Below are positions 1 to 64,000 of a stretch of 64,000 nucleotides of DNA, in pieces. Made by a program: the position numbers and the translations under genes. How positions within the stretch are numbered: the first letter of the stretch is position 1; each line of letters begins with the position of its first letter. The stretch is taken from assembly GCF_000513895.2 (NCBI RefSeq), contig NZ_CP165782.1:558001-622000 (forward strand), given 5' to 3'. Source of the stretch: Ensifer sp. WSM1721. GTDB taxonomy: Bacteria > Pseudomonadota > Alphaproteobacteria > Rhizobiales > Rhizobiaceae. The notes under the pieces were generated by a model. That model was given only the letters and a program-made list of their open reading frames with translations. It did no database searches and was not told where the DNA came from.

Positions 1-196
<196 letters not shown>

Positions 197-2572
197 TCAG
201 ACATGACGTGCAATCGCTGGACGCGCGATGACGTCCTCGTTCGAGTGCTCGAAGGGGCGCATGGTTCGGCCGAGCGCCCAGATCGCGAGGTCCTCGAGCG
301 AAAGCGGCTTGCTGATTAGGTATCCTTGGAAGCGGTCGCAGCCCGCCGCCGTCAGCATCGCGAGCTTCTCCGGGGTATCGACGCCTTCACCGACGACCGC
401 CATATCCTTCGCATGGCAGAGTGCGACGACCGCCTTGAGAACCGGAAGGGATTGCGAGGCGGTCAGGTTCGATACGAGCACCCGGTCGAGCTTGATCGTG
501 TCGGCGGGGTAGTCGATGATCTGCTGGACGGAGGTGTAGCCCGCTCCGAAGTCGTCGATCGATAGCCGCAGGCCCTTCCGCCGCAACTCCTCGATATTCC
601 AGCGCAATTGGTCGCTGACCTTCACGGCGAAAGTTTCCGTGAGCTCGATGTCGACCGATCGGGGATTGAGCCCGTGTCGTGTCAGGCAATCGGAAAAATA
701 GTCGCTGATCGACCGCGAATGCAGTTCGGCCGAAGAGATGTTGATTGCAAGCACCGTGTCCGGTCCGAAGAGGGCTCTCAAGTGGTGGCAATCGGACATC
801 GCCTTGTCGATGACCCACCAGTCGATCTTGGTGAAGAGCCCGGAGCTCTCCGCGATCGGGACGAATTCGTCCGGTGTCACATGGCCGAGAACGGGCGAGT
901 GCCAGCGCAGGAGCGCCTCGCAGCCGGTGACCTCGCCGCGCGCGTTGACGATCGGCATATAAACCAGACGAAACTGCTCGTCGGGATCGAGCGAGCGCAG
1001 TTCCTCTTGAATCTGCCTCTGCCGGGTGCGCTTGTCGTTGAGCGCGCGCGAGAAGCGAGCGGAGCGGTTCTTGCCGGCGCTTTTCGCCTGATACATGGCC
1101 GCGTCGGCATTCGAGATCAGTTCCGCGACGGTGCTCGCATCCCCCGGGCAGACGGCGACGCCGATGCTTGCCGTCACCGGATAGCGCTTACCGGAGAGCT
1201 CGAAGCCGCCGGAAAAGAGGGCGAGGATCGCGGCACATAACTCCTGCACGGTGCGGTCGCCCGCTTTCGACCGCACGAGCACTGCAAACTCGTCGCCCGA
1301 AAGGCGCGCCAAAATGGCCGGCTGGTGCCCTTGCTTTCGGGTGATCGCTTCGGCGTCATGCGCGATCCGGGCCGCGAGCGCTTTCAGGAGCTCGTCGCCC
1401 ACGTCGTGGCCATGCTTGTCGTTGACGAACTTGAAGTTGTCGATGTCGATGAACAACAGGCTGCACTTTTCGCCGGATGCAATAGCCTCTTGGACTGCGC
1501 CCGCCGCAAGCATGTTGAAGTGCGCACGGTTGCTGATGCCCGTCAAAGCATCGGTCCAGGAACTCCGCTGTACGAGCTGGAGGGACTGAACGGACTGACG
1601 ATGCAGTTCGCCGATGTTTCGCGTCAGACGGCCGATTTCTCCCGCCTCGTGCACCTCGGCGATTTCCTCGCGCGCGCCTGCCATGACCGCCATGACATTT
1701 GCGTCGAGTGTCGCAATCGGCCCGGTAATGAAGCGGCGGATGAGTACGATGAGGAGCCAGATGGAGAAGAGACTCATGGCGACGGCGCCGAGCGCCAGCA
1801 GCACTTTCTGACGCAGCATCAGTGCATCGAAATGCGCGTCCGAAACAGTCAGCGTCGCATGAAGCGAGGGACCGAGCGGCACGCTCGCCGAAAGATCGTC
1901 GGTAGCGGCAAGCGGCCAAGGTTGAAGGATGACGGGGGCGCCATATTCCCTCTCGAGAGCGGCCCGCAATTTGAGGAAACGGTCGGGCTGCACCGCCACC
2001 TGCATCAGAAGAGCGTTCGCCTTGTTGCTGGGTGCCGGCCGGCCAAAGGTGATCGGATCGACGAATTGGGAATAGACTATCCTTTGCCGGTCGCTGGCGT
2101 CGCCGAGATAGGTCCAGTCGCCGAGCCTTGAGCCGTTGATCAGTTGTCGTGCGAGATCGATCTGTGCCTGATCGATTTCCGCAAAAGGATCCCAACTGTT
2201 TTCGAAGTAGTACTCCGCTTCCAGTTTCGCGTCGAGAATAGCGAAGGAGACGAAGCCGGCAGGATCATCCGACAGCGACTTCACGCTTTCCTGCAGCCGC
2301 ACGCCGAGGGCGTTGGCGCGGTATTTCTTGTCCGTTTCGGAGACGTATTGGCGCAGCGCATTGCCGTTCAAAAGCGCATTGAGGAAGCTTTTGCTGCGCC
2401 GGACCTCGTTCTGAAAGACGGCGGCAGCATGCTCGACCCGTTGTGAGAGCTTGGCATGCTCCAGTGCGCGGATCGACCGACTCTGCGCGACATGGACCGA
2501 GAGGGCTGCAAGAAGATAGCCCGCCAACACGACCGGAAAGATAAGGATGAGCGCACGCTTGCCGAGGGTCAC
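197..2572 (-). CDS. Membrane-bound GGDEF/EAL cyclic-di-GMP enzyme
   Basis: 791 aa. One membrane segment lies at about 8-28 and a second at about 257-279, enclosing a periplasmic sensor region of about 225 residues. A HAMP-like linker (about 280-330), a diguanylate cyclase domain (about 337-505) and an EAL phosphodiesterase domain (about 525-770) follow. The cyclase signature is SGDEF near residue 424, an accepted variant of GGDEF; no RxxD inhibitory site lies upstream of it. The EAL domain keeps EALLRW near 550, ELTE, DDFGAGYTS, the IKLD lysine, GEGVD and QGY, so it looks catalytically complete. The start codon overlaps the stop of the upstream binding-protein gene by 4 bp (ATGA), so the two are translationally coupled. 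Net activity (synthesis or hydrolysis) cannot be read from sequence. Confidence 0.93.
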   Translation of the reverse strand: MTLGKRALILIFPVVLAGYLLAALSVHVAQSRSIRALEHAKLSQRVEHAAAVFQNEVRRSKSFLNALLNGNALRQYVSETDKKYRANALGVRLQESVKSLSDDPAGFVSFAILDAKLEAEYYFENSWDPFAEIDQAQIDLARQLINGSRLGDWTYLGDASDRQRIVYSQFVDPITFGRPAPSNKANALLMQVAVQPDRFLKLRAALEREYGAPVILQPWPLAATDDLSASVPLGPSLHATLTVSDAHFDALMLRQKVLLALGAVAMSLFSIWLLIVLIRRFITGPIATLDANVMAVMAGAREEIAEVHEAGEIGRLTRNIGELHRQSVQSLQLVQRSSWTDALTGISNRAHFNMLAAGAVQEAIASGEKCSLLFIDIDNFKFVNDKHGHDVGDELLKALAARIAHDAEAITRKQGHQPAILARLSGDEFAVLVRSKAGDRTVQELCAAILALFSGGFELSGKRYPVTASIGVAVCPGDASTVAELISNADAAMYQAKSAGKNRSARFSRALNDKRTRQRQIQEELRSLDPDEQFRLVYMPIVNARGEVTGCEALLRWHSPVLGHVTPDEFVPIAESSGLFTKIDWWVIDKAMSDCHHLRALFGPDTVLAINISSAELHSRSISDYFSDCLTRHGLNPRSVDIELTETFAVKVSDQLRWNIEELRRKGLRLSIDDFGAGYTSVQQIIDYPADTIKLDRVLVSNLTASQSLPVLKAVVALCHAKDMAVVGEGVDTPEKLAMLTAAGCDRFQGYLISKPLSLEDLAIWALGRTMRPFEHSNEDVIARPAIARHV

Positions 2573-3609
2573 TGGAAATTCGCCAACGTGTTGATGATGC
2601 GACGGCGCGCCTGTATCGACTGGATGGACAGTTCCCGCTGATACTGGTTTTTCGCCATGATTTCGGGGGGCGGATAGATTTCCGGATCGGAGCGCATCTC
2701 CTCGGGAAGGAGCTTGAGCGCCGCGCGACTTGGGGTCGGCATGTTCAGGGCGAGCGCATTGGCGGCGGACGCCTCCGGAGAGCCGATGAAATTCAGGAAC
2801 TCAAGTGCCCGCTGCTTGTGGGGCGAATGCGCAACGACGGAAAAGCAGTCGAGCCATGACAAAGTGCCTTCCTTCGGGACCGAATAGCGCCACAGCCCTG
2901 CCTTGCCGACCTTGTTGTTGAGCACGTGCTGGTCGCCGCTGTAGCCTAGCGCCAAATGGATGTCCTTGCCCTTCGCCGGATCCTGGATCGAGCTCACGAC
3001 ATAGTCATAGGTCAGCACGGACGGTGCCTGTGCCCTCAAGAGCTCAAAGGCGGCCTTCAGGGTTGCCGTGTCGTCGGTATTGATGGAAGCGCCGAGCAGC
3101 AGCAAGGGGGGCACGAACATCTCGCTGTGGTCGTCGAACATGGCGATGTGTTTTTTGAGCGCCGCTGCCGGGCGCATCATGTCCTGCCAGGATGTCGGCG
3201 GGCGCGTGATGACGTCAGAGCGATAGAGGATGCCAACAGTGCCCCAGAAATAGGGAAGGCCGGATCCGGCGCAGCGTTTGCGCCATTCTGGCGCATAGTC
3301 CGCGAGCGCAGGAAGATTGGCATCGGAGACCGGCTCGATAACGCCCTTTCGACCGAAAAGCCGCGCCCCGTTCTCGTCAACGATGACGAGATCGATATTG
3401 CTGCCGGGGTCGGCGAGAATCTCGTCGCGCGCGTCGTCGCTGTCGAAATTGATCTGACGGATAGAAACGCCGGTCTTTTGCGTCCAGCGGTCGACGACGC
3501 CCTGGTCGATATAGTCTTCCCAGATGAGCAGATTGAGCGTTTCGGCGCGACTCGCGGACGCGCAAAGCAGTGTTGCCAGAAAGACGGAAACAACCCCGTG
3601 CGCCTTCAT
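2569..3609 (-). CDS. Orphan PotD-like periplasmic polyamine-type binding protein
   Basis: 346 aa with a Sec signal peptide (hydrophobic core about 5-20, cleavage near ASRAET). The mature N-terminus NLLIWEDYIDQGVVDRW aligns with the start of PotD/PotF proteins (NWTEYV type), keeping the ligand-stacking Trp and Tyr, and the length fits the family. No permease or ATPase gene is adjacent, so it is not part of a recognisable importer. It is the first gene of a two-gene operon whose second gene, overlapping by 4 bp, is a membrane GGDEF/EAL enzyme with a large periplasmic domain. Inference: it presents a polyamine or similar cation to that sensor, as NspS does for MbaA in Vibrio cholerae. The ligand is unproven. 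Confidence 0.85.
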   Translation of the reverse strand: MKAHGVVSVFLATLLCASASRAETLNLLIWEDYIDQGVVDRWTQKTGVSIRQINFDSDDARDEILADPGSNIDLVIVDENGARLFGRKGVIEPVSDANLPALADYAPEWRKRCAGSGLPYFWGTVGILYRSDVITRPPTSWQDMMRPAAALKKHIAMFDDHSEMFVPPLLLLGASINTDDTATLKAAFELLRAQAPSVLTYDYVVSSIQDPAKGKDIHLALGYSGDQHVLNNKVGKAGLWRYSVPKEGTLSWLDCFSVVAHSPHKQRALEFLNFIGSPEASAANALALNMPTPSRAALKLLPEEMRSDPEIYPPPEIMAKNQYQRELSIQSIQARRRIINTLANFQ

Positions 3610-3729
3610 TCTCTGCCCCTGCTCGCCTCTTGACCGAAGCTATCCGGCAATAATTGAGGAATGCTTACAGCAGGCACTAATATTGCGGCGGACGAGGCGC
3701 GGCCGGCATCATCGTGCCGGTCGCAATCG

Positions 3730-4926
3730 TTATCGCGCCGGTAGCTTCGGCAGGAACACGGTGAAGAGTCCCAGGAGCGGCAGATAGGAGCAGAGCTTAT
3801 AGACGAATTCGATCCCCTGGCGGTCGGCGAAGATGCCGAGCACGGCGGCGCCCATGCCGCCGAAGCCGAAGGCGAAACCGAAGAAGACGCCGGCAATGAG
3901 TCCCACGCGGCCCGGAACGAGCTCCTGCGCGAAGACGACGATCGCTGAGAAGGCAGACGAGAAGATGAAGCCGATGAAGATGCTGAGCACGCCCGTCCAG
4001 AACAGGTTCGCATAGGGAAGGAGCAAAGCGAACGGAACGACGCCAAGGATCGAAAGCCAGATGACGAATCGGGCGCCGTAACGGTCGCCGATCGGACCGC
4101 CGAGGAATGTGCCCGCGGCCGCTGAACCAAGGAACAGGAACAGCATCAGCTGTGCATGCTGCACGCTCGTGCCGAACTTTTCGATGACGAAGAAGGTGAA
4201 GTAGCTCGAAATGCTGGCGAGATAGACATTCTTCGTCGCCGTCAGCAGCACGAGGATGGCGATCGTCCAGAGGACCCGGGCCTTCGGCAGCGGCAAAGCG
4301 CGGCTCGGCACGGGCCGGCTCATGGACGAGCGGCGATGCCGCACATACCAGGTGCTCACCCAGGACAGCACGAAGAAGCCGATGATCGCGACGATCGAGA
4401 ACCACCCGAGGCTGCCCTGCCCGAGGGGGATGACGATGAAGGCAGCGAGCAGCGGCCCCATCGCGCTGCCGGCATTGCCGCCGACCTGGAACAGCGACTG
4501 CGCCAGTCCGTGGCGCCCGCCCGAGGCAAGGCGGGCGACGCGCGAGGATTCGGGGTGGAAGATGGCCGACCCGACGCCAATCAGGCTCGCCGCAACGAGA
4601 AGCATCCAGAAATGATCGGCGTTGGCGAGAAGGAGGAGGCCCAGGCAGGTCGAAAGCATGGCGACAGGCAGCGAATAAGGCAGCGCCCAGCGATCCGTGA
4701 TGATGCCGACGGCCGGCTGCAGCATCGAGGCTGTCACCTGAAAGGTGAAGGTCAACAGGCCGATCTGGACGAAGTCGAGCGCGTAGTTCGCCTTGAGCAA
4801 CGGATAGAGTGCGGTCAGCAGCGACTGCATAATGTCGTTCAGCATGTGGCAGAAGCTGACGGCAAGAATGACGGAGAAGGCTGTCTTTTCCGGACTGATG
4901 CTGCCTGTCGAGGTGACCGATGCCAT
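3730..4926 (-). CDS. MFS transporter, fosmidomycin-resistance (Fsr) type
   Basis: 398 aa with about 12 hydrophobic segments. FCHMLNDIMQSLLTALYPLL near the N-terminus is typical of the Fsr/fosmidomycin-resistance branch of the major facilitator superfamily, and GGPIGDRYGARFV is the cytoplasmic loop between the halves. The frame is open 45 codons further upstream, but the ATG at 4926 has a good Shine-Dalgarno (GAAGGAAA about 8 bases before it), and the residues upstream look like translated leader. A divergent AraC-family gene starts about 110 bp away and is the probable regulator. Probable inner-membrane drug or metabolite efflux; substrate unknown. Confidence 0.85.
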   Translation of the reverse strand: MASVTSTGSISPEKTAFSVILAVSFCHMLNDIMQSLLTALYPLLKANYALDFVQIGLLTFTFQVTASMLQPAVGIITDRWALPYSLPVAMLSTCLGLLLLANADHFWMLLVAASLIGVGSAIFHPESSRVARLASGGRHGLAQSLFQVGGNAGSAMGPLLAAFIVIPLGQGSLGWFSIVAIIGFFVLSWVSTWYVRHRRSSMSRPVPSRALPLPKARVLWTIAILVLLTATKNVYLASISSYFTFFVIEKFGTSVQHAQLMLFLFLGSAAAGTFLGGPIGDRYGARFVIWLSILGVVPFALLLPYANLFWTGVLSIFIGFIFSSAFSAIVVFAQELVPGRVGLIAGVFFGFAFGFGGMGAAVLGIFADRQGIEFVYKLCSYLPLLGLFTVFLPKLPAR

Positions 4927-5038
4927 GGGATGTTTCCTTCGGGCGGCTCGCTGCCGGAGCCCGTTTCCGCCTTTCTCTAGCCGGCTTGTGCTTGGCCTGC
5001 TTTTGTGATTTGGTCGATTTCTTTCGTAAGTGGGCCAA

Positions 5039-5857
5039 ATGGCGAAATCCGACCGAAACAACCTGCCAAACTTGCTGGATGCGGACCATTTCAGGAGTCT
5101 GGAATGGATCGAAAAGGCGAATGCGCCCGTGCTCGCGATCGGAAAGGATTACGGCAGCGGCCTGTTCGTACCTCTCCACAGCCATAGCCGGACGCAACTC
5201 TGGTGGGCGCGCTCAGGCGTCGTACTCGTATATACGCCGGGCGGACGGTGGATGATTCCGCCTGGCCATGCTCTGCTCATCCCGGCCGGGATGGAACATT
5301 CCGCCGAGATGATCAGCGATGTCCGCATGCATTCGATCTATATCGCGCCGGTGGTGGCAGGCCGGGCACAGCGGCCGCTCGTCCTGGAGATCAGTCCGCT
5401 TGTCGGCAGCCTCATCGACGAACTGGTCCGAGTGGAGAACGAGGCATCGTCAGAACGGCGGGAGCACCTGATCATGGATCTGCTACTCGAGGAAATTCCG
5501 CGCCTTGCCGAGCGGCCGCTTGGCCTGCCGTTTCCGCGGGACCGCAGGCTCGCCGCGCTTTGTCGGCAATTCCTGGAAGCGCCTTCGGCAAGCGCGAACA
5601 TCGATGAGTGGGCGGCGCGCATGGGCATCAGCCGACGCTCCTTCACACGGCTCTTCAGACAGGAGACAGGCGTCAGCTTCGGCACCTGGCGGCAGCAGGC
5701 CTGCATCTTTGCCTCCCTGCCGCGCATCGCCGATGGCGAGCCGATCACCACCGTTGCGCTCGACGCCGGCTACGACAATGTCGCAGCCTTCACCACCATG
5801 TTCCGCCGCATGCTCGGCGCACCGCCGAGCCTTTATCTCGGCAGCCGGCAGGCCTGA
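5039..5857 (+). CDS. AraC-family transcriptional regulator
   Basis: 272 aa from the ATG at 5039 (a GTG at 5030 is in frame and possible). The N-terminal half is a cupin-like sensor: HSHSRTQLWWARSG and IPPGHALLIPAGMEHS are the AraC_binding signature. The C-terminal 85 residues hold the double helix-turn-helix, with MGISRRSFTRLFRQETG and the second helix region DAGYDNVAAFTTMFRRMLG. It is divergent from an MFS transporter gene with a shared intergenic region of about 110 bp, so it probably controls that transporter and itself. Confidence 0.88.
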   Translation: MAKSDRNNLPNLLDADHFRSLEWIEKANAPVLAIGKDYGSGLFVPLHSHSRTQLWWARSGVVLVYTPGGRWMIPPGHALLIPAGMEHSAEMISDVRMHSIYIAPVVAGRAQRPLVLEISPLVGSLIDELVRVENEASSERREHLIMDLLLEEIPRLAERPLGLPFPRDRRLAALCRQFLEAPSASANIDEWAARMGISRRSFTRLFRQETGVSFGTWRQQACIFASLPRIADGEPITTVALDAGYDNVAAFTTMFRRMLGAPPSLYLGSRQA

Positions 5858-5943
5858 CCGGCTGAGCCGGCATGGCAAAACGAAGGCTGGGCTGGTGATT
5901 GCGGACGCTTGACCGCCCGGGTTTGCGGGGCCAAACAGGAGCC

Positions 5944-6903
5944 ATGAACACTTCATCCGCCGATTCCGGGCGCGTGCACGATGCGCCGTCCAACAACTGG
6001 GTCTACCGCGTGCTGCCGCGCGCGCTCTGGCCCTATGCGCAGCTCGCCCGCTGGGACCGGCCGATCGGCTGGCAATTGCTGATGTGGCCCTGCCTCTGGT
6101 CCGCTGCGCTCGCGGCGGGAGCGGCAAGAGAGCTCGGCAGCTTCTCGGCCGGCCGCTTCCTCTTCCATGTCTTTCTCTTCATTGTCGGGGCGATCGCCAT
6201 GCGGGGCGCCGGCTGCACCTACAACGACATCGTTGACCACGACATCGATATGGAAGTGGCGCGCACCCGTTCGCGGCCTCTGCCTTCCGGTCGCGTCACG
6301 CGCTTCGAAGCCAAGGCGTTCATGGTGCTGCAGGCGCTTGCAGGTTTCATCGTCCTGTTGCAGTTCAACGGCTTCACGATTTTCCTCGGCATTCTGTCGC
6401 TGGCGCTTGTGGCCGTTTACCCCTTCGCCAAGCGCTTCACCGATTGGCCGCAATTCTTCCTCGGCCTCGCCTTCTCCTGGGGCGCAATCATGGGCTGGTC
6501 GGCGGAATTCGGCGCGCTGTCGGTGGCGGCGATCATCCTTTACGCTGCCGCCATCGCCTGGACCATCGGCTACGACACCATCTATGCCTATCAGGACCGG
6601 GAAGACGACGAACTGATCGGCGTCCGCTCGACGGCGCGCCGCTTCGGCGACAATCCGCGGCCCTGGCTGATGGGACTCTACGGGATCGCCGTGCTCCTGA
6701 TGTTTTTCGCCTTTCTGGCGGCGGGTGCCGGGTTCTTTGCCTATGCCGGACTTGTTGTGGCGGCGGCGATGCTCGCCTATCAGATCCTGGTACTGAACAT
6801 CCACGATCCGCTGCAATGTCTTGCGCTGTTCAAATTCAACAGCGTCGTCGGGCTGATCGTGTTCTCGGGACTTGTCCTGGCGCTTCTCGTGCGCCTCATA
6901 TGA
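5944..6903 (+). CDS. ubiA: 4-hydroxybenzoate polyprenyltransferase
   Basis: 319 aa, polytopic. The ATG at 5944 follows AGGAG, which decides the start although the frame is open upstream. UbiA transfers the polyprenyl chain to 4-hydroxybenzoate, the membrane step of ubiquinone synthesis. Both Asp-rich prenyl-diphosphate/Mg motifs are present: NDIVDHDID at 94-102 and DTIYAYQDREDD at about 211-222. The following RSTARRFG is typical of the family. It appears to be a single-gene unit. Confidence 0.93.
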   Translation: MNTSSADSGRVHDAPSNNWVYRVLPRALWPYAQLARWDRPIGWQLLMWPCLWSAALAAGAARELGSFSAGRFLFHVFLFIVGAIAMRGAGCTYNDIVDHDIDMEVARTRSRPLPSGRVTRFEAKAFMVLQALAGFIVLLQFNGFTIFLGILSLALVAVYPFAKRFTDWPQFFLGLAFSWGAIMGWSAEFGALSVAAIILYAAAIAWTIGYDTIYAYQDREDDELIGVRSTARRFGDNPRPWLMGLYGIAVLLMFFAFLAAGAGFFAYAGLVVAAAMLAYQILVLNIHDPLQCLALFKFNSVVGLIVFSGLVLALLVRLI

Positions 6904-6985
6904 AAAATCCCCCGGAGCTCCGGAGGATCGTTACAACGTTTCGACGTCTGGTGTGGGCGCCATTCAGGCGCACACCGAATGAGGC

Positions 6986-7090
6986 CTATGCCCAACTCAT
7001 CTCGGCATCCGCCTTGCGCCGTCTGGCTGCAATCCGTGTGCCGAAGATCGCTCGGATGGCGACGAGGGTGGCGAGCAGGTGCTTGCGCAT
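6986..7090 (-). CDS. Candidate 34-residue small protein
   Basis: A 34-codon frame on the minus strand starts at ATG 7090 and stops with TAG at 6986. It is preceded by GAAGGAGACACAAG, an excellent Shine-Dalgarno (AAGGAG) at ideal spacing, which is the main evidence. The peptide starts MRKHLLATLVAIRAIFG, a basic N-terminus followed by a hydrophobic stretch, then a cluster of arginines (AARRRKADAE). It could be a small membrane-associated or signal-like peptide. It lies downstream of, and on the same strand as, the DUF6101-type gene, but beyond that gene's terminator. I do not recognise the family. Confidence 0.45.
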   Translation of the reverse strand: MRKHLLATLVAIRAIFGTRIAARRRKADAEMSWA

Positions 7091-7222
7091 CTTGTGTCTC
7101 CTTCATACGTGTCCTTGGCTATGGAGCGCTTATGGCATGAAGAAGGCGATACGTTTGTTTCCGCGGTAACACTTCCTTGCGACGGAAAAGCCCTCGTGAT
7201 CGCAGCGGGTGCGTCAAGCATG

Positions 7223-7245
7223 AAAAGCCGGCTCTTCGGCCGGCT
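7223..7245 (-). terminator. Rho-independent terminator of the DUF6101-type gene
   Basis: On the minus strand a 7-bp GC-rich stem (AGCCGGC/GCCGGCT, 6-base loop) is followed by TTTTC. It sits about 30 bp past the stop codon at 7277. Confidence 0.7.
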
Positions 7246-7276
7246 GATCGGTGAGTTGAAGCGCGGAATGCCGCAG

Positions 7277-7843
7277 TCAGCGCCGGGCGATGATCTCGCG
7301 GCCGTCGATCTTCATATGCACGCCGAGATGGCCGGTCGAGCGGCGCACCAGGAAGCGCGGACGGCGTTCGGCGAAGAAGGAGTGACGGCGACGCGGCTTC
7401 ACCGGCGCGGTGCGGATGTCGCCGAGATGTTCTTCGAGCGGCCGCGCGACCCCATCCGCCTCCACCATCAGCATCGGGGCACGGTAGGCTTCCGCCCAGG
7501 CGCGCCAGTCGGCCGCGATATCGGAAAGATCATGCGCGACGAGCAGCGGGATGCAGAGATCCGGATCGTCGTGATGAAGTTCGAGCGTCACTGTAACCTC
7601 CCCGTCGCCATGGTCGATCGCCCGCGCCGCAACGCCCTTGAAAGCTCGCGCCGGCAGAGCGATCGAAAGCGGCAGGCCGCTGGATGGTAGCACCTTGCGC
7701 AGAACAGCGCCACGCTCGTCAAGGCTGACGCTGACATTCCCCATCTGGCCGCGCAGCGCGTAACTTGCTTGCTGCGGAAAACGCTTCGGGTCAAGCCTGA
7801 GCGTGTTTCCAGCCCAAGCCGGTTGAGACAGTGTGTTGCGCAT
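7277..7843 (-). CDS. Conserved rhizobial protein, DUF6101-type
   Basis: 188 aa from the ATG at 7843. No signal peptide or membrane segment. The N-terminal half is beta-rich (VSVSLDERGAVLRKVLPSSG, then VTVTLELHHDDPDL). The middle reads VAHDLSDIAADWRAWAEAY and the C-terminus is strongly basic (PVKPRRRHSFFAERRPRFLVRR). This matches my memory of the DUF6101 family, conserved in Rhizobiales with no known function. The frame is open far upstream through the next gene in antisense, but that is a codon-bias artefact. The gene is followed by a clear terminator. Confidence 0.7.
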   Translation of the reverse strand: MRNTLSQPAWAGNTLRLDPKRFPQQASYALRGQMGNVSVSLDERGAVLRKVLPSSGLPLSIALPARAFKGVAARAIDHGDGEVTVTLELHHDDPDLCIPLLVAHDLSDIAADWRAWAEAYRAPMLMVEADGVARPLEEHLGDIRTAPVKPRRRHSFFAERRPRFLVRRSTGHLGVHMKIDGREIIARR

Positions 7844-8167
7844 TGCAATTCGCCCTTGTTTTCCTTGAGAGCCGTCGCCGGCCTTTCCTGTCGAGACTTT
7901 TCGTCCTCTATGGGCGGGAAGATAGGCGGCCGCTCTTCCGGGCGACTTAAAATTCGCGGTTAAAAAAACTTTGCCTTGTCCGATGGTTAGCGAAAGCCGA
8001 CGCGGCAAGGTTTCTTTTTCGTCAACGAAAACACGGGCATTTTCTGCACTCGCCCGACGGCCGGTGAAAAGCCACGCACAAGCATTCTGCGTGATCATCG
8101 GAACTATCGGAGTGGTTGTGGGGACGTCGGGTACCGACGATCCCCCATCCTTGTTGGTGGGTGGCGC
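7844..8167. other. Divergent intergenic region, no gene seen
   Basis: 324 bp between two divergent starts. It is more AT-rich than its surroundings (for example around 7945-7990 and 8010-8050) and presumably holds both promoters. I could not place -35/-10 boxes or an operator with confidence. Confidence 0.5.
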
Positions 8168-10477
8168 ATGGTTTCGACTTATCTCGACTATAATCTCATC
8201 GCACGAGACATGAAGGTGAGCCTGAAACGCGTGTCGGATCAGACGATCGTTGCCCGCGACACGCAATATTATCGGGAGAACATTGGCAGTGTGACCTCGG
8301 TCGATGAGTTTCTCGCCGACTATCGCCTCTATTCCTACGCGATGAAGGCCTATGGCCTCAGCGATATGATCGAGTCCGTTGCCTTCATGCGAAAGGTACT
8401 TGAAAGCGACCTCTCCGACGACAACAGCTTCGCCAACAAGCTGACGGACGAGCGCTACCGTGAATTCGCGATGGCCTTCAGCTTCAGCGGCGGAACGGCG
8501 GTTTCCCAGACGGAGGCGCAGCTCGATGAACTGATCGGCCTCTATAGCACCGGCATCCTCGACATCGGCGAAACGCAGAAGGAGGAGACGCGCTACTACA
8601 ACATCGTGATCGATAAGATCACCAGCGTCGATCAACTCCTGAACGACGATCGGCTGAGGTCCTATGTTTTCACCGCCTACGGCATCGACGAGAATACCTA
8701 TTCCCGCGAGACGATCCGCAGCATTCTCTCCAGCAATTCCAGCGATCCGGACAGCTACGAGAATACGGTGCTCGAACCCAGGCTCTCCGAACTCGAAGCT
8801 GCCAAGGCCGAAGCGCAGGCACGGCTGAAGGAACCGGATGTGACGGCGGCGGAGAAGCTCGAGCTCGAGGCGAAAATCGCTACCTACAACAAGTCCATTG
8901 CGGCCACTAACAGCTATTTGGCAATGGCGGCGGCATTCGACTTCAACGCCGATGGCACGGTGGCCGCGGGTGCTGCGCAGACGGCCGCAAACAAAGAGGC
9001 CACGAACGAGCTCTATGTCTACAGCAATCCGCGCGTGACGCCGCAGACAGCACTCCTGAACAAGGCCTATTTTGAAGAGAAGATCGCGAGCACCACGACG
9101 GTCGATCAGCTCGTGGCCGACGCACGCCTTTATGATTACGTCCGGACGGCCTTCGATCTTAACCAGGTCACGATCGTACCGGCGACGATCAAGAACATCC
9201 TGACGAGCGATCCGGACGATCCGAACAGCTACATAAACACGATCGGCAAGGGCAACGAGAACTATAAGGCGCTGGCCAGAGCCTTCAATTTCCAGGCGGA
9301 CGGAACGCTCGCCGCCGGAGATGCTGCGCAGACGGCAGAACAGACGACGCTCACCTCCAATCGCTACATGACGCGCTACAACGACAAGGACGACGAGGCG
9401 GACGAAAAGGCGATCAGCGCCTACAAGACCGCCGTCGCGAGCATGACATCCCTCGACGACTTCATCGGCACCGCGAAGATCTATGATTTCGCGCTGAAGG
9501 CGGTCGGCCTCGATCCCGACACCGAAAGCGCGCGGACGATCAAGCGGGTGCTGACCAGCGACCTCACCGATCCAAAGAGCTTCGTCTATACGCTGAACGA
9601 CGAGCGGTACCTGACGCTTGCCAAGCTGTTCAACTTTACGACGGCGGGCGAAGTCGGCGTTCCCGCGCTGGCCCAATCCGAGACGCAGATCCAGGAAACG
9701 GCGAAGACCTACATTGTCAACAAGTCTCGTTTCGGGTCGGAGGACGACAAGGCAGCGGCAAAGGAAGAGGGCGAGTATTACACGGCCGAGATCGCCAAGA
9801 TTTCCTCGCTCGACGAATTTCTTGCCGATTCCCGCCTTGTCAGCTTCGCGCTCGAGGCGCACGGCATCGATCCGGAGAGCGTGACCGTCGATTTGATCCG
9901 TGACATCTTCACCTCCAATCTCGACGATCCCGAAAGCGTCATCAATCAGCAGGAGAATTCCGTCGCCTTCGTCACGCTGGTGACCTCCTTCAATTTCGAC
10001 AGCGAAGGAAACCTGTTGCGCGAGGCCAAGGACGTCATCATCACGCGCCAGGGACTTTACGAGACGCTCGACCGATATTTGCACCAGACGTTGGAAGAAC
10101 AGGCAGGCGAGGACAATCAAGGGGTCCGCCTCGCGCTCTACTTCGAACGCATGGCAGGCTCGCTCGTCGACGCCTACGACCTTCTCGCCGACGATGCGCT
10201 CGCCGAGGTGTTCCGCACGATCTTCAACCTGCCCGACGAGTTCAGGTCCATGGACATCGATCAGCAGGCAAAGATCGTCGAAAAGAATCTCGATCTCGAG
10301 AAGCTCAGCGACCCGGACGAGCTGAAGAAGCTGCTTGCGCGCTTTACCGTGCTCTACGATCTGGAAAACAACGTGAGCGTCGACCCGATCGTGTCGGTGC
10401 TTGCCGGGGGTGGCGGCAGCATCGGCATCAGCGCCGATACGCTCATGCAATTGTCGCAGCTCCGGATAGGTGGCTAA
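8168..10477 (+). CDS. Five-repeat DUF1217 protein
   Basis: 769 aa, no signal peptide or membrane segment. It contains five divergent copies of the DUF1217 unit at about 34-106, 142-255, 298-374, 419-494 and 535-610. Each carries a core of the type YY..I..(I/V)(T/S)S(V/L)DEFLAD.RLY.YA.KAYG(L/I), then I..(V/I)LTSDL.DP.SF and YL.LA.AFNF. Copy 2 has a 45-residue charged, probably coiled-coil insertion (EAAKAEAQARLKEPD region). The C-terminal 150 residues are a different helical tail ending in a Gly-rich stretch. DUF1217 proteins are found in and around rhizobial flagellar gene clusters; no flagellar genes flank this one. Acidic and non-catalytic-looking, it may be a structural or surface-exported protein. 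Confidence 0.8.
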   Translation: MVSTYLDYNLIARDMKVSLKRVSDQTIVARDTQYYRENIGSVTSVDEFLADYRLYSYAMKAYGLSDMIESVAFMRKVLESDLSDDNSFANKLTDERYREFAMAFSFSGGTAVSQTEAQLDELIGLYSTGILDIGETQKEETRYYNIVIDKITSVDQLLNDDRLRSYVFTAYGIDENTYSRETIRSILSSNSSDPDSYENTVLEPRLSELEAAKAEAQARLKEPDVTAAEKLELEAKIATYNKSIAATNSYLAMAAAFDFNADGTVAAGAAQTAANKEATNELYVYSNPRVTPQTALLNKAYFEEKIASTTTVDQLVADARLYDYVRTAFDLNQVTIVPATIKNILTSDPDDPNSYINTIGKGNENYKALARAFNFQADGTLAAGDAAQTAEQTTLTSNRYMTRYNDKDDEADEKAISAYKTAVASMTSLDDFIGTAKIYDFALKAVGLDPDTESARTIKRVLTSDLTDPKSFVYTLNDERYLTLAKLFNFTTAGEVGVPALAQSETQIQETAKTYIVNKSRFGSEDDKAAAKEEGEYYTAEIAKISSLDEFLADSRLVSFALEAHGIDPESVTVDLIRDIFTSNLDDPESVINQQENSVAFVTLVTSFNFDSEGNLLREAKDVIITRQGLYETLDRYLHQTLEEQAGEDNQGVRLALYFERMAGSLVDAYDLLADDALAEVFRTIFNLPDEFRSMDIDQQAKIVEKNLDLEKLSDPDELKKLLARFTVLYDLENNVSVDPIVSVLAGGGGSIGISADTLMQLSQLRIGG

Positions 10478-10512
10478 GAATTGTTGCCCATGAGAGAAAA
10501 GGTTTCAGCGGA

Positions 10513-10899
10513 CTACAACTGAGCCTCGATAGCCGCCTTGTCTATGATCGACCATACCTGCTCGATCCTGTCTGCTCCAAACCGATAGAACACGTTCTCC
10601 GTGAATGACACTTTCCTCCCGTTAACGGGGAGGCCGAGGAAGGTGCCTGTGGGCGTGCAGTCGAAGCGCAGCCTGCTTGCGACATGCGGCGGGTCGGAAA
10701 CGAGCAGTTCGATGTCGAAGAACAAGTCTGGAATTTCGAAGAAGTCCCGTTCCAGCATTTCTCGGTAGCCGGACAGGCCGATGCGCTTGCCGTTGTGAAC
10801 CACGTCCTGCTGAATGAACTGACCAAGCATTGGCCAATCCCGTCTATTGAGGCAGGCGATGTAGCTTCGGTACAGCGCAGAAAGATGCTGTTTCGTCAC
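10513..10899 (-). CDS. SnoaL-like / ester-cyclase-fold protein
   Basis: 128 aa from a GTG at 10899; the frame is open to 11013, and the true start is uncertain because no clear Shine-Dalgarno is visible. LYRSYIACLNRRDW and the later VASRLRFDCTPTGTFLGLP and VFYRFGADRIEQVWSIID pieces are typical of SnoaL-like polyketide-cyclase/ester-cyclase proteins, an NTF2-like alpha+beta cone of about 130 residues. The role is unknown. It is convergent with the DUF1217 gene and separated from it by 35 bp. Confidence 0.7.
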   Translation of the reverse strand: MTKQHLSALYRSYIACLNRRDWPMLGQFIQQDVVHNGKRIGLSGYREMLERDFFEIPDLFFDIELLVSDPPHVASRLRFDCTPTGTFLGLPVNGRKVSFTENVFYRFGADRIEQVWSIIDKAAIEAQL

Positions 10900-11023
10900 G
10901 GCAACAGGCCCATCTCTGGTGCGTTCGGATTGCGGGCAGTCCGCCTCTGGCTGAGGCTGTTTGTCAACAAGTACCAGCCTAGCACGCCGATGTTTCCGAG
11001 ACGCGGCGGACAATCGGCATGAC

Positions 11024-11056
11024 CGAAAGTAGGGGGTGTTCTGAGCGAAAGTAGGG
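11024..11056 (+). promoter_or_regulatory. Tandem 11-bp direct repeats ahead of the symporter genes
   Basis: CGAAAGTAGGG occurs at 11024-11034 and again exactly at 11046-11056, a period of 22 bp (two helical turns) on the same face. They lie 138-170 bp upstream of the DUF3311-symporter operon. The spacing is what a dimeric or tandemly bound activator would use; the LuxR-type response regulator encoded 5.6 kb downstream is the obvious candidate. The repeat is seen; the binding protein is inferred. Confidence 0.5.
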
Positions 11057-11193
11057 AGGTCGCGGCCTGGCGATTGGCGCTATGCGGTGAAGCACACGTG
11101 CCGAGGATCACGTGGCCATCGACGTCGGAGTGGGAGGAGCGGAATGCCGCACGGCTTCTCACCCCGCCTGTCCAGCCATCACGGGAGGAAAAC

Positions 11194-11370
11194 GTGATAC
11201 GCCTGTTGCTGCTAGCGCCCTATATCGGGCTACTATGGGTCCCCTTCTATAACTTCGAGGAGCCGCAACTCTTCGGCTTCCCCTTCTTCTACTGGTACCA
11301 GCTCGCCTGGGTGCCGCTGACGTCGCTCATCACCTATTTCGTCTACAGGAGCGTGCGTCATGACGGCTAA
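11194..11370 (+). CDS. DUF3311 small membrane subunit of the symporter
   Basis: 58 aa, starting at a GTG at 11194 preceded by GGGAGGA. Two membrane helices (about 2-18 and 34-51) carry LLAPYIGLLWVPFYN and YQLAWVPLTSLITYFVYR. DUF3311 proteins are encoded immediately before SSS-family symporters and are thought to be accessory subunits, as YhdT is to PanF. It overlaps the next gene by 11 bp, so expression is coupled. Confidence 0.85.
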   Translation: MIRLLLLAPYIGLLWVPFYNFEEPQLFGFPFFYWYQLAWVPLTSLITYFVYRSVRHDG

Positions 11371-12868
11371 TATCGACATGTCGGCGCTTGCCGTCTTTAT
11401 CTTCTTCTTCGTGCTCGTCACCGCCATGGGCTTCTTCGCGTCGCGCTGGCGCCGGGCGGAATCGCTCGATCACCTGGACGAGTGGGGCCTCGGCGGCCGC
11501 AAGTTCGGAACCTGGATCACCTGGTTTCTGGTCGGCGGCGACTTTTATACCGCCTATACGGTCATCGCCGTGCCGGCGCTCGTCTATGCGATCGGCGCTT
11601 ACGGCTTCTTCGCGCTGCCCTATACGATTATCGTCTATCCGCTGGTCTTTGCCGTCATGCCGCTGCTCTGGAAAGCGGCGAAGGAGCGTGGCTACGTCAC
11701 CGCCGGTGATGTTGTCCGCGGCACCTACGGCTCGCGCGCCCTCGAGCTTGCGGTCGCCTCGACCGGCGTGATCGCCACCATGCCCTACATCGCGCTCCAG
11801 CTCATCGGCATGGAAGTGGCGATCAAGGCGCTGGGCTTAACCGGCGAGATGCCGATCATCCTCGCCTTCCTGGTGCTTGCACTCTACACCTATTCGTCCG
11901 GCCTCCGGGCGCCGGCACTCATCGCCTTCGTCAAGGACATCATGATCTATATCGTGGTGCTCGCGGCGATCATCGTCGTCCCCTCCAAGCTCGGCGGTTA
12001 TGGCGCGGTCTTTTCGGCAGCGGATGCGGCGTTCGAGGCGAAGGGCAAGGGTGGGATCCTGCTCGATTCGACGCAGCTCGTGCCCTATGTCACGCTGGCA
12101 CTCGGCTCGGCGCTTGCTGCCTTCATGTATCCGCATACGCTGACCGGCATCTTTGCTTCGTCAGGCGCCAATACCATCCGCAAGAACGCGGTGCTGCTGC
12201 CTGCCTATACCCTTCTGCTCGGCCTCCTGGCGTTGCTCGGCTATATGAGCCATGCCGCGGGGCTGCAACTCGAGAGCAACAACGATGTCGTCCCGGCACT
12301 GTTCAAGACTCTGTTTCCGGGCTGGTTTGCAGGCTTCGCTTTCTCTGCGATCGCTATCGGCGCGCTGGTCCCGGCGGCCGTCATGAGCATCGGCGCGGCG
12401 AACCTCTTCACCCGCAATTTCTGGAAGGTCTGGGTCAATCCGGATGTAACCGCTGCGGGTGAAGCGCAGGTTGCGAAGATCACCTCGATGCTGGTCAAGG
12501 TCGGGGCGCTGCTCGCCATCCTCCTGCTGCCGACGCAGTTCGCGCTCGACCTGCAACTGCTCGGAGGCCTCTGGATCCTGCAGACGCTGCCGGCGCTCGT
12601 CTTTGGGCTCTACACGAGCTGGTTCCGGGCTCCGGCGCTGCTTGCCGGCTGGGCCGCCGGCTTCATCGGAGGTTCGGCTCTCGTCTGGTCGGATGGACTG
12701 AAGCCACTACACGCTCTCGCCTTCGACGGCGTGACCGTCTCGGTCTATACCGGACTTCTGGCGCTGACGCTCAACGTCATCGTAGCGGTGGTCGTCAACC
12801 TCATCGTGCCGGCGAAAGAGACTGCCGACGACGACCTCACGGTCGCTGAAGCCGAGTCGCGCAGCTAA
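11360..12868 (+). CDS. Sodium/solute symporter (SSS family), monocarboxylate type
   Basis: 502 aa with about 13 membrane segments. The SSS signatures include GGRKFGTWITWFLVGGDFYT near residue 45 and SAIAIGALVPAAVMSIGAAN in the conserved central helix. It resembles the MctP branch, which carries lactate, pyruvate and alanine in Rhizobium leguminosarum and is controlled by the two-component pair MctSR. Here too a kinase and response regulator follow. An FAD-linked 2-hydroxyacid dehydrogenase on the opposite strand beyond them fits lactate use. The exact substrate is inferred from context. Confidence 0.88.
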   Translation: MTANIDMSALAVFIFFFVLVTAMGFFASRWRRAESLDHLDEWGLGGRKFGTWITWFLVGGDFYTAYTVIAVPALVYAIGAYGFFALPYTIIVYPLVFAVMPLLWKAAKERGYVTAGDVVRGTYGSRALELAVASTGVIATMPYIALQLIGMEVAIKALGLTGEMPIILAFLVLALYTYSSGLRAPALIAFVKDIMIYIVVLAAIIVVPSKLGGYGAVFSAADAAFEAKGKGGILLDSTQLVPYVTLALGSALAAFMYPHTLTGIFASSGANTIRKNAVLLPAYTLLLGLLALLGYMSHAAGLQLESNNDVVPALFKTLFPGWFAGFAFSAIAIGALVPAAVMSIGAANLFTRNFWKVWVNPDVTAAGEAQVAKITSMLVKVGALLAILLLPTQFALDLQLLGGLWILQTLPALVFGLYTSWFRAPALLAGWAAGFIGGSALVWSDGLKPLHALAFDGVTVSVYTGLLALTLNVIVAVVVNLIVPAKETADDDLTVAEAESRS

Positions 12869-13015
12869 GTCCAAGGGGCCGGCCGGATCACGCCGGTCCC
12901 TTGCGCGATACTCCAGTTGCCGATGCCGGTTTTCGCGCGTCGCGTTGCCATTCGACCGGCGATATGGCAATGAACCAGTAGCGGGGCTAAAGGGTGTGCC
13001 GCCTTACAGCGATCT

Positions 13016-13074
13016 GCGTCTGAACGGACCCGTTGAAGCGCTGTAGCACTTTGAATTGCTGCATGATTTTGTCC
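13016..13074 (+). repeat. Intergenic mosaic palindrome, copy 1 (short form)
   Basis: Begins ACAGCG and closes with CGCTGT (13039-13044), followed by AGCACTTTGAATTGCTGCAT. It shares these parts with the copies at 20581-20682 (reverse) and 60109-60206, but has a diverged stem interior and lacks the TTTAAGGAGACATGCA arm. It is of the rhizobial intergenic mosaic (RIME) type and lies just upstream of the hybrid kinase gene. Confidence 0.75.
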
Positions 13075-13123
13075 TCGAGTCGGTTGCGGCTTGTGGGGTG
13101 CTGCAGTAGGGCAGCGAGGTGCC

Positions 13124-16100
13124 ATGCCCGGTTGGGTCGTCCTCTCCATTTCTACAGCCTATGTCGTCATCCTGTTCCTGATCGCCTGGTGGACGGATCG
13201 GCAAGGTGCGGGGCGCAGCCTGCCCCTTCCGGCCGGCTGGGCGGCGGCGCTCGGCTACGCGCTGACGCTTGCCGTCTACAACACCTCCTGGAGCTTCTAC
13301 GGCTCGGTCGGGCGCGCCTTAGGCGGTTTGGACTTCCTGTCGATCTATATCGGCCCGACGCTCGTGCTTCTCTTCGGCCAGCCGCTGATCTCTAAGGTCA
13401 TAACGGTCGCGAAGAGCCAGAACATCACTTCGATCTCCGACTTCATCGCTGCACGATACGGCAAGAGCCAGGCGCTCGCGGCGCTCGTCACCATGGCCGC
13501 GCTGCTCGCCGTACTGCCCTATGTTGCACTTCAACTGAAGGCCGTCGGCACCAGCTTCGATATCCTGACGTCGTCGTCGTTGCCGACGGGCAGCAATCGG
13601 CCGATCCGCGGCGACAGCACCTTGGCCGTTGCCGCTTCGATGGCGCTCTTCGCCATTATTTTCGGCGTCAGGCACATTCACGCAAGCGAGCACCATCGCG
13701 GGCTGATGGCGGCCATCGCCTTCGAGAGCCTGGTCAAGCTCTCCGCTTTCGTCGCCGTCGCGCTGTTCATCGTCTTCGGCATGTTCGACGGCTTCGGTGA
13801 CCTCATCGCCCGCGCCCAGGCGGACCCGGCCATGGCGCCGTTGCTGACGCCGGATTTCTCCGATCCGACCTGGCTGTCGAACACCGTCATCGCCGCGATC
13901 TCGTTCCTTTGCCTTCCGCATATGTTCCACGTCGCGGTGGTCGAGAACAACTCGCAGTCGCAGGCGCGCGCGGCCGCCTGGCTCTATCCCGGCTATCTGC
14001 TTGTCTTCAGCGTTCTGATGGTGCCGATCGCCATTGCCGGGCTTGCGACCTTCGCCGAAACGGTGAACCCCGATACATTCGTGATCTCGCTGCCGCTCGC
14101 CGGCAATGCGCCGGCGATCGCTCTGGTGGCCTTCCTCGGAGGGTTTTCGGCAGCGACCGGGATGGTGATCGTAGCCTCGGTGGCATTGAGTACGATGCTG
14201 TGCAACGATGTCATCGTGCCGCTGCTTCTGCGCTCTCGCCTCGTCGGGCACAGCGGCGCGGCATGGCCCTCGCCGTCGATCCTGCTTCTGGTGCGACGCG
14301 TCTCGGTCGCTGCCATACTTCTCCTCGCCTACATGATGAATCGCCTGGTCGACCAGGCCTATCCGTTGACCGTCATGGGCCTCTTGTCCTTCGTCGCCAT
14401 TGCCCAGTTCGGCCCTGCCTTTCTCGGGGGATTGCTCTGGCGACGTTCCAACGGGGCGGGGGCGGTCGCGGGAATTGCTATCGGCTTTGGCTTCTGGCTC
14501 TACACGCTTTTCGTGCCCTCGATCGCGCCGCTCGTGCCCGCCGTCGACGATCTCGTCGCGAACGGACCGTTCGGGCTCGTGTGGTTGAAGCCGCAATCGC
14601 TCTTCGGCGTCGCCGGTCTCGACCCGATTTCGCATGCGACGCTCTGGAGTCTCGGCGCAAATTTCGTGGTCTTCCTTGCCGTCTCCCTGTTGAAGGATCG
14701 TTCAGCCCTTGAGCGGCTCCAGGCAGAGGCTTTCGTGCGGGGAGTTCCCGCCGACCAACTTCCTTTGGCTTCCTTGCCCGTCGTCACTCGCCTCGACGAC
14801 CTGAAGGCGCTTGCCGCCCGGTTTGTCGGCGCCGACCGCAGCGCCATAGCCTTCGAGGAGTTCATGCAGCGCCGTCGCTCGGCGGGAGATGCAGCAAAGC
14901 GCGACGACGGGCTCGCCGACATGGAGGCGATGCGATTTACGGAAAATCTCGTCGCCGGCGCACTGGGTGCCGCCTCCGCCCGGGTGGTGATGGCCGCGGC
15001 GCTCGAAAGCCGCTCGCTGTCACGCAAGGCGGCAGTGGGCATGCTGGACGAAGCATCGCAGGCGCTGCATTTCAATCGCAAGCTGCTGCAGGGGGCGCTG
15101 GAAGGGGTGCCGCAGGGCATTTGCGTTTTCGACCGCGATCTTTCCATCGAAGCGTGGAACGGGCGCTTTCTGACATTGCTCGATCTGCCGAAGGACCTGA
15201 TCCGTGTCGGCCTGCCGCTCGCCGAGCTCGTGGCGTTCAACAGCGAGCGCGGCGAATACGATGCCGACGACCTCAAGGCGCTCCTCGTCAATCGGGACCT
15301 CGCCATGCAATCCTGGCCCTACGTATACGAGCGCAAGCGGCCCGACGGCATGGTGCTGGAGATCGCCTATGACCGCATGGCGGAGGGCGGCTACATCTCC
15401 ACCTATACCGACGTGACCGAGCGCCATCGGGCAGCGGCCGTTCTTCGTCGCGCCAACGAAGAGCTGGAGCGGCGTGTTCAGGAAAGGACCCAAGCGCTCG
15501 AGCAGGCCAAGGCGGAAGCCGAGCGTGCCAATATCGGCAAGACGCGGTTTCTGGCTGCGGCAAGCCATGATCTGCTGCAGCCGCTGAATGCGGCACGGCT
15601 CTTTCTCGCGGCGCTGGACGAGAGCCTGCGTTCCAATGCCGGCAGCCCTCCAAGGGATCAGGACGACGAGCGCGCGCTGGCAAGGAATGCCGCTGCCGCA
15701 CTCTCTTCGACGGAGCGGCTGCTCGACGAGCTGTTGGACATTTCAGCCTATGACTCCGGCGCGGTTCGGGCGCAGCCCGTCGATTTTTCCGTGGGCTCGC
15801 TTCTCGCCCAACTCGAGCTTGAGTTTTCCGCGCTCGCGCGCCAGCGGGGGCTCGTGCTGCGCGTCGTCCCTTCGACTCTTTCGGTCCGGACGGACCCGCA
15901 GCTCCTGCGCCGCGTGCTGCAGAATCTTCTCTCGAACGCCATCCGCTACACGCCGGAGGGAAAGGTTCTTTTAGGATGTCGGCGCCGGGGCGATTGCCTG
16001 CGCATCGAGGTCCGCGACACCGGCATCGGCATTGCGCCGGAGCGGCAGAAGGAGATCTTCGAAGAGTTCCGTAGGCTGGACACGGGCGACGACAGAGAAA

Positions 16101-16696
16101 AGGGCAGCGGGCTCGGACTATCAATCGTCGAGCGCATTTGTCGTCTGCTCGATCTTCCGCTCGAAATCCACTCCCGGCCCGGCCGTGGAACAGCCTTCAT
16201 CGTCGCCGTTCCGCTCGGGGCGCAAGGCGCGACCGTGTCGTCTTCGGCGAAACCGGCGGCGCCGGATGCCGATTCCGGGACCGCGCTGGCCGTGCTCTGC
16301 GTGGACAATGATGACGCCATCCGGCAGGGGCTCGCTTCTTTGCTCGCCCGATGGGGGCATCGGCCGATTGTCGCAAGCGACGAGAGAACGGCGCTTGCCA
16401 ATAGCAACGGGCAAGTGCCGGATCTGGCGCTCGTCGACTATCATCTTGACGGCACGACGGGCATCGACGTGTTGACGAGCCTGCGCAAGTACTGGAGCCG
16501 GGAAATCAGGGGCCTGGTGATCACGGCGGATCGAAGCGAGGAGGTCAGCGCGAGGGCAAAGGCCCTCGGCTGCGAGGTCATGGCGAAACCGGTCAAGCCT
16601 GCCGCCTTGAGACGATATCTGGATACTGTCGCCCGACTGAAACGCGCCGGACTGCAGGAGGAAGAAGAAAATGAGCACGCGCATCGTCATCGCTGA
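13124..16696 (+). CDS. SSS-transporter/histidine kinase/receiver hybrid sensor
   Basis: 1190 aa from ATG 13124 (GAGGTG upstream). Residues 1 to about 520 form a complete 13-helix SSS symporter-like domain. A PAS-type domain (about 645-760), a coiled coil, and a HisKA domain with the phospho-acceptor His in AAASHDLLQPLNAARLF near 814 follow. Next is a HATPase domain with NLLSNAIRYTPEG, DTGIGIAPE and GSGLGLSI, then a C-terminal receiver (about 1055-1180) with the Asp in ALVDYHLDG. Kinases with a transporter-like input domain (CrbS type) sense or gate on a carried solute. The neighbouring true symporter suggests they share a monocarboxylate-like ligand. It overlaps the response-regulator gene by 26 bp. 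Confidence 0.92.
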   Translation: MPGWVVLSISTAYVVILFLIAWWTDRQGAGRSLPLPAGWAAALGYALTLAVYNTSWSFYGSVGRALGGLDFLSIYIGPTLVLLFGQPLISKVITVAKSQNITSISDFIAARYGKSQALAALVTMAALLAVLPYVALQLKAVGTSFDILTSSSLPTGSNRPIRGDSTLAVAASMALFAIIFGVRHIHASEHHRGLMAAIAFESLVKLSAFVAVALFIVFGMFDGFGDLIARAQADPAMAPLLTPDFSDPTWLSNTVIAAISFLCLPHMFHVAVVENNSQSQARAAAWLYPGYLLVFSVLMVPIAIAGLATFAETVNPDTFVISLPLAGNAPAIALVAFLGGFSAATGMVIVASVALSTMLCNDVIVPLLLRSRLVGHSGAAWPSPSILLLVRRVSVAAILLLAYMMNRLVDQAYPLTVMGLLSFVAIAQFGPAFLGGLLWRRSNGAGAVAGIAIGFGFWLYTLFVPSIAPLVPAVDDLVANGPFGLVWLKPQSLFGVAGLDPISHATLWSLGANFVVFLAVSLLKDRSALERLQAEAFVRGVPADQLPLASLPVVTRLDDLKALAARFVGADRSAIAFEEFMQRRRSAGDAAKRDDGLADMEAMRFTENLVAGALGAASARVVMAAALESRSLSRKAAVGMLDEASQALHFNRKLLQGALEGVPQGICVFDRDLSIEAWNGRFLTLLDLPKDLIRVGLPLAELVAFNSERGEYDADDLKALLVNRDLAMQSWPYVYERKRPDGMVLEIAYDRMAEGGYISTYTDVTERHRAAAVLRRANEELERRVQERTQALEQAKAEAERANIGKTRFLAAASHDLLQPLNAARLFLAALDESLRSNAGSPPRDQDDERALARNAAAALSSTERLLDELLDISAYDSGAVRAQPVDFSVGSLLAQLELEFSALARQRGLVLRVVPSTLSVRTDPQLLRRVLQNLLSNAIRYTPEGKVLLGCRRRGDCLRIEVRDTGIGIAPERQKEIFEEFRRLDTGDDREKGSGLGLSIVERICRLLDLPLEIHSRPGRGTAFIVAVPLGAQGATVSSSAKPAAPDADSGTALAVLCVDNDDAIRQGLASLLARWGHRPIVASDERTALANSNGQVPDLALVDYHLDGTTGIDVLTSLRKYWSREIRGLVITADRSEEVSARAKALGCEVMAKPVKPAALRRYLDTVARLKRAGLQEEEENEHAHRHR

Positions 16697-17324
16697 TGAC
16701 CATCCTATGGTACAGGCAGCCCTGCGGAGTGCGCTTGTCGCGGCGTTGCCGGATCTCGAGCTGATCGCCTGCCGATCGGTCGATGAGGTCCTCGAAGTGC
16801 TCTCCGGCGATCGACGGGAGGTGGATCTGGTCCTTCTCGACCTGACCATGCCGGGAACGGACGGTTTCGCGGGTCTGTTTCTGCTGCACGCCCATCATCC
16901 GACCTTGCCCGTCGCGATCGTTTCCGCCAAGCACGATGAGGCGACGATCCGCAAGGCAATCACATTCGGCGCCTCCGGCTACATTCCGAAATCGTTGGAT
17001 CTGCCGGAAATGGTGGAGGCGATCCGCTCTATACTCGATGGAGAAATATGGGCGCCGGCGCGCTTCGCCGCCGCAGCGACACCCGACCCGGATGCGGCGC
17101 TGAGCGCGCGGCTTGCTTCGCTTTCGTCGCAGCAGCTGAGAATTCTGACGAAGATCGTCGAGGGGAAGCTGAACAAGCAGATCGCCGGCGAAATGGAAAT
17201 CGCCGAGCAGACCGTCAAGGTGCATGTTTCGGCGATCTTGCGAAAACTCGGCGTGGTCAGCCGCACACAGGCGGCCGTGCTGTGCGAGCGTCTGCTATCG
17301 ACCGGCGCACGTGATCCCGGTTAG
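16671..17324 (+). CDS. NarL/LuxR-type response regulator
   Basis: 217 aa. The receiver domain starts RIVIADDHPMVQAAL with the phospho-accepting Asp in VLLDLTMPGTDG near residue 60 and the switch Lys in GYIPKS. The C-terminal LuxR helix-turn-helix is LNKQIAGEMEIAEQTVKVHV. It starts inside the 3' end of the hybrid kinase gene, so they form a cognate pair (compare MctR and CrbR). Its likely target is the symporter operon 5 kb upstream, where phased direct repeats are found. Confidence 0.92.
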   Translation: MSTRIVIADDHPMVQAALRSALVAALPDLELIACRSVDEVLEVLSGDRREVDLVLLDLTMPGTDGFAGLFLLHAHHPTLPVAIVSAKHDEATIRKAITFGASGYIPKSLDLPEMVEAIRSILDGEIWAPARFAAAATPDPDAALSARLASLSSQQLRILTKIVEGKLNKQIAGEMEIAEQTVKVHVSAILRKLGVVSRTQAAVLCERLLSTGARDPG

Positions 17325-17364
17325 TGATGCGATTGCGTCTCATCCGGCCTTAGACCGGGATCAC
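17311..17364. terminator. Inverted repeat between convergent genes
   Basis: GTGATCCCGGT (17311-17321) and its exact complement ACCGGGATCAC (17354-17364) flank a 32-base loop at the convergent junction of the response regulator and the FAD oxidase gene. The first arm includes the last codons of the regulator. There is no T-run, so it may be a bidirectional stop or processing hairpin rather than a canonical terminator. Confidence 0.4.
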
Positions 17365-17377
17365 GGCGGCGACTGCT

Positions 17378-18811
17378 TCAATCCTGGCGCAGCACCTTGT
17401 CCGGATTCATAATTCCGGCCGGATCGAAAGCATGCTTGATCCGTTGCATGAGCCCGATCTCGATGGGAGAGCGGATCGCCGCGAGCTCGTCGCGTTTCAA
17501 CTGACCGATGCCGTGTTCGGCCGATATCGAGCCGTTGTATTTCAGCACGATGGCATGGACGATCGCGTTCACCTCGCGCCAGCGGCCGAGAAAGGCCTGT
17601 GTATCGGCGTCGACCGGCTGGGAGATGTTGTAGTGGATATTGCCGTCGCCCACGTGACCGAAGGCGCAGATCCGCGCTCCGGGTACCGCCTTCGTGACGA
17701 TCGCGTCGGCCTCTGCCATGAAGGCGGGGATGCTCGAGACGGGAACCGAAACATCGTGCTTGATGGAGCCGCCCTCGGGCTTTTGTGCCGGCGACATGCT
17801 CTCGCGCATATGCCAGAGCGCTTTGCGTTGCGCGTCGTTCTGGGCGATGACGGCGTTTTCGATGAAGCCGTCGGCGATGCCCGTTTCGAGCAGGCTCTCG
17901 ACCATCCGCTCCGCGCTTTCGGCCGAATCCGGGGTGGAAATGTCGATCAGGGCATACCACGGATGCGCCGTTTCAAGGGGGTCACGGACGCCGTGAATGT
18001 GCCGGGTGGTGAACTCGATGCCGAGCCTTGGCATCAGCTCGAAGCCCGTCAGCGCCGGACCGCAAAGGCTCGAGGCCCGCTCGAAAAGGGCGAGCGCGTC
18101 CTCGACGCTCTTCACGCCGGCAAAGGCGACCTGATGTCCGCGCGGCTTCGGGAAGAGCTTCAGGACGGCTCCGGTGATGACGCCGAGCGTCCCCTCCGCG
18201 CCGATGAAGAGGTCGCGCAGGTCGTATCCGGTATTGTCCTTCTTCAGCCTTCTCAGACCATCCCAGATTTCGCCGGTCGGAAGCACCACCTCCAATCCGA
18301 GGCAAAGCTGGCGCATGTTGCCGTAGGCGAGTACCGCCGTGCCGCCGGCATTGGTCGAAAGATTGCCGCCGATCCTCGCCGAGCCCTCCGATCCGAGCGA
18401 CAGCGGGAAAAGCCGGTCGATGTCGTCAGCGGCTTTCTGAATATCCGCGAGGATGCAGCCGGCGTCGGCGACGATGACGTTGCCGACCGGATCGATGTCG
18501 CGGATGCGGTTCAGCCGTTCGAGCGAAAGAACCACGTCGGTCTTGCCTTCACGCGGGACCCCTCCTGCCACATGGCCGGTGTTGCCGCCTTGCGGCACGA
18601 TCGGCGTGCGGGTCTGGCTCGCGAGCTTCATGATCTGCGAGACCTCCTCGACCGAGCCGGGCCTGAGCACGAGCGACGTCGTGCCGCGATAGAGCCCGCG
18701 CGATTCGACGAGATAGGGCGCGATCTCCGTTGGCGCGGTGAGCGCATTGCCGGGGCCGACGATATCGGTAAAGGATGCGATCAGTTCTGGGGAAGGAATG
18801 ATAGTCGTCAT
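17378..18811 (-). CDS. FAD-linked 2-hydroxyacid dehydrogenase (GlcD/D2HGDH type)
   Basis: 477 aa. An FAD_binding_4 domain carries PIVPQGGNTGHVAGGV near residue 95 and SLGSEGSARIGGNLSTNAGG near 140. The FAD-oxidase C-terminal domain carries the metal-binding type motif CAFGHVGDGNIHYN and the terminal EHGIGQLKRDE. Members oxidise D-lactate, D-2-hydroxyglutarate or glycolate and pass electrons to the quinone pool or an electron-transfer flavoprotein. Location beside a monocarboxylate-type symporter and its two-component system favours D-lactate or a related 2-hydroxy acid, but the substrate cannot be fixed from sequence. Confidence 0.85.
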   Translation of the reverse strand: MTTIIPSPELIASFTDIVGPGNALTAPTEIAPYLVESRGLYRGTTSLVLRPGSVEEVSQIMKLASQTRTPIVPQGGNTGHVAGGVPREGKTDVVLSLERLNRIRDIDPVGNVIVADAGCILADIQKAADDIDRLFPLSLGSEGSARIGGNLSTNAGGTAVLAYGNMRQLCLGLEVVLPTGEIWDGLRRLKKDNTGYDLRDLFIGAEGTLGVITGAVLKLFPKPRGHQVAFAGVKSVEDALALFERASSLCGPALTGFELMPRLGIEFTTRHIHGVRDPLETAHPWYALIDISTPDSAESAERMVESLLETGIADGFIENAVIAQNDAQRKALWHMRESMSPAQKPEGGSIKHDVSVPVSSIPAFMAEADAIVTKAVPGARICAFGHVGDGNIHYNISQPVDADTQAFLGRWREVNAIVHAIVLKYNGSISAEHGIGQLKRDELAAIRSPIEIGLMQRIKHAFDPAGIMNPDKVLRQD

Positions 18812-18856
18812 GGTCCTGCCTTGGATCGGGGTGTCTTCATGGCCCGCGGCGGAGGA

Positions 18857-19831
18857 TCAAGCGCGCGGCGCGGCCGCTCGCTGCAGCCGGTCGATGATCG
18901 CTTCGCCGAGCCCCTCGTTCGGAATGGGGCCGAAGGCGATCGTCGCGGCACCGCTCGCATCCGCCTTTTTCATATAGTCGAAAAGGTTGGCGGCCGCTTC
19001 CCTGAGACTGCCGCTGGGGCTCAGATCCATGACGATCACGGCGTCACTCTCGCCGGGCAGCGCCTTTCCGCCGAAGCGGATCAGGGCCTCGCCCTTGCGA
19101 ACGTCCTCGGCATCGAGCCGCACGGCGGCGCCTGGTGCGTAGTGCGAGGCAAGCATGCCGGGCGCTTCGATGGCAGCGCCGGCGGATTCGGGGCGCTCCA
19201 CCGCGAGACCGGTGAGCGCCTCGATTGCCGCCGCATCGAGCCCGCCGGGCCTGAGCAAACAGAGCCTTCCGTCTTCCACCTTGATGATGGTCGATTCCAG
19301 TCCGATCTCGGAAGCTCCGGCATCAAGGATGAGCTTGAGCTTCGAGCCGAGGTCCGCCTCCACATGGGCAGCACTGGTCGGGCTGATCTTGCCCGAGGTG
19401 TTGGCGCTCGGCGCGGCGAGCGGCCGTCCGACGCGAGCGATCACCCGGCGCGAGAAGCCGTCGGGCATGCGGATGCCGAGCGTATCGAGACCGGCGGAAG
19501 CGAGCGCATGCACAGTGCTTTCCGGCCGCTGCGGCAGGATGAGCGTCAGAGGTCCGGGCCAGAAGGCCTCGGCAAGCTGCCGGGAAACCGGATCGAACGT
19601 CACATGCGCCTCGGCCATTGCGATGTCCGAGACATGGCAGATGAGCGGATTGAAGCGCGGCCGGCCCTTCATTTCATAGATGCGGCTGATCGCATCGGCA
19701 TTGGTGGCATCGGCGGCAAGGCCGTAAACCGTTTCCGTCGGGATCGCGACCGGCTCGCCGTCGGAAAGAACCGCGCAGGCTCTTTCGATCGCCCGATCCG
19801 GTTCGATGCGCGTGTCGATGATTTCGGCCAT
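18857..19831 (-). CDS. tsaC: Threonylcarbamoyl-AMP synthase (Sua5/YwlC form)
   Basis: 324 aa, the long Sua5 form: a YrdC domain (about 10-205) plus a C-terminal Sua5 domain. Visible signatures are PTETVYGLAADATN, the KGRP loop (MKGRPRFNPLICHV), LGIRMPDG and SANTSGKISPT. The enzyme makes the threonylcarbamoyl-AMP used for t6A at position 37 of ANN-decoding tRNAs. The gene lies 45 bp downstream of the FAD oxidase start on the same strand and may be co-transcribed with it. Confidence 0.93.
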   Translation of the reverse strand: MAEIIDTRIEPDRAIERACAVLSDGEPVAIPTETVYGLAADATNADAISRIYEMKGRPRFNPLICHVSDIAMAEAHVTFDPVSRQLAEAFWPGPLTLILPQRPESTVHALASAGLDTLGIRMPDGFSRRVIARVGRPLAAPSANTSGKISPTSAAHVEADLGSKLKLILDAGASEIGLESTIIKVEDGRLCLLRPGGLDAAAIEALTGLAVERPESAGAAIEAPGMLASHYAPGAAVRLDAEDVRKGEALIRFGGKALPGESDAVIVMDLSPSGSLREAAANLFDYMKKADASGAATIAFGPIPNEGLGEAIIDRLQRAAAPRA

Positions 19832-19955
19832 GGCGGTTCTGATCCTTTCCGTCGCTTCCTTAATGGAGGCGCCGAAAAAACAGAACGATTTTCTTCTTTA
19901 ATGATGCCGCCCAGAAAGCGTTGGGGGAAACGGCATGCAGAAAAAACGATCGCCG

Positions 19956-20552
19956 TCAAAGCCTCTGGATGATCCGGCGCAGCGCATCGTCGCGTGCGCC
20001 CAGCATCAGCACGTTCTTGAGCGCCACTCTCGGATCCTGCGTTTGGAAGATCAGCCCGTTGCCGCGCACGTCGCGATTGATGACGATGCGCCCCGCCTCA
20101 TCAGGCTCGATGGCGACGGCGAAATACATGCGCGAATAACCCGTCTGAATCCGGTCGAAGAAGTGTGTCTCGTCGCCGAGCTCCGAGAAGAAATTCGCGA
20201 AATAGAAGGACCAGGTGACCTCATGCGCCCGGGCGAGGCGGGTTTTCGCGGCGGTCACGTGGCAATAGCCGAGATGGGGGCTGCTCGCGAGCGTGCGATG
20301 GAAGACCATCTTCGGGAACTGGATCGAAGCGTGGAAGGCGTTGATCCTCCTGTGGGTGGTCTCACCCGCTGCCGCCAGTTTCCGGCCCGTCTGTTCCGCC
20401 ACCTCCGCATAGCTCAGATAGCGCCGCTGTTCGGGCATCCATTGGCGGCGCCGGTCGATGCGGCCCGTCCGCAGGAACTCGGTGTGGACCGCAGCTTTCG
20501 GCGTTTCGGCCGGCGCCTTATCGGCCGCGTCATAATATCGGAGCTTTGCCAT
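19956..20552 (-). CDS. Conserved hypothetical protein
   Basis: 198 aa, no signal peptide or transmembrane helix. I do not recognise the family. Visible features are an Arg-rich N-terminal part (LRTGRIDRRRQWMPEQRRYL), a helical segment (YAEVAEQTGRKLAAAGETTH) and a central stretch with His and aromatic residues (SPHLGYCHVTAAKTRLARAH, SFYFANFFSELGDETHFF). The C-terminus is basic. Base and codon use match its neighbours, so it looks like a genuine rhizobial gene. Its upstream region contains an intergenic palindromic repeat starting 29 bp before the ATG. Confidence 0.65.
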   Translation of the reverse strand: MAKLRYYDAADKAPAETPKAAVHTEFLRTGRIDRRRQWMPEQRRYLSYAEVAEQTGRKLAAAGETTHRRINAFHASIQFPKMVFHRTLASSPHLGYCHVTAAKTRLARAHEVTWSFYFANFFSELGDETHFFDRIQTGYSRMYFAVAIEPDEAGRIVINRDVRGNGLIFQTQDPRVALKNVLMLGARDDALRRIIQRL

Positions 20553-20580
20553 CGGCGTCTGCGCCTGCTCTGTTTGCTAC

Positions 20581-20682
20581 TGCATGTCTCCTTAAATCGA
20601 CCTCGGTTTAAGGACAAAGACATGCAGCAATTCAAAATGCTACAGCGACCTTTGCGCGTCTGATAAGACGCGCGGCGCTGTA
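20581..20682 (-). repeat. Intergenic mosaic palindrome, copy 2
   Basis: About 100 bp made of two hairpins: TGCATGTC...GACATGCA around a TTAAA-type core (20581-20626), and ACAGCG...CGCTGT enclosing GCGCGTCT/AGACGCGC (20642-20681). Its reverse complement aligns almost end to end with the copy at 60109-60206. Rhizobial RIME-type element, in the leader region of the hypothetical gene at 20552. Confidence 0.8.
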
Positions 20683-20979
20683 GCTCGTTGATCCCTCGGC
20701 GCAGGGTAGGACATCATGGTTAACAGAGCGTTTTGTCCAATCGGGCGCGCGCTTCTGCGGCCGGTGGCGTCGCAAAGAGATAAGGCATATTCGCGTTGGG
20801 AATGGCGCTGCCGAAAAAATCGTCACTTGCCCAATTTTTCTCGTATCATCTTGTTTGTTATAGATAATTTCTCTTTCGAACACACCCGTCCCGCATTGGT
20901 TTGGCTGTCGTCATTCTGGAATCGGATGTCGCGGATCGGCAGTTGCGCTAGCCGGCCGTAGGCTTAGATACGGGCAACT
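20683..20979. other. AT-richer promoter region ahead of the riboswitch
   Basis: No gene is convincing here. The stretch 20815-20880 is markedly AT-rich for this genome and is the likely promoter zone for the riboswitch-controlled operon. It also holds the BioR-like decamer described separately. Confidence 0.5.
20858..20867. promoter_or_regulatory. BioR-like box
   Basis: TTATAGATAA is an exact match to the alphaproteobacterial BioR operator consensus TTAT(A/C)(G/T)ATAA. It lies about 120 bp upstream of the cobalamin riboswitch and about 305 bp upstream of the divergent hypothetical gene. It could be a chance match within an AT-rich promoter; no bioR gene or biotin synthesis gene is adjacent. 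Confidence 0.3.
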
Positions 20980-21150
20980 CAAGGTGCCGCCTTTAGGGAG
21001 GGCGGAGAATTGGGAAGCCGGTCAAATCCCGGCGCTGCCCCCGCAACGGTGGTGGAGCACAAGCCTCGGCAAAAGGCCACTGGACATGTCGTCCGGGAAG
21101 GCGCCGGGCAAGTCCTTGGCGGACGGCTCCAGAGCCCGGAAACCAGCCTT
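20980..21150 (+). promoter_or_regulatory. Cobalamin (adenosyl-B12) riboswitch
   Basis: All hallmarks are in order: AAGGTGCC at 20981, GGGAAGCCGGTCAAATCC then GGCGCTGCCCCCGCAAC (21012-21047), GCCACTG at 21076-21082, GGGAAGGCGCCGGG, and the B12 box GAGCCCGGAAACCAGCC at 21132-21148. The Rieske oxygenase gene starts 125 bp later. Expression platform: CTGGTT at 21171-21176 can pair either with AACCAG inside the B12 box (21141-21146) or with AACCAG at 21250-21255, just ahead of the GAGGACAAGG Shine-Dalgarno. These pairings are mutually exclusive and would support translational control, with expression lowered when B12 is bound. Confidence 0.92.
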
Positions 21151-21274
21151 GACGCGAAAATCGACCGTAACTGGTTGCGGCGGGCAGCCGGATCGGGCCT
21201 TGGCGTTCCGGCATATCCGGCCGGCGCGGGCTCCAGTCCTGCCTCTCCGAACCAGGGTGAACGAGGACAAGGAC

Positions 21275-22519
21275 ATGGACACACAGAACGACATGCTGCG
21301 CAAGCTGAAGGCCCGCCGGGAGGGCTATAGCCTCGATCGTGCCTTCTACGTCGACCCGGACTATTATCGTCAGGACCTGGAGCATATCTGGTACAAGGAC
21401 TGGCTCTTCATCGGCCATGATTGCGAAGTCCCGCGGCCCGGCAACTATTTCACCGTGCAGGTCGGCGATTACCCGATCGTCATCGTGCGCGACCGGCAAG
21501 GCACGATCCGGGCGCTGCACAATTCTTGCCGCCACCGCGGCTCGCGCGTCTGCACGCAGCACAAGGGCTCGTCCGCCAAGCTCGTCTGTCCCTACCACCA
21601 GTGGACCTACGAACTCGACGGCAAGCTGCTCTTCGCCCGGCAGATGCCCGAAGGATTCGATCCGTCTCAGCACAGCCTCAAGCCGGTGCATTGCGAGACC
21701 GTCGGCGGCTATATCTTCATCAGCCTTGCCGACCAGCCGATGGATTTCCAGCCTTTCCGCGACATGGTCGCAGGTTATCTCGCACCGCACCGCCTTGGCG
21801 AGACCAAGGTCGCGTTCGAGAGCACCATCGTCGAGAAGGGCAACTGGAAGCTCGTCTGGGAGAACAACCGAGAGTGCTACCACTGCGCCGCCAATCATCC
21901 GGAGCTCTGCCGGACATATCCAGAGGCGCCGACGGTGACGGGCGTCCAGGGCGCGATGGACGATCCGGAAATTGGCGCCCATTGGGAAAAGTGCGAGGCG
22001 GCGGGCCTGCCGAGCGCCTTCAAAATTGCACCGACCGGGCAGTTCCGGATGACGAGAATGCCGCTGATCAACGGGGCCGACAGCTATACCATGTCCGGCC
22101 AGAAGGCCGTGCGCAAACAGCTCTCCGGCGAGATAAATGCGAGCGGCATCGGCACGTTGTTGCTCTTCCACTATCCGACCACGTGGAACCACATCCTCGG
22201 CGATCATGCGATCACTTTCCGCGTGCTGCCGCTCGGGCCTGAATTGACGCAGGTGACGACGAAATGGCTCGTCAACAAGGATGCGGTCGAGGGTGTCGAC
22301 TATACGCTCGAGGACCTCACCCACGTCTGGACGGAGACCAACGACCAGGATCGGCAGATCGTCGAGGAAAACGCCTTCGGCATCCGCTCTCCTGCCTATG
22401 AGCCGGGGCCCTATTCGGCCGAGCACGAGGGCGGCGTGATGCAGTTCGTCGAATGGTATTCGAGCTTCATGCTGGATCGTCTTCAGGGCGGCGCAGCCCG
22501 TCTTTCCCGGGTGGCATAA
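21275..22519 (+). CDS. Rieske oxygenase, glycine-betaine/stachydrine demethylase type
   Basis: 414 aa. The Rieske centre ligands are C85-x-H87 (CRHRG) and C105-x2-H108 (CPYH). The mononuclear iron site has the E200-C-Y-H203-x4-H208 pattern (ECYHCAANH). Overall it resembles GbcA (glycine betaine monooxygenase) and Stc2 (stachydrine demethylase), which remove an N-methyl group as formaldehyde. ATG 21275 follows GAGGACAAGG. It is the first gene of a two-gene operon with its reductase (3-bp gap) and sits under a cobalamin riboswitch. I would put glycine betaine first and other quaternary amines second as substrate. Confidence 0.88.
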   Translation: MDTQNDMLRKLKARREGYSLDRAFYVDPDYYRQDLEHIWYKDWLFIGHDCEVPRPGNYFTVQVGDYPIVIVRDRQGTIRALHNSCRHRGSRVCTQHKGSSAKLVCPYHQWTYELDGKLLFARQMPEGFDPSQHSLKPVHCETVGGYIFISLADQPMDFQPFRDMVAGYLAPHRLGETKVAFESTIVEKGNWKLVWENNRECYHCAANHPELCRTYPEAPTVTGVQGAMDDPEIGAHWEKCEAAGLPSAFKIAPTGQFRMTRMPLINGADSYTMSGQKAVRKQLSGEINASGIGTLLLFHYPTTWNHILGDHAITFRVLPLGPELTQVTTKWLVNKDAVEGVDYTLEDLTHVWTETNDQDRQIVEENAFGIRSPAYEPGPYSAEHEGGVMQFVEWYSSFMLDRLQGGAARLSRVA

Positions 22520-22522
22520 CCC

Positions 22523-23611
22523 ATGGAAATGGCACGCTTCTTCCACCACTTCGACGAGCTCCATCCCTGGAGAGACCGCCAGCACATGCTCGAATGCATC
22601 TCAGCGGTCGCCGAGACCGCGGACGTGATGACGTTCACCTTCCGCTCCGAAAAGCCGGCCTGGTTCCGCTACCTGCCGGGGCAGTTCGTCACGCTCGAAC
22701 TGCCGGTTGGCGAGGAGCCGGTGATGCGTACCTATACGCTGTCGTCCTCGCCGTCGCGCCCGCTTTCGGTCGCCGTCACCGTCAAGGCGCAGCCGGGGAG
22801 CATCGGCACGCGCTGGATGTTCGACAATCTGAAGCCGGGCATGGCGCTGAAGGCGCTCGGGCCGCTCGGCGATTTCAGCTTCGTCCGGCACCCCGGCGAG
22901 AAGTATCTTTTCATCTCGGCCGGCTCGGGCATCACGCCGATGATGTCGATGACGCGCTGGATGGCGGACTGCGCGCCGGAAACCGACGTCACCTTCATCT
23001 CCTGTGCGCGCCGGCCGGACGATCTCCTATTCAAGTCGGAGCTGGAAGTCCTCGCGCGTCAGATGCCTCGGCTCAATCTCGGCTTTCTGGTGGAGGGACA
23101 CGAGGCGCGCCACGGCTGGCACGGCCTGCGCGGCCGCATCGACGCGACGAAGCTGCCATTGCTCGCGCCGGATTTCCTGGAAATGACCGTCTTCTGCTGT
23201 GGGCCCGAGCCCTTCATGCGCGGTGTCCGAGAAATGCTGAAGACCGCCGGTTTCGACATGGCGCGCTACCACCAGGAGAGCTTCCAGCCGGCGGCCGCAC
23301 CCGCTGCCGAGGAGCTTGCAGTCCGCGCGGGACCGGCCGCGGGCACTGAGGCGGCGAAGGTGAGCTTCACCATGAGCGGCAAGGAGGTAACGGCCGTTCC
23401 CGGTCAGACGATCCTGCAGACGGCACGCGCCAGCGGCGTCAGGATCGGTGCGGCCTGCGAGGGCGGCATTTGCGGCACGTGCCGGGTGATGAAGGTCTCA
23501 GGCGACGTCGAGATGAACCACAATGGCGGCATCCTCGATGACGAGATCGAGGAGGGCTATATCCTCGCCTGCTGCTCGCGACCGCTCGGCGACGTCCAGA
23601 TCGAAGCGTAA
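22523..23611 (+). CDS. Hybrid FAD/NAD/[2Fe-2S] reductase of the Rieske oxygenase (GbcB type)
   Basis: 362 aa. A ferredoxin-reductase FAD domain carries RTYTLSSSPSRP near residue 72, and an NAD-binding domain has FISAGSGITPMMSM and FCCGPEPFM. A C-terminal plant-type [2Fe-2S] ferredoxin domain supplies C312, C317, C320 (CEGGICGTC) and a fourth Cys in ILACCSRP. It passes electrons from NAD(P)H to the preceding oxygenase. The start is 3 bp after that gene's stop, so they are translationally linked and share the riboswitch. Confidence 0.9.
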   Translation: MEMARFFHHFDELHPWRDRQHMLECISAVAETADVMTFTFRSEKPAWFRYLPGQFVTLELPVGEEPVMRTYTLSSSPSRPLSVAVTVKAQPGSIGTRWMFDNLKPGMALKALGPLGDFSFVRHPGEKYLFISAGSGITPMMSMTRWMADCAPETDVTFISCARRPDDLLFKSELEVLARQMPRLNLGFLVEGHEARHGWHGLRGRIDATKLPLLAPDFLEMTVFCCGPEPFMRGVREMLKTAGFDMARYHQESFQPAAAPAAEELAVRAGPAAGTEAAKVSFTMSGKEVTAVPGQTILQTARASGVRIGAACEGGICGTCRVMKVSGDVEMNHNGGILDDEIEEGYILACCSRPLGDVQIEA

Positions 23612-23654
23612 ATTGATCGTCGGTTGGGCGGGACGCGGTGGAAAACGCGGCCCG

Positions 23655-24716
23655 CTACCGCCGCTGTGCTTGGTTGGGCAATTGCGCCTCGGCCGCTTTC
23701 ACGGCAATGGCGCCCGTGAGGGTCTTGTCGACTCCCGCACCTGATCCGCTTTCCGCCTCGGCCCGGCTGATGAGCAATGGCTGCGTCAGCGGCACCGCTA
23801 CTGCAGCATGGGCCGCTGGCGCTGTACCTGCTGTCGCCGAGGCGATGACGGTGAGGACCGGCGGCTTTTCCGGCAGGAGACCGCCGTGTGGCCAGATTTT
23901 CCTCAGCGCTGAAACGGTCATGGCGGCGACGTTCACATCGATATCGTTGAGTGTGCCGGGCACGCGGTAGGGGCAGCGTTTCTTGCCGCAATTGTGTGCC
24001 GACGAGAACTGCCACAAAGCGTAGCCGTTCCAATTGCCCATCGGGAAGACATCGCGGATCTCGGGCTTATAGCGCGCGTACCAGAGCGGCAGACGCGACA
24101 GCAGCCTGTGCTTGTAGCGATTGGCGGCGATGTGTTTCGCGGTGATGTGATTGGTGTAAAGGATCGGGTAGCGCCCCGTGCGGGCCTTGATATGCCCGGC
24201 AAAGATCGCCGCATCCTCGAGCGACATGTATTTCTCGGGATCGATTCCCTCGATGTCGAGGACCATCAGTTCGTCGTCGCGCGGATCCGCATAGTCGAGG
24301 AAATGATTGGCCTGGTCGACGGGATTGCCCGGCCGTGCCAGATGATAGGCGCCCCAGAGCAGGCCCTGCGAGCGGGCGATCATCCGCCGCGTCTGATAGA
24401 GCTCCCGGCTCACCGCATACTTGCGCCACATCGTCTTGCAATGGGCGACCGTATCGCCGCCGTGGTCGCCGGTGCAGCTGAAGCTTTCCGGCAAACCGTC
24501 GGAGGCTTTGGCGATGAAGCCGGCGATGCGCTTGTCCTTCAGCATCGCTTCCCAGTCGATGCTGTTCATCTCGTAGGCGTCGACGATAATGGCGTTCTGC
24601 CGCTCTTTCCACGGCTCGACGGTGCCGGCGCGTGCATTCGCCGCCGCTAAGGCCAGGCCCATCAGGGCCGCCAGGCGCAAGATCATCCCCAGGATCGAGA
24701 TTCCCCGCTTTTCCAT
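23655..24716 (-). CDS. Secreted GH25 lysozyme-family protein
   Basis: 353 aa from ATG 24716. A signal peptide (LRLAALMGLALAAANARAG) is followed by a glycosyl hydrolase 25 fold: IIVDAYEMNSIDWEAM supplies the first conserved Asp, LLWGAYHLARPG the middle strand, and LMVLDIEGIDP the catalytic D-x-E pair. The C-terminus after about residue 260 is an Ala/Pro-rich, low-complexity tail. GH25 enzymes cleave the MurNAc-GlcNAc bond of peptidoglycan. The gene is convergent with the reductase gene; no phage genes are nearby, so it is a cellular wall enzyme rather than an endolysin. Confidence 0.85.
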   Translation of the reverse strand: MEKRGISILGMILRLAALMGLALAAANARAGTVEPWKERQNAIIVDAYEMNSIDWEAMLKDKRIAGFIAKASDGLPESFSCTGDHGGDTVAHCKTMWRKYAVSRELYQTRRMIARSQGLLWGAYHLARPGNPVDQANHFLDYADPRDDELMVLDIEGIDPEKYMSLEDAAIFAGHIKARTGRYPILYTNHITAKHIAANRYKHRLLSRLPLWYARYKPEIRDVFPMGNWNGYALWQFSSAHNCGKKRCPYRVPGTLNDIDVNVAAMTVSALRKIWPHGGLLPEKPPVLTVIASATAGTAPAAHAAVAVPLTQPLLISRAEAESGSGAGVDKTLTGAIAVKAAEAQLPNQAQRR

Positions 24717-24888
24717 TCTCTGAGATTGGCGACTTAGCGTTAAAAGGTCGTAAATCTCAGCCCCTCGGCCAATCTGCGCGAGACGGCCGCGTCTGTACAC
24801 CGACCCTAGGCGGCAAAGTTTCGGCCGCGGTTCGGCTCTGGATTGTGGCGGCCCCGGGCAGGCGAGTGGGACATCGGCGCAAAGCAGT

Positions 24889-25878
24889 CTAAAGAATGCC
24901 GATGCGCTTGAGAATGAGCCAGGCGAGGCCCATGGAAAAGGCGATGATCATCCCCGCATAGAGCGTGCCGCTGCCGTCGGAGAAGGGCAGGGTGCCCGTG
25001 TTCATGCCGAAGAAACCGGTCACCAGCGTCGGCGGCAGCAGGAAGGCCGTCATCAGCGACAGGATGTAAAGGTGCCGGTTCGTCTCCGAGGAAAGCTTGC
25101 TGTCGATTTCCTCGTGTAGCAGCCTTGCCCGTTCCTGAAGCGCGAAGACGTCGCGGTCGACCGCCTCCAGCCGGTCGGAAAGCCGTTCCGTGACGTCGAT
25201 GAAGCCGGGAGGCACCTCATCCTCCTCCGAGGCACCCGCCCGACGCAGCAGAGCAAGGATCGTCCTCAGGTGTCGGTGCAGCCGCACGACCGTGCGGCGC
25301 AGCGGCGCAAGCCCCGGCTGCTGCCTGTGCACGGCCTCGCCATAGACATGGTCCTCGATGACGTTCAATTCCTCTGTGAGTTCCAGCACCAGGGTGATCA
25401 AGGTGCGCTGGAACTCGACGACGAGCATTTCGAAAAGGTCGATCGGGCGGCTGCACTTGGTGCTCTTTTCGACAGCCGCCTTCACGCGGTCGATGCTTCT
25501 CAGCGGATGCAGACGTGTCGTGATGATGATCCGGTCGCCGACGGCGAAATGCAGCCAGCCGATCGTCTTTGTCATCGTGTCGAATGTTCGTTCGAAATCG
25601 ACGAGCGTGCCGTGGACCACGTCCTCCGTGACCGTAATCGCCGCCTGAGTGTCATGGCTCGTGAGAGTGGTGATTGCCGCCTGCGGTAGTTTGCCGATGC
25701 GCTCGATCAGTGCCGGCGTGCGCGCGTCGCTCAGCGCCAGATGCAGCCAGATCCAGCCGTCGCCGGCCTCGAGATTTTCGACTGGCGAGTCGGCGGCAAT
25801 GCGCTGGCATCGGCTCTCGCCGGGCACGAACCGGTAGGCCCAGACAAGGCCGGGTATGTCGGGAGAAATCAGATTCAT
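24889..25878 (-). CDS. CorA-family divalent metal transporter (ZntB-like)
   Basis: 329 aa. It has a soluble N-terminal domain, a long helical stalk (RRTVVRLHRHLRTILALLRR region) and two C-terminal membrane helices. The signature GMN is at FFGMNTGTLPF, just after the first helix, and the protein ends in a short basic tail. CorA/ZntB proteins are pentameric channels for Mg, Co or Zn; the acidic loop after GMN is weak, so cation choice is open. It is divergent from the acyl-CoA dehydrogenase gene. Confidence 0.9.
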   Translation of the reverse strand: MNLISPDIPGLVWAYRFVPGESRCQRIAADSPVENLEAGDGWIWLHLALSDARTPALIERIGKLPQAAITTLTSHDTQAAITVTEDVVHGTLVDFERTFDTMTKTIGWLHFAVGDRIIITTRLHPLRSIDRVKAAVEKSTKCSRPIDLFEMLVVEFQRTLITLVLELTEELNVIEDHVYGEAVHRQQPGLAPLRRTVVRLHRHLRTILALLRRAGASEEDEVPPGFIDVTERLSDRLEAVDRDVFALQERARLLHEEIDSKLSSETNRHLYILSLMTAFLLPPTLVTGFFGMNTGTLPFSDGSGTLYAGMIIAFSMGLAWLILKRIGIL

Positions 25879-25979
25879 CGAAGCGCCTTGGGAGCGGCCA
25901 TGGGGATGGCTTCTATTCGTCCGCGATGACAGTTTTGTTACATTCTTTCGCTGTCTGCGCCAGTATGGAAGCGCCTCGG

Positions 25980-26001
25980 TTGACGTTGACGTTCACGTAA
26001 A
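25980..26001. promoter_or_regulatory. Candidate MerR/LiuR-like operator
   Basis: Three ACGT cores in 6-bp steps (25983, 25989, 25995), flanked by TTG on the left and AAA on the right, form a 22-bp near-palindrome 75 bp upstream of the acyl-CoA dehydrogenase start. It resembles the TTTACG...CGTAAA type operators of MerR-family LiuR regulators that control acyl-CoA and branched-chain amino acid catabolism. The binding protein is inferred. Confidence 0.4.
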
Positions 26002-26075
26002 AATCGATAGTCTGCGGCGCATGCAAGACGAACGACGCGGCCCGGCGAGGCTGTGGAGGCGCAGGAGGAGGCACC

Positions 26076-27857
26076 ATGTACAAGGCACCGGTCGAGGAGA
26101 TCGCATTCACCCTGAAGCACGTGGCCGGCATGGACGAGGCTTTCGCCGCCGGAAAATTCGGGGAACTCGGCGAGGATCTGGTCGACGCGATCCTTGCCGA
26201 AGCCGGCCGCTTCGCGAGCGAAGAGGTGGCACCTCTCGGCGACGTCGGCGATCGGCAGGGGGCGCGGCTGGTCGATGGTGCGGTGAAAACGCCCGAGGGC
26301 TGGCGCGATCTCTACCACAACTGGATCGCCGGCGGGTGGAACGGCCTGACCGCGCCCGAGGACTTCGGCGGGCAGAACCTGCCACATATGCTGCATGTTG
26401 CCGCCATGGAGATGTGGAACAGCGGTTCGATGGCCTTCGCGCTTGGCCCGACGCTGACCATGGGTGCGCTTGAGGCGTTGGAGAAGCACGGCAGCGACGA
26501 CTTAAAGGCGACCTTCCTGCCGAAGATGGTCTCGGGCGAGTGGATGGGGACGATGAACCTGACCGAGCCGCATGCAGGCTCCGATCTCGGCGTGCTCAAG
26601 ACCCGTGCCGAGCGCCGCGACGACGGCACCTATCGCATCTTCGGCCAGAAGATCTTCATTACCTGGGGCGAGCACGACTTTACCGACAACATCATCCATC
26701 TCGTTCTGGCGCGGCTGCCCGATGCTCCGCCCGGTACCAAGGGCATCTCGCTGTTCCTCGTACCGAAGTTCCTCGTCAATACCGATGGTTCGCTCGGCAC
26801 CCGCAACGATCTTTTCTGCCATTCGCTCGAACACAAGCTCGGTATCCACGGGTCGCCGACCTGCACCATGATCTATGGCGACGGCAAGTTCGGCGATGAA
26901 AGAGGCGCGATCGGCTATCTAATCGGCGAGGAAAACCGCGGACTCGCCTGCATGTTCACGATGATGAACAATGCCCGGCTCGCCGTCGGCATGCAGGGCG
27001 TCGCCATCGCCGAAGCCGCCACCCAGAAGGCGGTCGCCTATGCGAAGGAACGCACACAGGGCCGGGCGCCCGGGTGGAGCGGCGAGGGCATGAGCCCGAT
27101 CATCGAGCATCCGGATGTCGTCCGCACGCTTTTGACCATGAAGGCGTTAACCCAGGGGTCGCGGGCGATCGCCTATGCCTGCGCCCACGCCGTCGACATG
27201 GCGCATGTCTCCACAGGTGAAGAGGCGCGGCACTGGCAGGAGCGTTCTAGCCTGCTGACGCCGATCGCGAAATCCTTCGCGACCGATGCCGGCGTCGACG
27301 TCGCCTCGATGGGTATCCAGGTGCATGGCGGTATGGGCTTCATCGAGGAGACGGGGGCCGCCCGTTATCTACGCGATGCCCGCATCGCGCCGATCTACGA
27401 AGGTACCAACGGCATCCAGGCGATCGACCTCGTTACCCGCAAGCTGCCGCTCTCCGATGGCGACCATGTGCGCGGCTTCATCGCCGAGCTCCGGCAGATC
27501 GCCGCTGCCGTCGCGGCATCGAACCGGCCAGGCTTCGGCGAAACCGCGGCGCGGCTCGACGCGTCGATCGCCGATTTCGCTGACGCGACCGATTGGCTGC
27601 TCTCGGCAGTTGGCGCAGGAAGGCTTGCCGAAGCGCTCGCCGGCGCGACCGCCTATCAGCGCCTCTTCGGCCTTGTGTTGAGCGGCGTCTATCTCGCCAA
27701 GGGCGGGCTCGCCGAAACCGGCGACGGAAAAGAGGATCAGCGCATTGCGCTTTGCCGCTTTGCGGCCGAAAACCTGCTTGCCGAAACGGCCGCGCTTAAG
27801 GATCGCGTCGTCAACGGAGCGGCGAGCCTTGCCGCCGCTCGATCCGTACTTGACTGA
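26076..27857 (+). CDS. Acyl-CoA dehydrogenase, long (DmdC/AcdA-like) form
   Basis: 593 aa, about 200 longer than classical acyl-CoA dehydrogenases, as in the DmdC-like branch. Visible signatures are MNLTEPHAGSDLG (FAD/substrate loop), KIFITWGEHD, QVHGGMGFIEE, and YEGTNGIQAIDLV with the catalytic Glu. The C-terminal extension (about 460-590) is typical of the branch. AGGAGG precedes the ATG. It is in an operon with the enoyl-CoA hydratase gene (27-bp gap), so both act on the same CoA thioester. Substrate chain type is unknown; DMSP-derived methylmercaptopropionyl-CoA is one possibility within this branch. Confidence 0.9.
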   Translation: MYKAPVEEIAFTLKHVAGMDEAFAAGKFGELGEDLVDAILAEAGRFASEEVAPLGDVGDRQGARLVDGAVKTPEGWRDLYHNWIAGGWNGLTAPEDFGGQNLPHMLHVAAMEMWNSGSMAFALGPTLTMGALEALEKHGSDDLKATFLPKMVSGEWMGTMNLTEPHAGSDLGVLKTRAERRDDGTYRIFGQKIFITWGEHDFTDNIIHLVLARLPDAPPGTKGISLFLVPKFLVNTDGSLGTRNDLFCHSLEHKLGIHGSPTCTMIYGDGKFGDERGAIGYLIGEENRGLACMFTMMNNARLAVGMQGVAIAEAATQKAVAYAKERTQGRAPGWSGEGMSPIIEHPDVVRTLLTMKALTQGSRAIAYACAHAVDMAHVSTGEEARHWQERSSLLTPIAKSFATDAGVDVASMGIQVHGGMGFIEETGAARYLRDARIAPIYEGTNGIQAIDLVTRKLPLSDGDHVRGFIAELRQIAAAVAASNRPGFGETAARLDASIADFADATDWLLSAVGAGRLAEALAGATAYQRLFGLVLSGVYLAKGGLAETGDGKEDQRIALCRFAAENLLAETAALKDRVVNGAASLAAARSVLD

Positions 27858-27884
27858 AATTGAATTAGGCCAGGGAGATACTTC

Positions 27885-28637
27885 ATGACCGACCACGTGC
27901 TCGTCGAACGGCCGGAAGCCTATCCCGGCGTCCAGATCATCCGCTTCAATCGGCCGGAAAAAAAGAATGCCATCACCCGCGACATGTACGCGAAGATGAC
28001 CAATGCGCTGACGGTGGCCGGCACGGACCCGGCCGTCCGCGTCACTGCATTCCTCGGAACGCCAGGCTGCTTTTCGGCTGGAAACGATCTCGGCGATTTT
28101 CTCGCCGTCGCCATGGGCGGCAGCATGGGAAGCGATCTTCTTGAGTTTCTCCGGGCGCTCGCGGGTGCCACGAAGCCGATCGTTTCCGGAGTCGACGGGC
28201 TGGCGATCGGCATCGGCACGACGATCCATCTCCATTGCGACCTGACGGTCGCCTCGGCCCGCTCGGTCTTCAAGACCCCCTTCGTCGATCTGGCGCTGGT
28301 TCCTGAAGCCGCCTCCAGCCTGCTTGCGCCGCGCATCATGGGACATCAGCGCTCCTTTGCCCTTCTCGCAGCCGGCGAACCGCTCGAGGCCACCGAGGCG
28401 CTCAGCGCCGGACTGATCTGGAAGATCGTCGGCGAGGATACGGTCGAGGACGAGACGCTTTCGCTTGCGGCACGCCTCGCCAAGAAGCCGCCCGAGGCGC
28501 TGCGTATCGCGCGGGATCTCATTCGCGGCGATCGCCAGGATGTGCTTGCCCGTATCGATGAGGAAGCGAAGCACTTTGCTGCGCAGCTGAAGAGTGCCGA
28601 GGCGCGCGCGGCATTTGAGGCTTTCATGCGGCGATAA
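27885..28637 (+). CDS. Enoyl-CoA hydratase/isomerase (crotonase family)
   Basis: 250 aa. The crotonase fold has the first oxyanion-hole segment in FSAGNDLGDF and the second in VDGLAIGIGTTIHLHCDL. The glutamate of VDLALVPEAASS is in the position used by the isomerase/hydratase acid-base residue; the upstream catalytic Glu is less clear. GGGAG precedes the ATG. It acts after the acyl-CoA dehydrogenase encoded immediately upstream. Confidence 0.9.
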   Translation: MTDHVLVERPEAYPGVQIIRFNRPEKKNAITRDMYAKMTNALTVAGTDPAVRVTAFLGTPGCFSAGNDLGDFLAVAMGGSMGSDLLEFLRALAGATKPIVSGVDGLAIGIGTTIHLHCDLTVASARSVFKTPFVDLALVPEAASSLLAPRIMGHQRSFALLAAGEPLEATEALSAGLIWKIVGEDTVEDETLSLAARLAKKPPEALRIARDLIRGDRQDVLARIDEEAKHFAAQLKSAEARAAFEAFMRR

Positions 28638-28936
28638 GGAAGAAAGCGGCCGCACTGCCGGCATTCCGAGTCACACATGTCAAACTTTAATTGCTTCTTA
28701 AATACCGTTCGCTAGCGTGCGGCCGCAGTAGGCCTTGCCGCCGAGCGGTCGCAACATGCGTGCTTGGTGCGGGGCCGCCGGCCGCATGAAGCATTTGCCG
28801 GCTCGCCCTTGCGGCATGTCCCACCGTTTTCCCGCCGTCTCTTGCGCGTCGCCCCGGCGACCATCCCTTGCGCGCGGGGAAATCACCGTGAGCTCATGTC
28901 CGGCGGATGACGCCGGCCACTCCGAGGAGCCCCATC

Positions 28937-31033
28937 TTGTCCAAACGATCGAATCTCATGACGCGCATCCTTGTTGCCGCGTCCTGCGTTGTCGTCGGCG
29001 CCTTTGCTGGCTTTTCCATCTATATCGACACGCTTCAGCGCGAAACGACGACGAGGGCGGTCGAAGAGAACATCGCCTCGTCCGGCAATCAGGCGGCCGC
29101 GAGCGTCGCCAACTGGCTGAACGGCCGCGTGACGCTGACGGCCATGGCGGCTGATGCTGCCGGGCACGCGGCCGATGAAGGAGCCATTCTAGGCGTCTTG
29201 AAAAACGACGTCCTGACCGGCGAGTTCATGTCGACCTATGTCGGCAACGAGAGCGGCAAGTTCATCACCTGGCCGGAGATGAAGCTGCCGGAAGGCTACG
29301 ACCCGCGCCAGCGTCCTTGGTATCAGCAGGCGGTGAAGGCCGATGCCCGCGTGCTCACCGAACCTTATATCGACGCATCGAGCGGCGACCTGATCATCAG
29401 CGCCGCAGTGCCAGTCAAGAATGAGGGCAAGCTCTATGGCGTCGCCGGCAGCGATTTCTCGCTCAAGACCCTCGTGTCGATGATCAAGGACATCGACGTC
29501 GGCGGAGAAGGCTTCGCGTTTCTAGCGAGCAAGGACGGGCAGATCTTGGTCCATCCCGATGCGAAGCTCGTGACGAAGACGCTTGCCGATGCATTCCCGA
29601 TCGCCACGCCGGCGATCGGCAGCGGCATCATGCACACCGAACTCGCCGGTAGGCCGATGCTGGTGAGCTTCGTGCCGGTGAACGGCCTGCCATCGGTCGA
29701 ATGGTATGTCGGCTTCGCCCTCGACGCGGACGTCGCCTATTCGGCGATCAGCCGGTTCCGCGTGGCTGCGACGATCGCGACGCTTCTCGCCGTCGGCGCC
29801 ATGATCGTCTTCCTCGCGACCCTCTTGAGCCGCCTCGTCATTCGCCCCGTGACCGACATGACCGGTGCGATGGAGAAACTCGCCGCTGGCAAACTCGATG
29901 TCGCGATCCCGGGCGAGGAGCGCCGCGATCAGATCGGCTCCATGGCGGCAGCCGTCGCAGTCTTCCGCGCGAATGCCGTCGAGCGGAAGCGGCTCGAGGA
30001 CGAGGCGGATGCCAACCGCTCCCTGTCGGAACGGGAGCGCCTGGAGCGCGAAGCGCAGAAGGCGCGCGATGCGGCGGAAGTGCAGCATGCGGTCGACGCG
30101 CTTGCGACCGGCCTCGGCCGGCTGGCGGACGGCGATCTCGCCTACCGTATCGACAGCCCCTTCGCCGATCGTCTCGATCGCCTCAGGGCGGACTTCAACC
30201 ATTCGGTCGCCAAGCTGCACGACACGCTGCGCGCCGTCGGCACCAACGCCCGCGCGATCGATGCGGGCGCGAGCGAGATCCGCTCGGCCGCCGACGATCT
30301 TGCCCGCCGCACCGAGCAACAGGCGGCATCCGTCGAAGAGACGGCTGCCGCGCTCGAGGAGATCACCACAACGGTCAAGGACTCTGCACATCGGGCGGAG
30401 GAGGTCGGCGCGCTCGTCGCCCGCACCCGCGCCGGTGCCGAGAAGTCGGGCGAGGTGGTGCAGAACGCCGTCGAGGCGATGCACGCTATCGAGAAGTCGT
30501 CGGGCGAAATCTCCAACATCATCGGTGTGATCGACGATATCGCCTTCCAGACCAACCTGCTGGCGCTGAATGCAGGCGTCGAAGCGGCGCGGGCGGGCGA
30601 GGCGGGCAAGGGTTTTGCCGTCGTCGCGCAGGAAGTGCGCGAACTCGCGCAACGTTCGGCCAATGCCGCCAAGGAGATCAAGGCGCTGATCACCACCTCC
30701 GGCGAGCAGGTCCGCTCCGGCGTGACACTGGTCGGCGATACCGGCCGGGCGCTGCAGGCGATCGTTGCCGAGGTGCAGGAGATCAACAAGCATGTGAGCG
30801 CCATCGTCACCGCGACGCGCGAACAGTCGACGGGTCTCCAGGAGATCAACACGGCGGTCAACACGATGGACCAGGGTACGCAGCAGAACGCCGCCATGGT
30901 CGAGCAGCAGACGGCCGCGAGCCATGGTCTTGCCTCGGAGGCGGCCGCGCTCAATGCGCTGCTTGATCAGTTCAAACTCAGCGACGGGTCCGTCGCCAGT
31001 TCGATGCTCGGACAGCGCCGCTACGCGGCGTGA
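28937..31033 (+). CDS. mcpU: Methyl-accepting chemotaxis protein with dCache amino-acid sensor (McpU-like)
   Basis: 698 aa from a TTG at 28937, chosen because GAGGAG lies 7 bases before it; an ATG at 28907 is in frame, without a ribosome site. One membrane helix (about 9-30), a periplasmic dCache domain, a second helix (about 270-300), HAMP and the signalling tip ([20 protein letters not shown]) follow. The amino-acid-binding pattern is visible: RPWYQQA, PYID with D146 and GSDF with D173. The 27-residue spacing equals that of the two proline-contacting Asp of Sinorhizobium meliloti McpU. No CheR-binding pentapeptide at the C-terminus. The acyl-CoA dehydrogenase and hydratase genes upstream also fit McpU's locus. 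Confidence 0.88.
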
Positions 31034-31055
31034 TGCATCCTCGCTCTTGAGGAGC

Positions 31056-31083
31056 AAGGCCCGGTCCCGCGCCGGGCCTTCAT
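31056..31083 (+). terminator. Terminator of the McpU-like gene
   Basis: A 9-bp stem AAGGCCCGG/CCGGGCCTT with a 7-base loop, beginning 23 bp past the stop codon, is followed by a short TTC. The T-run is weak but the stem is strong. Confidence 0.6.
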
Positions 31084-31353
31084 GGCGGTCGTTTGGAGGA
31101 TAGTGATTTGCAGACAAGTCCGTTTGTGCCACATAAGTCCGTCAGGACATCGACCCACGGCCGGCATTCGGATCCACCCGGCCATTGAAAATTAGCACGG
31201 CAGCGCACGACAACGGTTACAGACAGACCCGGCTCATGAGCGGTTGGCAAATTAGCTGCATCATATGCCGCTCGCGCCAGGGTTCTCCCCTTCATGGCCG
31301 AAGGGGAGAACGCGCGTCGATAGGCTTGTCGAGTGCCGGGTCAAAGGTCCGCT
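31084..31353. other. Junction between core and accessory DNA, no gene seen
   Basis: 270 bp with no convincing gene. It contains the 12-bp inverted repeat listed separately. It marks the left edge of the segment 31.35-40 kb that carries transporter genes unrelated to the surrounding chemotaxis and housekeeping genes. Confidence 0.45.
31282..31311. repeat. 12-bp perfect inverted repeat
   Basis: GTTCTCCCCTTC (31282-31293) and GAAGGGGAGAAC (31300-31311) around a 6-base loop. It lies 43 bp past the end of the permease gene on the minus strand and could end that operon, although no T-run follows. A similar CT/GA-rich palindrome is at 48641-48679. Confidence 0.6.
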
Positions 31354-32127
31354 TCAAGCCGGGCGTTCGGATGCGCTCGGACGCCACTTGATGAGGCGTT
31401 TCTCTGCTACGTCCAGTACGCTGTCGATGATCAGGACAAAGATCGCGAGGATCAAGATACCTGCAAAGACGCCCACTGCATCGAAATTGCCTTCCGCCTG
31501 AGCGATCAGATAGCCGAGGCCGGCGGAAGAACCGAGATACTCGCCGATGATCGCCCCAACGACGGCAAAGCCGACCGATGTGCGCAGGGAGGAGAGGATC
31601 CAGCTCGCCGCTGCGGGGAAGTAGACGTGGCGGAGCAGGTCCGACCGCCTGGCTCCCAGAATGCGGGCGTTCGACAGCACCACCGGGTTGACTTCGCGGA
31701 CGCCCTGCATCGCGTTGAAGAAAGTGACGAAGAACACTAGCGTCACGGCCAGCGCCACTTTGGACCACAGCCCGAGGCCGAGCCAGAGTACGAAGATAGG
31801 CGCAAGCACGACTCGAGGGATCGCGTTCAAGCCCTTGATGAAAGGATCCAGAATGCGCGCGGCCGAACGGCTGAGGCCGAGCCAAACACCAGCCGCGACG
31901 CCCAGTGCCGTTCCGACCAGATAACCGAGCACGGTTTCCGTCAGGGTGATGGCCACATGGTTATAAAAGCTGGTGTCCACCACCCAGGATACCACCTGGT
32001 TGAAGATGTCGACCGGAGCCGGGAAAAAGAAGACGTCGATGACGCCGGCTGCGACACCGAGCTGCCAGCCGCCGACAATCGCCACCAGCAGCACGACTTG
32101 GATGAGGCGTTCAGTCATGGCGTTCAT
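31354..32127 (-). CDS. ABC transporter permease (SsuC/TauC type)
   Basis: 257 aa, about six membrane helices. The BPD_transp_1 EAA loop is visible as VLSNARILGARRSDLLRHVY. The start ATG at 32127 has GGAGAAAA upstream, and overlaps the 3' end of the ATPase gene by 17 bp. It is the last gene of the operon tautomerase - binding protein - ATPase - permease. Family members carry sulfonates, taurine, nitrate, pyrimidine precursors or aromatic acids, so the substrate is open. Confidence 0.87.
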   Translation of the reverse strand: MNAMTERLIQVVLLVAIVGGWQLGVAAGVIDVFFFPAPVDIFNQVVSWVVDTSFYNHVAITLTETVLGYLVGTALGVAAGVWLGLSRSAARILDPFIKGLNAIPRVVLAPIFVLWLGLGLWSKVALAVTLVFFVTFFNAMQGVREVNPVVLSNARILGARRSDLLRHVYFPAAASWILSSLRTSVGFAVVGAIIGEYLGSSAGLGYLIAQAEGNFDAVGVFAGILILAIFVLIIDSVLDVAEKRLIKWRPSASERPA

Positions 32128-32941
32128 AGCTTTTCTCCACTTCGCCGCGCAGGGACGACCAGATGTTGCGATAAAGATCCATGAAGCGTGGATCGAGCTT
32201 GATTTCGGCGACATCGCGCGGGCGTTCGAGATCGACGGGGAAGCTGTCGATCACGCGCGAGCGCGGTCCGGCGGCAAGCACCACGACCCGATCACCGAGA
32301 GCAATTGCCTCCTCGAGGTCGTGTGTGATCATCACCACGGCGCGCCGTTCCTCCTGCCAAAGCCGCAACAGCTCGTTCTGCATCAGGTGGCGGGTATGGA
32401 TATCGAGCGCGGAAAAGGGCTCGTCCATCAGGATGACCTTGGGGCCGGTGATCAGCGCCTGCGCCATCTGCACGCGTTTGCGCTGACCGCCGGAAAGCTG
32501 ATGGGGATAGCGATGCTCGAAGCCCTTGAGTCCGACTTTCGCCAGCCATCTCATTGACTGCTCGCGACGTTCGGCAGCGCCGACACCCTTGAACATGGGA
32601 CCGAGTTCCACGTTCTCGATCGCGGTCTTCCACGGAAGCAATGCATCCTGCTGGAAGAGATAACCGATGTCGTTCTGGATCCCGCGCACCGGTTGACCAT
32701 CGATCGATACGGTGCCACTCGCTGGTTTCAGCAGGCCGGCAATCGCATTGAGTATTGTGCTCTTGCCGCAGCCGGTGGGACCAACGATCGCGAGGAACTC
32801 GCCATCGGAGACTTTCAGGTTGACATCTTGCACGGCCACGTAGGCGCCGAAGGCCATGGTGACCGAGTCGAGGGAAACCATCGACTTTGCTTGATGAGGG
32901 TTGTCCGTCGGGGGTGCGGTTTTAACTACGGCCAATGCCAT
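32111..32941 (-). CDS. ABC transporter ATP-binding protein (SsuB/TauB/NrtD type)
   Basis: 276 aa. Walker A GPTGCGKST, Q-loop FQQDALLPW, signature LSGGQRKRVQMAQAL, Walker B VILMDEP and the switch His in MITHD are all intact. A 25-residue N-terminal extension precedes the domain. It sits 12 bp after the binding-protein gene and overlaps the permease gene. Confidence 0.9.
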   Translation of the reverse strand: MALAVVKTAPPTDNPHQAKSMVSLDSVTMAFGAYVAVQDVNLKVSDGEFLAIVGPTGCGKSTILNAIAGLLKPASGTVSIDGQPVRGIQNDIGYLFQQDALLPWKTAIENVELGPMFKGVGAAERREQSMRWLAKVGLKGFEHRYPHQLSGGQRKRVQMAQALITGPKVILMDEPFSALDIHTRHLMQNELLRLWQEERRAVVMITHDLEEAIALGDRVVVLAAGPRSRVIDSFPVDLERPRDVAEIKLDPRFMDLYRNIWSSLRGEVEKSYERHD

Positions 32942-32953
32942 AACCTCCTCCTG

Positions 32954-33955
32954 TCAGTTGGCGGCGATGTTCGGGACCTTGCCGACGAACTCGTTCGTGT
33001 AGGTTTTCGTAAGGTCGATTTCAGCCGCCGCGACTTTTTCGTTGAAGCTCTTCAGGACGGCGAGCGGAGTCTTGATATCTTCCTCGTCGATACGGCCGTC
33101 CTTTGAGAAGATCGCCTTCGCGTTCTCGACCGCCTTGATGTAGGTGTCACGATCGCCGGAGATGAACTCCTTCGGGAGCTTGTCGACGATCTCTTCCGCG
33201 GAGTGGCTATTCATCCACTCGAGCGCTTTGACCGTCGCATTCGTGACCTTCTGGATGGTCTCCGGATTTTCCTCGATATAGCTCTGTGTGGCATAGAGGA
33301 CGGAGGTTGGGTAAATCCCGCCATAGATCGCCTTGGCACCGTCGTCGCTGCGCCCGTCGATCAGGATCTTGCCGACGCCTCTGGCCTCGATGAAGGTCGC
33401 TGCCGGGTCATAGTTGACGAGGAGGTCGACCTTGCCCTGTTCAAGGGCCGCGACGGCGGCAGAGCCGGAGCCAACGCCGATCAGCGAGACGTCGTCCGCG
33501 GACAAGCCGTTGCGCTGCAGGTAATAACGGACGAAGAAATCGGAAGACGAGCCCGGCGAGGTGATCCCGACTTTTGCGCCTTTGATCGTTTCCGGTTTTG
33601 CCGGGTCGAACGTGCTGTTCTTGCCGCCAGCCAGCACGAGCCCGGAATTGCGGGCGAGCTGCACGAAGGCCACGACAGTCTTCTTCTGCGACTGCATCTG
33701 GATCGTATGGTCATAGAAGCCGACGGCGATATCCGTCGAGCCGGCAACAAGCGCCTGAAGCGTCTTCGACCCGCCCGATGCGAAGTTTTCAACGGTCACC
33801 TCCAGGCCTTCCTTTTCATAAAGGCCGAGCCCCTGGGCGACCGGAAAGGGGAGATTGTTGAGGTTGTAAGAACCGACGCTGATGCGGACGGGATCCGCCA
33901 ATGCCGAACCGCCAAAGGCGACGGTTGCCGCGAGGGCGAGCATGAGCTTGTGCAT
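32954..33955 (-). CDS. ABC transporter periplasmic binding protein (NMT1/SsuA-like)
   Basis: 333 aa with a signal peptide (LMLALAATVAFGGSALADPV). The mature protein begins VRISVGSYNLNNLPFPVAQG, followed by GLYEKEGLEVTVENFASGG. This is the standard start of NMT1/TauA/SsuA-type binding proteins, with GKVDLLVNYDPAATF in the hinge region. The tautomerase gene directly upstream suggests an unsaturated or keto-carboxylic acid rather than a sulfonate or vitamin, but that is inference. Confidence 0.87.
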   Translation of the reverse strand: MHKLMLALAATVAFGGSALADPVRISVGSYNLNNLPFPVAQGLGLYEKEGLEVTVENFASGGSKTLQALVAGSTDIAVGFYDHTIQMQSQKKTVVAFVQLARNSGLVLAGGKNSTFDPAKPETIKGAKVGITSPGSSSDFFVRYYLQRNGLSADDVSLIGVGSGSAAVAALEQGKVDLLVNYDPAATFIEARGVGKILIDGRSDDGAKAIYGGIYPTSVLYATQSYIEENPETIQKVTNATVKALEWMNSHSAEEIVDKLPKEFISGDRDTYIKAVENAKAIFSKDGRIDEEDIKTPLAVLKSFNEKVAAAEIDLTKTYTNEFVGKVPNIAAN

Positions 33956-34000
33956 GATATTCTCCTCCTGTTGGTGGCGCCCTCCCGGCGGCCACGATCA

Positions 34001-35080
34001 TTATGCCGCGCAACCCAGTTGCGTGACAGGTTTTGCGAAGACATGTCCTTCGAACAGCCGCCTGGCGGTGCGAAGGATGCCGGCAATGACCTTGCCGTCC
34101 CTTTCATGAAGCTTGACGTCCAGGTGGCCGCTCGGGTGCTCAATCGAAAGCACCACCGGCGGTTTGCGCGTGCCGACGAGAAGGGAAGCAACGGTGCCTT
34201 CATTGATGCAGGCGGTGGCAATCCCCACGGCCCCGGTCGTCGCCAGCGAAGGGTGACATTGATGCGGCATGAAATAGCGCACGTTGATGTCTCCTGACTT
34301 CGGTCTCGAAATGAGCACGGGCTTCGGGGTTACTTGGCTCCGCACGTCGCCAAGGCCCATTCGTTCTCCGGCAGCGATGCGCAGCCTCTCCAACCGGTCA
34401 AGCAGCGTCTTGTCGGCATTGAGCTGAGCCGCCGTCTCGAAGCCGCTTGCGCCGATCGCGCCAGCCTCGACCAACATCATCGGCATGGCGCAATCGATGC
34501 ATGTGACAGCCACACCGTCGATCGAATCGATAGGCTTGCCGGTGGGGAAGAGCTGTCCGGTACGCGCGCCGGCTGCGTCCATGAAGGTCAGCGCGATCGG
34601 CGCAGCGCTGCCCGGTACACCGTCGATCGCCGCTTCGCCGAGATAGGAGACGTTGCCATTCGGCGTGGGAACGTCGGCTTCGATCATCTTGCCGGTGTTG
34701 ACGTTGTGGATTCGGACGAGCGTTGTTTCGCCTCGCGCCAGAACGAGACCCGCCTCGATGGCAAAAGGGCCGACCGCAGCAAGCATGTTGCCGCAGTTTG
34801 GTGAGGTGTCGACGATCTGTTGGTCGACCCGCACCTGGGCAAAAAGGTAATCCACGTCAGCACCAGGGATGGTGGCAGGTCCGACGATGGCCACCTTGCT
34901 CGTGACCGGGTTGCCGCCGCCGATGCCATCGATCTGCAACGGGTGACCCGAACCCATGACCGACAGCAGGATCTTGTCCCGCTCGCTGGCATCCGCGGGA
35001 AGATCGCTTGCCAGGAAGAACGGACCTTTCGAGGTGCCGCCTCTCATCAGGACGCAAGGGATCGCCAGCAGGTCGTTCAT
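34001..35080 (-). CDS. PrpF/GalD-family isomerase (4-oxalomesaconate tautomerase-like)
   Basis: 359 aa from ATG 35080 (GGAAG upstream; an ATG at 35095 is also in frame). PrpF-fold signatures are CVLMRGGTSKGPFF at the N-terminus, DGIGGGNPVTSK and the active-site Cys region SPNCGNMLAAVGPFA. Length matches GalD, which converts keto and enol forms of 4-oxalomesaconate in gallate/protocatechuate 4,5-cleavage. PrpF acts on aconitates, so the substrate is uncertain. No ring-cleavage dioxygenase is in the window. It leads an operon with an ABC importer and is divergent from a LysR gene. Confidence 0.85.
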   Translation of the reverse strand: MNDLLAIPCVLMRGGTSKGPFFLASDLPADASERDKILLSVMGSGHPLQIDGIGGGNPVTSKVAIVGPATIPGADVDYLFAQVRVDQQIVDTSPNCGNMLAAVGPFAIEAGLVLARGETTLVRIHNVNTGKMIEADVPTPNGNVSYLGEAAIDGVPGSAAPIALTFMDAAGARTGQLFPTGKPIDSIDGVAVTCIDCAMPMMLVEAGAIGASGFETAAQLNADKTLLDRLERLRIAAGERMGLGDVRSQVTPKPVLISRPKSGDINVRYFMPHQCHPSLATTGAVGIATACINEGTVASLLVGTRKPPVVLSIEHPSGHLDVKLHERDGKVIAGILRTARRLFEGHVFAKPVTQLGCAA

Positions 35081-35115
35081 CGCTTGTGCTTCCATTGGAT
35101 TTATGTCATCGCCGT

Positions 35116-35134
35116 ATCAATCGGCCTATTTGAT
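35116..35134. promoter_or_regulatory. Candidate LysR operator
   Basis: ATCAA (35116-35120) and TTGAT (35130-35134) form a 19-bp dyad with a 9-bp centre in the 113-bp gap between the divergent tautomerase and LysR genes, where such a regulator would bind. Confidence 0.4.
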
Positions 35135-35193
35135 CCAATTATCGGAAGTAGGGTTGATTTGTGAAATGCTAAGAATCGGGAAATTGATGCAAA

Positions 35194-36093
35194 ATGAGCA
35201 TTAATTGCGAGATCCTTGATCTTCGGGCGTTCTTGAGCGTGGTCGAGCTGGAGAGCTTTCATCGTGCTGCCGATGCGTTGCATCTGTCGCAGCCCGCCCT
35301 GAGCCGCCGGATTCAAAAACTCGAGCAGGCGATTGGAGCGCCCCTACTGGAGCGAACGACCAGGCATGTGTCGGCGACCGCGCTCGGAACAGAACTCATT
35401 CCGCTTGTGCGGCGCATGTTGGAGGAATTCGACGGTTCCTTATTCGCGGTACGCGACGTTGGTACCAATCGAGGCGGATTGGTAACGATCGCATGCCTCC
35501 CTACCGCAGCATTCTACTTCCTGCCGACCGTCATTCGCCAGTTCAACGAGGAGTATCCCAACATTCGCTTTCGTATCCTCGACCTGCCCGCGACCGACGG
35601 CCTCCAAGCCGTGGCACGCGGTGAGGTGGAGTTCGGCATAAATATCATGGGCACGTCGGACCCGGACTTGATCTTCGACCGGCTGGTGGAAGACCCTTTC
35701 GTGCTGGCAGCGCGCAAAGATCACCCGCTTGCGGCCAGGCCATCGGTCGGCTGGGCGGAGCTTGAACCCTATCATCTGATCACCGTTCATCGTTCAAGCG
35801 GCAACAGAACCTTGCTGGACGCGGCCCTGGCTAAATCCAACATCAAGTTGCGGTGGTTCTACGAGGTCACCCATCTGTCCACCTCGCTCGGTTTGGTGGA
35901 GGCCGGTCTCGGAATATCGGTCTTACCACGAATGGCGACCCCGCAGGATGACCATCCGTTCTTGATCACACGCCCGATTGGCGATCCCGAGATATCGCGC
36001 ACCATCGGCGTGGTCCGCCGTCGGGGCGGCACCTTGTCGCCGGCGGCGGAGAGATTTCTTGAGATGCTGATGGGCGCATGGGGGAGTGATTGA
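35194..36093 (+). CDS. LysR-family transcriptional regulator
   Basis: 299 aa. The N-terminal winged helix-turn-helix is ALHLSQPALSRRIQKLEQAI with FHRAADALH before it. The C-terminal substrate-binding domain shows RGEVEFGIN and GLVEAGLGISVLP. It is divergent from the tautomerase/ABC importer operon and presumably activates it in response to the imported compound or a metabolite. Confidence 0.92.
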   Translation: MSINCEILDLRAFLSVVELESFHRAADALHLSQPALSRRIQKLEQAIGAPLLERTTRHVSATALGTELIPLVRRMLEEFDGSLFAVRDVGTNRGGLVTIACLPTAAFYFLPTVIRQFNEEYPNIRFRILDLPATDGLQAVARGEVEFGINIMGTSDPDLIFDRLVEDPFVLAARKDHPLAARPSVGWAELEPYHLITVHRSSGNRTLLDAALAKSNIKLRWFYEVTHLSTSLGLVEAGLGISVLPRMATPQDDHPFLITRPIGDPEISRTIGVVRRRGGTLSPAAERFLEMLMGAWGSD

Positions 36094-36185
36094 AGGGACC
36101 TACCGAATACACGCTCCGATGCCACGTTTACCAGTCCGCAGGCGCAACACTATCAAGCCAATATCGACGTCCACAGAGCTACGTT

Positions 36186-36402
36186 ATGCTATTGGAAGCG
36201 GCCGCGCCTGAGGATATCGAGCTGCTGCTCGAGCGCGAGTCGCCATCGTGCCGCGCAAGCATTGCCGATTACCTCGGCTTACCGAGCCCTCACATGTCCG
36301 AAGGTTGCACCGAAGCGCTCGAGATTCGCTGATCCGTGCCCTGCCGGCTTCAACAGCCTGCGCTCGACGACATTTGAGCGGCAGCGCCGCTTTTCTAAGC
36401 GG
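36186..36402 (+). pseudogene. Frameshifted remnant of a Crp/Fnr-type regulator C-terminus
   Basis: One frame reads EDIELLLERES...ASIADYLGL and stops resembling anything after GGCTTA at about 36280. Shifting frame there continues as LTEPSHVRRLHRSARDSLIR, giving together the IADYLGLTEP...R recognition-helix pattern of Fnr/FixK proteins. A single missing C (GGCTTACC for GGCCTTACC) would restore it. The N-terminal cyclic-nucleotide-like domain is not recognisable. It is followed by AT-rich DNA, consistent with decay in a recombined region. Confidence 0.45.
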
Positions 36403-36531
36403 GATAAGAACTCAACCTGGTGCTGCAGCGCACAATATTTCATCATTATATACTAATGTTCATTTTTTGGGCAGGTCCCTAATCTTACATTTTCTCTTTA
36501 GATTCAACACCATCTAGTGACGGCGCAAAAC
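36403..36531. other. AT-rich stretch upstream of the sigma-54 promoter
   Basis: No gene. The interval 36425-36515 is the most AT-rich run in the window, containing TATATACTAATG and ATTTTTTGG. It could give upstream activator sites or mark a recombination scar. No clear NtrC half-site pair (GCAC...GTGC) was found. Confidence 0.4.
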
Positions 36532-36547
36532 TGGCACGGGCCTTGCT
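36532..36547 (+). promoter_or_regulatory. Sigma-54 (RpoN) promoter
   Basis: TGGCACGGGCCTTGCT matches the -24/-12 consensus TGGCACG-N4-TTGC(A/T) at every defined position with correct spacing. Transcription would begin near 36557, giving a leader of about 170 bases before the nitrate-type binding-protein gene at 36730. RpoN control fits a nitrogen-source transporter. Confidence 0.85.
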
Positions 36548-36729
36548 TTTTCATCAGTGCTTCGATCAACGGCGATTGAAGCGAGCTCAGGCGCCGATAG
36601 CGCCTGCCAAAGACACCGACGTCGCAAGGTCCTTGCCTCCAAGGGGATTCCTCCCAGCCCCAGGAGCGCAATGCCCAGCGGCGTTTTTTTGTCGGCTTCG
36701 ACCGGCCAACACATTGAGGGAACGTGCGC

Positions 36730-38022
36730 ATGACCAAGATTTCGATCGACGGCCTAACCCGTCGCAGCCTGCTGAAGACGACCGCGACGGCCGCCATGGT
36801 CGGCGCAGCCAAGACGCTGTTACCCTCCGGGGCCTTTGCCCAGGGCGCCGGTCCCGAGACCACGAAGGCCGTCCTCGGCTTCATCGCGCTGACCGATTCC
36901 GCCCCGCTCGTCATAGCCAAGGAAAAGGGTTTCTTCGACAAGTACGGCATGACCGAAGTGGAGGTTGTGAAACAGGCCTCGTGGGGCACGACCCGCGACA
37001 ATCTAGTGCTCGGCTCGGCCGGCGCCGGCATCGATGGCGCCCATATCCTGACGCCGATGCCCTATCTCATCTCGACCGGCAAGGTGACGCAAAACAACCA
37101 GCCGCTGCCGATGGTGATCCTCGCGCGCCTCAATCTCGATGCCCAGGCGATCTCGGTCGGCGCTGCTTACGCCGATCTGAAGGTCGGTCTCGACGCGTCG
37201 GTCCTCAAGGAGGCCTTTGCAAAGAAGAAGGCCGAGGGCGCGGCCGCCAAGGTCGCCATGACCTTCCCCGGTGGCACACACGACCTCTGGATCCGCTACT
37301 GGCTCGCCGCCGGCGGCATCGACCCGGATAAGGACGTCGAGACGATCGTCGTGCCGCCGCCGCAGATGGTCGCCAACATGAAGGTCGGCACCATGGATTG
37401 TTTCTGCGTCGGCGAGCCCTGGAACGAGCAGCTCGTCAACCAGAAGATCGGCTACACGGCGGTCAACACCGCAGAGATCTGGGCGAAGCATCCGGAAAAA
37501 TCCTTCGCCATGCGTGCCGACTGGGTCGAGAAGAACCCGCGTGCCGCCAAGGCGCTGGTCATGGCGGTCGAAGAAGCCGCGCAATGGTGCGACGATATGG
37601 CCAACAAGGACGAGCTCGCCAAGACCGTCGGCAAGCGCAGTTGGTTCAACGTGCCGCCGAAGGACATCGTCGACCGGCTGAAGGGCGAGTACGACTATGG
37701 CAACGGCAAGGTCGTCGAGAACAGCCCGCATTTCATGAAGTTCTGGCGCGATTATGCCTCCTACCCCTTCCAGAGCCATGACGCCTGGTTCCTTACCGAG
37801 AACATCCGATGGGGCAAGCTCGCACCGGATACGGACATAAAGGGGCTGATCGCCAAGGTCAACCGAGAGGATATCTGGCGCGAAGCGGCGAAGGAGCTCG
37901 GCGTCACCGACATCCCTGCGTCGACGTCGCGCGGTCCGGAGACCTTCTTCGATGGCAAGGTCTTCGATCCAGAAAATCCGGAGGCGTATCTGAAGAGTCT
38001 GGCGATCAGCCGCATCGCCTGA
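36730..38022 (+). CDS. Nitrate-type ABC transporter binding protein (NrtA/CmpA family)
   Basis: 430 aa. A twin-arginine signal (TRRSLLK at 10-16, hydrophobic run to about 40) implies export of a folded protein. The body matches the CmpA/NrtA family: GFIALTDSAPLVIAKEKGFF, NVPPKDIVDRLKGEYDYG and SHDAWFLTENIRWG. ATG 36730 was chosen over a GTG at 36724 because GAGGG sits at better spacing. First gene of a three-gene operon under a sigma-54 promoter. Members bind nitrate, nitrite, bicarbonate or cyanate; nitrogen-type control favours nitrate or a related N source. Confidence 0.88.
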   Translation: MTKISIDGLTRRSLLKTTATAAMVGAAKTLLPSGAFAQGAGPETTKAVLGFIALTDSAPLVIAKEKGFFDKYGMTEVEVVKQASWGTTRDNLVLGSAGAGIDGAHILTPMPYLISTGKVTQNNQPLPMVILARLNLDAQAISVGAAYADLKVGLDASVLKEAFAKKKAEGAAAKVAMTFPGGTHDLWIRYWLAAGGIDPDKDVETIVVPPPQMVANMKVGTMDCFCVGEPWNEQLVNQKIGYTAVNTAEIWAKHPEKSFAMRADWVEKNPRAAKALVMAVEEAAQWCDDMANKDELAKTVGKRSWFNVPPKDIVDRLKGEYDYGNGKVVENSPHFMKFWRDYASYPFQSHDAWFLTENIRWGKLAPDTDIKGLIAKVNREDIWREAAKELGVTDIPASTSRGPETFFDGKVFDPENPEAYLKSLAISRIA

Positions 38023-38086
38023 TGCCGCAACGGCAGCCGGGTTTCAAAGCCGGCTGCCGTTCGACCCGAACCCTAGGAGGAACGGC

Positions 38087-38980
38087 ATGTCCGTCACCAA
38101 TCTCAAGCTCAAACCGCAGGCGGCGCCGCAGTCTCCCGCTCAGGTCATCGCTCTCGGGCACCTGGGCCGCCCCGGCACCGACAGCCGCCTGTCGCGCTTT
38201 GTCACCCAGACTGTCACCAACCTCTTGCCGCTGCTCGTCACGCTGACGTTCCTCACCCTCGCCTGGCAGCTCATCTGCTCGTCGCCGGAATCGAGCCTGC
38301 CGGCCCCGTCGCGCGTCCTCGAGGAAAGCTGGGAGCTGATCGCCCATCCCTTCTACATCGGTCAGGGTGTTGATCAGGGGCTGTTCTGGCACGTGTTCGC
38401 CAGCCTGCAGCGCGTCGCGCTCGGCTATGCCATGGCTGCGGCGGTCGGCGTCGCGCTTGGGACGCTCGTCGGCCAGAGCGCCCTTGCGATGCGCGGCCTC
38501 GATCCGATCTTCCAGGTGCTGCGCACCGTGCCGCCACTCGCCTGGCTGCCGCTTTCGCTCGCTGCCTTCCAGGACGGCACCCCTTCGGCGATCTTCGTCA
38601 TCTTCATTACGGCGATCTGGCCGATCATCATCAACACCGCCGTCGGCATCCGTAACATTCCGCAGGATTACCAGAACGTTGCCAAGGTATTGCGGCTGAA
38701 CGGCTTTGAATATTTCGGCAAGATCATGCTGCCGGCCGCTGCCCCCTACATCTTCACCGGCCTTAGGATCGGCATCGGCCTCTCCTGGCTGGCGATCGTC
38801 GCCGCCGAAATGCTGATCGGCGGCGTCGGCATCGGCTTCTTCATCTGGGACGCTTGGAACTCGTCGCTGATCAGCGACATCATCGTGGCGCTGATCTATG
38901 TCGGCATCGTCGGCTTCCTCCTCGACCGCCTCATCGCGCTGATCGGTCGCGCCGTTACACGCGGCACAGCAAGCGCCTAA
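38087..38980 (+). CDS. Nitrate-type ABC transporter permease (NrtB family)
   Basis: 297 aa. A hydrophilic N-terminal extension of about 45 residues precedes six membrane helices. The EAA-type loop reads YQNVAKVLRLNGFEYFGKIM, and LLIGGVGIGFFIWDAWN-like sequence follows (LIGGVGIGFFIWDAWNSS), typical of NrtB/CmpB. AGGAGG lies upstream of the ATG. It is 64 bp after the binding-protein gene and 16 bp before the ATPase gene. Confidence 0.9.
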   Translation: MSVTNLKLKPQAAPQSPAQVIALGHLGRPGTDSRLSRFVTQTVTNLLPLLVTLTFLTLAWQLICSSPESSLPAPSRVLEESWELIAHPFYIGQGVDQGLFWHVFASLQRVALGYAMAAAVGVALGTLVGQSALAMRGLDPIFQVLRTVPPLAWLPLSLAAFQDGTPSAIFVIFITAIWPIIINTAVGIRNIPQDYQNVAKVLRLNGFEYFGKIMLPAAAPYIFTGLRIGIGLSWLAIVAAEMLIGGVGIGFFIWDAWNSSLISDIIVALIYVGIVGFLLDRLIALIGRAVTRGTASA

Positions 38981-38996
38981 AGAAAAGGAGGCTTTC

Positions 38997-39797
38997 ATGC
39001 CCAAGAGCTATCTCTCGCTGGAACTCATCGACAAGACCTTCGAACGCGGCGGCACGCGCACCGAAGTTTTGAAGCAGGTCTCCCTTGGTGTCGACAAGGG
39101 CGAGTTCATCTCGATCATCGGCCATTCCGGCTGCGGCAAGTCGACCCTGCTCAACATCGTCGCCGGGTTGACGCAAGCGACAACCGGCGTGGTGCTGCTC
39201 GACGACAAGGTCGTCGACGCGCCGGGACCGGATCGCGCCGTCGTCTTCCAGAACCACTCGCTGCTGCCATGGCTGACGGTCTATGAAAATGTCCGGCTCG
39301 CTGTCGATAAGGTGTTCTCTAAGAGCCGCAGTAAGCAGGAACGCCACGAGTGGACCATGTGCAACCTGGAGCTGGTGCAGATGGCGCATGCCGCCGACAA
39401 GCGCCCTTCGGAGGTCTCCGGCGGCATGAAGCAGCGCGTCGGCATCGCCCGGGCCCTTGCCATGGAACCGAAGGTGCTGCTGCTCGACGAACCCTTCGGG
39501 GCGCTCGACGCACTAACCCGCGCGCATCTGCAGGACCAGGTCATGCAAATCCACGCGACCCTCGGCAATACCGTCCTGATGATCACACATGACGTCGACG
39601 AAGCGGTCCTGCTTTCCGACCGCATCGTGATGATGACCAATGGACCCTCCGCACGAATTGGCGAAATCCTCGATGTGCCGCTCGCCCGTCCGCGCCGGCG
39701 CATTGAGCTCGCCTCCGATCGAACCTACCTGAAGTGTCGCGAAGCGGTGCTGAAGTTCCTCTACGAACGCCACCGCTTCGTCGAAGCTGCAGAGTGA
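38997..39797 (+). CDS. Nitrate-type ABC transporter ATPase (NrtD family)
   Basis: 266 aa. Walker A GHSGCGKST, Q-loop FQNHSLLPWLTVYENV, signature VSGGMKQRVGIARAL, Walker B VLLLDEP and MITHDVDEA are intact. It is the short NrtD/CmpD form without the binding-protein fusion found in NrtC. No nitrate or nitrite reductase gene follows, so assimilation would depend on genes elsewhere. Confidence 0.9.
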   Translation: MPKSYLSLELIDKTFERGGTRTEVLKQVSLGVDKGEFISIIGHSGCGKSTLLNIVAGLTQATTGVVLLDDKVVDAPGPDRAVVFQNHSLLPWLTVYENVRLAVDKVFSKSRSKQERHEWTMCNLELVQMAHAADKRPSEVSGGMKQRVGIARALAMEPKVLLLDEPFGALDALTRAHLQDQVMQIHATLGNTVLMITHDVDEAVLLSDRIVMMTNGPSARIGEILDVPLARPRRRIELASDRTYLKCREAVLKFLYERHRFVEAAE

Positions 39798-40112
39798 TTA
39801 TTCGCGAGCGGAATTCGACCTCAGTAATTTTGAGTATGGAGAAAGCGACCCATTGCGGACGGTAGCCATCGGCCCAGCAATTGCTAAATGCCTGAGGCAA
39901 GTGCCGATATTTGGTGTTTGATGATGGTATAATAGACTCGCTGTCTTAGGCCGTGTGGACGAATTTGATCAAGCATAGGCCTTCGAAAGGACGACGGGCT
40001 TGCCCGGGACTGTCCAGTCAAACCTTGCGAGATGGCGAGGCATCACCGGAATGCCACCGTCGAGGGGCGAGGAGGCACTGGCTGGGCATGGATGGCCACA
40101 TCGGGGTGACCC
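39798..40112. other. Intergenic region before mscS-type gene, candidate promoter
   Basis: 315 bp without a gene. An extended -10 element (TG-N-TATAAT, hexamer 39928-39933) is the best promoter candidate for the mechanosensitive channel gene, with a leader of about 170 bases; no good -35 is seen. The composition is mixed and lower in coding character, consistent with the right edge of the accessory segment. Confidence 0.4.
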
Positions 40113-41192
40113 ATGGAGCGGCGCAACAAGGAACAGGAGAACCTTTCCCGGCTCGAACGGGCCGCGCAACAGACTGCTGATCCAAAAACTATGCAACAGA
40201 AGGCAAAGAAGCCTGAGGAAAAATTTCGCTTCAGCCTCCGCACGGAAGACGTCTGGTGGACGGCTGGCTTCGCTGCCGCAGCCTTGCTGCTTTTTGGCAT
40301 CCAAGTCCTGATCAATTGGCGCTTAGAATGGCTTGACGCGCCTTTGCGCGTTCGCGTGCTGAATTACGTCAGGGGCGGCCTTCTCATTTTCGTTATGCTG
40401 ACCGTAGCGAACATCATCGAAGTCTTTCTCATTGGCCGAATCCCCAATCGTGTTTCGCGTTTCAACCTGAAACGTATCTTTCGATTGCTCGTCGTCGTGG
40501 CCATCGTCTTCGTGGCCATTTCAGTCTTATTTGTGAACTGGTACGCCGCGGTTGTTTCGCTCGGCCTGATTTCACTGATTCTCGGCTTTGCGCTGCAAAT
40601 GCCGATCTCCAGTTTCATCGCGTGGATTTATATTCTGGCCAGGGCGCCTTATCGCGTTGGCGACCGCATTCGCATCGGCGATGCCCATGGCGATGTCATT
40701 GATGTCAGCTATCTCGACACAACGTTGTGGGAATTCGGCGGCGAATATCTTTGGACGGATCATCCGAGCGGACGCATCATCAAGTTTCCGAACTCCACCG
40801 TGTTTGACACGCCGGTCTTCAACTATTCCTGGCCGCTGTTTCCCTATGTCTGGAACGAAATCAAGTTCCAGCTCGCGTATGAAAGCGATCTGGAATTCGT
40901 GGCGCAAACCATGAGGGAGGTCGTGGAAGAGCAGATCGGCGACATCATGAGCCAGAAGGTGAAGGTCTATAAACACATCCTATCGAAAACGCCGGTGGAC
41001 GAACTCGAAGTGAAGGAGCATCCCGTGGTTCATTTTCGCGTCAGTGAAAACACCTGGCTCGAGGCCATCGTGCGTTACCTCGTGCCGCCGAAGGAAGCGG
41101 GGCGCACCAAGACACGCTTGATCAAGGAAATGCTGGCGCGGATGAATGCAAAACCCGATCGCGTGCTGTTTCCGAAGAGCAATTTGAGGTGA
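40113..41192 (+). CDS. MscS-family mechanosensitive ion channel
   Basis: 359 aa. Four membrane helices (about 50-68, 87-107, 125-143, 146-165) precede the MscS beta domain. The pore-lining helix and following loop read LISLILGFALQMPISSFIAW and then RVGDRIRIGDAHGDVIDVSY, the family signature; RIIKFPNSTVF follows. The first 45 residues are charged and cytoplasmic. Such channels open under membrane tension to release solutes after osmotic downshift. It is longer than E. coli MscS (286 aa) because of the N- and C-terminal extensions. Probably a single-gene unit. Confidence 0.88.
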   Translation: MERRNKEQENLSRLERAAQQTADPKTMQQKAKKPEEKFRFSLRTEDVWWTAGFAAAALLLFGIQVLINWRLEWLDAPLRVRVLNYVRGGLLIFVMLTVANIIEVFLIGRIPNRVSRFNLKRIFRLLVVVAIVFVAISVLFVNWYAAVVSLGLISLILGFALQMPISSFIAWIYILARAPYRVGDRIRIGDAHGDVIDVSYLDTTLWEFGGEYLWTDHPSGRIIKFPNSTVFDTPVFNYSWPLFPYVWNEIKFQLAYESDLEFVAQTMREVVEEQIGDIMSQKVKVYKHILSKTPVDELEVKEHPVVHFRVSENTWLEAIVRYLVPPKEAGRTKTRLIKEMLARMNAKPDRVLFPKSNLR

Positions 41193-41270
41193 ATTTCCTC
41201 ACGCCAAGCCGGAAAGGCCACCCCCGCCCGCGTCCCGCAGGCAAGCCACTCGAACCTTGCCAGAAGGGGA

Positions 41271-42518
41271 TCATTTCTCGACAGTCGCCACCGTTTCGAC
41301 ATGCGCCGACCAGAGGAACTGATCGATCGGCGTCACCGATGTGATGCGGTAGCCGGCGGTGACGAGAATCGAGAGATCCCTTGCGAGCGTCACGGGGTTG
41401 CAGGAGACCGCGGCGATCTTCTTCACGCCCGAGCGGGCAAGCTCGTGACATTGCGCCTCGGCGCCGGCGCGGGGCGGGTCGAAGACGACGGCGTCGAAGG
41501 CTTTCAGCTCCTGCGCCATTATCGGTCGGCGGAAGAGGTCGCGCTTTTCCACCGTCACCGGCTTCAGGCCTTGCGTATTGCGCGCGGCGAAGTCCAGCGC
41601 CTTCAAGGCCCTGTCCTCGCCCTCGACGGCATGGACCCGTGCCGTTCGCGCGAGCCTCAGCGCGAAGGTGCCGATACCTGCGAAAAGATCGGCGACGCGT
41701 TTCGCCTTGCCGATGTGGTCGAGCACGAGCCTCGCCATTGCTTCCTCGGCCGGCCGGGTCGCTTGCGTGAAGGCGCCGGGCGGCGGCGAAACCGTCACGC
41801 CGCCGAAGTCTATCATGGGCTTGACGGGTTCGATGATCACCTCGCCGTTGAGGCTGACGCGGGCGATGCCGCGCTCGCTCAGGACAGCCTCGACCGCCGC
41901 GCGTCTTTGCCGATCGTTGAGCTTGATGCCCTCGAAGGCGAGGTCGAGGCCGGTTGCCGTTTCCAGTACGGTGATCCGGAACGGTTCGGCGGTGGAAGCC
42001 ATCACGGAGGCGATCTTGCGGATCGTCGCGAGCCGCGAGACGATGCCCGGGCTCGCGATCGGACACTCGCCGATCGCCACGATATGGTGGCTTTGCGCCT
42101 GATTGTAGCCGAGCAGCAACCCCTTTTCCGTGCGCCGGGCGGTGAAGACGGCGCGCCGCCGCTCGCCGGGTCGCGCGACGATCAGCGGTGCGACTTCCGG
42201 CGTCAGGCCTTTCGACCTTAAGGCGTCGATGACGAGATTGCGCTTGAAGGTGTGGTAGAGCGCGCCGGAGGCGTGCTGCAGCGAACAGCCGCCGCAAGTA
42301 CCATTGACGCCTTCCGGGCCGAAGTGACGGCACGGAGGCTCGACCCGCTCGGGGGAAACCTCCTTCAGCGAGATCAGCGTGCCCTGAGCCTTGTTGACTG
42401 CGAGCGCGACGGTTTCGCCGGGCAGCGTGAATGGCGCGTAGATGGGGCCCGCCTCGGTTTGGGCGATGCCGTCGCCTTGGGCCCCGAGGCGGCTGATGGT
42501 CACGATCTCGGTGCTCAT
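41271..42518 (-). CDS. rlmD: 23S rRNA (uracil-C5)-methyltransferase, RumA/RlmD type
   Basis: 415 aa. An N-terminal TRAM-like domain (about 1-55) is followed by the iron-sulfur cysteines (PPCRHFG, then CGGC), the Rossmann methyltransferase core VADLFAGIGTFAL, motif IV FDPPRAGAEAQ, and the catalytic Cys in AAVSCNPVTLARD. The family methylates U1939 of 23S rRNA or U54 of tRNA; the Fe-S cluster favours RlmD. Start overlaps the tlyA stop by 4 bp, so the two RNA methyltransferases are one operon. Confidence 0.88.
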   Translation of the reverse strand: MSTEIVTISRLGAQGDGIAQTEAGPIYAPFTLPGETVALAVNKAQGTLISLKEVSPERVEPPCRHFGPEGVNGTCGGCSLQHASGALYHTFKRNLVIDALRSKGLTPEVAPLIVARPGERRRAVFTARRTEKGLLLGYNQAQSHHIVAIGECPIASPGIVSRLATIRKIASVMASTAEPFRITVLETATGLDLAFEGIKLNDRQRRAAVEAVLSERGIARVSLNGEVIIEPVKPMIDFGGVTVSPPPGAFTQATRPAEEAMARLVLDHIGKAKRVADLFAGIGTFALRLARTARVHAVEGEDRALKALDFAARNTQGLKPVTVEKRDLFRRPIMAQELKAFDAVVFDPPRAGAEAQCHELARSGVKKIAAVSCNPVTLARDLSILVTAGYRITSVTPIDQFLWSAHVETVATVEK

Positions 42519-43270
42519 GGCTTCCGCCCCGCGAGAAGAAATTCCCTGTTGCCGTCACCGCCTGCAATGGGCGAGGGGACGAGGCCGAGGCTTTGCCAGC
42601 CCATGTCCTCGACGAGCCAGCGTTCGAGTTCGGCCGCGACGGCCGGCGCGCTCTCCGGGTCCTTGAGCAGCCCCGCCTTGCTGATCGCATCCCGTCCCGC
42701 TTCGAATTGCGGTTTGACGAGCAGGATCGCGCGCGCCCCGGGTTCGGCCATCGCAAGCGCCGGCGGCAACGCCAGTTTCAGCGAGATGAAGGAGACATCG
42801 GACACGATCAACGTGATGGAGCGATTGCCGATGTCCTCGGGAGCCAAGGACCTGGCGTTCAGCCCCTCGATATTCGTGACGCGCCGGTCCTCGGCGATGC
42901 GCGGGTGCATCTGTCCGTGGCCGACATCAATGGCGACCACGTGCGCGGCGCCGCGCTTGAGAAGCACTTCCGTGAAACCGCCCGTCGAAGCCCCGACGTC
43001 GAGGCAGGCCTCACCTGCCGGGTCGAAGCCGAAATGGTCGAGCGCTGCCGCAAGCTTCAAGGCCGCACGAGAGACATAGGCCTGCGCCGGATCATCGATG
43101 GTGATCGTCACGTCTTCGGCGACGGCAGCAGCGGGCTTGGTCACGGTCCGGCCGTCGACCTTGACGGTGCCACGCTGGATCGCGTCACGCGCGCGGGCAC
43201 GGCTGGCCACCAATGCCTTGTTCAGGAGCAATTGATCGAGGCGGATCATCATCTGCTTTTCGTTGGACAT
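42515..43270 (-). CDS. tlyA: TlyA-family rRNA 2'-O-methyltransferase
   Basis: 251 aa. The N-terminal S4 RNA-binding domain (RLDQLLLNKALVASRARARD) and the FtsJ-like methyltransferase domain with CLDVGASTGGFTEVLLKRGA and VSFISLKLALP are both present. TlyA methylates cytidines of 16S/23S rRNA (capreomycin sensitivity in mycobacteria); the older name hemolysin A is misleading. It leads the tlyA-rlmD operon. Confidence 0.93.
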   Translation of the reverse strand: MSNEKQMMIRLDQLLLNKALVASRARARDAIQRGTVKVDGRTVTKPAAAVAEDVTITIDDPAQAYVSRAALKLAAALDHFGFDPAGEACLDVGASTGGFTEVLLKRGAAHVVAIDVGHGQMHPRIAEDRRVTNIEGLNARSLAPEDIGNRSITLIVSDVSFISLKLALPPALAMAEPGARAILLVKPQFEAGRDAISKAGLLKDPESAPAVAAELERWLVEDMGWQSLGLVPSPIAGGDGNREFLLAGRKP

Positions 43271-43512
43271 GGTTCGTCATCGCGCGTCGGGCGGCGCATT
43301 GCAAGGGAGCCGCATGGCTGCCCGTGAATTAAGCGAAATTAAATCAAAGGCTGCGATCGTCCGACCGCTGGCAAAGCCTTCCAGACGAACCATGATCGGT
43401 TCCGTTTCTCTGCCATACCCAATGTCTCTCGCGCCAACCGAAGCGGCCGGCCCTCCCACGGCGCCGATCCGATTCGCGTGTCTGCATCCATTCCCGAAGC
43501 AGGGTCCCTCCC

Positions 43513-45435
43513 ATGTCTCTGAAGAACATCTCCTTGAGCCGCAAACTCGGCCTGACCTTTTCGGCGCTGATTGCGCTTTTTCTGGTCGTGTCCGCGGTCG
43601 TCTATTCCAAAGCCGAATTCGCCAGGCAGGCATCGCTCCACCAGAGCCAGTCTGCGCGGCTCGTCACCCTCATCGACGAGGCGTCCCAGGCCATGCTGGA
43701 GCAAGCGGTCAATCTCCGCGGTTTCCTGCTCTTCCGCAGCGACAGCACCTATAACGACGTCTTTGCCAATCGCGAGCGGATGGAAAAGAGCATTGCCGCC
43801 GCCCGCGAGGCGGCCTCCGGCGAGGCGCAGTTGCTGACCCTTCTCGACAACATGCAGAAGGCGGCCGACGTCTATTTCAACGAACTCGCCAAGCCGCAGC
43901 TCGAGGCGCGCCGCACGACCGAAATGCCGATCCTCGAGGTCGTCGAGATCGGTCGCAAGGCCACGAAAGGCCAGCTCGACGCGTTCCGTGAGGCGGCCGC
44001 TGAGATCAAGCAGCAGGCGCGCGGCTGGTCGGCCGAGCAGGAGGCTCTGCAGGCGAACGCCACCTCGGTCCTGATGGCGGCGCTCGCGCTTGGTGCCGTC
44101 GCTGCAACTGTGGCGGCGGTCCTGATGGCCTGGATGCTTTCGCGCGCGATCGTGCGGCCGATCGTCGGCATGACGGGCGCCATGGGCCGCCTTGCCGGCG
44201 GTGATCACGATATCGACGTTCCCGCGCTCGACCGAAAGGACGAGGTCGGCCAGATGGCCCGCGCCGTGCTGGTCTTCCGCGAAGCCGCGGTCGAGAAGCT
44301 CCGGCTTTCCGGAGAGACAGAAAAGATGCGGAACGAGGCCGAGGCCGAGCGCAGCCGCTCGGATGCCGAAAAGACGCTTGAGGCGGGCGAGGTGCGCTTC
44401 GCGATGGAAGCTCTCGGCGCCGGGCTCACGGCGCTTGCGGAAGGCAATGTCGCCTACCGGATCGAGGCGCCCTTCGCCGACCGTCTCGATCCGTTGCGGA
44501 AGAACTTCAACCAGTCGCTTGAACGGCTTCAGGCGACGCTCCGCGCCGTCGGTGAGAACGCCGGCGCGATCAATGCCGGCGCCGCCGAAATCCGCGAAGC
44601 GGCAAACGATCTGGCGCGGCGCACCGAGCAGCAGGCTGCTTCCGTCGAAGAAACCGCGGCGGCGCTGGAGGAAATCACGACAACGGTGCGCGACTCGACG
44701 AAGCGCGCGGAAGATGCCGGCGTTCTCGTCGAGCGCACGCGGGCCGGCGCGGAGAAATCCGGCGAGGTCGTCCGCCGCGCCGTCAGCGCGATGCACGAGA
44801 TCGAAAAGTCGTCGGGCGAAATCTCGAACATCATCGGGGTCATCGACGATATCGCGTTCCAGACCAACCTCCTGGCCCTCAATGCCGGCGTCGAAGCGGC
44901 GCGCGCGGGCGAGGCGGGCAAGGGCTTTGCCGTCGTCGCGCAGGAGGTGCGTGAACTTGCCCAGCGCTCGGCCAATGCTGCCAAAGAAATCAAGGCGCTC
45001 ATCATGACCTCCGGCGAGCAGGTGCGCGCCGGTGTCGGGCTCGTCGGCGAGACAGGCGCGGCGCTGGAGACGATCGTCGCCGAAGTGCGCGAGATCAACC
45101 GCCATGTGAGCGCCATCGTCACCGCGGCACGCGAACAGTCGACCGGGCTGCAGGAGATCAATACGGCGGTTAATGCGATGGACCAGGGCACGCAGCAGAA
45201 CGCCGCCATGGTCGAGCAGTCGACCGCCGCGAGCCACAGCCTTGCACGCGAAGCTGCGGCCCTGGACGAGCTGATTGCCCAGTTCAAGCTCGGCGACCGC
45301 CGCCAGCCCGCCGTGGCAGCCGCTTCGCCGTCAGCAAAGCCGGTCGCGTCTCCCGCCCGGCAACTCGGCCAGAAGCTGACGCGGTCCTTCGGCTCGGCGG
45401 CTGTTGCGCAGAGCCAGGACTGGACCGAGTTCTGA
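43513..45435 (+). CDS. Methyl-accepting chemotaxis protein with helical (CHASE3/4HB-like) sensor
   Basis: 640 aa. Two membrane helices (about 10-31 and 191-213) enclose a mostly helical periplasmic domain with [11 protein letters not shown], as in CHASE3. A HAMP domain follows, then the signalling tip, identical over [20 protein letters not shown] to the McpU-like receptor 14 kb upstream. Unlike that receptor it ends in DWTEF, which fits the aromatic-x-x-aromatic pattern of CheR-tethering pentapeptides on a long flexible linker, so it may recruit CheR/CheB for its neighbours. Ligand unknown. Terminator at 45461. Confidence 0.9.
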
Positions 45436-45460
45436 GCGGCCCGTCGATCTTGCGGAAAAC

Positions 45461-45491
45461 AAAAAGCCCGGCCGCATCGGCCGGGCTTTTT
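45461..45491. terminator. Bidirectional rho-independent terminator
   Basis: AAAAAGCCCGGCCG and its complement CGGCCGGGCTTTTT around a 3-base loop give a 14-bp stem with T-runs on both strands, placed between the convergent chemoreceptor and dxs genes. Confidence 0.92.
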
Positions 45492-45509
45492 GTTGAATGG
45501 AGTAATACG

Positions 45510-47447
45510 TCAGCCGGCGGCGCCGAGGCCGATGGTATGCTTCTGGCCGAGCGCCTTGAACACGGTCGAGACGATGCCGGCGCGATCGAGACCCGCATGC
45601 GCATACATCGCTTCCGGCTTTGCCTGCTCCATCCAGATGTCGGGCATAATCATCGGCCGCACCTTGAGACCGCCGTCAAGCAGGCCCTCTTTCGCAAGGA
45701 ACTGCAGCACGTGGCTTGCGAAGCCACCGATCGCGCCTTCCTCGATGGTCACCAGCACCTCGTGATCGCGGGCAAGCCGGCGGACGAGGTCATGGTCCAG
45801 CGGCTTGGCAAAGCGCGCGTCGGCAACTGTCGTCGAAAGGCCGGCGGCATCCAGGTCTTCGGCGGCCAACAGACAGTCGGCAAGGCGCGTGCCGAACGAA
45901 AGCAGCGCGACCTTCGTGCCTTCCTTGAGGATCCGGCCCTTGCCGATCTCCAGGATATCGCCCCGCTCCGGCAGTTCGACGCCCACGCCTTCGCCGCGCG
46001 GATAGCGGAAGGAAATCGGCCCTTCGTCGTAAGCTGCGGCAGTACGCACCATGTGCTTGAGTTCCGCCTCGTCGGCGGCCGCCATCACCACGAAACCGGG
46101 CAGGGAGGCAAGATAGGTCGTATCGAACGAGCCAGCATGGGTCGGCCCGTCGGCACCGACGAAACCGGCGCGGTCGATCGGGAAACGCACCGGTAGGCCC
46201 TGGATTGCAACATCGTGGACGACCTGGTCGTAGGCCCGCTGCAGGAAGGTGGAATAGAGCGCCGCAAATGGCTTGTAGCCTTCCGCCGCGAGGCCGGCGG
46301 CGAAGGTCACCGCATGCTGCTCGGCGATGCCTACATCGAAACAGCGCCTCGGATGAATGGTCGCGAACTTGTCAAGGCCGGTGCCGGACGGCATGGCGGC
46401 AGTGATCGCGACGATCTTGTCGTCGAGGTTCGCCTCCTGGATCAGCGCATCGGCGAAAACCGACGTGTAGGCCGGGGCGTTCGGCTTTGCTTTCGCCTGG
46501 GCGCCAGTGATCACGTCGAATTTATTGACGCCGTGGTACTTGTCGGCGGCGGCCTCGGCCGGCGGATAGCCCTTGCCCTTCTGTGTCACTACGTGGATCA
46601 AGACGGGGCCTTTGGCATTGTCGCGCACGTTGCGCAGCACCGGCAGCAGGTGATCGAAGGAATGCCCGTCGATCGGGCCGATGTGGTAGAAGCCCATCTC
46701 CTCGAAGATCGTTCCGCCGGTGACGTAGCCGCGCGCATGCTCGACCGCACGGGTGATCGCGCGGTCGACCGTCTTGCCGAGATAGGCGGTGAGCTTCTTG
46801 CCGACTTCGCGAATGCCCATATAGGTCCGCCCGGAGGCGAGCCGCGCCAGATAGGCGCTCATGGCGCCCGTCGGCGGAGCGATCGACATGTCGTTGTCGT
46901 TGAGAATGACGATGAGGCGGGCGTCCAGTGCCCCGGCATTGTTGAGCGCCTCGAAGGCCATGCCGGCGGACATCGCGCCATCGCCGATCACGGCGATCAC
47001 ATTACGGCTCTTGCCGTCGAGCTCGGCGGCGACCGCCATGCCGAGACCGGCAGAAATAGAGGTCGAGGAATGCGCCGCACCGAAGGGGTCGTATTCGCTT
47101 TCGGCGCGGCGGGTGAAGCCCGAAAGTCCTCCTTCCTGGCGCAGCGTGCGGATGCGATCGCGCCGGCCGGTCAGGATCTTGTGCGGATAGCACTGGTGAC
47201 CGACGTCAAAGATCAGGCGGTCGTGCGGCGTGTCGAAGATCTTGTGGATGGCGATGGTCAGCTCGACAACCCCGAGGCCGGCACCGAGATGACCACCGGT
47301 GCGCGACACGGCGTCGATCATTTCCGCACGCAATTCGGCTGCCAGTTGCGGCAGATCCCTGTCGTCGATCTTCTTCAGATCGGCGGGATACTTGACCTTA
47401 TCGAGCAGGGGGGTCGCCGGCATCGGATTGGTTGGCAGTTGTGTCAC
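45510..47447 (-). CDS. dxs: 1-deoxy-D-xylulose-5-phosphate synthase
   Basis: 645 aa, full family length. GTG start at 47447 with GAGG upstream; an ATG eight codons on is an alternative. Thiamine-diphosphate motif [18 protein letters not shown], the N-terminal [17 protein letters not shown], the transketolase central motif [16 protein letters not shown] and [17 protein letters not shown] are intact. It condenses pyruvate and glyceraldehyde 3-phosphate, the first step of the MEP isoprenoid pathway (feeding, for example, ubiquinone chains). Monocistronic here, ending at a strong shared terminator. Confidence 0.96.
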
Positions 47448-47587
47448 GCTGCATGCCTCATGCGCGCCAGCGCATGGCGCGCGATCTGTTGGGTCTCGAA
47501 GGAGTTATTTAGACGCTATTGCGGTTGAATGCAAAATTAGGCTTTCCTGCGGCTTCAACCAAGGGCTTAACAGGAACTTAATGAAAA

Positions 47588-48511
47588 TCAGCCCTGCGGC
47601 AAGGGTATGAACTCCTCCTCGTCCCCCGGCACGATATCGAAGCGCCCGGTGCGCCACTCTTCCTTGGCCTTGTCGATGCGCTCCTTCGATGAGGACACGA
47701 AATTCCACCAGATATGGCGCGGTGAGCCGAGCGCTGCTCCGCCGAAGAGCATGACGTGACAGCCGGAGCTGCTGGCCGTGATGGTGATTTCGTCTCCGGG
47801 ACGGAAGACGAGGAGCTGGTTGTCGGCGAAATGGTCGCCGGCGATGATCGCTTCGCCGGAGAGGATATAGAGCGCACGCTCCTCCCACTCTGCGGCAAAC
47901 GGCGCGCTTTTGCCCGGTTCGATCATGAGATCGACGTAGATCGTATCGGTGAAGACCGAAACCGGCGAGTCGGCGCCCTCGTACGTGCCGATCACGACGC
48001 GCGCGCGAACGCCGCCATCGGCAAGATGCGGCAGCATACGCTCTTCCGTGTGGGCGAAGAGCGGATCGATCTCTTCCTTGTCGTCGGGCAGAGCGAGCCA
48101 GGTTTGCAATCCGGAAAGCGAACGCTCGTGTCCGCGCTGGTTCTCCGGCGAACGCTCCGAATGCACGATGCCCCGCCCGGCCGTCATCAGGTTCACGTCG
48201 CCGGGGCGGATCACCATCTCGGTGCCGAGGCTGTCGCGGTGTTTGATCTCGCCGTCGAAGAGGTAGGTGACGGTCGAAAGGCCGATATGCGGATGCGGAC
48301 GGACGTCGATCGCCTCGCCAGCACGCAAGAGCGCCGGGCCCATCCGGTCGAAGAAGATGAAGGGACCGACGAGCCGCCGCCGCGCCGTCGGCAGGGCACG
48401 GCGCACCTGCAGGCCGCCGATATCGCTGGTGCGAGGAATGATCAGATGCTCGATGGCGTCGCAGGCGGGCTTGTCGCCGGCAAGCGGATCGGGACCAGGA
48501 AAGAAGGACAT
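47588..48511 (-). CDS. Pirin-family protein
   Basis: 307 aa from ATG 48511 (GGAG upstream). The cupin metal-binding signature of pirins is clear: VRPHPHIGLSTVTYLFDGEI near residue 75 and a later DVNLMTAGRGIVHSERS stretch with further His and Glu ligands. Bacterial pirins include quercetin 2,3-dioxygenases and redox-responsive regulators of pyruvate metabolism; the role is not determinable from sequence. Confidence 0.9.
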   Translation of the reverse strand: MSFFPGPDPLAGDKPACDAIEHLIIPRTSDIGGLQVRRALPTARRRLVGPFIFFDRMGPALLRAGEAIDVRPHPHIGLSTVTYLFDGEIKHRDSLGTEMVIRPGDVNLMTAGRGIVHSERSPENQRGHERSLSGLQTWLALPDDKEEIDPLFAHTEERMLPHLADGGVRARVVIGTYEGADSPVSVFTDTIYVDLMIEPGKSAPFAAEWEERALYILSGEAIIAGDHFADNQLLVFRPGDEITITASSSGCHVMLFGGAALGSPRHIWWNFVSSSKERIDKAKEEWRTGRFDIVPGDEEEFIPLPQG

Positions 48512-48640
48512 GGCGGTCGCTCCGGTTGTGGGGCTCAACTGGAGATTATCGTCAATGCGGGCCGTTCGATAGCGACAATCGGGGGACGCTGCGTTTCTCG
48601 GTGGATCATCCTTGATAAGAGGCCAAGCGCCGGAAGCTGC

Positions 48641-48679
48641 CCCTCACTCTAGCCCTCTCCCGCAGGCGGGGAGAGGGGA
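48641..48679. repeat. CCCTCTCCC intergenic palindrome
   Basis: CCCTCACTCTAGCCCTCTCC followed by CGCAGGCGGGGAGAGGGG. The 9-bp arms CCCTCTCCC/GGGAGAGGG enclose a 7-base loop. This CT/GA-rich palindrome type is frequent between genes in rhizobial genomes. It lies downstream of xseB on the minus strand and may act as its terminator or mRNA-end hairpin. Confidence 0.65.
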
Positions 48680-48754
48680 CTTAAAGGTCGCCGGAGAAGG
48701 TGCCGACGGGCGGAAGGGGCGAAGGCTCGCAAGCGCCCCATCCGGCCAGAACCT

Positions 48755-49015
48755 TCACTGTTCCGCGTCGAGCGGCTCGACGCCCTGCGGCCGGCCGGCA
48801 CGGTCGAGGCGGATCTTCTCGATACGATCCTCGGCCGCCTTCAACAGGGTCTCACAGTGCTTCTTCAGGGCTTCTCCCCGCTCATAGATCTCGATCGACT
48901 TGTCGAGCGCCACGTCGCCGCGTTCGAGCGCGGAGACGATGCGCTCCAATTCCTCCACGGCCTGCTCGAAGGAGAGGGCGGAAACGTCCGGTTGCGTGTT
49001 GTTATTGTTGTCCAT
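48755..49015 (-). CDS. xseB: Exodeoxyribonuclease VII small subunit
   Basis: 86 aa, normal length. [20 protein letters not shown] with [19 protein letters not shown] is the XseB signature, an all-helical coiled hairpin. It binds the XseA catalytic subunit (not in this window) to form exonuclease VII. The start is 7 bp after the stop of the deacetylase-like gene, so the two form an operon. Confidence 0.95.
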
Positions 49016-49022
49016 GGATGGA

Positions 49023-49952
49023 TTACCCTCTCATCAGTCTCAGAATATGCAGGCCGGCCGACTCGGCGAGCCCCTGCAGGTCATAGCCGCCCTCGAGCGA
49101 GCTGACGATGCGGTTGCCGGCGCTTTTGCAGGCAACGTCCATCAGCCGCCCCGTCGCCCAGTCGAAATCTTCGGCCACCAGGTTGAGCTGCGCCAGCGGA
49201 TCGCGGTGATGGGCATCGAAGCCGGCGGAAATCAGAATAAAATCGGGCCGGAAATTCTCTACCGCCGAAAGCACCCGCGTACGGAAGGCGTCGCGGAAAT
49301 GCTCGCTGCTGCTGTTGGGGGAAAGCGGCGCGTTGACGATATTGTGCCTTGTTCCGGTTTCGTCCTTCGCTCCTGTGCCGGGATAGAGCGGCATCTGGTG
49401 AGTCGAGCAGAAGAGGACGGACGGGTCGTCCCAGAAGATATCCTGTGTACCGTTGCCGTGGTGGACGTCCCAGTCGACGATGGCGACGCGCTCCGCCCCA
49501 TGCGCCCTCTGCGCGTGGCGTGCGGCGATCGCCACTGTGTTGAAGATGCAGAAGCCCATTGCCTTGTCTTTTTCGGCGTGATGGCCCGGTGGGCGGGCGG
49601 CGACGAAGGCGTTGTCGGCCTCGCCGGCGAAGATTGCGTCCACGGCGGCAACGGCACCGCCGATGCCGGTCAATGCCGCCTCGAGGCTCATCGGGCTCGC
49701 ATAGGTGTCCGCCTCGATCTGGTTGATGTCGTCGTCCGGAATGGCACGTTTGATCGACCGCAGATGCTCTTCGGTATGGGCGAGCAGCACGAGATCCTCG
49801 TCGCACCGCAACGCTTCGACCCGCTTCAACTCCGCGAAATTCGGATGCTCGAGCGCGAGGTTCAGCGCCTTCAGCCGATCCGGCCGCTCGGGGTGTCCCT
49901 CGGGAACCTCGTGCTCCAGGAAGACCGGGTTTTCGTAAAGATGCGTGGTCAT
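49023..49952 (-). CDS. Histone-deacetylase-superfamily amidohydrolase
   Basis: 309 aa from ATG 49952. Zinc-site motifs are [18 protein letters not shown] and [14 protein letters not shown]; the active-site His pair is in [16 protein letters not shown]. Bacterial members (HDAH, acetylpolyamine amidohydrolase, AcuC) remove acetyl groups from small amines or lysines. The length fits class II HDAH-like enzymes. It leads an operon with xseB, as in other rhizobia. Confidence 0.92.
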
Positions 49953-50015
49953 GTGCGCAAAGCTAGTGCGCGCGCCTGTCAAAATCCATGGCGGCGACGG
50001 CAAAAGTGCCGATTT

Positions 50016-50984
50016 TCAACAGCGCGGATCAAGCAGGATCTTGCCGTCGCGATGCAGATCGCCCTGGTGCGCGAGCGCGTCTGCGAGCCGGCTCAAGGGA
50101 TAGACTGCGGCGACCGGGCTTTCGAAGAGGCCGCTGCCGATGCCTTCGAAGCTGCGGGCGAAGGCGGCTTCGAGCGCGTCGCGGCCGGCGGAATGCACCC
50201 AGGTCCTGAGCCAAAGGAAGGCGAAGCGCACATCGGGACGAGCGGCGATTGCCTCCTGCGGCACCGGCACGCCGCTTAGCGCGCCGTATTGGATGAAGGC
50301 TCCGCCCTTATCAACACACCGGCCGATCAAGGCGCCCGCAAAGGGGCCGCCAACAGCATCGAGCACGGCGTCGAATCTGGTGCCTGCTGGGAGATCGCCG
50401 GCATCCGCAACGAGGATCTGGTGCGCCTCGCCAACACGGGCGCGGCTTTTCTCACTGCGAAGGATGGCCGTCGGCGCCATCCCTTCGAGCGACAGCAGCT
50501 TCATGAGCATGCCGCCGATCGCCGAGCCTGCCGCCGTCACGCCGACGCTCAAGCCCGCGAGCGAACCGAAATGCGCGCGCAGAGCCTCGACCAATCTCAG
50601 CGCCGTCAGCGGGTTGACGTAGCTCATCGCCGCCTGCCGGTCGTCGATCCCGTCCGGCACGCGAAAGCACCATTCGGCCGGGCGAACGAGAAATTGCTGC
50701 CACAGACCGCTCGCGCCGATCGGAAGGACGCGGTCTCCAGGCTCAAGGCCCCGCATGTCCGGCCCGACGCGGCTGACGGTGCCCACGCCCTCGAAGCCCG
50801 GGACGAAAGGCAAGGTCGTGCGTGCGCTATAGGCACCGGTGACAGGGATCAGATCCGACGGGTTGATCGCAGCGAGAGAAATCTCGACCTCGACTTCGCC
50901 GGCCCCCGGTGCCCGACGCGGCGCTTCCACGAGTTCGATGACTTGTTTGGGATCGCCAAACTGTCTAACGAGGGTGGAGCGCAT
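50016..50984 (-). CDS. Medium-chain dehydrogenase/reductase (MECR/quinone-reductase-like)
   Basis: 322 aa. GroES-like N-terminal half with INPSDLIPVTGAYSARTTLP and VPGFEGVGTVSRVG, then a Rossmann half with VGVTAAGSAIGGMLMKL and FDAVLDAVGG. The absence of zinc-ligand cysteines and the INPSD motif point to the enoyl-thioester reductase/quinone oxidoreductase branch rather than alcohol dehydrogenases. Its start is only 14 bp from a divergent thioesterase gene. Confidence 0.82.
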   Translation of the reverse strand: MRSTLVRQFGDPKQVIELVEAPRRAPGAGEVEVEISLAAINPSDLIPVTGAYSARTTLPFVPGFEGVGTVSRVGPDMRGLEPGDRVLPIGASGLWQQFLVRPAEWCFRVPDGIDDRQAAMSYVNPLTALRLVEALRAHFGSLAGLSVGVTAAGSAIGGMLMKLLSLEGMAPTAILRSEKSRARVGEAHQILVADAGDLPAGTRFDAVLDAVGGPFAGALIGRCVDKGGAFIQYGALSGVPVPQEAIAARPDVRFAFLWLRTWVHSAGRDALEAAFARSFEGIGSGLFESPVAAVYPLSRLADALAHQGDLHRDGKILLDPRC

Positions 50985-50998
50985 GGTGAGGACCTCGC

Positions 50999-51400
50999 AT
51001 GGACGGCAGAGAGCGGGAAAACGTCACGGAAATCCGCATTCCGTTTCGCGATATAGACATGCACGGCCACATGCACAATGCTGCCTATTACGCGCATGCG
51101 GAGGCGGCGCTCGCCAACATGTGGCGGCATCGGCCGGCGGTGGAAAAGGAGCCCGCCTACCTCGTCCGCCGCTCAGGCTGCATCTTCCATCGCGGCCTGC
51201 GTTTCGACGAACCGGCGCGCTTCACCGTCACGGTCGCGAAGCTTGGCGGCAGTTCCGTGAGCTTTGCCGTTCGCGTCGAGACCGGAGATCGGCTTTCGGC
51301 GGAAGTCGAGATCGTCTGGGTCGCCGTCGACCCAGGAAGGCATCAGCCGGTGCCGCTGCCGGTCGCAACCCGGGAATGGCTTGCCGGCTACGCGGATTGA
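50999..51400 (+). CDS. Hotdog-fold acyl-CoA thioesterase (4HBT type)
   Basis: 133 aa. FRDIDMHGHMHNAAYYAHAE is the 4-hydroxybenzoyl-CoA thioesterase/YbgC active-site segment, with the catalytic Asp in the first D-x-D position. Its 3' end overlaps the convergent thiolase gene by 13 bp, and its 5' end is 14 bp from the divergent reductase gene, so there is almost no room for a private promoter. It is surrounded by CoA-ester enzymes and likely releases acids from their intermediates. Confidence 0.85.
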   Translation: MDGRERENVTEIRIPFRDIDMHGHMHNAAYYAHAEAALANMWRHRPAVEKEPAYLVRRSGCIFHRGLRFDEPARFTVTVAKLGGSSVSFAVRVETGDRLSAEVEIVWVAVDPGRHQPVPLPVATREWLAGYAD

Positions 51401-52587
51401 TCCGGCCTCACGCTGCTGAAATGGGCGACGACGCCCATGCCGCCGCCGATGCCCATCATCGCAAGACCCTCCCTGTCCGGGCCGGCCGCGAGCATCTGCG
51501 AGAACAGCCGGACGACGAGGATGGCACCGGAGGCGCCGTAGGGATGGCCGAGCGCGATCGCACCGCCGTCGCGATTGACGCGTGCAGGCGAAATGTCGAG
51601 CCGGTCGAGACTGCCGAGGACCTGCGAGGCGAAGGCTTCGTTGAATTCGATGAAGTCGATATCCGAGAGGTCGAGCGCGGGATTGCGCGCGCGAAGCTTC
51701 GCCATCGCGGGAACGGGACCGAGACCGAGCAGGTTCGGATCGACGCCGGCGGTAGCTGCGTCGATGAATTGGAGTGCAAAGGGAACGCCGAGGCGGCGCG
51801 CTTCGGCGAGCGACGTCACCAGCACCATGGCTGCGCCGTCGTTGATGGGGCAGGCGTTGCCGGCAGTGACGGTGCCCCCCGGAACGAAAGCCGGCTTCAG
51901 CCGCGCAAGCGTCTCGGCGGAGGCGTTGGCGCGGGGGCACTCGTCCATCACGATCGACCCGGCCTGCGTCGGCACCGGCACGATCTCACGCGCGAAGCGG
52001 CCCGCCACTGCGGCCGTCACGGCCCGCCGATGGCTTTCGAGCGCAAACAGATCCTGCCGCTCGCGCGGGATGCCGCAGGCGGCCGCGACATTCTCCGCCG
52101 CAACGCCCATGTCCGGATCGCCGATGAAGTCTGGAGCCATCCGTGCACGCTTGATGGGCTGCAGTTCCTCGCCGCGCGCAAGCGGCGGTCGAAGCCGGAT
52201 ATGGGCGCGGCTGGCGCTCTCGGTGCCGCCGGCGAGATAGAAGCGGCCCGCGCCCGCCTGGACCTGCCGCGCCGCAAGGATGATCGCCTCCAAGCCCGAG
52301 CCGCATTGGCGGTCGACCGTCACGCCGGGGATGGAAACGGGCAGCCGGGCCTCGAGGGCGGCGAGGCGGGCGAGATTGCCGGCGCTGTTGGCGGCATTGC
52401 CGATGAGGACGTCGTCGATCTCGGACCGATCGATGCCGAGATCGGCGACGATCCTCTCGATCACCAGCGCCGCAAGGCTTGCGGGCTCGACCATGGAGAG
52501 GCTGCCGTTGACGCGCCCGATCGGAGTGCGCAGCGCGGCGGCGATGACCGGCGTTCGAGCCGGATCAGATGAGACGTTCAAGGGCAC
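51388..52587 (-). CDS. Thiolase-family protein lacking the second catalytic Cys
   Basis: 399 aa. The nucleophile is present (C95 in VDRQCGSGLEA), as are NEAFA and the His of ALGHPYGASGA (H348). In ordinary thiolases the C-terminal CIGGGQG motif supplies the acid/base Cys; here the motif reads MMGIGGGMG with Gly379 in that place. It may act only in the degradative direction with lowered rate, or catalyse a different C-C or transfer reaction. Its start overlaps the acyl-CoA synthetase gene by 23 bp. Confidence 0.88.
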   Translation of the reverse strand: MPLNVSSDPARTPVIAAALRTPIGRVNGSLSMVEPASLAALVIERIVADLGIDRSEIDDVLIGNAANSAGNLARLAALEARLPVSIPGVTVDRQCGSGLEAIILAARQVQAGAGRFYLAGGTESASRAHIRLRPPLARGEELQPIKRARMAPDFIGDPDMGVAAENVAAACGIPRERQDLFALESHRRAVTAAVAGRFAREIVPVPTQAGSIVMDECPRANASAETLARLKPAFVPGGTVTAGNACPINDGAAMVLVTSLAEARRLGVPFALQFIDAATAGVDPNLLGLGPVPAMAKLRARNPALDLSDIDFIEFNEAFASQVLGSLDRLDISPARVNRDGGAIALGHPYGASGAILVVRLFSQMLAAGPDREGLAMMGIGGGMGVVAHFSSVRPDQSA

Positions 52588-54058
52588 CGTTCTCCTCCGC
52601 GATCCATTGCCGGAGCTCCTTGGCGGCGATCTTGCCCGACGCGGTCATCGGCATCTCCCGGCAGAGCCAGATCTTGCGCGGATGCTTGTAGCGCGGCAGG
52701 GCGGTGGCAAGTTGACGTTCCAGCGCCGCGCGCACGAAACCGCCGTTCGGCTGGATCACCGCCGCAAGCTCCTGGCCGAGATCGGGATGGTCGAGGCCAA
52801 GGACAAGGGCCGCGCTCACGCCTGGGATCGTGAGGATCACGGCCTCGACCTCCGACGGATAGATGTTGTTGCCGCCCGAGAGCACCATGCCGCCAGAGCG
52901 GCCGATGAGATGGAGCGTGCCGTCGTCACTCAGGAAACCGACATCGCCGACGGTGGCGAGCGTACCCTCTCGCCGAAAGCCTACGCCGTCGCCGCCGGCA
53001 ATATAGCCGTCCGAAATCAGCCCGCTTTCGACGAAGATCGTTCCGGTCTCTCCCGGCGGAAGGGTCCGTCCACGGTCGTCGAGGATCGCTAGCCGGACGC
53101 CGGGAAACGTCTTGCCGACAGCGGTCGCCGAATGATCATCGCCCGCGCCGGAGACCGTGATGAAGCCGAGTTCCGATGCGCCATAATATTCAGTGATCTC
53201 CGCCGCGGGAAAGGCGCGGACGGCTGCTTGGCGGTCGGTTGGCGTGAGCTTGGCACCGGCGACGGTGATCTTTTCGACGGAGCGCAATTCCCTGCCTTCC
53301 GCCTGCTCGCACAGCCGCCGCAGCATCGTTGGCACGAGTACGAGCCGCTTCGCCTTGGCACCCGCGATGGCATCGAGCGCCTGACGTGGCTCGAAATGCC
53401 GCGCTCCGATGAATTCGGCCCCGGCCGTCAGAGACTCGGCAAGCGCATAGAGCGCCAGACCATGCGCCAGTGGTCCCGGCGCATAGGTCGTCGTTTCCGG
53501 TCCGAGCCCGAAAAACCGCTGACCGGTTTCGAGGCTCACGCGCCAGGACCTGCGGTCACGGATGATGGCTTTCGGTTCACCGGTGGTGCCGGAGGTGAAG
53601 ACGACGAGAAAAGCCTCGGCCCCGCCGCCGACGCCGATCGCCGACGAGCCGGCGAAGGCATCGAGTGAATGCGTTCGCCCCGCGGAGGGCACGTCCAAAT
53701 GCAGAAGCTCGCCCTCGGCGCGGACGACGACGTCGGGCCGCAATTGTTCCTTCATCCGCCGGCGTGTCGCTTCCGGCAGATGCGGATCGATGAGCGCGGC
53801 GCAATTGCCGGCCGCCGTGGCGGCGACGAAGGCGGCGGCAAAGAGCGGATGATTGCCGGTTTCGATCGCGATCAAGCGTGCGCCACCGGCAAGGACGCTT
53901 GGCTGCGTCGCCTCTATGGCCGATTGTTCGATCGCATGGAGGATACGGCGGGCCCCCGTGGCAAGCTCCGCAAACGTGAAAACCCGGCCCTCCATACGGA
54001 AGGCCAGGCAATGCGGGCGTTCGCGCGCGTGAAGCGCGATTGCCTCGGCGAGCGGCAT
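52565..54058 (-). CDS. AMP-forming acyl-CoA synthetase
   Basis: 497 aa. The P-loop FTSGTTGEPKAII, the EYYGASELGF adenylate motif, GDVGFLSDDGTLHLIGRS, and the C-terminal catalytic Lys in MTASGKIAAKEL are intact. It activates a carboxylic acid via an acyl-adenylate to a CoA thioester. It lies 4 bp after bioY and overlaps the thiolase gene, so it is transcribed with the biotin transporter genes. The substrate is unknown; a biotin-related or pimelate-type acid is suggested by context only. Confidence 0.87.
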   Translation of the reverse strand: MPLAEAIALHARERPHCLAFRMEGRVFTFAELATGARRILHAIEQSAIEATQPSVLAGGARLIAIETGNHPLFAAAFVAATAAGNCAALIDPHLPEATRRRMKEQLRPDVVVRAEGELLHLDVPSAGRTHSLDAFAGSSAIGVGGGAEAFLVVFTSGTTGEPKAIIRDRRSWRVSLETGQRFFGLGPETTTYAPGPLAHGLALYALAESLTAGAEFIGARHFEPRQALDAIAGAKAKRLVLVPTMLRRLCEQAEGRELRSVEKITVAGAKLTPTDRQAAVRAFPAAEITEYYGASELGFITVSGAGDDHSATAVGKTFPGVRLAILDDRGRTLPPGETGTIFVESGLISDGYIAGGDGVGFRREGTLATVGDVGFLSDDGTLHLIGRSGGMVLSGGNNIYPSEVEAVILTIPGVSAALVLGLDHPDLGQELAAVIQPNGGFVRAALERQLATALPRYKHPRKIWLCREMPMTASGKIAAKELRQWIAEENGALERLI

Positions 54059-54062
54059 TGGC

Positions 54063-54626
54063 TCAGGCGCGTGCCGGCAGCAGCGGATAGCCGGCGTAGA
54101 CGGCGCGGGCGGCGAGCGTCGCGATCGCCGCCTTCAGGAGGTCGCCCGGAATGAAAACGAGCGAGCCGGTTGCAGCCGCGACAAGCGGCGTGCCGGTGAC
54201 CGCCGCAAGCCACGGAACGCCGATAGCGTAGAGCACGACGATGCCGCCGATGACGGAGGCGAGGAAGAAGCCAACGAACTGGCGCCCTTCTGAATTTCCC
54301 GGATGCACGAAGCGTTCGGCGATTAGGCCGGTGACGAAAGCGGCGATCGCCCAGCCGAGGATGAAGCCGCCTGAGGGGCCGGCGAAGACGGCGAGCCCGC
54401 CGCGGCCGCCGGAGAGCACCGGCAGACCGATGGCGACGAGCAGAATGAACAGGAGGAAGGCGAGCGCGCCGCGCTTGGCGCCGATGATGCAGCCCGCGAG
54501 CATGACTCCCATCGACTGCGCCGTGATCGGAACGGGAATGAAGCCGAGCGTGATCGGCGGAATAAGGCCGAGCACGACGACAATTGCGGCGAAGAGCGCG
54601 ACGATGACGAGGTCTCTGGTGTTCAT
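54063..54626 (-). CDS. bioY: Biotin transporter substrate-binding subunit BioY
   Basis: 187 aa with six hydrophobic segments. BioY signatures are PPITLGFIPVPITAQSMGVM near residue 25 and FAGPSGGFILGWAIAAFVTG near 80. It is the S component that binds biotin in the ECF transporter with BioM and BioN, which are encoded immediately upstream on the same strand in the rhizobial order M-N-Y. Confidence 0.95.
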   Translation of the reverse strand: MNTRDLVIVALFAAIVVVLGLIPPITLGFIPVPITAQSMGVMLAGCIIGAKRGALAFLLFILLVAIGLPVLSGGRGGLAVFAGPSGGFILGWAIAAFVTGLIAERFVHPGNSEGRQFVGFFLASVIGGIVVLYAIGVPWLAAVTGTPLVAAATGSLVFIPGDLLKAAIATLAARAVYAGYPLLPARA

Positions 54627-54657
54627 GTGGTCCTACCCTTTATTAGAAATCGCGAAT

Positions 54658-55263
54658 TTATTGACGGCGAAAACCTCGGGCGTCAATGGCCGCCGCGATG
54701 GTATCCGCATCTTTCAATGTGAGAATGATCAGCGGTCCGATGATCGTCAGCGGTCGGATCGGCAGCCCCCGCGCGCGGTGCGCCTCGCTGATCGCCTGAT
54801 AGCGGGCGAAGATATCGGGAACGAAACGCAAAACGAGACCGAGCGCCAGGCTGACATCGGCCGCCCGCAAGAGGCCGAGGCGCTCCAGAGGTCTGAGGAG
54901 GATCGTCACCTCGTCCATGAAGGCGCCGATCGTCGTCGTTGCCGTGACGGCCGCCGCGAAGAGCACGAGCGCCATCAGCCGCAAGAGGAGGGCGACGACC
55001 TCCGGGACAGAAATGAGGAAGAGGTTGACCGCGGCAAGAACGAGAATGGTGAAAAAGACGAAGCCGACGCGCGACAGCGCCTGGCGCGGGGTCAAGCCGA
55101 GGGAGAGATAGAGACCGCCGCAGACGAGGAAGGCGGGCAACAGCAGAAGCGGCGAGTTCGTGATGAAAAGCACGAGGCTCAAGACGAGGAGAGCGATCAG
55201 CTTGGCGCGCACCGGCACGCGGTGGAACCAGCTTCGTCCCTCGACATAGAGGCTCGTCAGCAT
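54658..55263 (-). CDS. bioN: Energy-coupling factor transmembrane protein BioN
   Basis: 201 aa. Four to five membrane helices and the two Ala-Arg-Gly coupling motifs of EcfT proteins: SEAHRARGLPIR and AAAIDARGFRR at the very C-terminus. It links the ATPase BioM to BioY. Its start overlaps the end of bioM by 7 bp. Confidence 0.93.
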   Translation of the reverse strand: MLTSLYVEGRSWFHRVPVRAKLIALLVLSLVLFITNSPLLLLPAFLVCGGLYLSLGLTPRQALSRVGFVFFTILVLAAVNLFLISVPEVVALLLRLMALVLFAAAVTATTTIGAFMDEVTILLRPLERLGLLRAADVSLALGLVLRFVPDIFARYQAISEAHRARGLPIRPLTIIGPLIILTLKDADTIAAAIDARGFRRQ

Positions 55264-55937
55264 CCGGCGACCTCGTGATAGCGTCGGATGGTCTCTGCGG
55301 GCGAGCCATCCGCAACGAGCCTGCCCTCATGAAAGAGCAGGATCCGCTCGACACCTTCGACAAGCGCCAGATCATGGGTGATGACGATCGTGTCTTCGTC
55401 GAGCGCCTCGATCGTTTCGGCGACCATCCGGCGATTGCGAAGGTCGAGCTGATTGGTGGGCTCGTCGAGAATCAGAATCTTCGGTCCGGTGACGACGACG
55501 CTCGCCAAGGCGACGAGCTGCGTTTCGCCTCCCGAAAGCTCGTGCACGCGCCTTCTTGCGAGATGGCTGACGCCGAAGCGCGCCAGCACCGCTTCCGTGC
55601 GCAACGAAATTTCTTTAGACGGCAGACCGCGGTTCTTGAGGCCGAAGGCGATGTCGTCGGAAACGATCGGCATGATCAACTGGTGCTGCGGATTCTGGAA
55701 AATGAAGCCGGCCTCGGCGAGCACGGCACGATCGTCTTTGATCGTATCGAGTCCGTTGACCGCGACGCGGCCCATGCTCGGTTTGACGAGCCCATTGATC
55801 AGCCGCGCGAAGGTCGTCTTGCCGGAGCCGTTGAGGCCGATGATGCCGATTCGCCGTTCACTGAGCGCGAGGGTCAGGGGGTGAAGCGCGACCCGTTCGC
55901 CGAAGCTGACCGAGCAATCGGTAAAGCGGATATCCAA
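55257..55937 (-). CDS. bioM: Energy-coupling factor ATPase BioM
   Basis: 226 aa starting at a TTG at 55937 with GAGGA at good spacing; the frame is open to 56213, but the upstream part has no family similarity. Walker A GLNGSGKTT, Q-loop FQNPQHQLIMP, signature LSGGETQLVALASV, Walker B ILILDEP and VITHD are intact. It is the first gene of an apparent five-gene operon bioM-bioN-bioY-acyl-CoA synthetase-thiolase. No BioR box was found in the 133-bp upstream gap shared with the divergent glycosylase gene. Confidence 0.92.
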   Translation of the reverse strand: MDIRFTDCSVSFGERVALHPLTLALSERRIGIIGLNGSGKTTFARLINGLVKPSMGRVAVNGLDTIKDDRAVLAEAGFIFQNPQHQLIMPIVSDDIAFGLKNRGLPSKEISLRTEAVLARFGVSHLARRRVHELSGGETQLVALASVVVTGPKILILDEPTNQLDLRNRRMVAETIEALDEDTIVITHDLALVEGVERILLFHEGRLVADGSPAETIRRYHEVAGC

Positions 55938-56070
55938 TCCTTGATTCCTCGCGAATTTTCGTGATTGCTCTATAGGGCAAATGGATCGGCGAGGGCAATG
56001 CGCCTCGGCTGCATCGCTTTGCGATCGAAGTGCGTTTGAATTATGGGAATAAAAGCCTATTCTTTCCGCC

Positions 56071-57270
56071 ATGACGATTCGTCTTTCCAACCGTGATGCC
56101 CGGCGCATCTTTCTCGCTAAGCAGGGCCTTTCGAGCGCGCCGCATCGCGCGCTCGGCAAGGACGGTTTGCTGCGGCTGATCCACGACATCGGCTTCGTGC
56201 AGGTCGACAGCATTGCGACCGTCGAGCGAGCCCATCATCAGATCCTCTTTTCGCGCAACCAGACCTATCGCCGCGAGCATCTGGCCGAGCTTTTGGAAAA
56301 GGACGGCGAGCTCTTCGAGCACTGGACGCACGACGCCTCGATCATTCCGAGCGCCTTCTTCGTTTATTGGAAGCACCGCTTCAAATGGGAAAGCGAAACG
56401 CTGCGCGAGCGCTGGCGCAAATGGCGAGGCGAGGGCTTCGATGCGGGCTGCGACGAAACCTACGCGAGGATCGCGGCCAATGGTGCGGTAATGGCGCGCC
56501 ACCTGAAGGAAGATGGTCACGAGTCCGGCGGTTGGTGGAACTGGCACCCGTCGAAGACGGCCCTCGAAGTGCTTTGGCGGCAGGGCAAGCTTGCGATCGC
56601 CCGGCGCGAGAATTTCCAGAAGGTCTATGATCTTACCGAACGCGTCATTCCGCCGCGTCACTACGAAGGCGGTGTAAGCCACCCAGAGTTCATCGACTGG
56701 GCCTGCCGCAGCGCGCTCGAACGGCTGGGCTTCGCGACTCACGGGGAGATCGCTGCCTTCTGGGACCTCGTATCGCCCGACGAGGCCAAGGCCTGGGTCG
56801 CCGCCCGTCGCGACGACCTCAGCGATGTCGTCATCGAGTCCGCCAATGGCGGCCGGCTGCGCCCGTCTTACGCTTTCGCCGGCTTTCCGGACAATCTCGG
56901 TGACATTCCCGATCCGCCCGGGCGCATGCGGGTGCTAAGTCCGTTCGACCCTCTGCTGCGCGACCGGAACCGGACCGAACGCCTCTTCGATTTCTTTTAC
57001 CGCATCGAGGTTTTCGTGCCGGAGGCGAAACGCGAATACGGCTATTATGTCTTTCCGCTACTCGAAGGCGACCGGCTGATCGGCCGCATCGACATGAAGG
57101 CCGACCGCAAACGCGGAAGCCTCGACGTGCGCCGGCTCTGGCTGGAAAAGGGTGTCAAGGCATCATCGGGCCGTATGGAAAAGCTGATGGCCGAGCTCGA
57201 CCGGATCGCCCGTTTCACCGGCGTCGAGGAGGTTGGTTTGCTCGAAGGCTGGAACGCTGGCCTTGCCTGA
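56071..57270 (+). CDS. YcaQ/AlkX-family DNA glycosylase
   Basis: 399 aa. Winged-helix (HTH_42) protein with the catalytic Q-x-D motif in FVQVDSIATVERAHHQILFS and the following aromatic/His-rich motif FEHWTHDASIIP. LSPFDPLLRDRNRTERLFDF is a further family signature. E. coli YcaQ removes alkylated purines and unhooks interstrand crosslinks; several homologues protect against DNA-alkylating natural products. It is divergent from bioM and ends 90 bp before tldD. Confidence 0.87.
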   Translation: MTIRLSNRDARRIFLAKQGLSSAPHRALGKDGLLRLIHDIGFVQVDSIATVERAHHQILFSRNQTYRREHLAELLEKDGELFEHWTHDASIIPSAFFVYWKHRFKWESETLRERWRKWRGEGFDAGCDETYARIAANGAVMARHLKEDGHESGGWWNWHPSKTALEVLWRQGKLAIARRENFQKVYDLTERVIPPRHYEGGVSHPEFIDWACRSALERLGFATHGEIAAFWDLVSPDEAKAWVAARRDDLSDVVIESANGGRLRPSYAFAGFPDNLGDIPDPPGRMRVLSPFDPLLRDRNRTERLFDFFYRIEVFVPEAKREYGYYVFPLLEGDRLIGRIDMKADRKRGSLDVRRLWLEKGVKASSGRMEKLMAELDRIARFTGVEEVGLLEGWNAGLA

Positions 57271-57360
57271 CCGATCCTTTCGTGGCCTGTTTTTTTCTTG
57301 GCTTGCGGCGCCGCGCTCCCTAAATGGAGCCAATGATCCCTCACGACGCGGAGCAGAACC

Positions 57361-58776
57361 ATGGACACCAATCTGATGAGCCTCTTCGATGCGGACGAGG
57401 CAACGGTCCGCAAGGTTCTTTCCGAGACGCTTGCCGGAGCTGACGACGGCGAGCTCTTCCTGGAACATGCTCAGGCGGAGGTGCTCTCCTTCGACAATGG
57501 TCGTCTGAAAGGCGGCAGCTTCAACACCGACCAGGGCTTCGGCCTTCGTGCAGTCGCCGGCGAGGCCGTCGGCTACGCTCATGCCGGCGAACTGTCGCTC
57601 GCCGCCTTGAGGCGGGCGGCTGACGCCGTGGGGCAGGTGACCCGCGGCTATTCCGGCTCCTACGCCGCCGCGCCGCAGCGCACCAACAAGAAGCTCTACG
57701 GCGACGAGAATCCGATCGGCGAGCCGACCTTCGAGGCCAAGGCGACGCTTCTTCAGGAGATCGATACCTATCTGCGCGCCAAGGAGCCCAAGGTCCGGCA
57801 GGTGACGGCGACGATCGCCGCAAGCTGGCAGGTGGTGGATATCCTGAGAGCCGACGGCCATCGCGTCCATGATGTACGGCCGATGACGCGGATCAACATC
57901 TCGGTCGTCGTGGGCGAGGGCGACCGGCAGGAAACCGGCTCGTTCGGCATTGGCGGACGGCGCGGCTTCGGGGATCTCGTTGTCGAGGAGAATTGGAGGC
58001 GTGGTGCGGACGAAGCGCTGAGGCAGGCACTGGTCAATCTCGACGCGATCGACGCGCCGGCCGGCACCATGGATGTCGTGCTGGCCTCCGGCTGGCCGGG
58101 CGTGATGCTGCACGAAGCGGTCGGCCACGGTCTCGAGGGCGATTTCAACCGCAAGAAGACATCGGCCTTCGCCGGGCTCCTGGGCGAGCAGGTCGCGGCA
58201 AAGGGCGTCACTATCGTCGACGACGGCACGATCGAAGCGCGGCGCGGTTCGATCTCGATCGACGACGAGGGGACACCCTCCGGCTATAACGTCTTGATCG
58301 AGGACGGCAAGCTCGTCGGCTATATGCAGGACCGCCAGAACGCGCGCCTCATGGGCATGAAGCCGACCGGCAACGGCCGTCGCCAGGGCTATGCTCATGT
58401 GCCGATGCCGCGCATGACCAACACCTACATGCTCGCCGGCGACCGCAGCCCCGACGAGATCATCTCGTCGGTGAAGAAAGGCATCTACGCCGTCTCCTTC
58501 GGCGGCGGTCAGGTGGATATCACCTCCGGCAAGTTCGTGTTCGGCTGCACCGAGGCCTATCTGATCGAGAATGGCAAGGTCGGCGCGCCGGTCAAGGGGG
58601 CGATGCTCATCGGCAACGGCCCGGATGCAATGAAGCGGGTGACCATGGTGGGCAACGATACGAAGCTCGACACCGGCATCGGCAATTGCGGCAAGGCCGG
58701 TCAATGGGTGCCTGTCGGCGTCGGCCAGCCGCATCTCAGAATGGATCAGATCACCGTCGGCGGCACGCAGGCTTGA
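57361..58776 (+). CDS. tldD: Metalloprotease TldD
   Basis: 471 aa, full family length. The zinc site H251-E-A-V-G-H256 lies in MLHEAVGHGLEGDFNRKKTS, with the third ligand Cys in GKFVFGCTEAYL. TldD pairs with TldE/PmbA, not encoded here, as a processive peptidase for unfolded peptides such as modified microcins and antitoxin CcdA. Closely follows the glycosylase gene. Confidence 0.95.
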   Translation: MDTNLMSLFDADEATVRKVLSETLAGADDGELFLEHAQAEVLSFDNGRLKGGSFNTDQGFGLRAVAGEAVGYAHAGELSLAALRRAADAVGQVTRGYSGSYAAAPQRTNKKLYGDENPIGEPTFEAKATLLQEIDTYLRAKEPKVRQVTATIAASWQVVDILRADGHRVHDVRPMTRINISVVVGEGDRQETGSFGIGGRRGFGDLVVEENWRRGADEALRQALVNLDAIDAPAGTMDVVLASGWPGVMLHEAVGHGLEGDFNRKKTSAFAGLLGEQVAAKGVTIVDDGTIEARRGSISIDDEGTPSGYNVLIEDGKLVGYMQDRQNARLMGMKPTGNGRRQGYAHVPMPRMTNTYMLAGDRSPDEIISSVKKGIYAVSFGGGQVDITSGKFVFGCTEAYLIENGKVGAPVKGAMLIGNGPDAMKRVTMVGNDTKLDTGIGNCGKAGQWVPVGVGQPHLRMDQITVGGTQA

Positions 58777-58823
58777 ACCTGCCGGATCGCGAACGACGGC
58801 GAGGACCGTGCACGCTTTCCGCT

Positions 58824-60068
58824 CTAACCCCGGTCGGGAAGCAGGGTGCACTTATAGGATCGCTTTTTTAGAACATCGCAGGCGGTGGATGCCGCCTCAC
58901 GGCTGGCAAAACCTGTAAAGCCCACACTAAAGCGATCGGCGCCACCCGAGCCCGCTGCTTTGGTGTGCGGGGTAGCACCGAGAAGGGCGGCGCCACCGGC
59001 CGACTGCGCTTCGACAAGGATCTTGCGCGCGCCTTCCTCGGTCGGCGCGGTGGAAATCTGAATCTGCCAATAGCCGTTCGCGGCCGGTTTGACCTCTGTA
59101 TTGGCACTCAGGGCCGTGGGCCGATCCGCCGGCACCACCGTTTGCGTGGAAGCGGCGATGATCGTTGCCGTTGCATCTTCGCCTGCGGGTGTCGTGCCCA
59201 GATAGGAGAGCGACACTCCGGGCAATGTCGCAACCTCGACGGGACGCCGCTGTCTGGCCGCGGCGACATTCGTTTGCCCAGCCCGCCCGAGGTGCTGGTC
59301 GAGCATGGCGGCCATCTTGTCGTCGCGGCTTTTCGCGGTGCGCCCGCCCAGCACTACGCCGACAACGCGGCGGTTGCCGTCGCTGACCGCACTCACCAAA
59401 TTGTAACCGGAAGCCCTGGTATAGCCGGTCTTGATCCCATCCATGCCCTGATAGCGGTACATCAGATTGTTGTGGCCGCGGATCACACGGCCGCGGAAGC
59501 GGAAGCTTTCGGCCGCAAACATCCGGTATTCCCGCGGGTAATGCCTCATAAGGGCGACGGCGAGCCGTGCCATGTCGCGCGCCGTGGTGACCTGGTGGCT
59601 CGCGGGCAGGCCCGAAGCGTTGACGAAGAACGTGCGGGTCATGCCGAGCTGGCGGGCTTTTGCGTTCATGATGCGAGCAAAAGCCTCCTCGGATCCTCCG
59701 AGCCGCTCGGCGACCGCCGCGGCCGCATCATTGGCCGAGCGGACGATCATGCCGTAGACGGCCTCTTCGACGGTGATCGTCTCGCCTGCCCTGACGCCGA
59801 GCTTCGTCGGTGGCTTGCGCGCGGCCGTCTGAGACATGGGCAAAGGAGTACTCCAGGCGATCTGGCCACGGTGCAGCGCCTCGAAGGTCAGGTAGAGCGT
59901 CATCATCTTGGTCAGGGACGCCGGATGATTGAGGGTATCGGCATTTTCAGAAGAGAGAACTCGGCCTGTCCGGACATCTAGAACGAGGGAAGCATTGCCC
60001 GCCATTGCCTGCATAGTGCCGAAGAGAAAAGCGGCGATCGCCGCCAAGACAAACCGGAACCGCGTCAT
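58824..60068 (-). CDS. D-alanyl-D-alanine carboxypeptidase with SPOR domain
   Basis: 414 aa. Signal peptide 1-23. The penicillin-binding serine peptidase motifs are all present: SLTK (S51-K54), SAN (111-113) and KTG (213-215). A C-terminal SPOR domain (about 335-412; GYWQIQISTAP to KCTLLPDRG) binds denuded glycan strands and would bring the enzyme to the division site. It trims the terminal D-Ala of stem peptides in the periplasm. The upstream region contains an intergenic repeat starting 40 bp before the ATG. Confidence 0.93.
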   Translation of the reverse strand: MTRFRFVLAAIAAFLFGTMQAMAGNASLVLDVRTGRVLSSENADTLNHPASLTKMMTLYLTFEALHRGQIAWSTPLPMSQTAARKPPTKLGVRAGETITVEEAVYGMIVRSANDAAAAVAERLGGSEEAFARIMNAKARQLGMTRTFFVNASGLPASHQVTTARDMARLAVALMRHYPREYRMFAAESFRFRGRVIRGHNNLMYRYQGMDGIKTGYTRASGYNLVSAVSDGNRRVVGVVLGGRTAKSRDDKMAAMLDQHLGRAGQTNVAAARQRRPVEVATLPGVSLSYLGTTPAGEDATATIIAASTQTVVPADRPTALSANTEVKPAANGYWQIQISTAPTEEGARKILVEAQSAGGAALLGATPHTKAAGSGGADRFSVGFTGFASREAASTACDVLKKRSYKCTLLPDRG

Positions 60069-60108
60069 CGGATTTCCCCCTCATGCGAACGTGCGGCCGA
60101 GAGCGGCA

Positions 60109-60206
60109 TACAGCGCCGCGCGTCTTATCAGACGCGCAAAGGTCGCTGTCGCACTTTGAATCGCTGCATGTCTCCTTAAATCGAGGTGATTTAAGGAGAC
60201 ATGCAG
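60109..60206 (+). repeat. Intergenic mosaic palindrome, copy 3
   Basis: ACAGCG...CGCTGT enclosing GCGCGTCT/AGACGCGC, then GCACTTTGAATCGCTGCATG and a perfect hairpin TGCATGTCTCCTTAAATC/GATTTAAGGAGACATGCA (60164-60205). Nearly the full reverse complement of the copy at 20581-20682. It sits in the leader region of the carboxypeptidase gene. Confidence 0.82.
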
Positions 60207-60441
60207 CAGTTCATCTTTGTGACAGGGTCGCGGCCTTGTTGCAACCTTGCAGCGGGAAAAGCGATTGCACGCAGCGGCCCTCCGCGCGGCGTTATCCGCG
60301 CAAGCCGACCAGATTCAGCAAGGTTTAACCCCGCCGAGGCTACCGTCCGGCATTGCAGGGCGGGCGAAGCAAGACGGACCGCTGCCCCAGCGATCATGGT
60401 GACCGTGGTCGAATCCAATCCGGCATGGGAAACGGAATAAG
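60207..60441. other. Intergenic region, no gene seen
   Basis: 235 bp between the repeat and the polysaccharide deacetylase start. Presumably holds the promoter of the deacetylase gene; no element could be assigned. Confidence 0.45.
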
Positions 60442-61488
60442 ATGAAGCAGGGCCTCGCGCGGGCGGTCAGCAAGCACATCAGACGTGTCGCCATCGCCGG
60501 CGGCCTGGAGGCTTCGCACCTGCTGGCGCAAGCGCGGCTGATGACACGAGCCCGCGGACGGGGCGCGATCTTCACCCTGCATCACGTTCGCCCGAAGGTC
60601 CCGCGGGCCTTCGATCCCAACGCGCATTTGGAAATTACGCCGGAGTTCCTCGAGGTCGCGGTCCTGACTTTGAAGCGAAACGGCTACCGTTTCGTCCCGC
60701 TGGAGGAGGTGCCGGCTTGCCTTGCTTCCGAGGATACTCAGCCCTTCGCCTGTTTTACCCTCGACGATGGCTACCGCAACAATCTCGATCACGGCCTGCC
60801 GGTGTTCGAGCGGCACTGCGTGCCTTTCACCGTCTTCGTCACTGCCGGCTGTGTCGATCGCACCCATACGCTCTGGTGGGAAACAGTCGCCGATCTGCTG
60901 TCGGCAGTTCATACGCTGCGCTTCGATTTCGGTGCGGGCGAGGAGATCATGGCGGCCGCAACGCTTGCCGAGAAACAGGCGGCTTTCGATCGGATCGCCG
61001 CGCATATTCATAGCGGCGACGAAGCGCATGCCGTCGCTAAGCTGAACCGGGCTGCGGCCGAACACGGCGTCGATCCCTTGGCCCTTACCGAACGATTGAC
61101 GCTCGACGAGGCGGGCTTGCGCGCGCTGATCGCAAGCCCGCTTGCGAGCCTTGGCGGACACACGATCAGCCATCGCGCTTTGGCACGGCTCGATGAGAAC
61201 GAGGCACGCCGCGAAATCTCGGCATCCGCCGACCGTATCGAGGCGGTTTCCGGTCGCAGGCCCCTGAGCTTCGCCTATCCCTACGGCGACCGGCTTGCCG
61301 TTTCGGCACGGGACCATCGCCTTGCCGCGGGTCTCGGCTTCGCCGCGGCGGTCACGACGGAGCCCGGCATGCTTTCGGCCGCCGCGAATCCGCATGCGCT
61401 GCCGCGCATTTCCCTCAACGGCCATTTCCAGAGCGCCCGCTACGTGACCGCTCTCGCGTCCGGCATACCGTTCCGGCTTTTCGCCTGA
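60442..61488 (+). CDS. Polysaccharide deacetylase (NodB-homology) family protein
   Basis: 348 aa. NodB-domain motifs: the Asp pair in FTLDDGYRNN near residue 110, the metal-binding H-x3-H in GGHTISHRAL near 240, and SFAYPYGDRL near 275. No signal peptide; the N-terminus is basic and amphipathic, so it is probably cytosolic or membrane-peripheral. Family members remove N- or O-acetyl groups from glycans. An insertion of about 90 residues between the first two motifs is longer than in NodB itself. Specific substrate unknown; a surface-polysaccharide role is plausible. Confidence 0.85.
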   Translation: MKQGLARAVSKHIRRVAIAGGLEASHLLAQARLMTRARGRGAIFTLHHVRPKVPRAFDPNAHLEITPEFLEVAVLTLKRNGYRFVPLEEVPACLASEDTQPFACFTLDDGYRNNLDHGLPVFERHCVPFTVFVTAGCVDRTHTLWWETVADLLSAVHTLRFDFGAGEEIMAAATLAEKQAAFDRIAAHIHSGDEAHAVAKLNRAAAEHGVDPLALTERLTLDEAGLRALIASPLASLGGHTISHRALARLDENEARREISASADRIEAVSGRRPLSFAYPYGDRLAVSARDHRLAAGLGFAAAVTTEPGMLSAAANPHALPRISLNGHFQSARYVTALASGIPFRLFA

Positions 61489-61509
61489 AAATCGACGAGC
61501 CGCCCGTCA

Positions 61510-61542
61510 CAATGGATTAGATCGGATCGACCTAATCCATTG
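61510..61542. repeat. 11-bp perfect inverted repeat between convergent genes
   Basis: CAATGGATTAG (61510-61520) and CTAATCCATTG (61532-61542) with an 11-base loop, between the convergent deacetylase and pdxH genes. It is probably a transcript-end hairpin; no T-run. Confidence 0.55.
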
Positions 61543-61588
61543 AACGTGATCGGGGCGGAAAACCGCGCACGCTTTTCGTCGTCCCGCG

Positions 61589-62209
61589 CTAGGGATACAT
61601 CCGCACCTTCGTCCAGCCGCCTTCGGGCGTTGTGCGGCTGAATTCGATGCGATCGTGCAGCCGGAAGGGTCGGTCGTGCCAGAATTCGATCGAGATGGGG
61701 CGGATGCGGAAACCGGACCAATATTCGGGCCGTGGAATCTCGCCGATCGCGTAGCGCGCCGTGTATTCGGCGACCGCCTTCTCGAGCGCGAAGCGGCTTT
61801 CGAGCGGGCGCGACTGCTTGGAGGCCCAGGCGCCGATGCGGCTGCCGCGCGGCCGGCTGCTGAAATATTCGTCCGCCTCTTCGCCGGAGACGATTTCGGC
61901 CGGGCCGCGCAGGCGCACCTGCCGGCGCAGCGATTTCCAATGGAAACACATGGCGGCCTTGGGCGTTGCGAGGATTTCCTGGCCTTTCTTGCTTTCGAAA
62001 TTCGTGTAGAAGACGAAGCCGCGTTCGTCGAATCCCTTGAGCAGGACCATGCGCACATTGGGCAGGCCATCGGGATCGACGGTCGCGAGCGCGACGGCGT
62101 TCGGATCGTTCACCTCGCTCTCCTCGGCGTCCTTCAGCCATGTGCCGAAAAGGGAAAAGGGCTCGCTTGCGTCCGTGAAGTCACTGCTTGTTAACTCATG
62201 CGCGGTCAT
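61589..62209 (-). CDS. pdxH: Pyridoxamine 5'-phosphate oxidase
   Basis: 206 aa from ATG 62209 (GGAAGAC upstream; an ATG at 62221 lacks a ribosome site). FMN-binding split-barrel signatures: [46 protein letters not shown] and the C-terminal [14 protein letters not shown]. It oxidises pyridoxine/pyridoxamine 5'-phosphate to PLP, the last step of vitamin B6 synthesis and salvage. PLP is also the cofactor for glycine-to-aminolevulinate chemistry. Confidence 0.95.
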
Positions 62210-62348
62210 ATTGTCTTCCAATGCCGTGTGTCTGGCGCGGAACCACTACGGGATGTATCCGATCGGTGTTTCCGCATCGAAAAATGTCAGAGCCTGCTGC
62301 CGAACTTCCTCGGGGCATGCTGGCTCTGGCGAGTCTGACAGGATTGCC

Positions 62349-62804
62349 GTGCAAGACATAGCAAAGCGGATCGATGGCAAGAAGGGTTTTTGCTCCGTGT
62401 TGCTGCGCGGCGCGGCTTTTTGTCTGACGATTCTCATTCTACCAGGTTGTATGGGCGCGGGCCTCGATGTCTTCGGAGGCTCAGGCGTCGACCGCTCGGT
62501 CTCGACCGGGACCGTTCCGGTCGCCAAAACGTCGGACGGCCTTTCCGACGCTGTGGCCGTGCGCAATGCCGTGATCTCCGCCGACGTCAGCCAGGGCGCC
62601 GACAACGCCATCCCATGGGCGAACGCAACTTCGGGAAGCGCCGGCGTGATCAGCAGCATCCAGGAGGACAATGCCTCCGGCATGCGGTGCAGGCGGTTTA
62701 CGACGACGCGCCACTCCTATGAAGGCATAGCCAAGTTCGACGGCAGCACCTGCCAGCTCGAAAGCGGTGAATGGTATCTGACGAGCTTCGGTCCGCGTAG
62801 CTGA
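62349..62804 (+). CDS. Small surface lipoprotein, RT0821/Lpp0805-like
   Basis: 151 aa from a GTG at 62349 (AGGA upstream); the frame is open further upstream but overlaps pdxH. The lipoprotein signal is clear: AAFCLTILILPGCMGAGLD with the lipobox LPGC at about residue 34. The mature part has Gly/Ser-rich sequence and the RRFTTTRHSYEGIAKFDGST-type ending of the RT0821/Lpp0805 surface-protein family, two Cys included. Likely anchored in the outer or inner membrane, function unknown. Confidence 0.75.
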   Translation: MQDIAKRIDGKKGFCSVLLRGAAFCLTILILPGCMGAGLDVFGGSGVDRSVSTGTVPVAKTSDGLSDAVAVRNAVISADVSQGADNAIPWANATSGSAGVISSIQEDNASGMRCRRFTTTRHSYEGIAKFDGSTCQLESGEWYLTSFGPRS

Positions 62805-63015
62805 AATCGGCGGTTAACCACGTTGCCGCAAAGCGGCGAATCGACGCGCCGGAGCATCGCTTTCAGGCTGGCGATGCCGCTTCCGACTAACCGATAGTTA
62901 GCAACTTCTCGCCGATCATCGCTGAAGAAGAAGGGCGTTCTGAGGCCCTTCGAATTCGTCAGGCATGCGGCGAGCTCCGGGAGAGGGCCGCCGATAAAGA
63001 ATATGGTGGCAAGCC

Positions 63016-64000
63016 ATGCGCGATCCCTACGCAATTCTCGGTGTGCGTCGCAATGCCGGGCAGGAGGAAATCAAGGCGGCCTGGCGCTCGTTGGCCAAGG
63101 CAGTGCACCCTGATCACAATCAGGACGATCCGCTCGCCACCGAGCGCTTCGCCGAAGCGGGTCGAGCCTATGAGCTGCTGCGTGATCCGGTGCGCAGAGG
63201 CCGATATGACTGGGCCCGGCGCGAGGCGGAACTCCGGCGCATGGAGGCGATGAAGGAGAAGATGCGCGGCCCGGAGGTTGCCGAGGAGCCGGTGGGCGCC
63301 GAGACGGCAGAGGAGGCGGTTTCCCGCATCTTCGGCGTCGAGCCGCAGACCGCAGCATCGGCCTCGCGCATGAAGGCGTCGGCGCGCCCCGAGAAGACCG
63401 GGGCGGCCGCGAATGCGGAGCTCGTGGCTGAACCGAAGCCGGAGCCGCCGAGAGCCGAAACAGCCACGGCTCGACGTTCCATTGCGCCTGCTGCTGAGCT
63501 CGTCTCGGCGATCGTCCAGCGCATTCGCGGCCGCATCGCAAAGACGGCGGAGAAGGTGCCGGATCTTTCCATTGACGTGCCAGTCAGTATCGAGGACGTG
63601 ATCAATCGGGCGCGCGTCCCGGTCGAGCTTCCCGAAGGGGAAACGCTCAGGATCTCGATACCGGCCGGCACGACGGATGGCCAAACGATCCGCCTGAAGG
63701 AGCAGGGTTATCGCGTCACCGGGATGGCCCGCGGCGATGTCGTTGCGACATTACGCATCGGCCAGGACGGGCCGTTCCGCACCCGAAGACTAGACCTTGT
63801 GACCACTCTGCCGCTCGACCTTGAAAATGCGGTTCTGGGCTGCGAGACCATGATCGAGACCCCGAACGGGCCCGTCGCGGTGACGGTGCCGGCCTGGTCG
63901 GGGTCCGACAAGGTGATCCGTGTCCCGGGCAAGGGACTGCCAAGGACCGACGGCGAACGCGGGGACCTGCTCGTCGAATTGCGGCTTGTGCTTCATGAGA
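63016..64000 (+). CDS. J-domain co-chaperone (DnaJ class B/CbpA-like), 3' end cut
   Basis: 328 codons are visible and the frame is open at the right edge, so the C-terminus is missing. The J domain is at 3-65 with HPD at 31-33 (AVHPDHN). A poorly conserved Ala/Glu/Pro-rich linker of about 110 residues follows, then the DnaJ C-terminal substrate-binding domain (IDVPVSIEDVINRARVPVEL, IPAGTTDGQTIRLKEQGY). The Cys-rich zinc domain of true DnaJ is absent. Such proteins stimulate DnaK. ATG 63016 has only a weak GGTGGC upstream. Confidence 0.9.
   Translation, partial: MRDPYAILGVRRNAGQEEIKAAWRSLAKAVHPDHNQDDPLATERFAEAGRAYELLRDPVRRGRYDWARREAELRRMEAMKEKMRGPEVAEEPVGAETAEEAVSRIFGVEPQTAASASRMKASARPEKTGAAANAELVAEPKPEPPRAETATARRSIAPAAELVSAIVQRIRGRIAKTAEKVPDLSIDVPVSIEDVINRARVPVELPEGETLRISIPAGTTDGQTIRLKEQGYRVTGMARGDVVATLRIGQDGPFRTRRLDLVTTLPLDLENAVLGCETMIETPNGPVAVTVPAWSGSDKVIRVPGKGLPRTDGERGDLLVELRLVLHE

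Follow-up and report, generated by a model that had tools for sequence, protein, structure and literature searches.

The window, a 64,000-nucleotide stretch of Ensifer sp. WSM1721 DNA, carries a cobalamin riboswitch ahead of an operon for a Rieske oxygenase and its reductase. Across relatives, this riboswitch is kept almost only alongside a B12-dependent MttB-type enzyme and therefore looks like a switch for a B12-free backup. In the reading we favor, with a probability of roughly 0.7, the betaine demethylase is a B12-independent reserve enzyme under the cobalamin riboswitch, repressed by B12 as long as the corrinoid route works. The features are located as follows.

20965..21165, + strand: cobalamin riboswitch aptamer (RF00174), full-length by cmscan, 111.6 bits, covariation in 13 of 44 predicted pairs
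21034..21047, + strand: segment GCTGCCCCCGCAAC, without variation across the 22 aligned sequences and a candidate for the L5 side of an L5-L13 kissing contact
21076..21083, + strand: B12 box GCCACTGG, with CCACTGG unchanging across the 22-sequence alignment
21171..21191, + strand: P13/L13-type hairpin with loop GGCGG, directly 3' of the aptamer, conserved with covariation
21235..21274, + strand: hypothetical Shine-Dalgarno (SD) control element, candidate sequester AGTCCT (21235-21240) and SD GAGGACAAGGAC (21263-21274)
21275..22519, + strand: Rieske oxygenase alpha subunit, Group V (GbcA/Stc2-like), 414 aa, PF00355 and PF00848
22523..23611, + strand: the oxygenase's reductase (GbcB-like; FAD, NAD, 2Fe-2S), 362 aa, PF00970, PF00175 and PF00111

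The RF00174 match was complete (model positions 1-189, E 4.1e-27) and its score exceeded the gathering score of 31.5, which rules out a chance aptamer; no other Rfam match rose above its gathering score in the 64-kb window. In the aptamer alignment, the 13 covarying pairs had changed on both sides with pairing retained, and the B12 box and junction core were both found in invariant columns. The full B12 aptamer with its B12 box, as put forward in the original prediction, was thus confirmed. Its position ahead of the Rieske/reductase pair was also correct, but the aptamer ends 109 nt ahead of the ATG at 21275, not the predicted 125 bp.

The P13/L13-type hairpin was paired in 96.0% of 252 cells (36 sequences, 7 pairs each), with 26 changed on both sides, versus 22-49% paired in slid controls. 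An L5-L13 contact is described for cobalamin riboswitches, and complementarity of GCTGCCCCCGCAAC to L13 was judged by eye. A simple scan of the + strand from aptamer to ATG found no intrinsic terminator. The AGTCCT sequester and the SD were paired in the minimum-energy fold; over 69 sequences (window included; L070, L073, L076 and L118, without a recognizable hairpin motif, left out), this pairing was not better than in shuffled sequence. A detailed anti-SD/anti-P13 switch, plausible to the eye and in individual folds, was rejected after failing the shuffle test, in which no more than 5 of 100 shuffles did as well for only 9 and 5 of the 69 sequences.

The reductase gene begins 3 nt past the oxygenase stop. 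The sequence features of Group V are present in the oxygenase, namely the Rieske and catalytic domains, the iron-site Cys-X-X-Cys and Trp353; the Stc2 residues Cys202/Cys205 and Trp353 are conserved, and the roles of Group V residues are described in passages of PMC10952381. Scores were below the curated cut-offs for both GbcA (NF058607; 519.3 bits, cut-off 670) and GbcB (NF058606; 395 bits, cut-off 500), and the oxygenase matched Stc2 at 521 bits and 3n0q at 547 bits. A quick tree placed the oxygenase clade as sister to the Stc2/3n0q clade, with eight GbcA equivalogs forming a separate clade outside. The sub-cut-off scores and this position ruled out strict GbcAB membership; the 'GbcAB type' of the original prediction holds at the superfamily level and fails in the strict sense. 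Judged by sequence, the pair is a Group V quaternary-amine demethylase-like system, and the predicted betaine-demethylase-type operon is supported as a superfamily-level type with a substrate that is only probable, because both scores are below the cut-offs and the clade is sister to that of Stc2. It is likely that the substrate is some quaternary amine also handled by an MttB-family enzyme, and we lean slightly toward glycine betaine itself. Comparison of active sites for glycine betaine versus proline betaine gave no discrimination.

The riboswitch-Rieske arrangement, which the original prediction proposed to look for in relatives, proved to be conserved: an aptamer stands ahead of the Rieske gene in 56 of 80 relatives, these being the best matches kept from genome contigs out of a larger number of relatives. 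The distance from aptamer to start codon was about 90-230 nt, in several orders of Alphaproteobacteria, and the interval 20950-23620, riboswitch included, matched S. meliloti records (86.5% over 99%). Riboswitch absence was called with model R1 in the 80-locus set, with 6 of the 24 riboswitch-less loci rechecked with Rfam, and with Rfam in the other sets. One of the 56 aptamers, at locus L018, is a relic. It scored 97 bits, compared with 155-219 for the other 55 under the same model, and 57.9 bits against Rfam RF00174, still above the cut-off; the genome has no MttB. Because its B12 box is replaced, L018 was scored as lacking an intact riboswitch, and the tests were also run counting it as riboswitch-bearing.

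The window genome contains three MttB-superfamily genes, one of them 0.7 kb from an MtgC-like gene and within about 8 kb of a corrinoid-activator-like gene and a BHMT/MtgE gene. Among 136 genomes (window genome included), 84 had both the riboswitch and MttB, none had the riboswitch without MttB, 12 had MttB without the riboswitch (L025, L110, L117, L122-L126, L181, L191, L196, L197) and 40 had neither (Fisher's test, p = 4.6e-24, kinship ignored). With L018 counted as riboswitch-bearing, MttB was present in 84 of 85, L018 being the sole exception. In a separate class-level draw, MttB was found in 11/11 genomes with the riboswitch versus 4/10 without. The original prediction had held that the operon is not a B12-independent isozyme; the three MttB genes of the genome and the tracking of MttB by the riboswitch speak against this.

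MttB was scored at the superfamily level in most genomes. As for the choice of loci, the order-level set admitted orthologs from about 54% identity upward, and the class-level set every match with an E value of 1e-120 or lower (45-68%). Excluded from the counts were L021; L097 and G825 (L176), which by identical MttB coordinates are the same genomes as L078 and Inquilinus L082, respectively; second Rieske copies in G175 (L127), G259 and G825 (L199); and G335 of the order-level draw, which had a broken match only. L039 and L095 represent one genome (identical protein); both stood among 137 rows, and removal of one gave 136.

Pagel-type likelihood tests were run on the midpoint-rooted Rieske gene tree with a few optimizer starts. 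The likelihood ratio was 36.0 for the 137 rows (p = 2.9e-7), 32.0 with the duplicate removed (p = 1.9e-6) and 28.2 with L018 counted as riboswitch-bearing (p = 1.1e-5). The fitted rate of riboswitch loss was 20-403 without MttB versus 0.2-0.6 with it. A strict independent-pairs test was not significant (median p = 0.125), although its direction agreed, with 3-6 pairs (mean 4.2-4.4) linking riboswitch and MttB and none pointing the opposite way.

This last result would be compatible with a riboswitch that travels with a B12/methionine gene cluster or is left over without adaptive pairing, and B12 or methionine genes do surround some loci. At two Mesorhizobium loci (L037 and L081), the operon faces a metE gene that carries an RF00174 riboswitch of its own (134.5 and 134.7 bits), and MetH lies directly upstream of it in L026 and L058. 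However, the flanks examined at the 80 loci held few such neighbors (MtgC-like at one, DMGDH-like at one, CobF-like at two), and the other five B12/betaine probes, among which MetH and metE did not figure, gave no match. The aptamer is moreover retained at its short distance from the start codon across several orders, and it is damaged where MttB was lost, in L018. A merely travelling or left-over riboswitch is therefore highly improbable.

The original prediction saw the purpose of the operon in glycine supply: betaine breakdown, switched on at low B12, would deliver one-carbon units for methionine as well as the glycine from which aminolevulinate and corrin are made. CobF occurs near the operon in three relatives, about 4 kb upstream with MetH in between in L026, directly downstream in L082 and nearby in G175; the proximity of some operons to MetH or metE fits as well, and an S. 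meliloti B12-production medium contains betaine according to a passage of PMC5948670. If corrin supply were the purpose, the riboswitch would be expected to track corrin synthesis. Such tracking was not seen with cobF, the sole marker used in 49 genomes: cobF scored above its cut-off in 22 of the 31 genomes whose riboswitch is intact versus 11 of 17 MttB-less, riboswitch-less ones, and was absent in G019. The riboswitch follows MttB, not cobF, and glycine supply offers no explanation for the lack of an intact riboswitch in all MttB-less genomes of the set. B12 riboswitches are still in use elsewhere in the MttB-less genomes: RF00174 matches were present in 49/49 searched genomes, and each of the 17 lacking MttB had 2-7. 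One of the matches in G013 may be the damaged copy itself. We consider corrin supply an improbable purpose.

The isozyme logic could also apply to another substrate, either stachydrine (proline betaine) or the quaternary amine of a second, B12-using MttB paralog. This agrees with the tree, in which Stc2 and 3n0q belong to the sister clade and the GbcA equivalogs branch outside, and with the presence of at least two MttB genes in all riboswitch-bearing genomes except five (G014, G041, G042, G293, G259). In these five, however, the sole MttB is an ortholog-like match (67-93% identity) of the window genome's MtgC-adjacent MttB; the MtgC-linked copy is the one retained when a genome has a single MttB. 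L123 and L126, which among the sampled sequences stand closest to Stc2, also lack the riboswitch, and a different substrate appears doubtful.

In the favored reading of a B12-free backup enzyme, a corrinoid-dependent MtgB/MtgC module (MttB superfamily) would demethylate betaine under ample cobalamin, conserving its methyl group for folate and homocysteine; the Rieske operon would meanwhile be repressed through the riboswitch. When cobalamin is low, the aptamer would be empty and the leader would refold, most likely freeing the ribosome-binding site; oxygenase and reductase would then use O2 and NADH for the initial demethylation step and release formaldehyde. De-repression of the operon at low B12, a point shared with the original prediction, is supported only by analogy. 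Several points count against the backup reading: the non-significant independent-pairs test, the L018 aptamer that still passes Rfam's cut-off, the twelve MttB genomes without the riboswitch, the shuffle result for the switch pairing, the use of a gene tree and the superfamily-level scoring of MttB. In addition, S. meliloti makes its own B12, and the oxygenase is more closely related to Stc2 than to GbcA, which makes a substrate common with MtgB a presumption. We put at even odds that, in several alphaproteobacterial orders, a B12 riboswitch switches a single nutrient step between unrelated chemistries, namely methyl-conserving MtgBC corrinoid transfer under ample B12 and O2-consuming, formaldehyde-releasing Rieske demethylation under B12 scarcity.

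The arrangement resembles riboswitch-controlled metE, where a B12-independent isozyme lies behind a cobalamin riboswitch and the B12-dependent enzyme is in the same genome, a rule described in a passage of PMC2211319; in L037 and L081, metE under its riboswitch is even the immediate neighbor of the operon, which favors the backup reading. Unlike metE, the reaction is probably oxidative quaternary-amine N-demethylation, and the partner belongs to the MttB superfamily rather than being MetH. The two-component Group V architecture is that of the GbcAB glycine betaine monooxygenase of Pseudomonas and Chromohalobacter, but the pair differs in its sub-cut-off scores and its place outside the GbcA clade, and a B12 riboswitch was found at 0/8 GbcA equivalog loci. 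Stachydrine demethylase Stc2 of S. meliloti (PDB 3vca) marks the nearest characterized clade and shares the Cys pair and Trp353, but the window clade is separate and the nearest sampled Stc2 relatives carry no riboswitch. For MtgBCD, the same first step is proposed, and one MttB of the genome adjoins an MtgC-like protein; unlike the oxygenase pair, MtgBCD is B12-dependent, methyl-conserving and from an unrelated protein family. Parts of Mausz et al. 2025 (PMC12478193) describe cobalamin-dependent betaine demethylation by MtgBCD and locate the S. meliloti MtgBCDE genes next to the cobalamin operon; its passages on riboswitch, gbcA or Rieske make no mention of riboswitch-controlled GbcAB.

If the backup reading is true, betaine demethylation would join the short list of riboswitch-controlled B12-dependent/independent isozyme pairs. 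Methionine synthase and ribonucleotide reductase are the long-standing examples. Rodionov et al. 2003 may already have listed a B12 element ahead of an oxygenase/reductase pair named ardX-frdX, and the observation as such could then be theirs. Full-text searches, with most subscription journals outside their scope, turned up no description of the riboswitch/Rieske-operon pairing, and the passages of PMC2667541, PMC2873474 and PMC12366255 contain nothing on it. A toggle may bear on the unresolved S. meliloti betaine route discussed in passages of PMC12478193, and this species offers a direct and cheap test of betaine use by rhizobia. In legume symbionts, osmolyte catabolism would be tied to cobalt/B12 status. 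Damage to a riboswitch elsewhere in the genome may also reveal that a B12-dependent enzyme has been lost.

In favor of the backup reading, genes related to betaine and one-carbon metabolism lie close to the operon in some relatives. A formaldehyde dehydrogenase and a GbdR-like gene follow the reductase in G175, MttB and a FAD/GcvT-domain protein adjoin the operon in G087, and GbdR-like, MtgC-like, AcsV-like, BHMT/MtgE and MttB genes lie within about 30 kb of it in G259.

The original prediction of a cobalamin riboswitch ahead of a Rieske oxygenase/reductase pair was borne out, and RF00174 was the sole Rfam match above a gathering score in the whole window. The unit comprises:

20965-21165, + strand: cobalamin riboswitch (RF00174; 111.6 bits, E 4.1e-27, full model covered)
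21275-22519, + strand: Rieske oxygenase, ATG at 21275, downstream of the riboswitch
22523-23611, + strand: reductase, starting 3 nt past the oxygenase stop

The window (G000:C1:558001-622000) belongs to a 6.33 Mb genome of four contigs, whose nearest named relatives, judged by the Rieske gene among the matches listed, are Sinorhizobium/Ensifer. The genome holds five RF00174 matches in total; the others precede genes that, from ORF reading alone, appear to encode B12 transport, CbtA-like cobalt transport and cobinamide kinase, as well as one gene that the reading gave no assignment. The riboswitch-bearing stretch showed an 86.5% match over 99% to S. meliloti, and the S. meliloti riboswitches listed in the available portion of PMC5948670 include bluB and cobU, not the Rieske operon.

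The oxygenase carries PF00355 and PF00848, and the reductase FAD, NAD and 2Fe-2S domains. The pair scored high with the curated models for GbcA and GbcB, yet below cut-off (519 vs 670 bits and 395 vs 500 bits, respectively). The best solved relatives of the oxygenase were 3n0q (547 bits) and the stachydrine demethylase Stc2 (521 bits); a quick tree of 76 rows placed the window clade as sister of the clade with both, and eight GbcA equivalogs formed a clade of their own. Two features of Stc2, its Cys-X-X-Cys pair and its Trp353, whose roles are described in excerpts of PMC10952381, are kept. Based on domains, GbcA/Stc2 scores, tree position and these residues, the protein is, as judged by sequence, a Group V-type quaternary-amine oxygenase.

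The riboswitch-operon arrangement is real and widely conserved. A search of genome contigs found more than 80 relatives, of which the best 80 were kept, and a covariance model (R1) was built from the window sequence and 21 of them. In the R1 scan, an aptamer lay upstream of the Rieske gene in 56 of the 80 best relatives, answering in the affirmative the question of conservation raised with the prediction. Fifty-five aptamers scored 155–219 bits, and that of Rhizobium sp. Leaf371 alone (L018:5633-5837), in which the B12 box is replaced, 97 bits. Despite an Rfam score above the cut-off (57.9 vs 31.5 bits; three intact aptamers alongside, 93–108), it is probably a riboswitch fossil. Six of the 24 riboswitch-less loci were rechecked (L014, L025, L028, L031, L054 and L068), with no Rfam riboswitch found in them.

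Riboswitch presence was compared with that of the MttB superfamily (PF06253), some members of which are methyltransferases that depend on a corrinoid; glycine betaine is demethylated by MtgB (PMC12478193, available portion). The MttB search covered 79 best-relative genomes out of 80 (L021 left out); MttB was present in 54/54 with an intact riboswitch and 1/24 without (L025, Ciceribacter lividus), and absent from L018. An order-level set of 297 genomes contained, with G335 left out (broken match only), an ortholog at ~54% identity or more in 36 besides the window's; with the window's genome counted in, MttB occurred in 19/19 with the riboswitch and 7/18 without. Two genomes overlap between these sets (G223, that of L078, and G069, that of L039). 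A class-level set of 389 genomes gave 25 with matches of E ≤ 1e-120, and 21 after exclusion of the window's genome, G069, G483 and G825 (the genome of L082); here MttB occurred in 11/11 with the riboswitch and 4/10 without (Fisher's test, p 0.0039). G483, from another order, has both. Among the eight GbcA equivalogs, none had a riboswitch and one genome had MttB.

Pooled with the duplicate removed, 136 genomes comprised 84 with both riboswitch and MttB, none with the riboswitch only, 12 with MttB only and 40 with neither (41 of 137 rows with the duplicate retained). Kinship among the genomes bears on these counts. The independent-pairs test gave 4.2–4.4 concordant pairs on average (3–6) and 0 discordant, and was not significant (median p 0.125). 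Dependence was preferred by Pagel-type models fitted to the Rieske gene tree, which was rooted at its midpoint (137 rows, LR 36.0, p 2.9e-7; without the duplicate, LR 32.0, p 1.9e-6; with L018 scored as riboswitch-bearing, LR 28.2, p 1.1e-5). Fitted riboswitch loss was fast solely where MttB was absent; the rates, 20–403, shifted with the L018 and duplicate choices, rest on few optimiser starts and should be read no further than "fast".

RF00174 matches were found in 49/49 genomes searched, with 2–7 in each of 17 MttB-less ones; the latter are not short of B12 riboswitches. The original prediction held that betaine breakdown supplies glycine for corrin synthesis, for which CobF is a marker. 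CobF was above cut-off in 22/31 genomes with an intact riboswitch at the Rieske gene vs 11/17 MttB-less genomes without one; the 49th, G019, has MttB, no riboswitch at the Rieske gene and no CobF above cut-off.

We consider the Rieske operon most likely to be a riboswitch-controlled B12-independent isozyme for quaternary-amine demethylation, a backup of the B12-dependent MttB-type enzyme. It would be of the same kind as metE, with another reaction; where both isozymes occur, the B12-independent one, e.g., metE, is repressed by cobalamin (PMC2211319, in part). No description of the riboswitch/B12-free Rieske-MttB pairing was found in the text returned by full-text literature searches. The bare riboswitch-operon arrangement may have been mentioned in older work.

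The quaternary amine is probably glycine betaine. The window's genome has three MttB-superfamily genes. One of them, at C1:1844194-1845690, has an MtgC-like corrinoid protein at 0.7 kb (209 bits vs a cut-off of 370), an AcsV/RamA-like activator at ~8 kb (381 vs 800 bits) and, on the opposite side, a BHMT/MtgE gene at ~4 kb (584 bits, above cut-off); in S. meliloti the same grouping adjoins the cobalamin operon (Mausz et al., PMC12478193, excerpts). In the five riboswitch-bearing genomes with a single MttB, the best match was this MtgC-linked gene (89–93% identity in G014, G041, G042 and G293; 67% in G259), which, by isozyme logic, favours glycine betaine as the putative oxygenase substrate. 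A divergent MttB-family gene (361 bits; G000:C1:2189321-2190811) stands beside two FAD/GcvT-domain (DMGDH-like) proteins, ~11 kb from a riboswitch before a CbtA-like gene (ORF reading).

By analogy with known behaviour of the riboswitch class, B12 would repress the operon. A simple scan of the leader found no + strand terminator, which makes translational control more likely. Across 36 sequences, the hairpin directly 3' of the aptamer shows both conservation and covariation (of 252 cells, 96% are paired and 26 have both sides changed; slid controls, 22–49% paired). Cobalamin binding may promote a kissing contact of the aptamer CCCCGC loop with the loop of this downstream hairpin (GGCGG/GGTGG), and this contact a leader fold hiding the Shine-Dalgarno sequence. 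The specific sequester pairing, taken from the minimum-energy fold, would be a guess; across relatives it was no better than shuffles.

The window's three upstream neighbours (GlcD-like, TsaC-like, unknown) recur in 47–48 of the 80 best loci, so the operon sits among unrelated genes in Rhizobiaceae-type loci. MetH is immediately upstream of the riboswitch-oxygenase unit in L026 and L058. In L037 and L081 (Mesorhizobium), metE (above curated cut-off) faces the operon with its own RF00174 (134.5 and 134.7 bits); a third (122.5 and 123.3 bits; L037:1073-1288 and L081:1169-1378, + strand) precedes the Rieske unit by ~4 kb in both loci. MttB and a FAD/GcvT-domain protein (labelled DMGDH-like) adjoin the operon in G087, and G259 has GbdR-like, MtgC-like, AcsV-like, BHMT/MtgE and MttB genes within ~30 kb. 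In G175 the reductase is followed by glutathione-independent formaldehyde dehydrogenase and CobF (both above cut-off) and by a regulator that is GbdR-like but below cut-off; a second, divergent riboswitch precedes a TonB-dependent receptor whose closest resemblance is to the B12 receptor (277 bits vs a cut-off of 600).

An adjacent reductase was not found in 15 of the 80 best loci, all riboswitch-less; these Rhizobium-type loci, also without MttB, are L024, L029, L031-L035, L039, L043, L047, L055-L057, L061 and L068. Locus L049 has a second strong RF00174 by the operon (8760-8968, − strand; 106.4 bits), apparently just past a minus-strand MetH and with no obvious target gene at the locus. In L141 (G101), a divergent second B12 riboswitch (~9414-9618, − strand) precedes what, from ORF reading alone, appear to be a LysR regulator and MetH-like pieces. 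L179 and L180 carry two B12 riboswitches back to back, one towards the Rieske gene and the other away.
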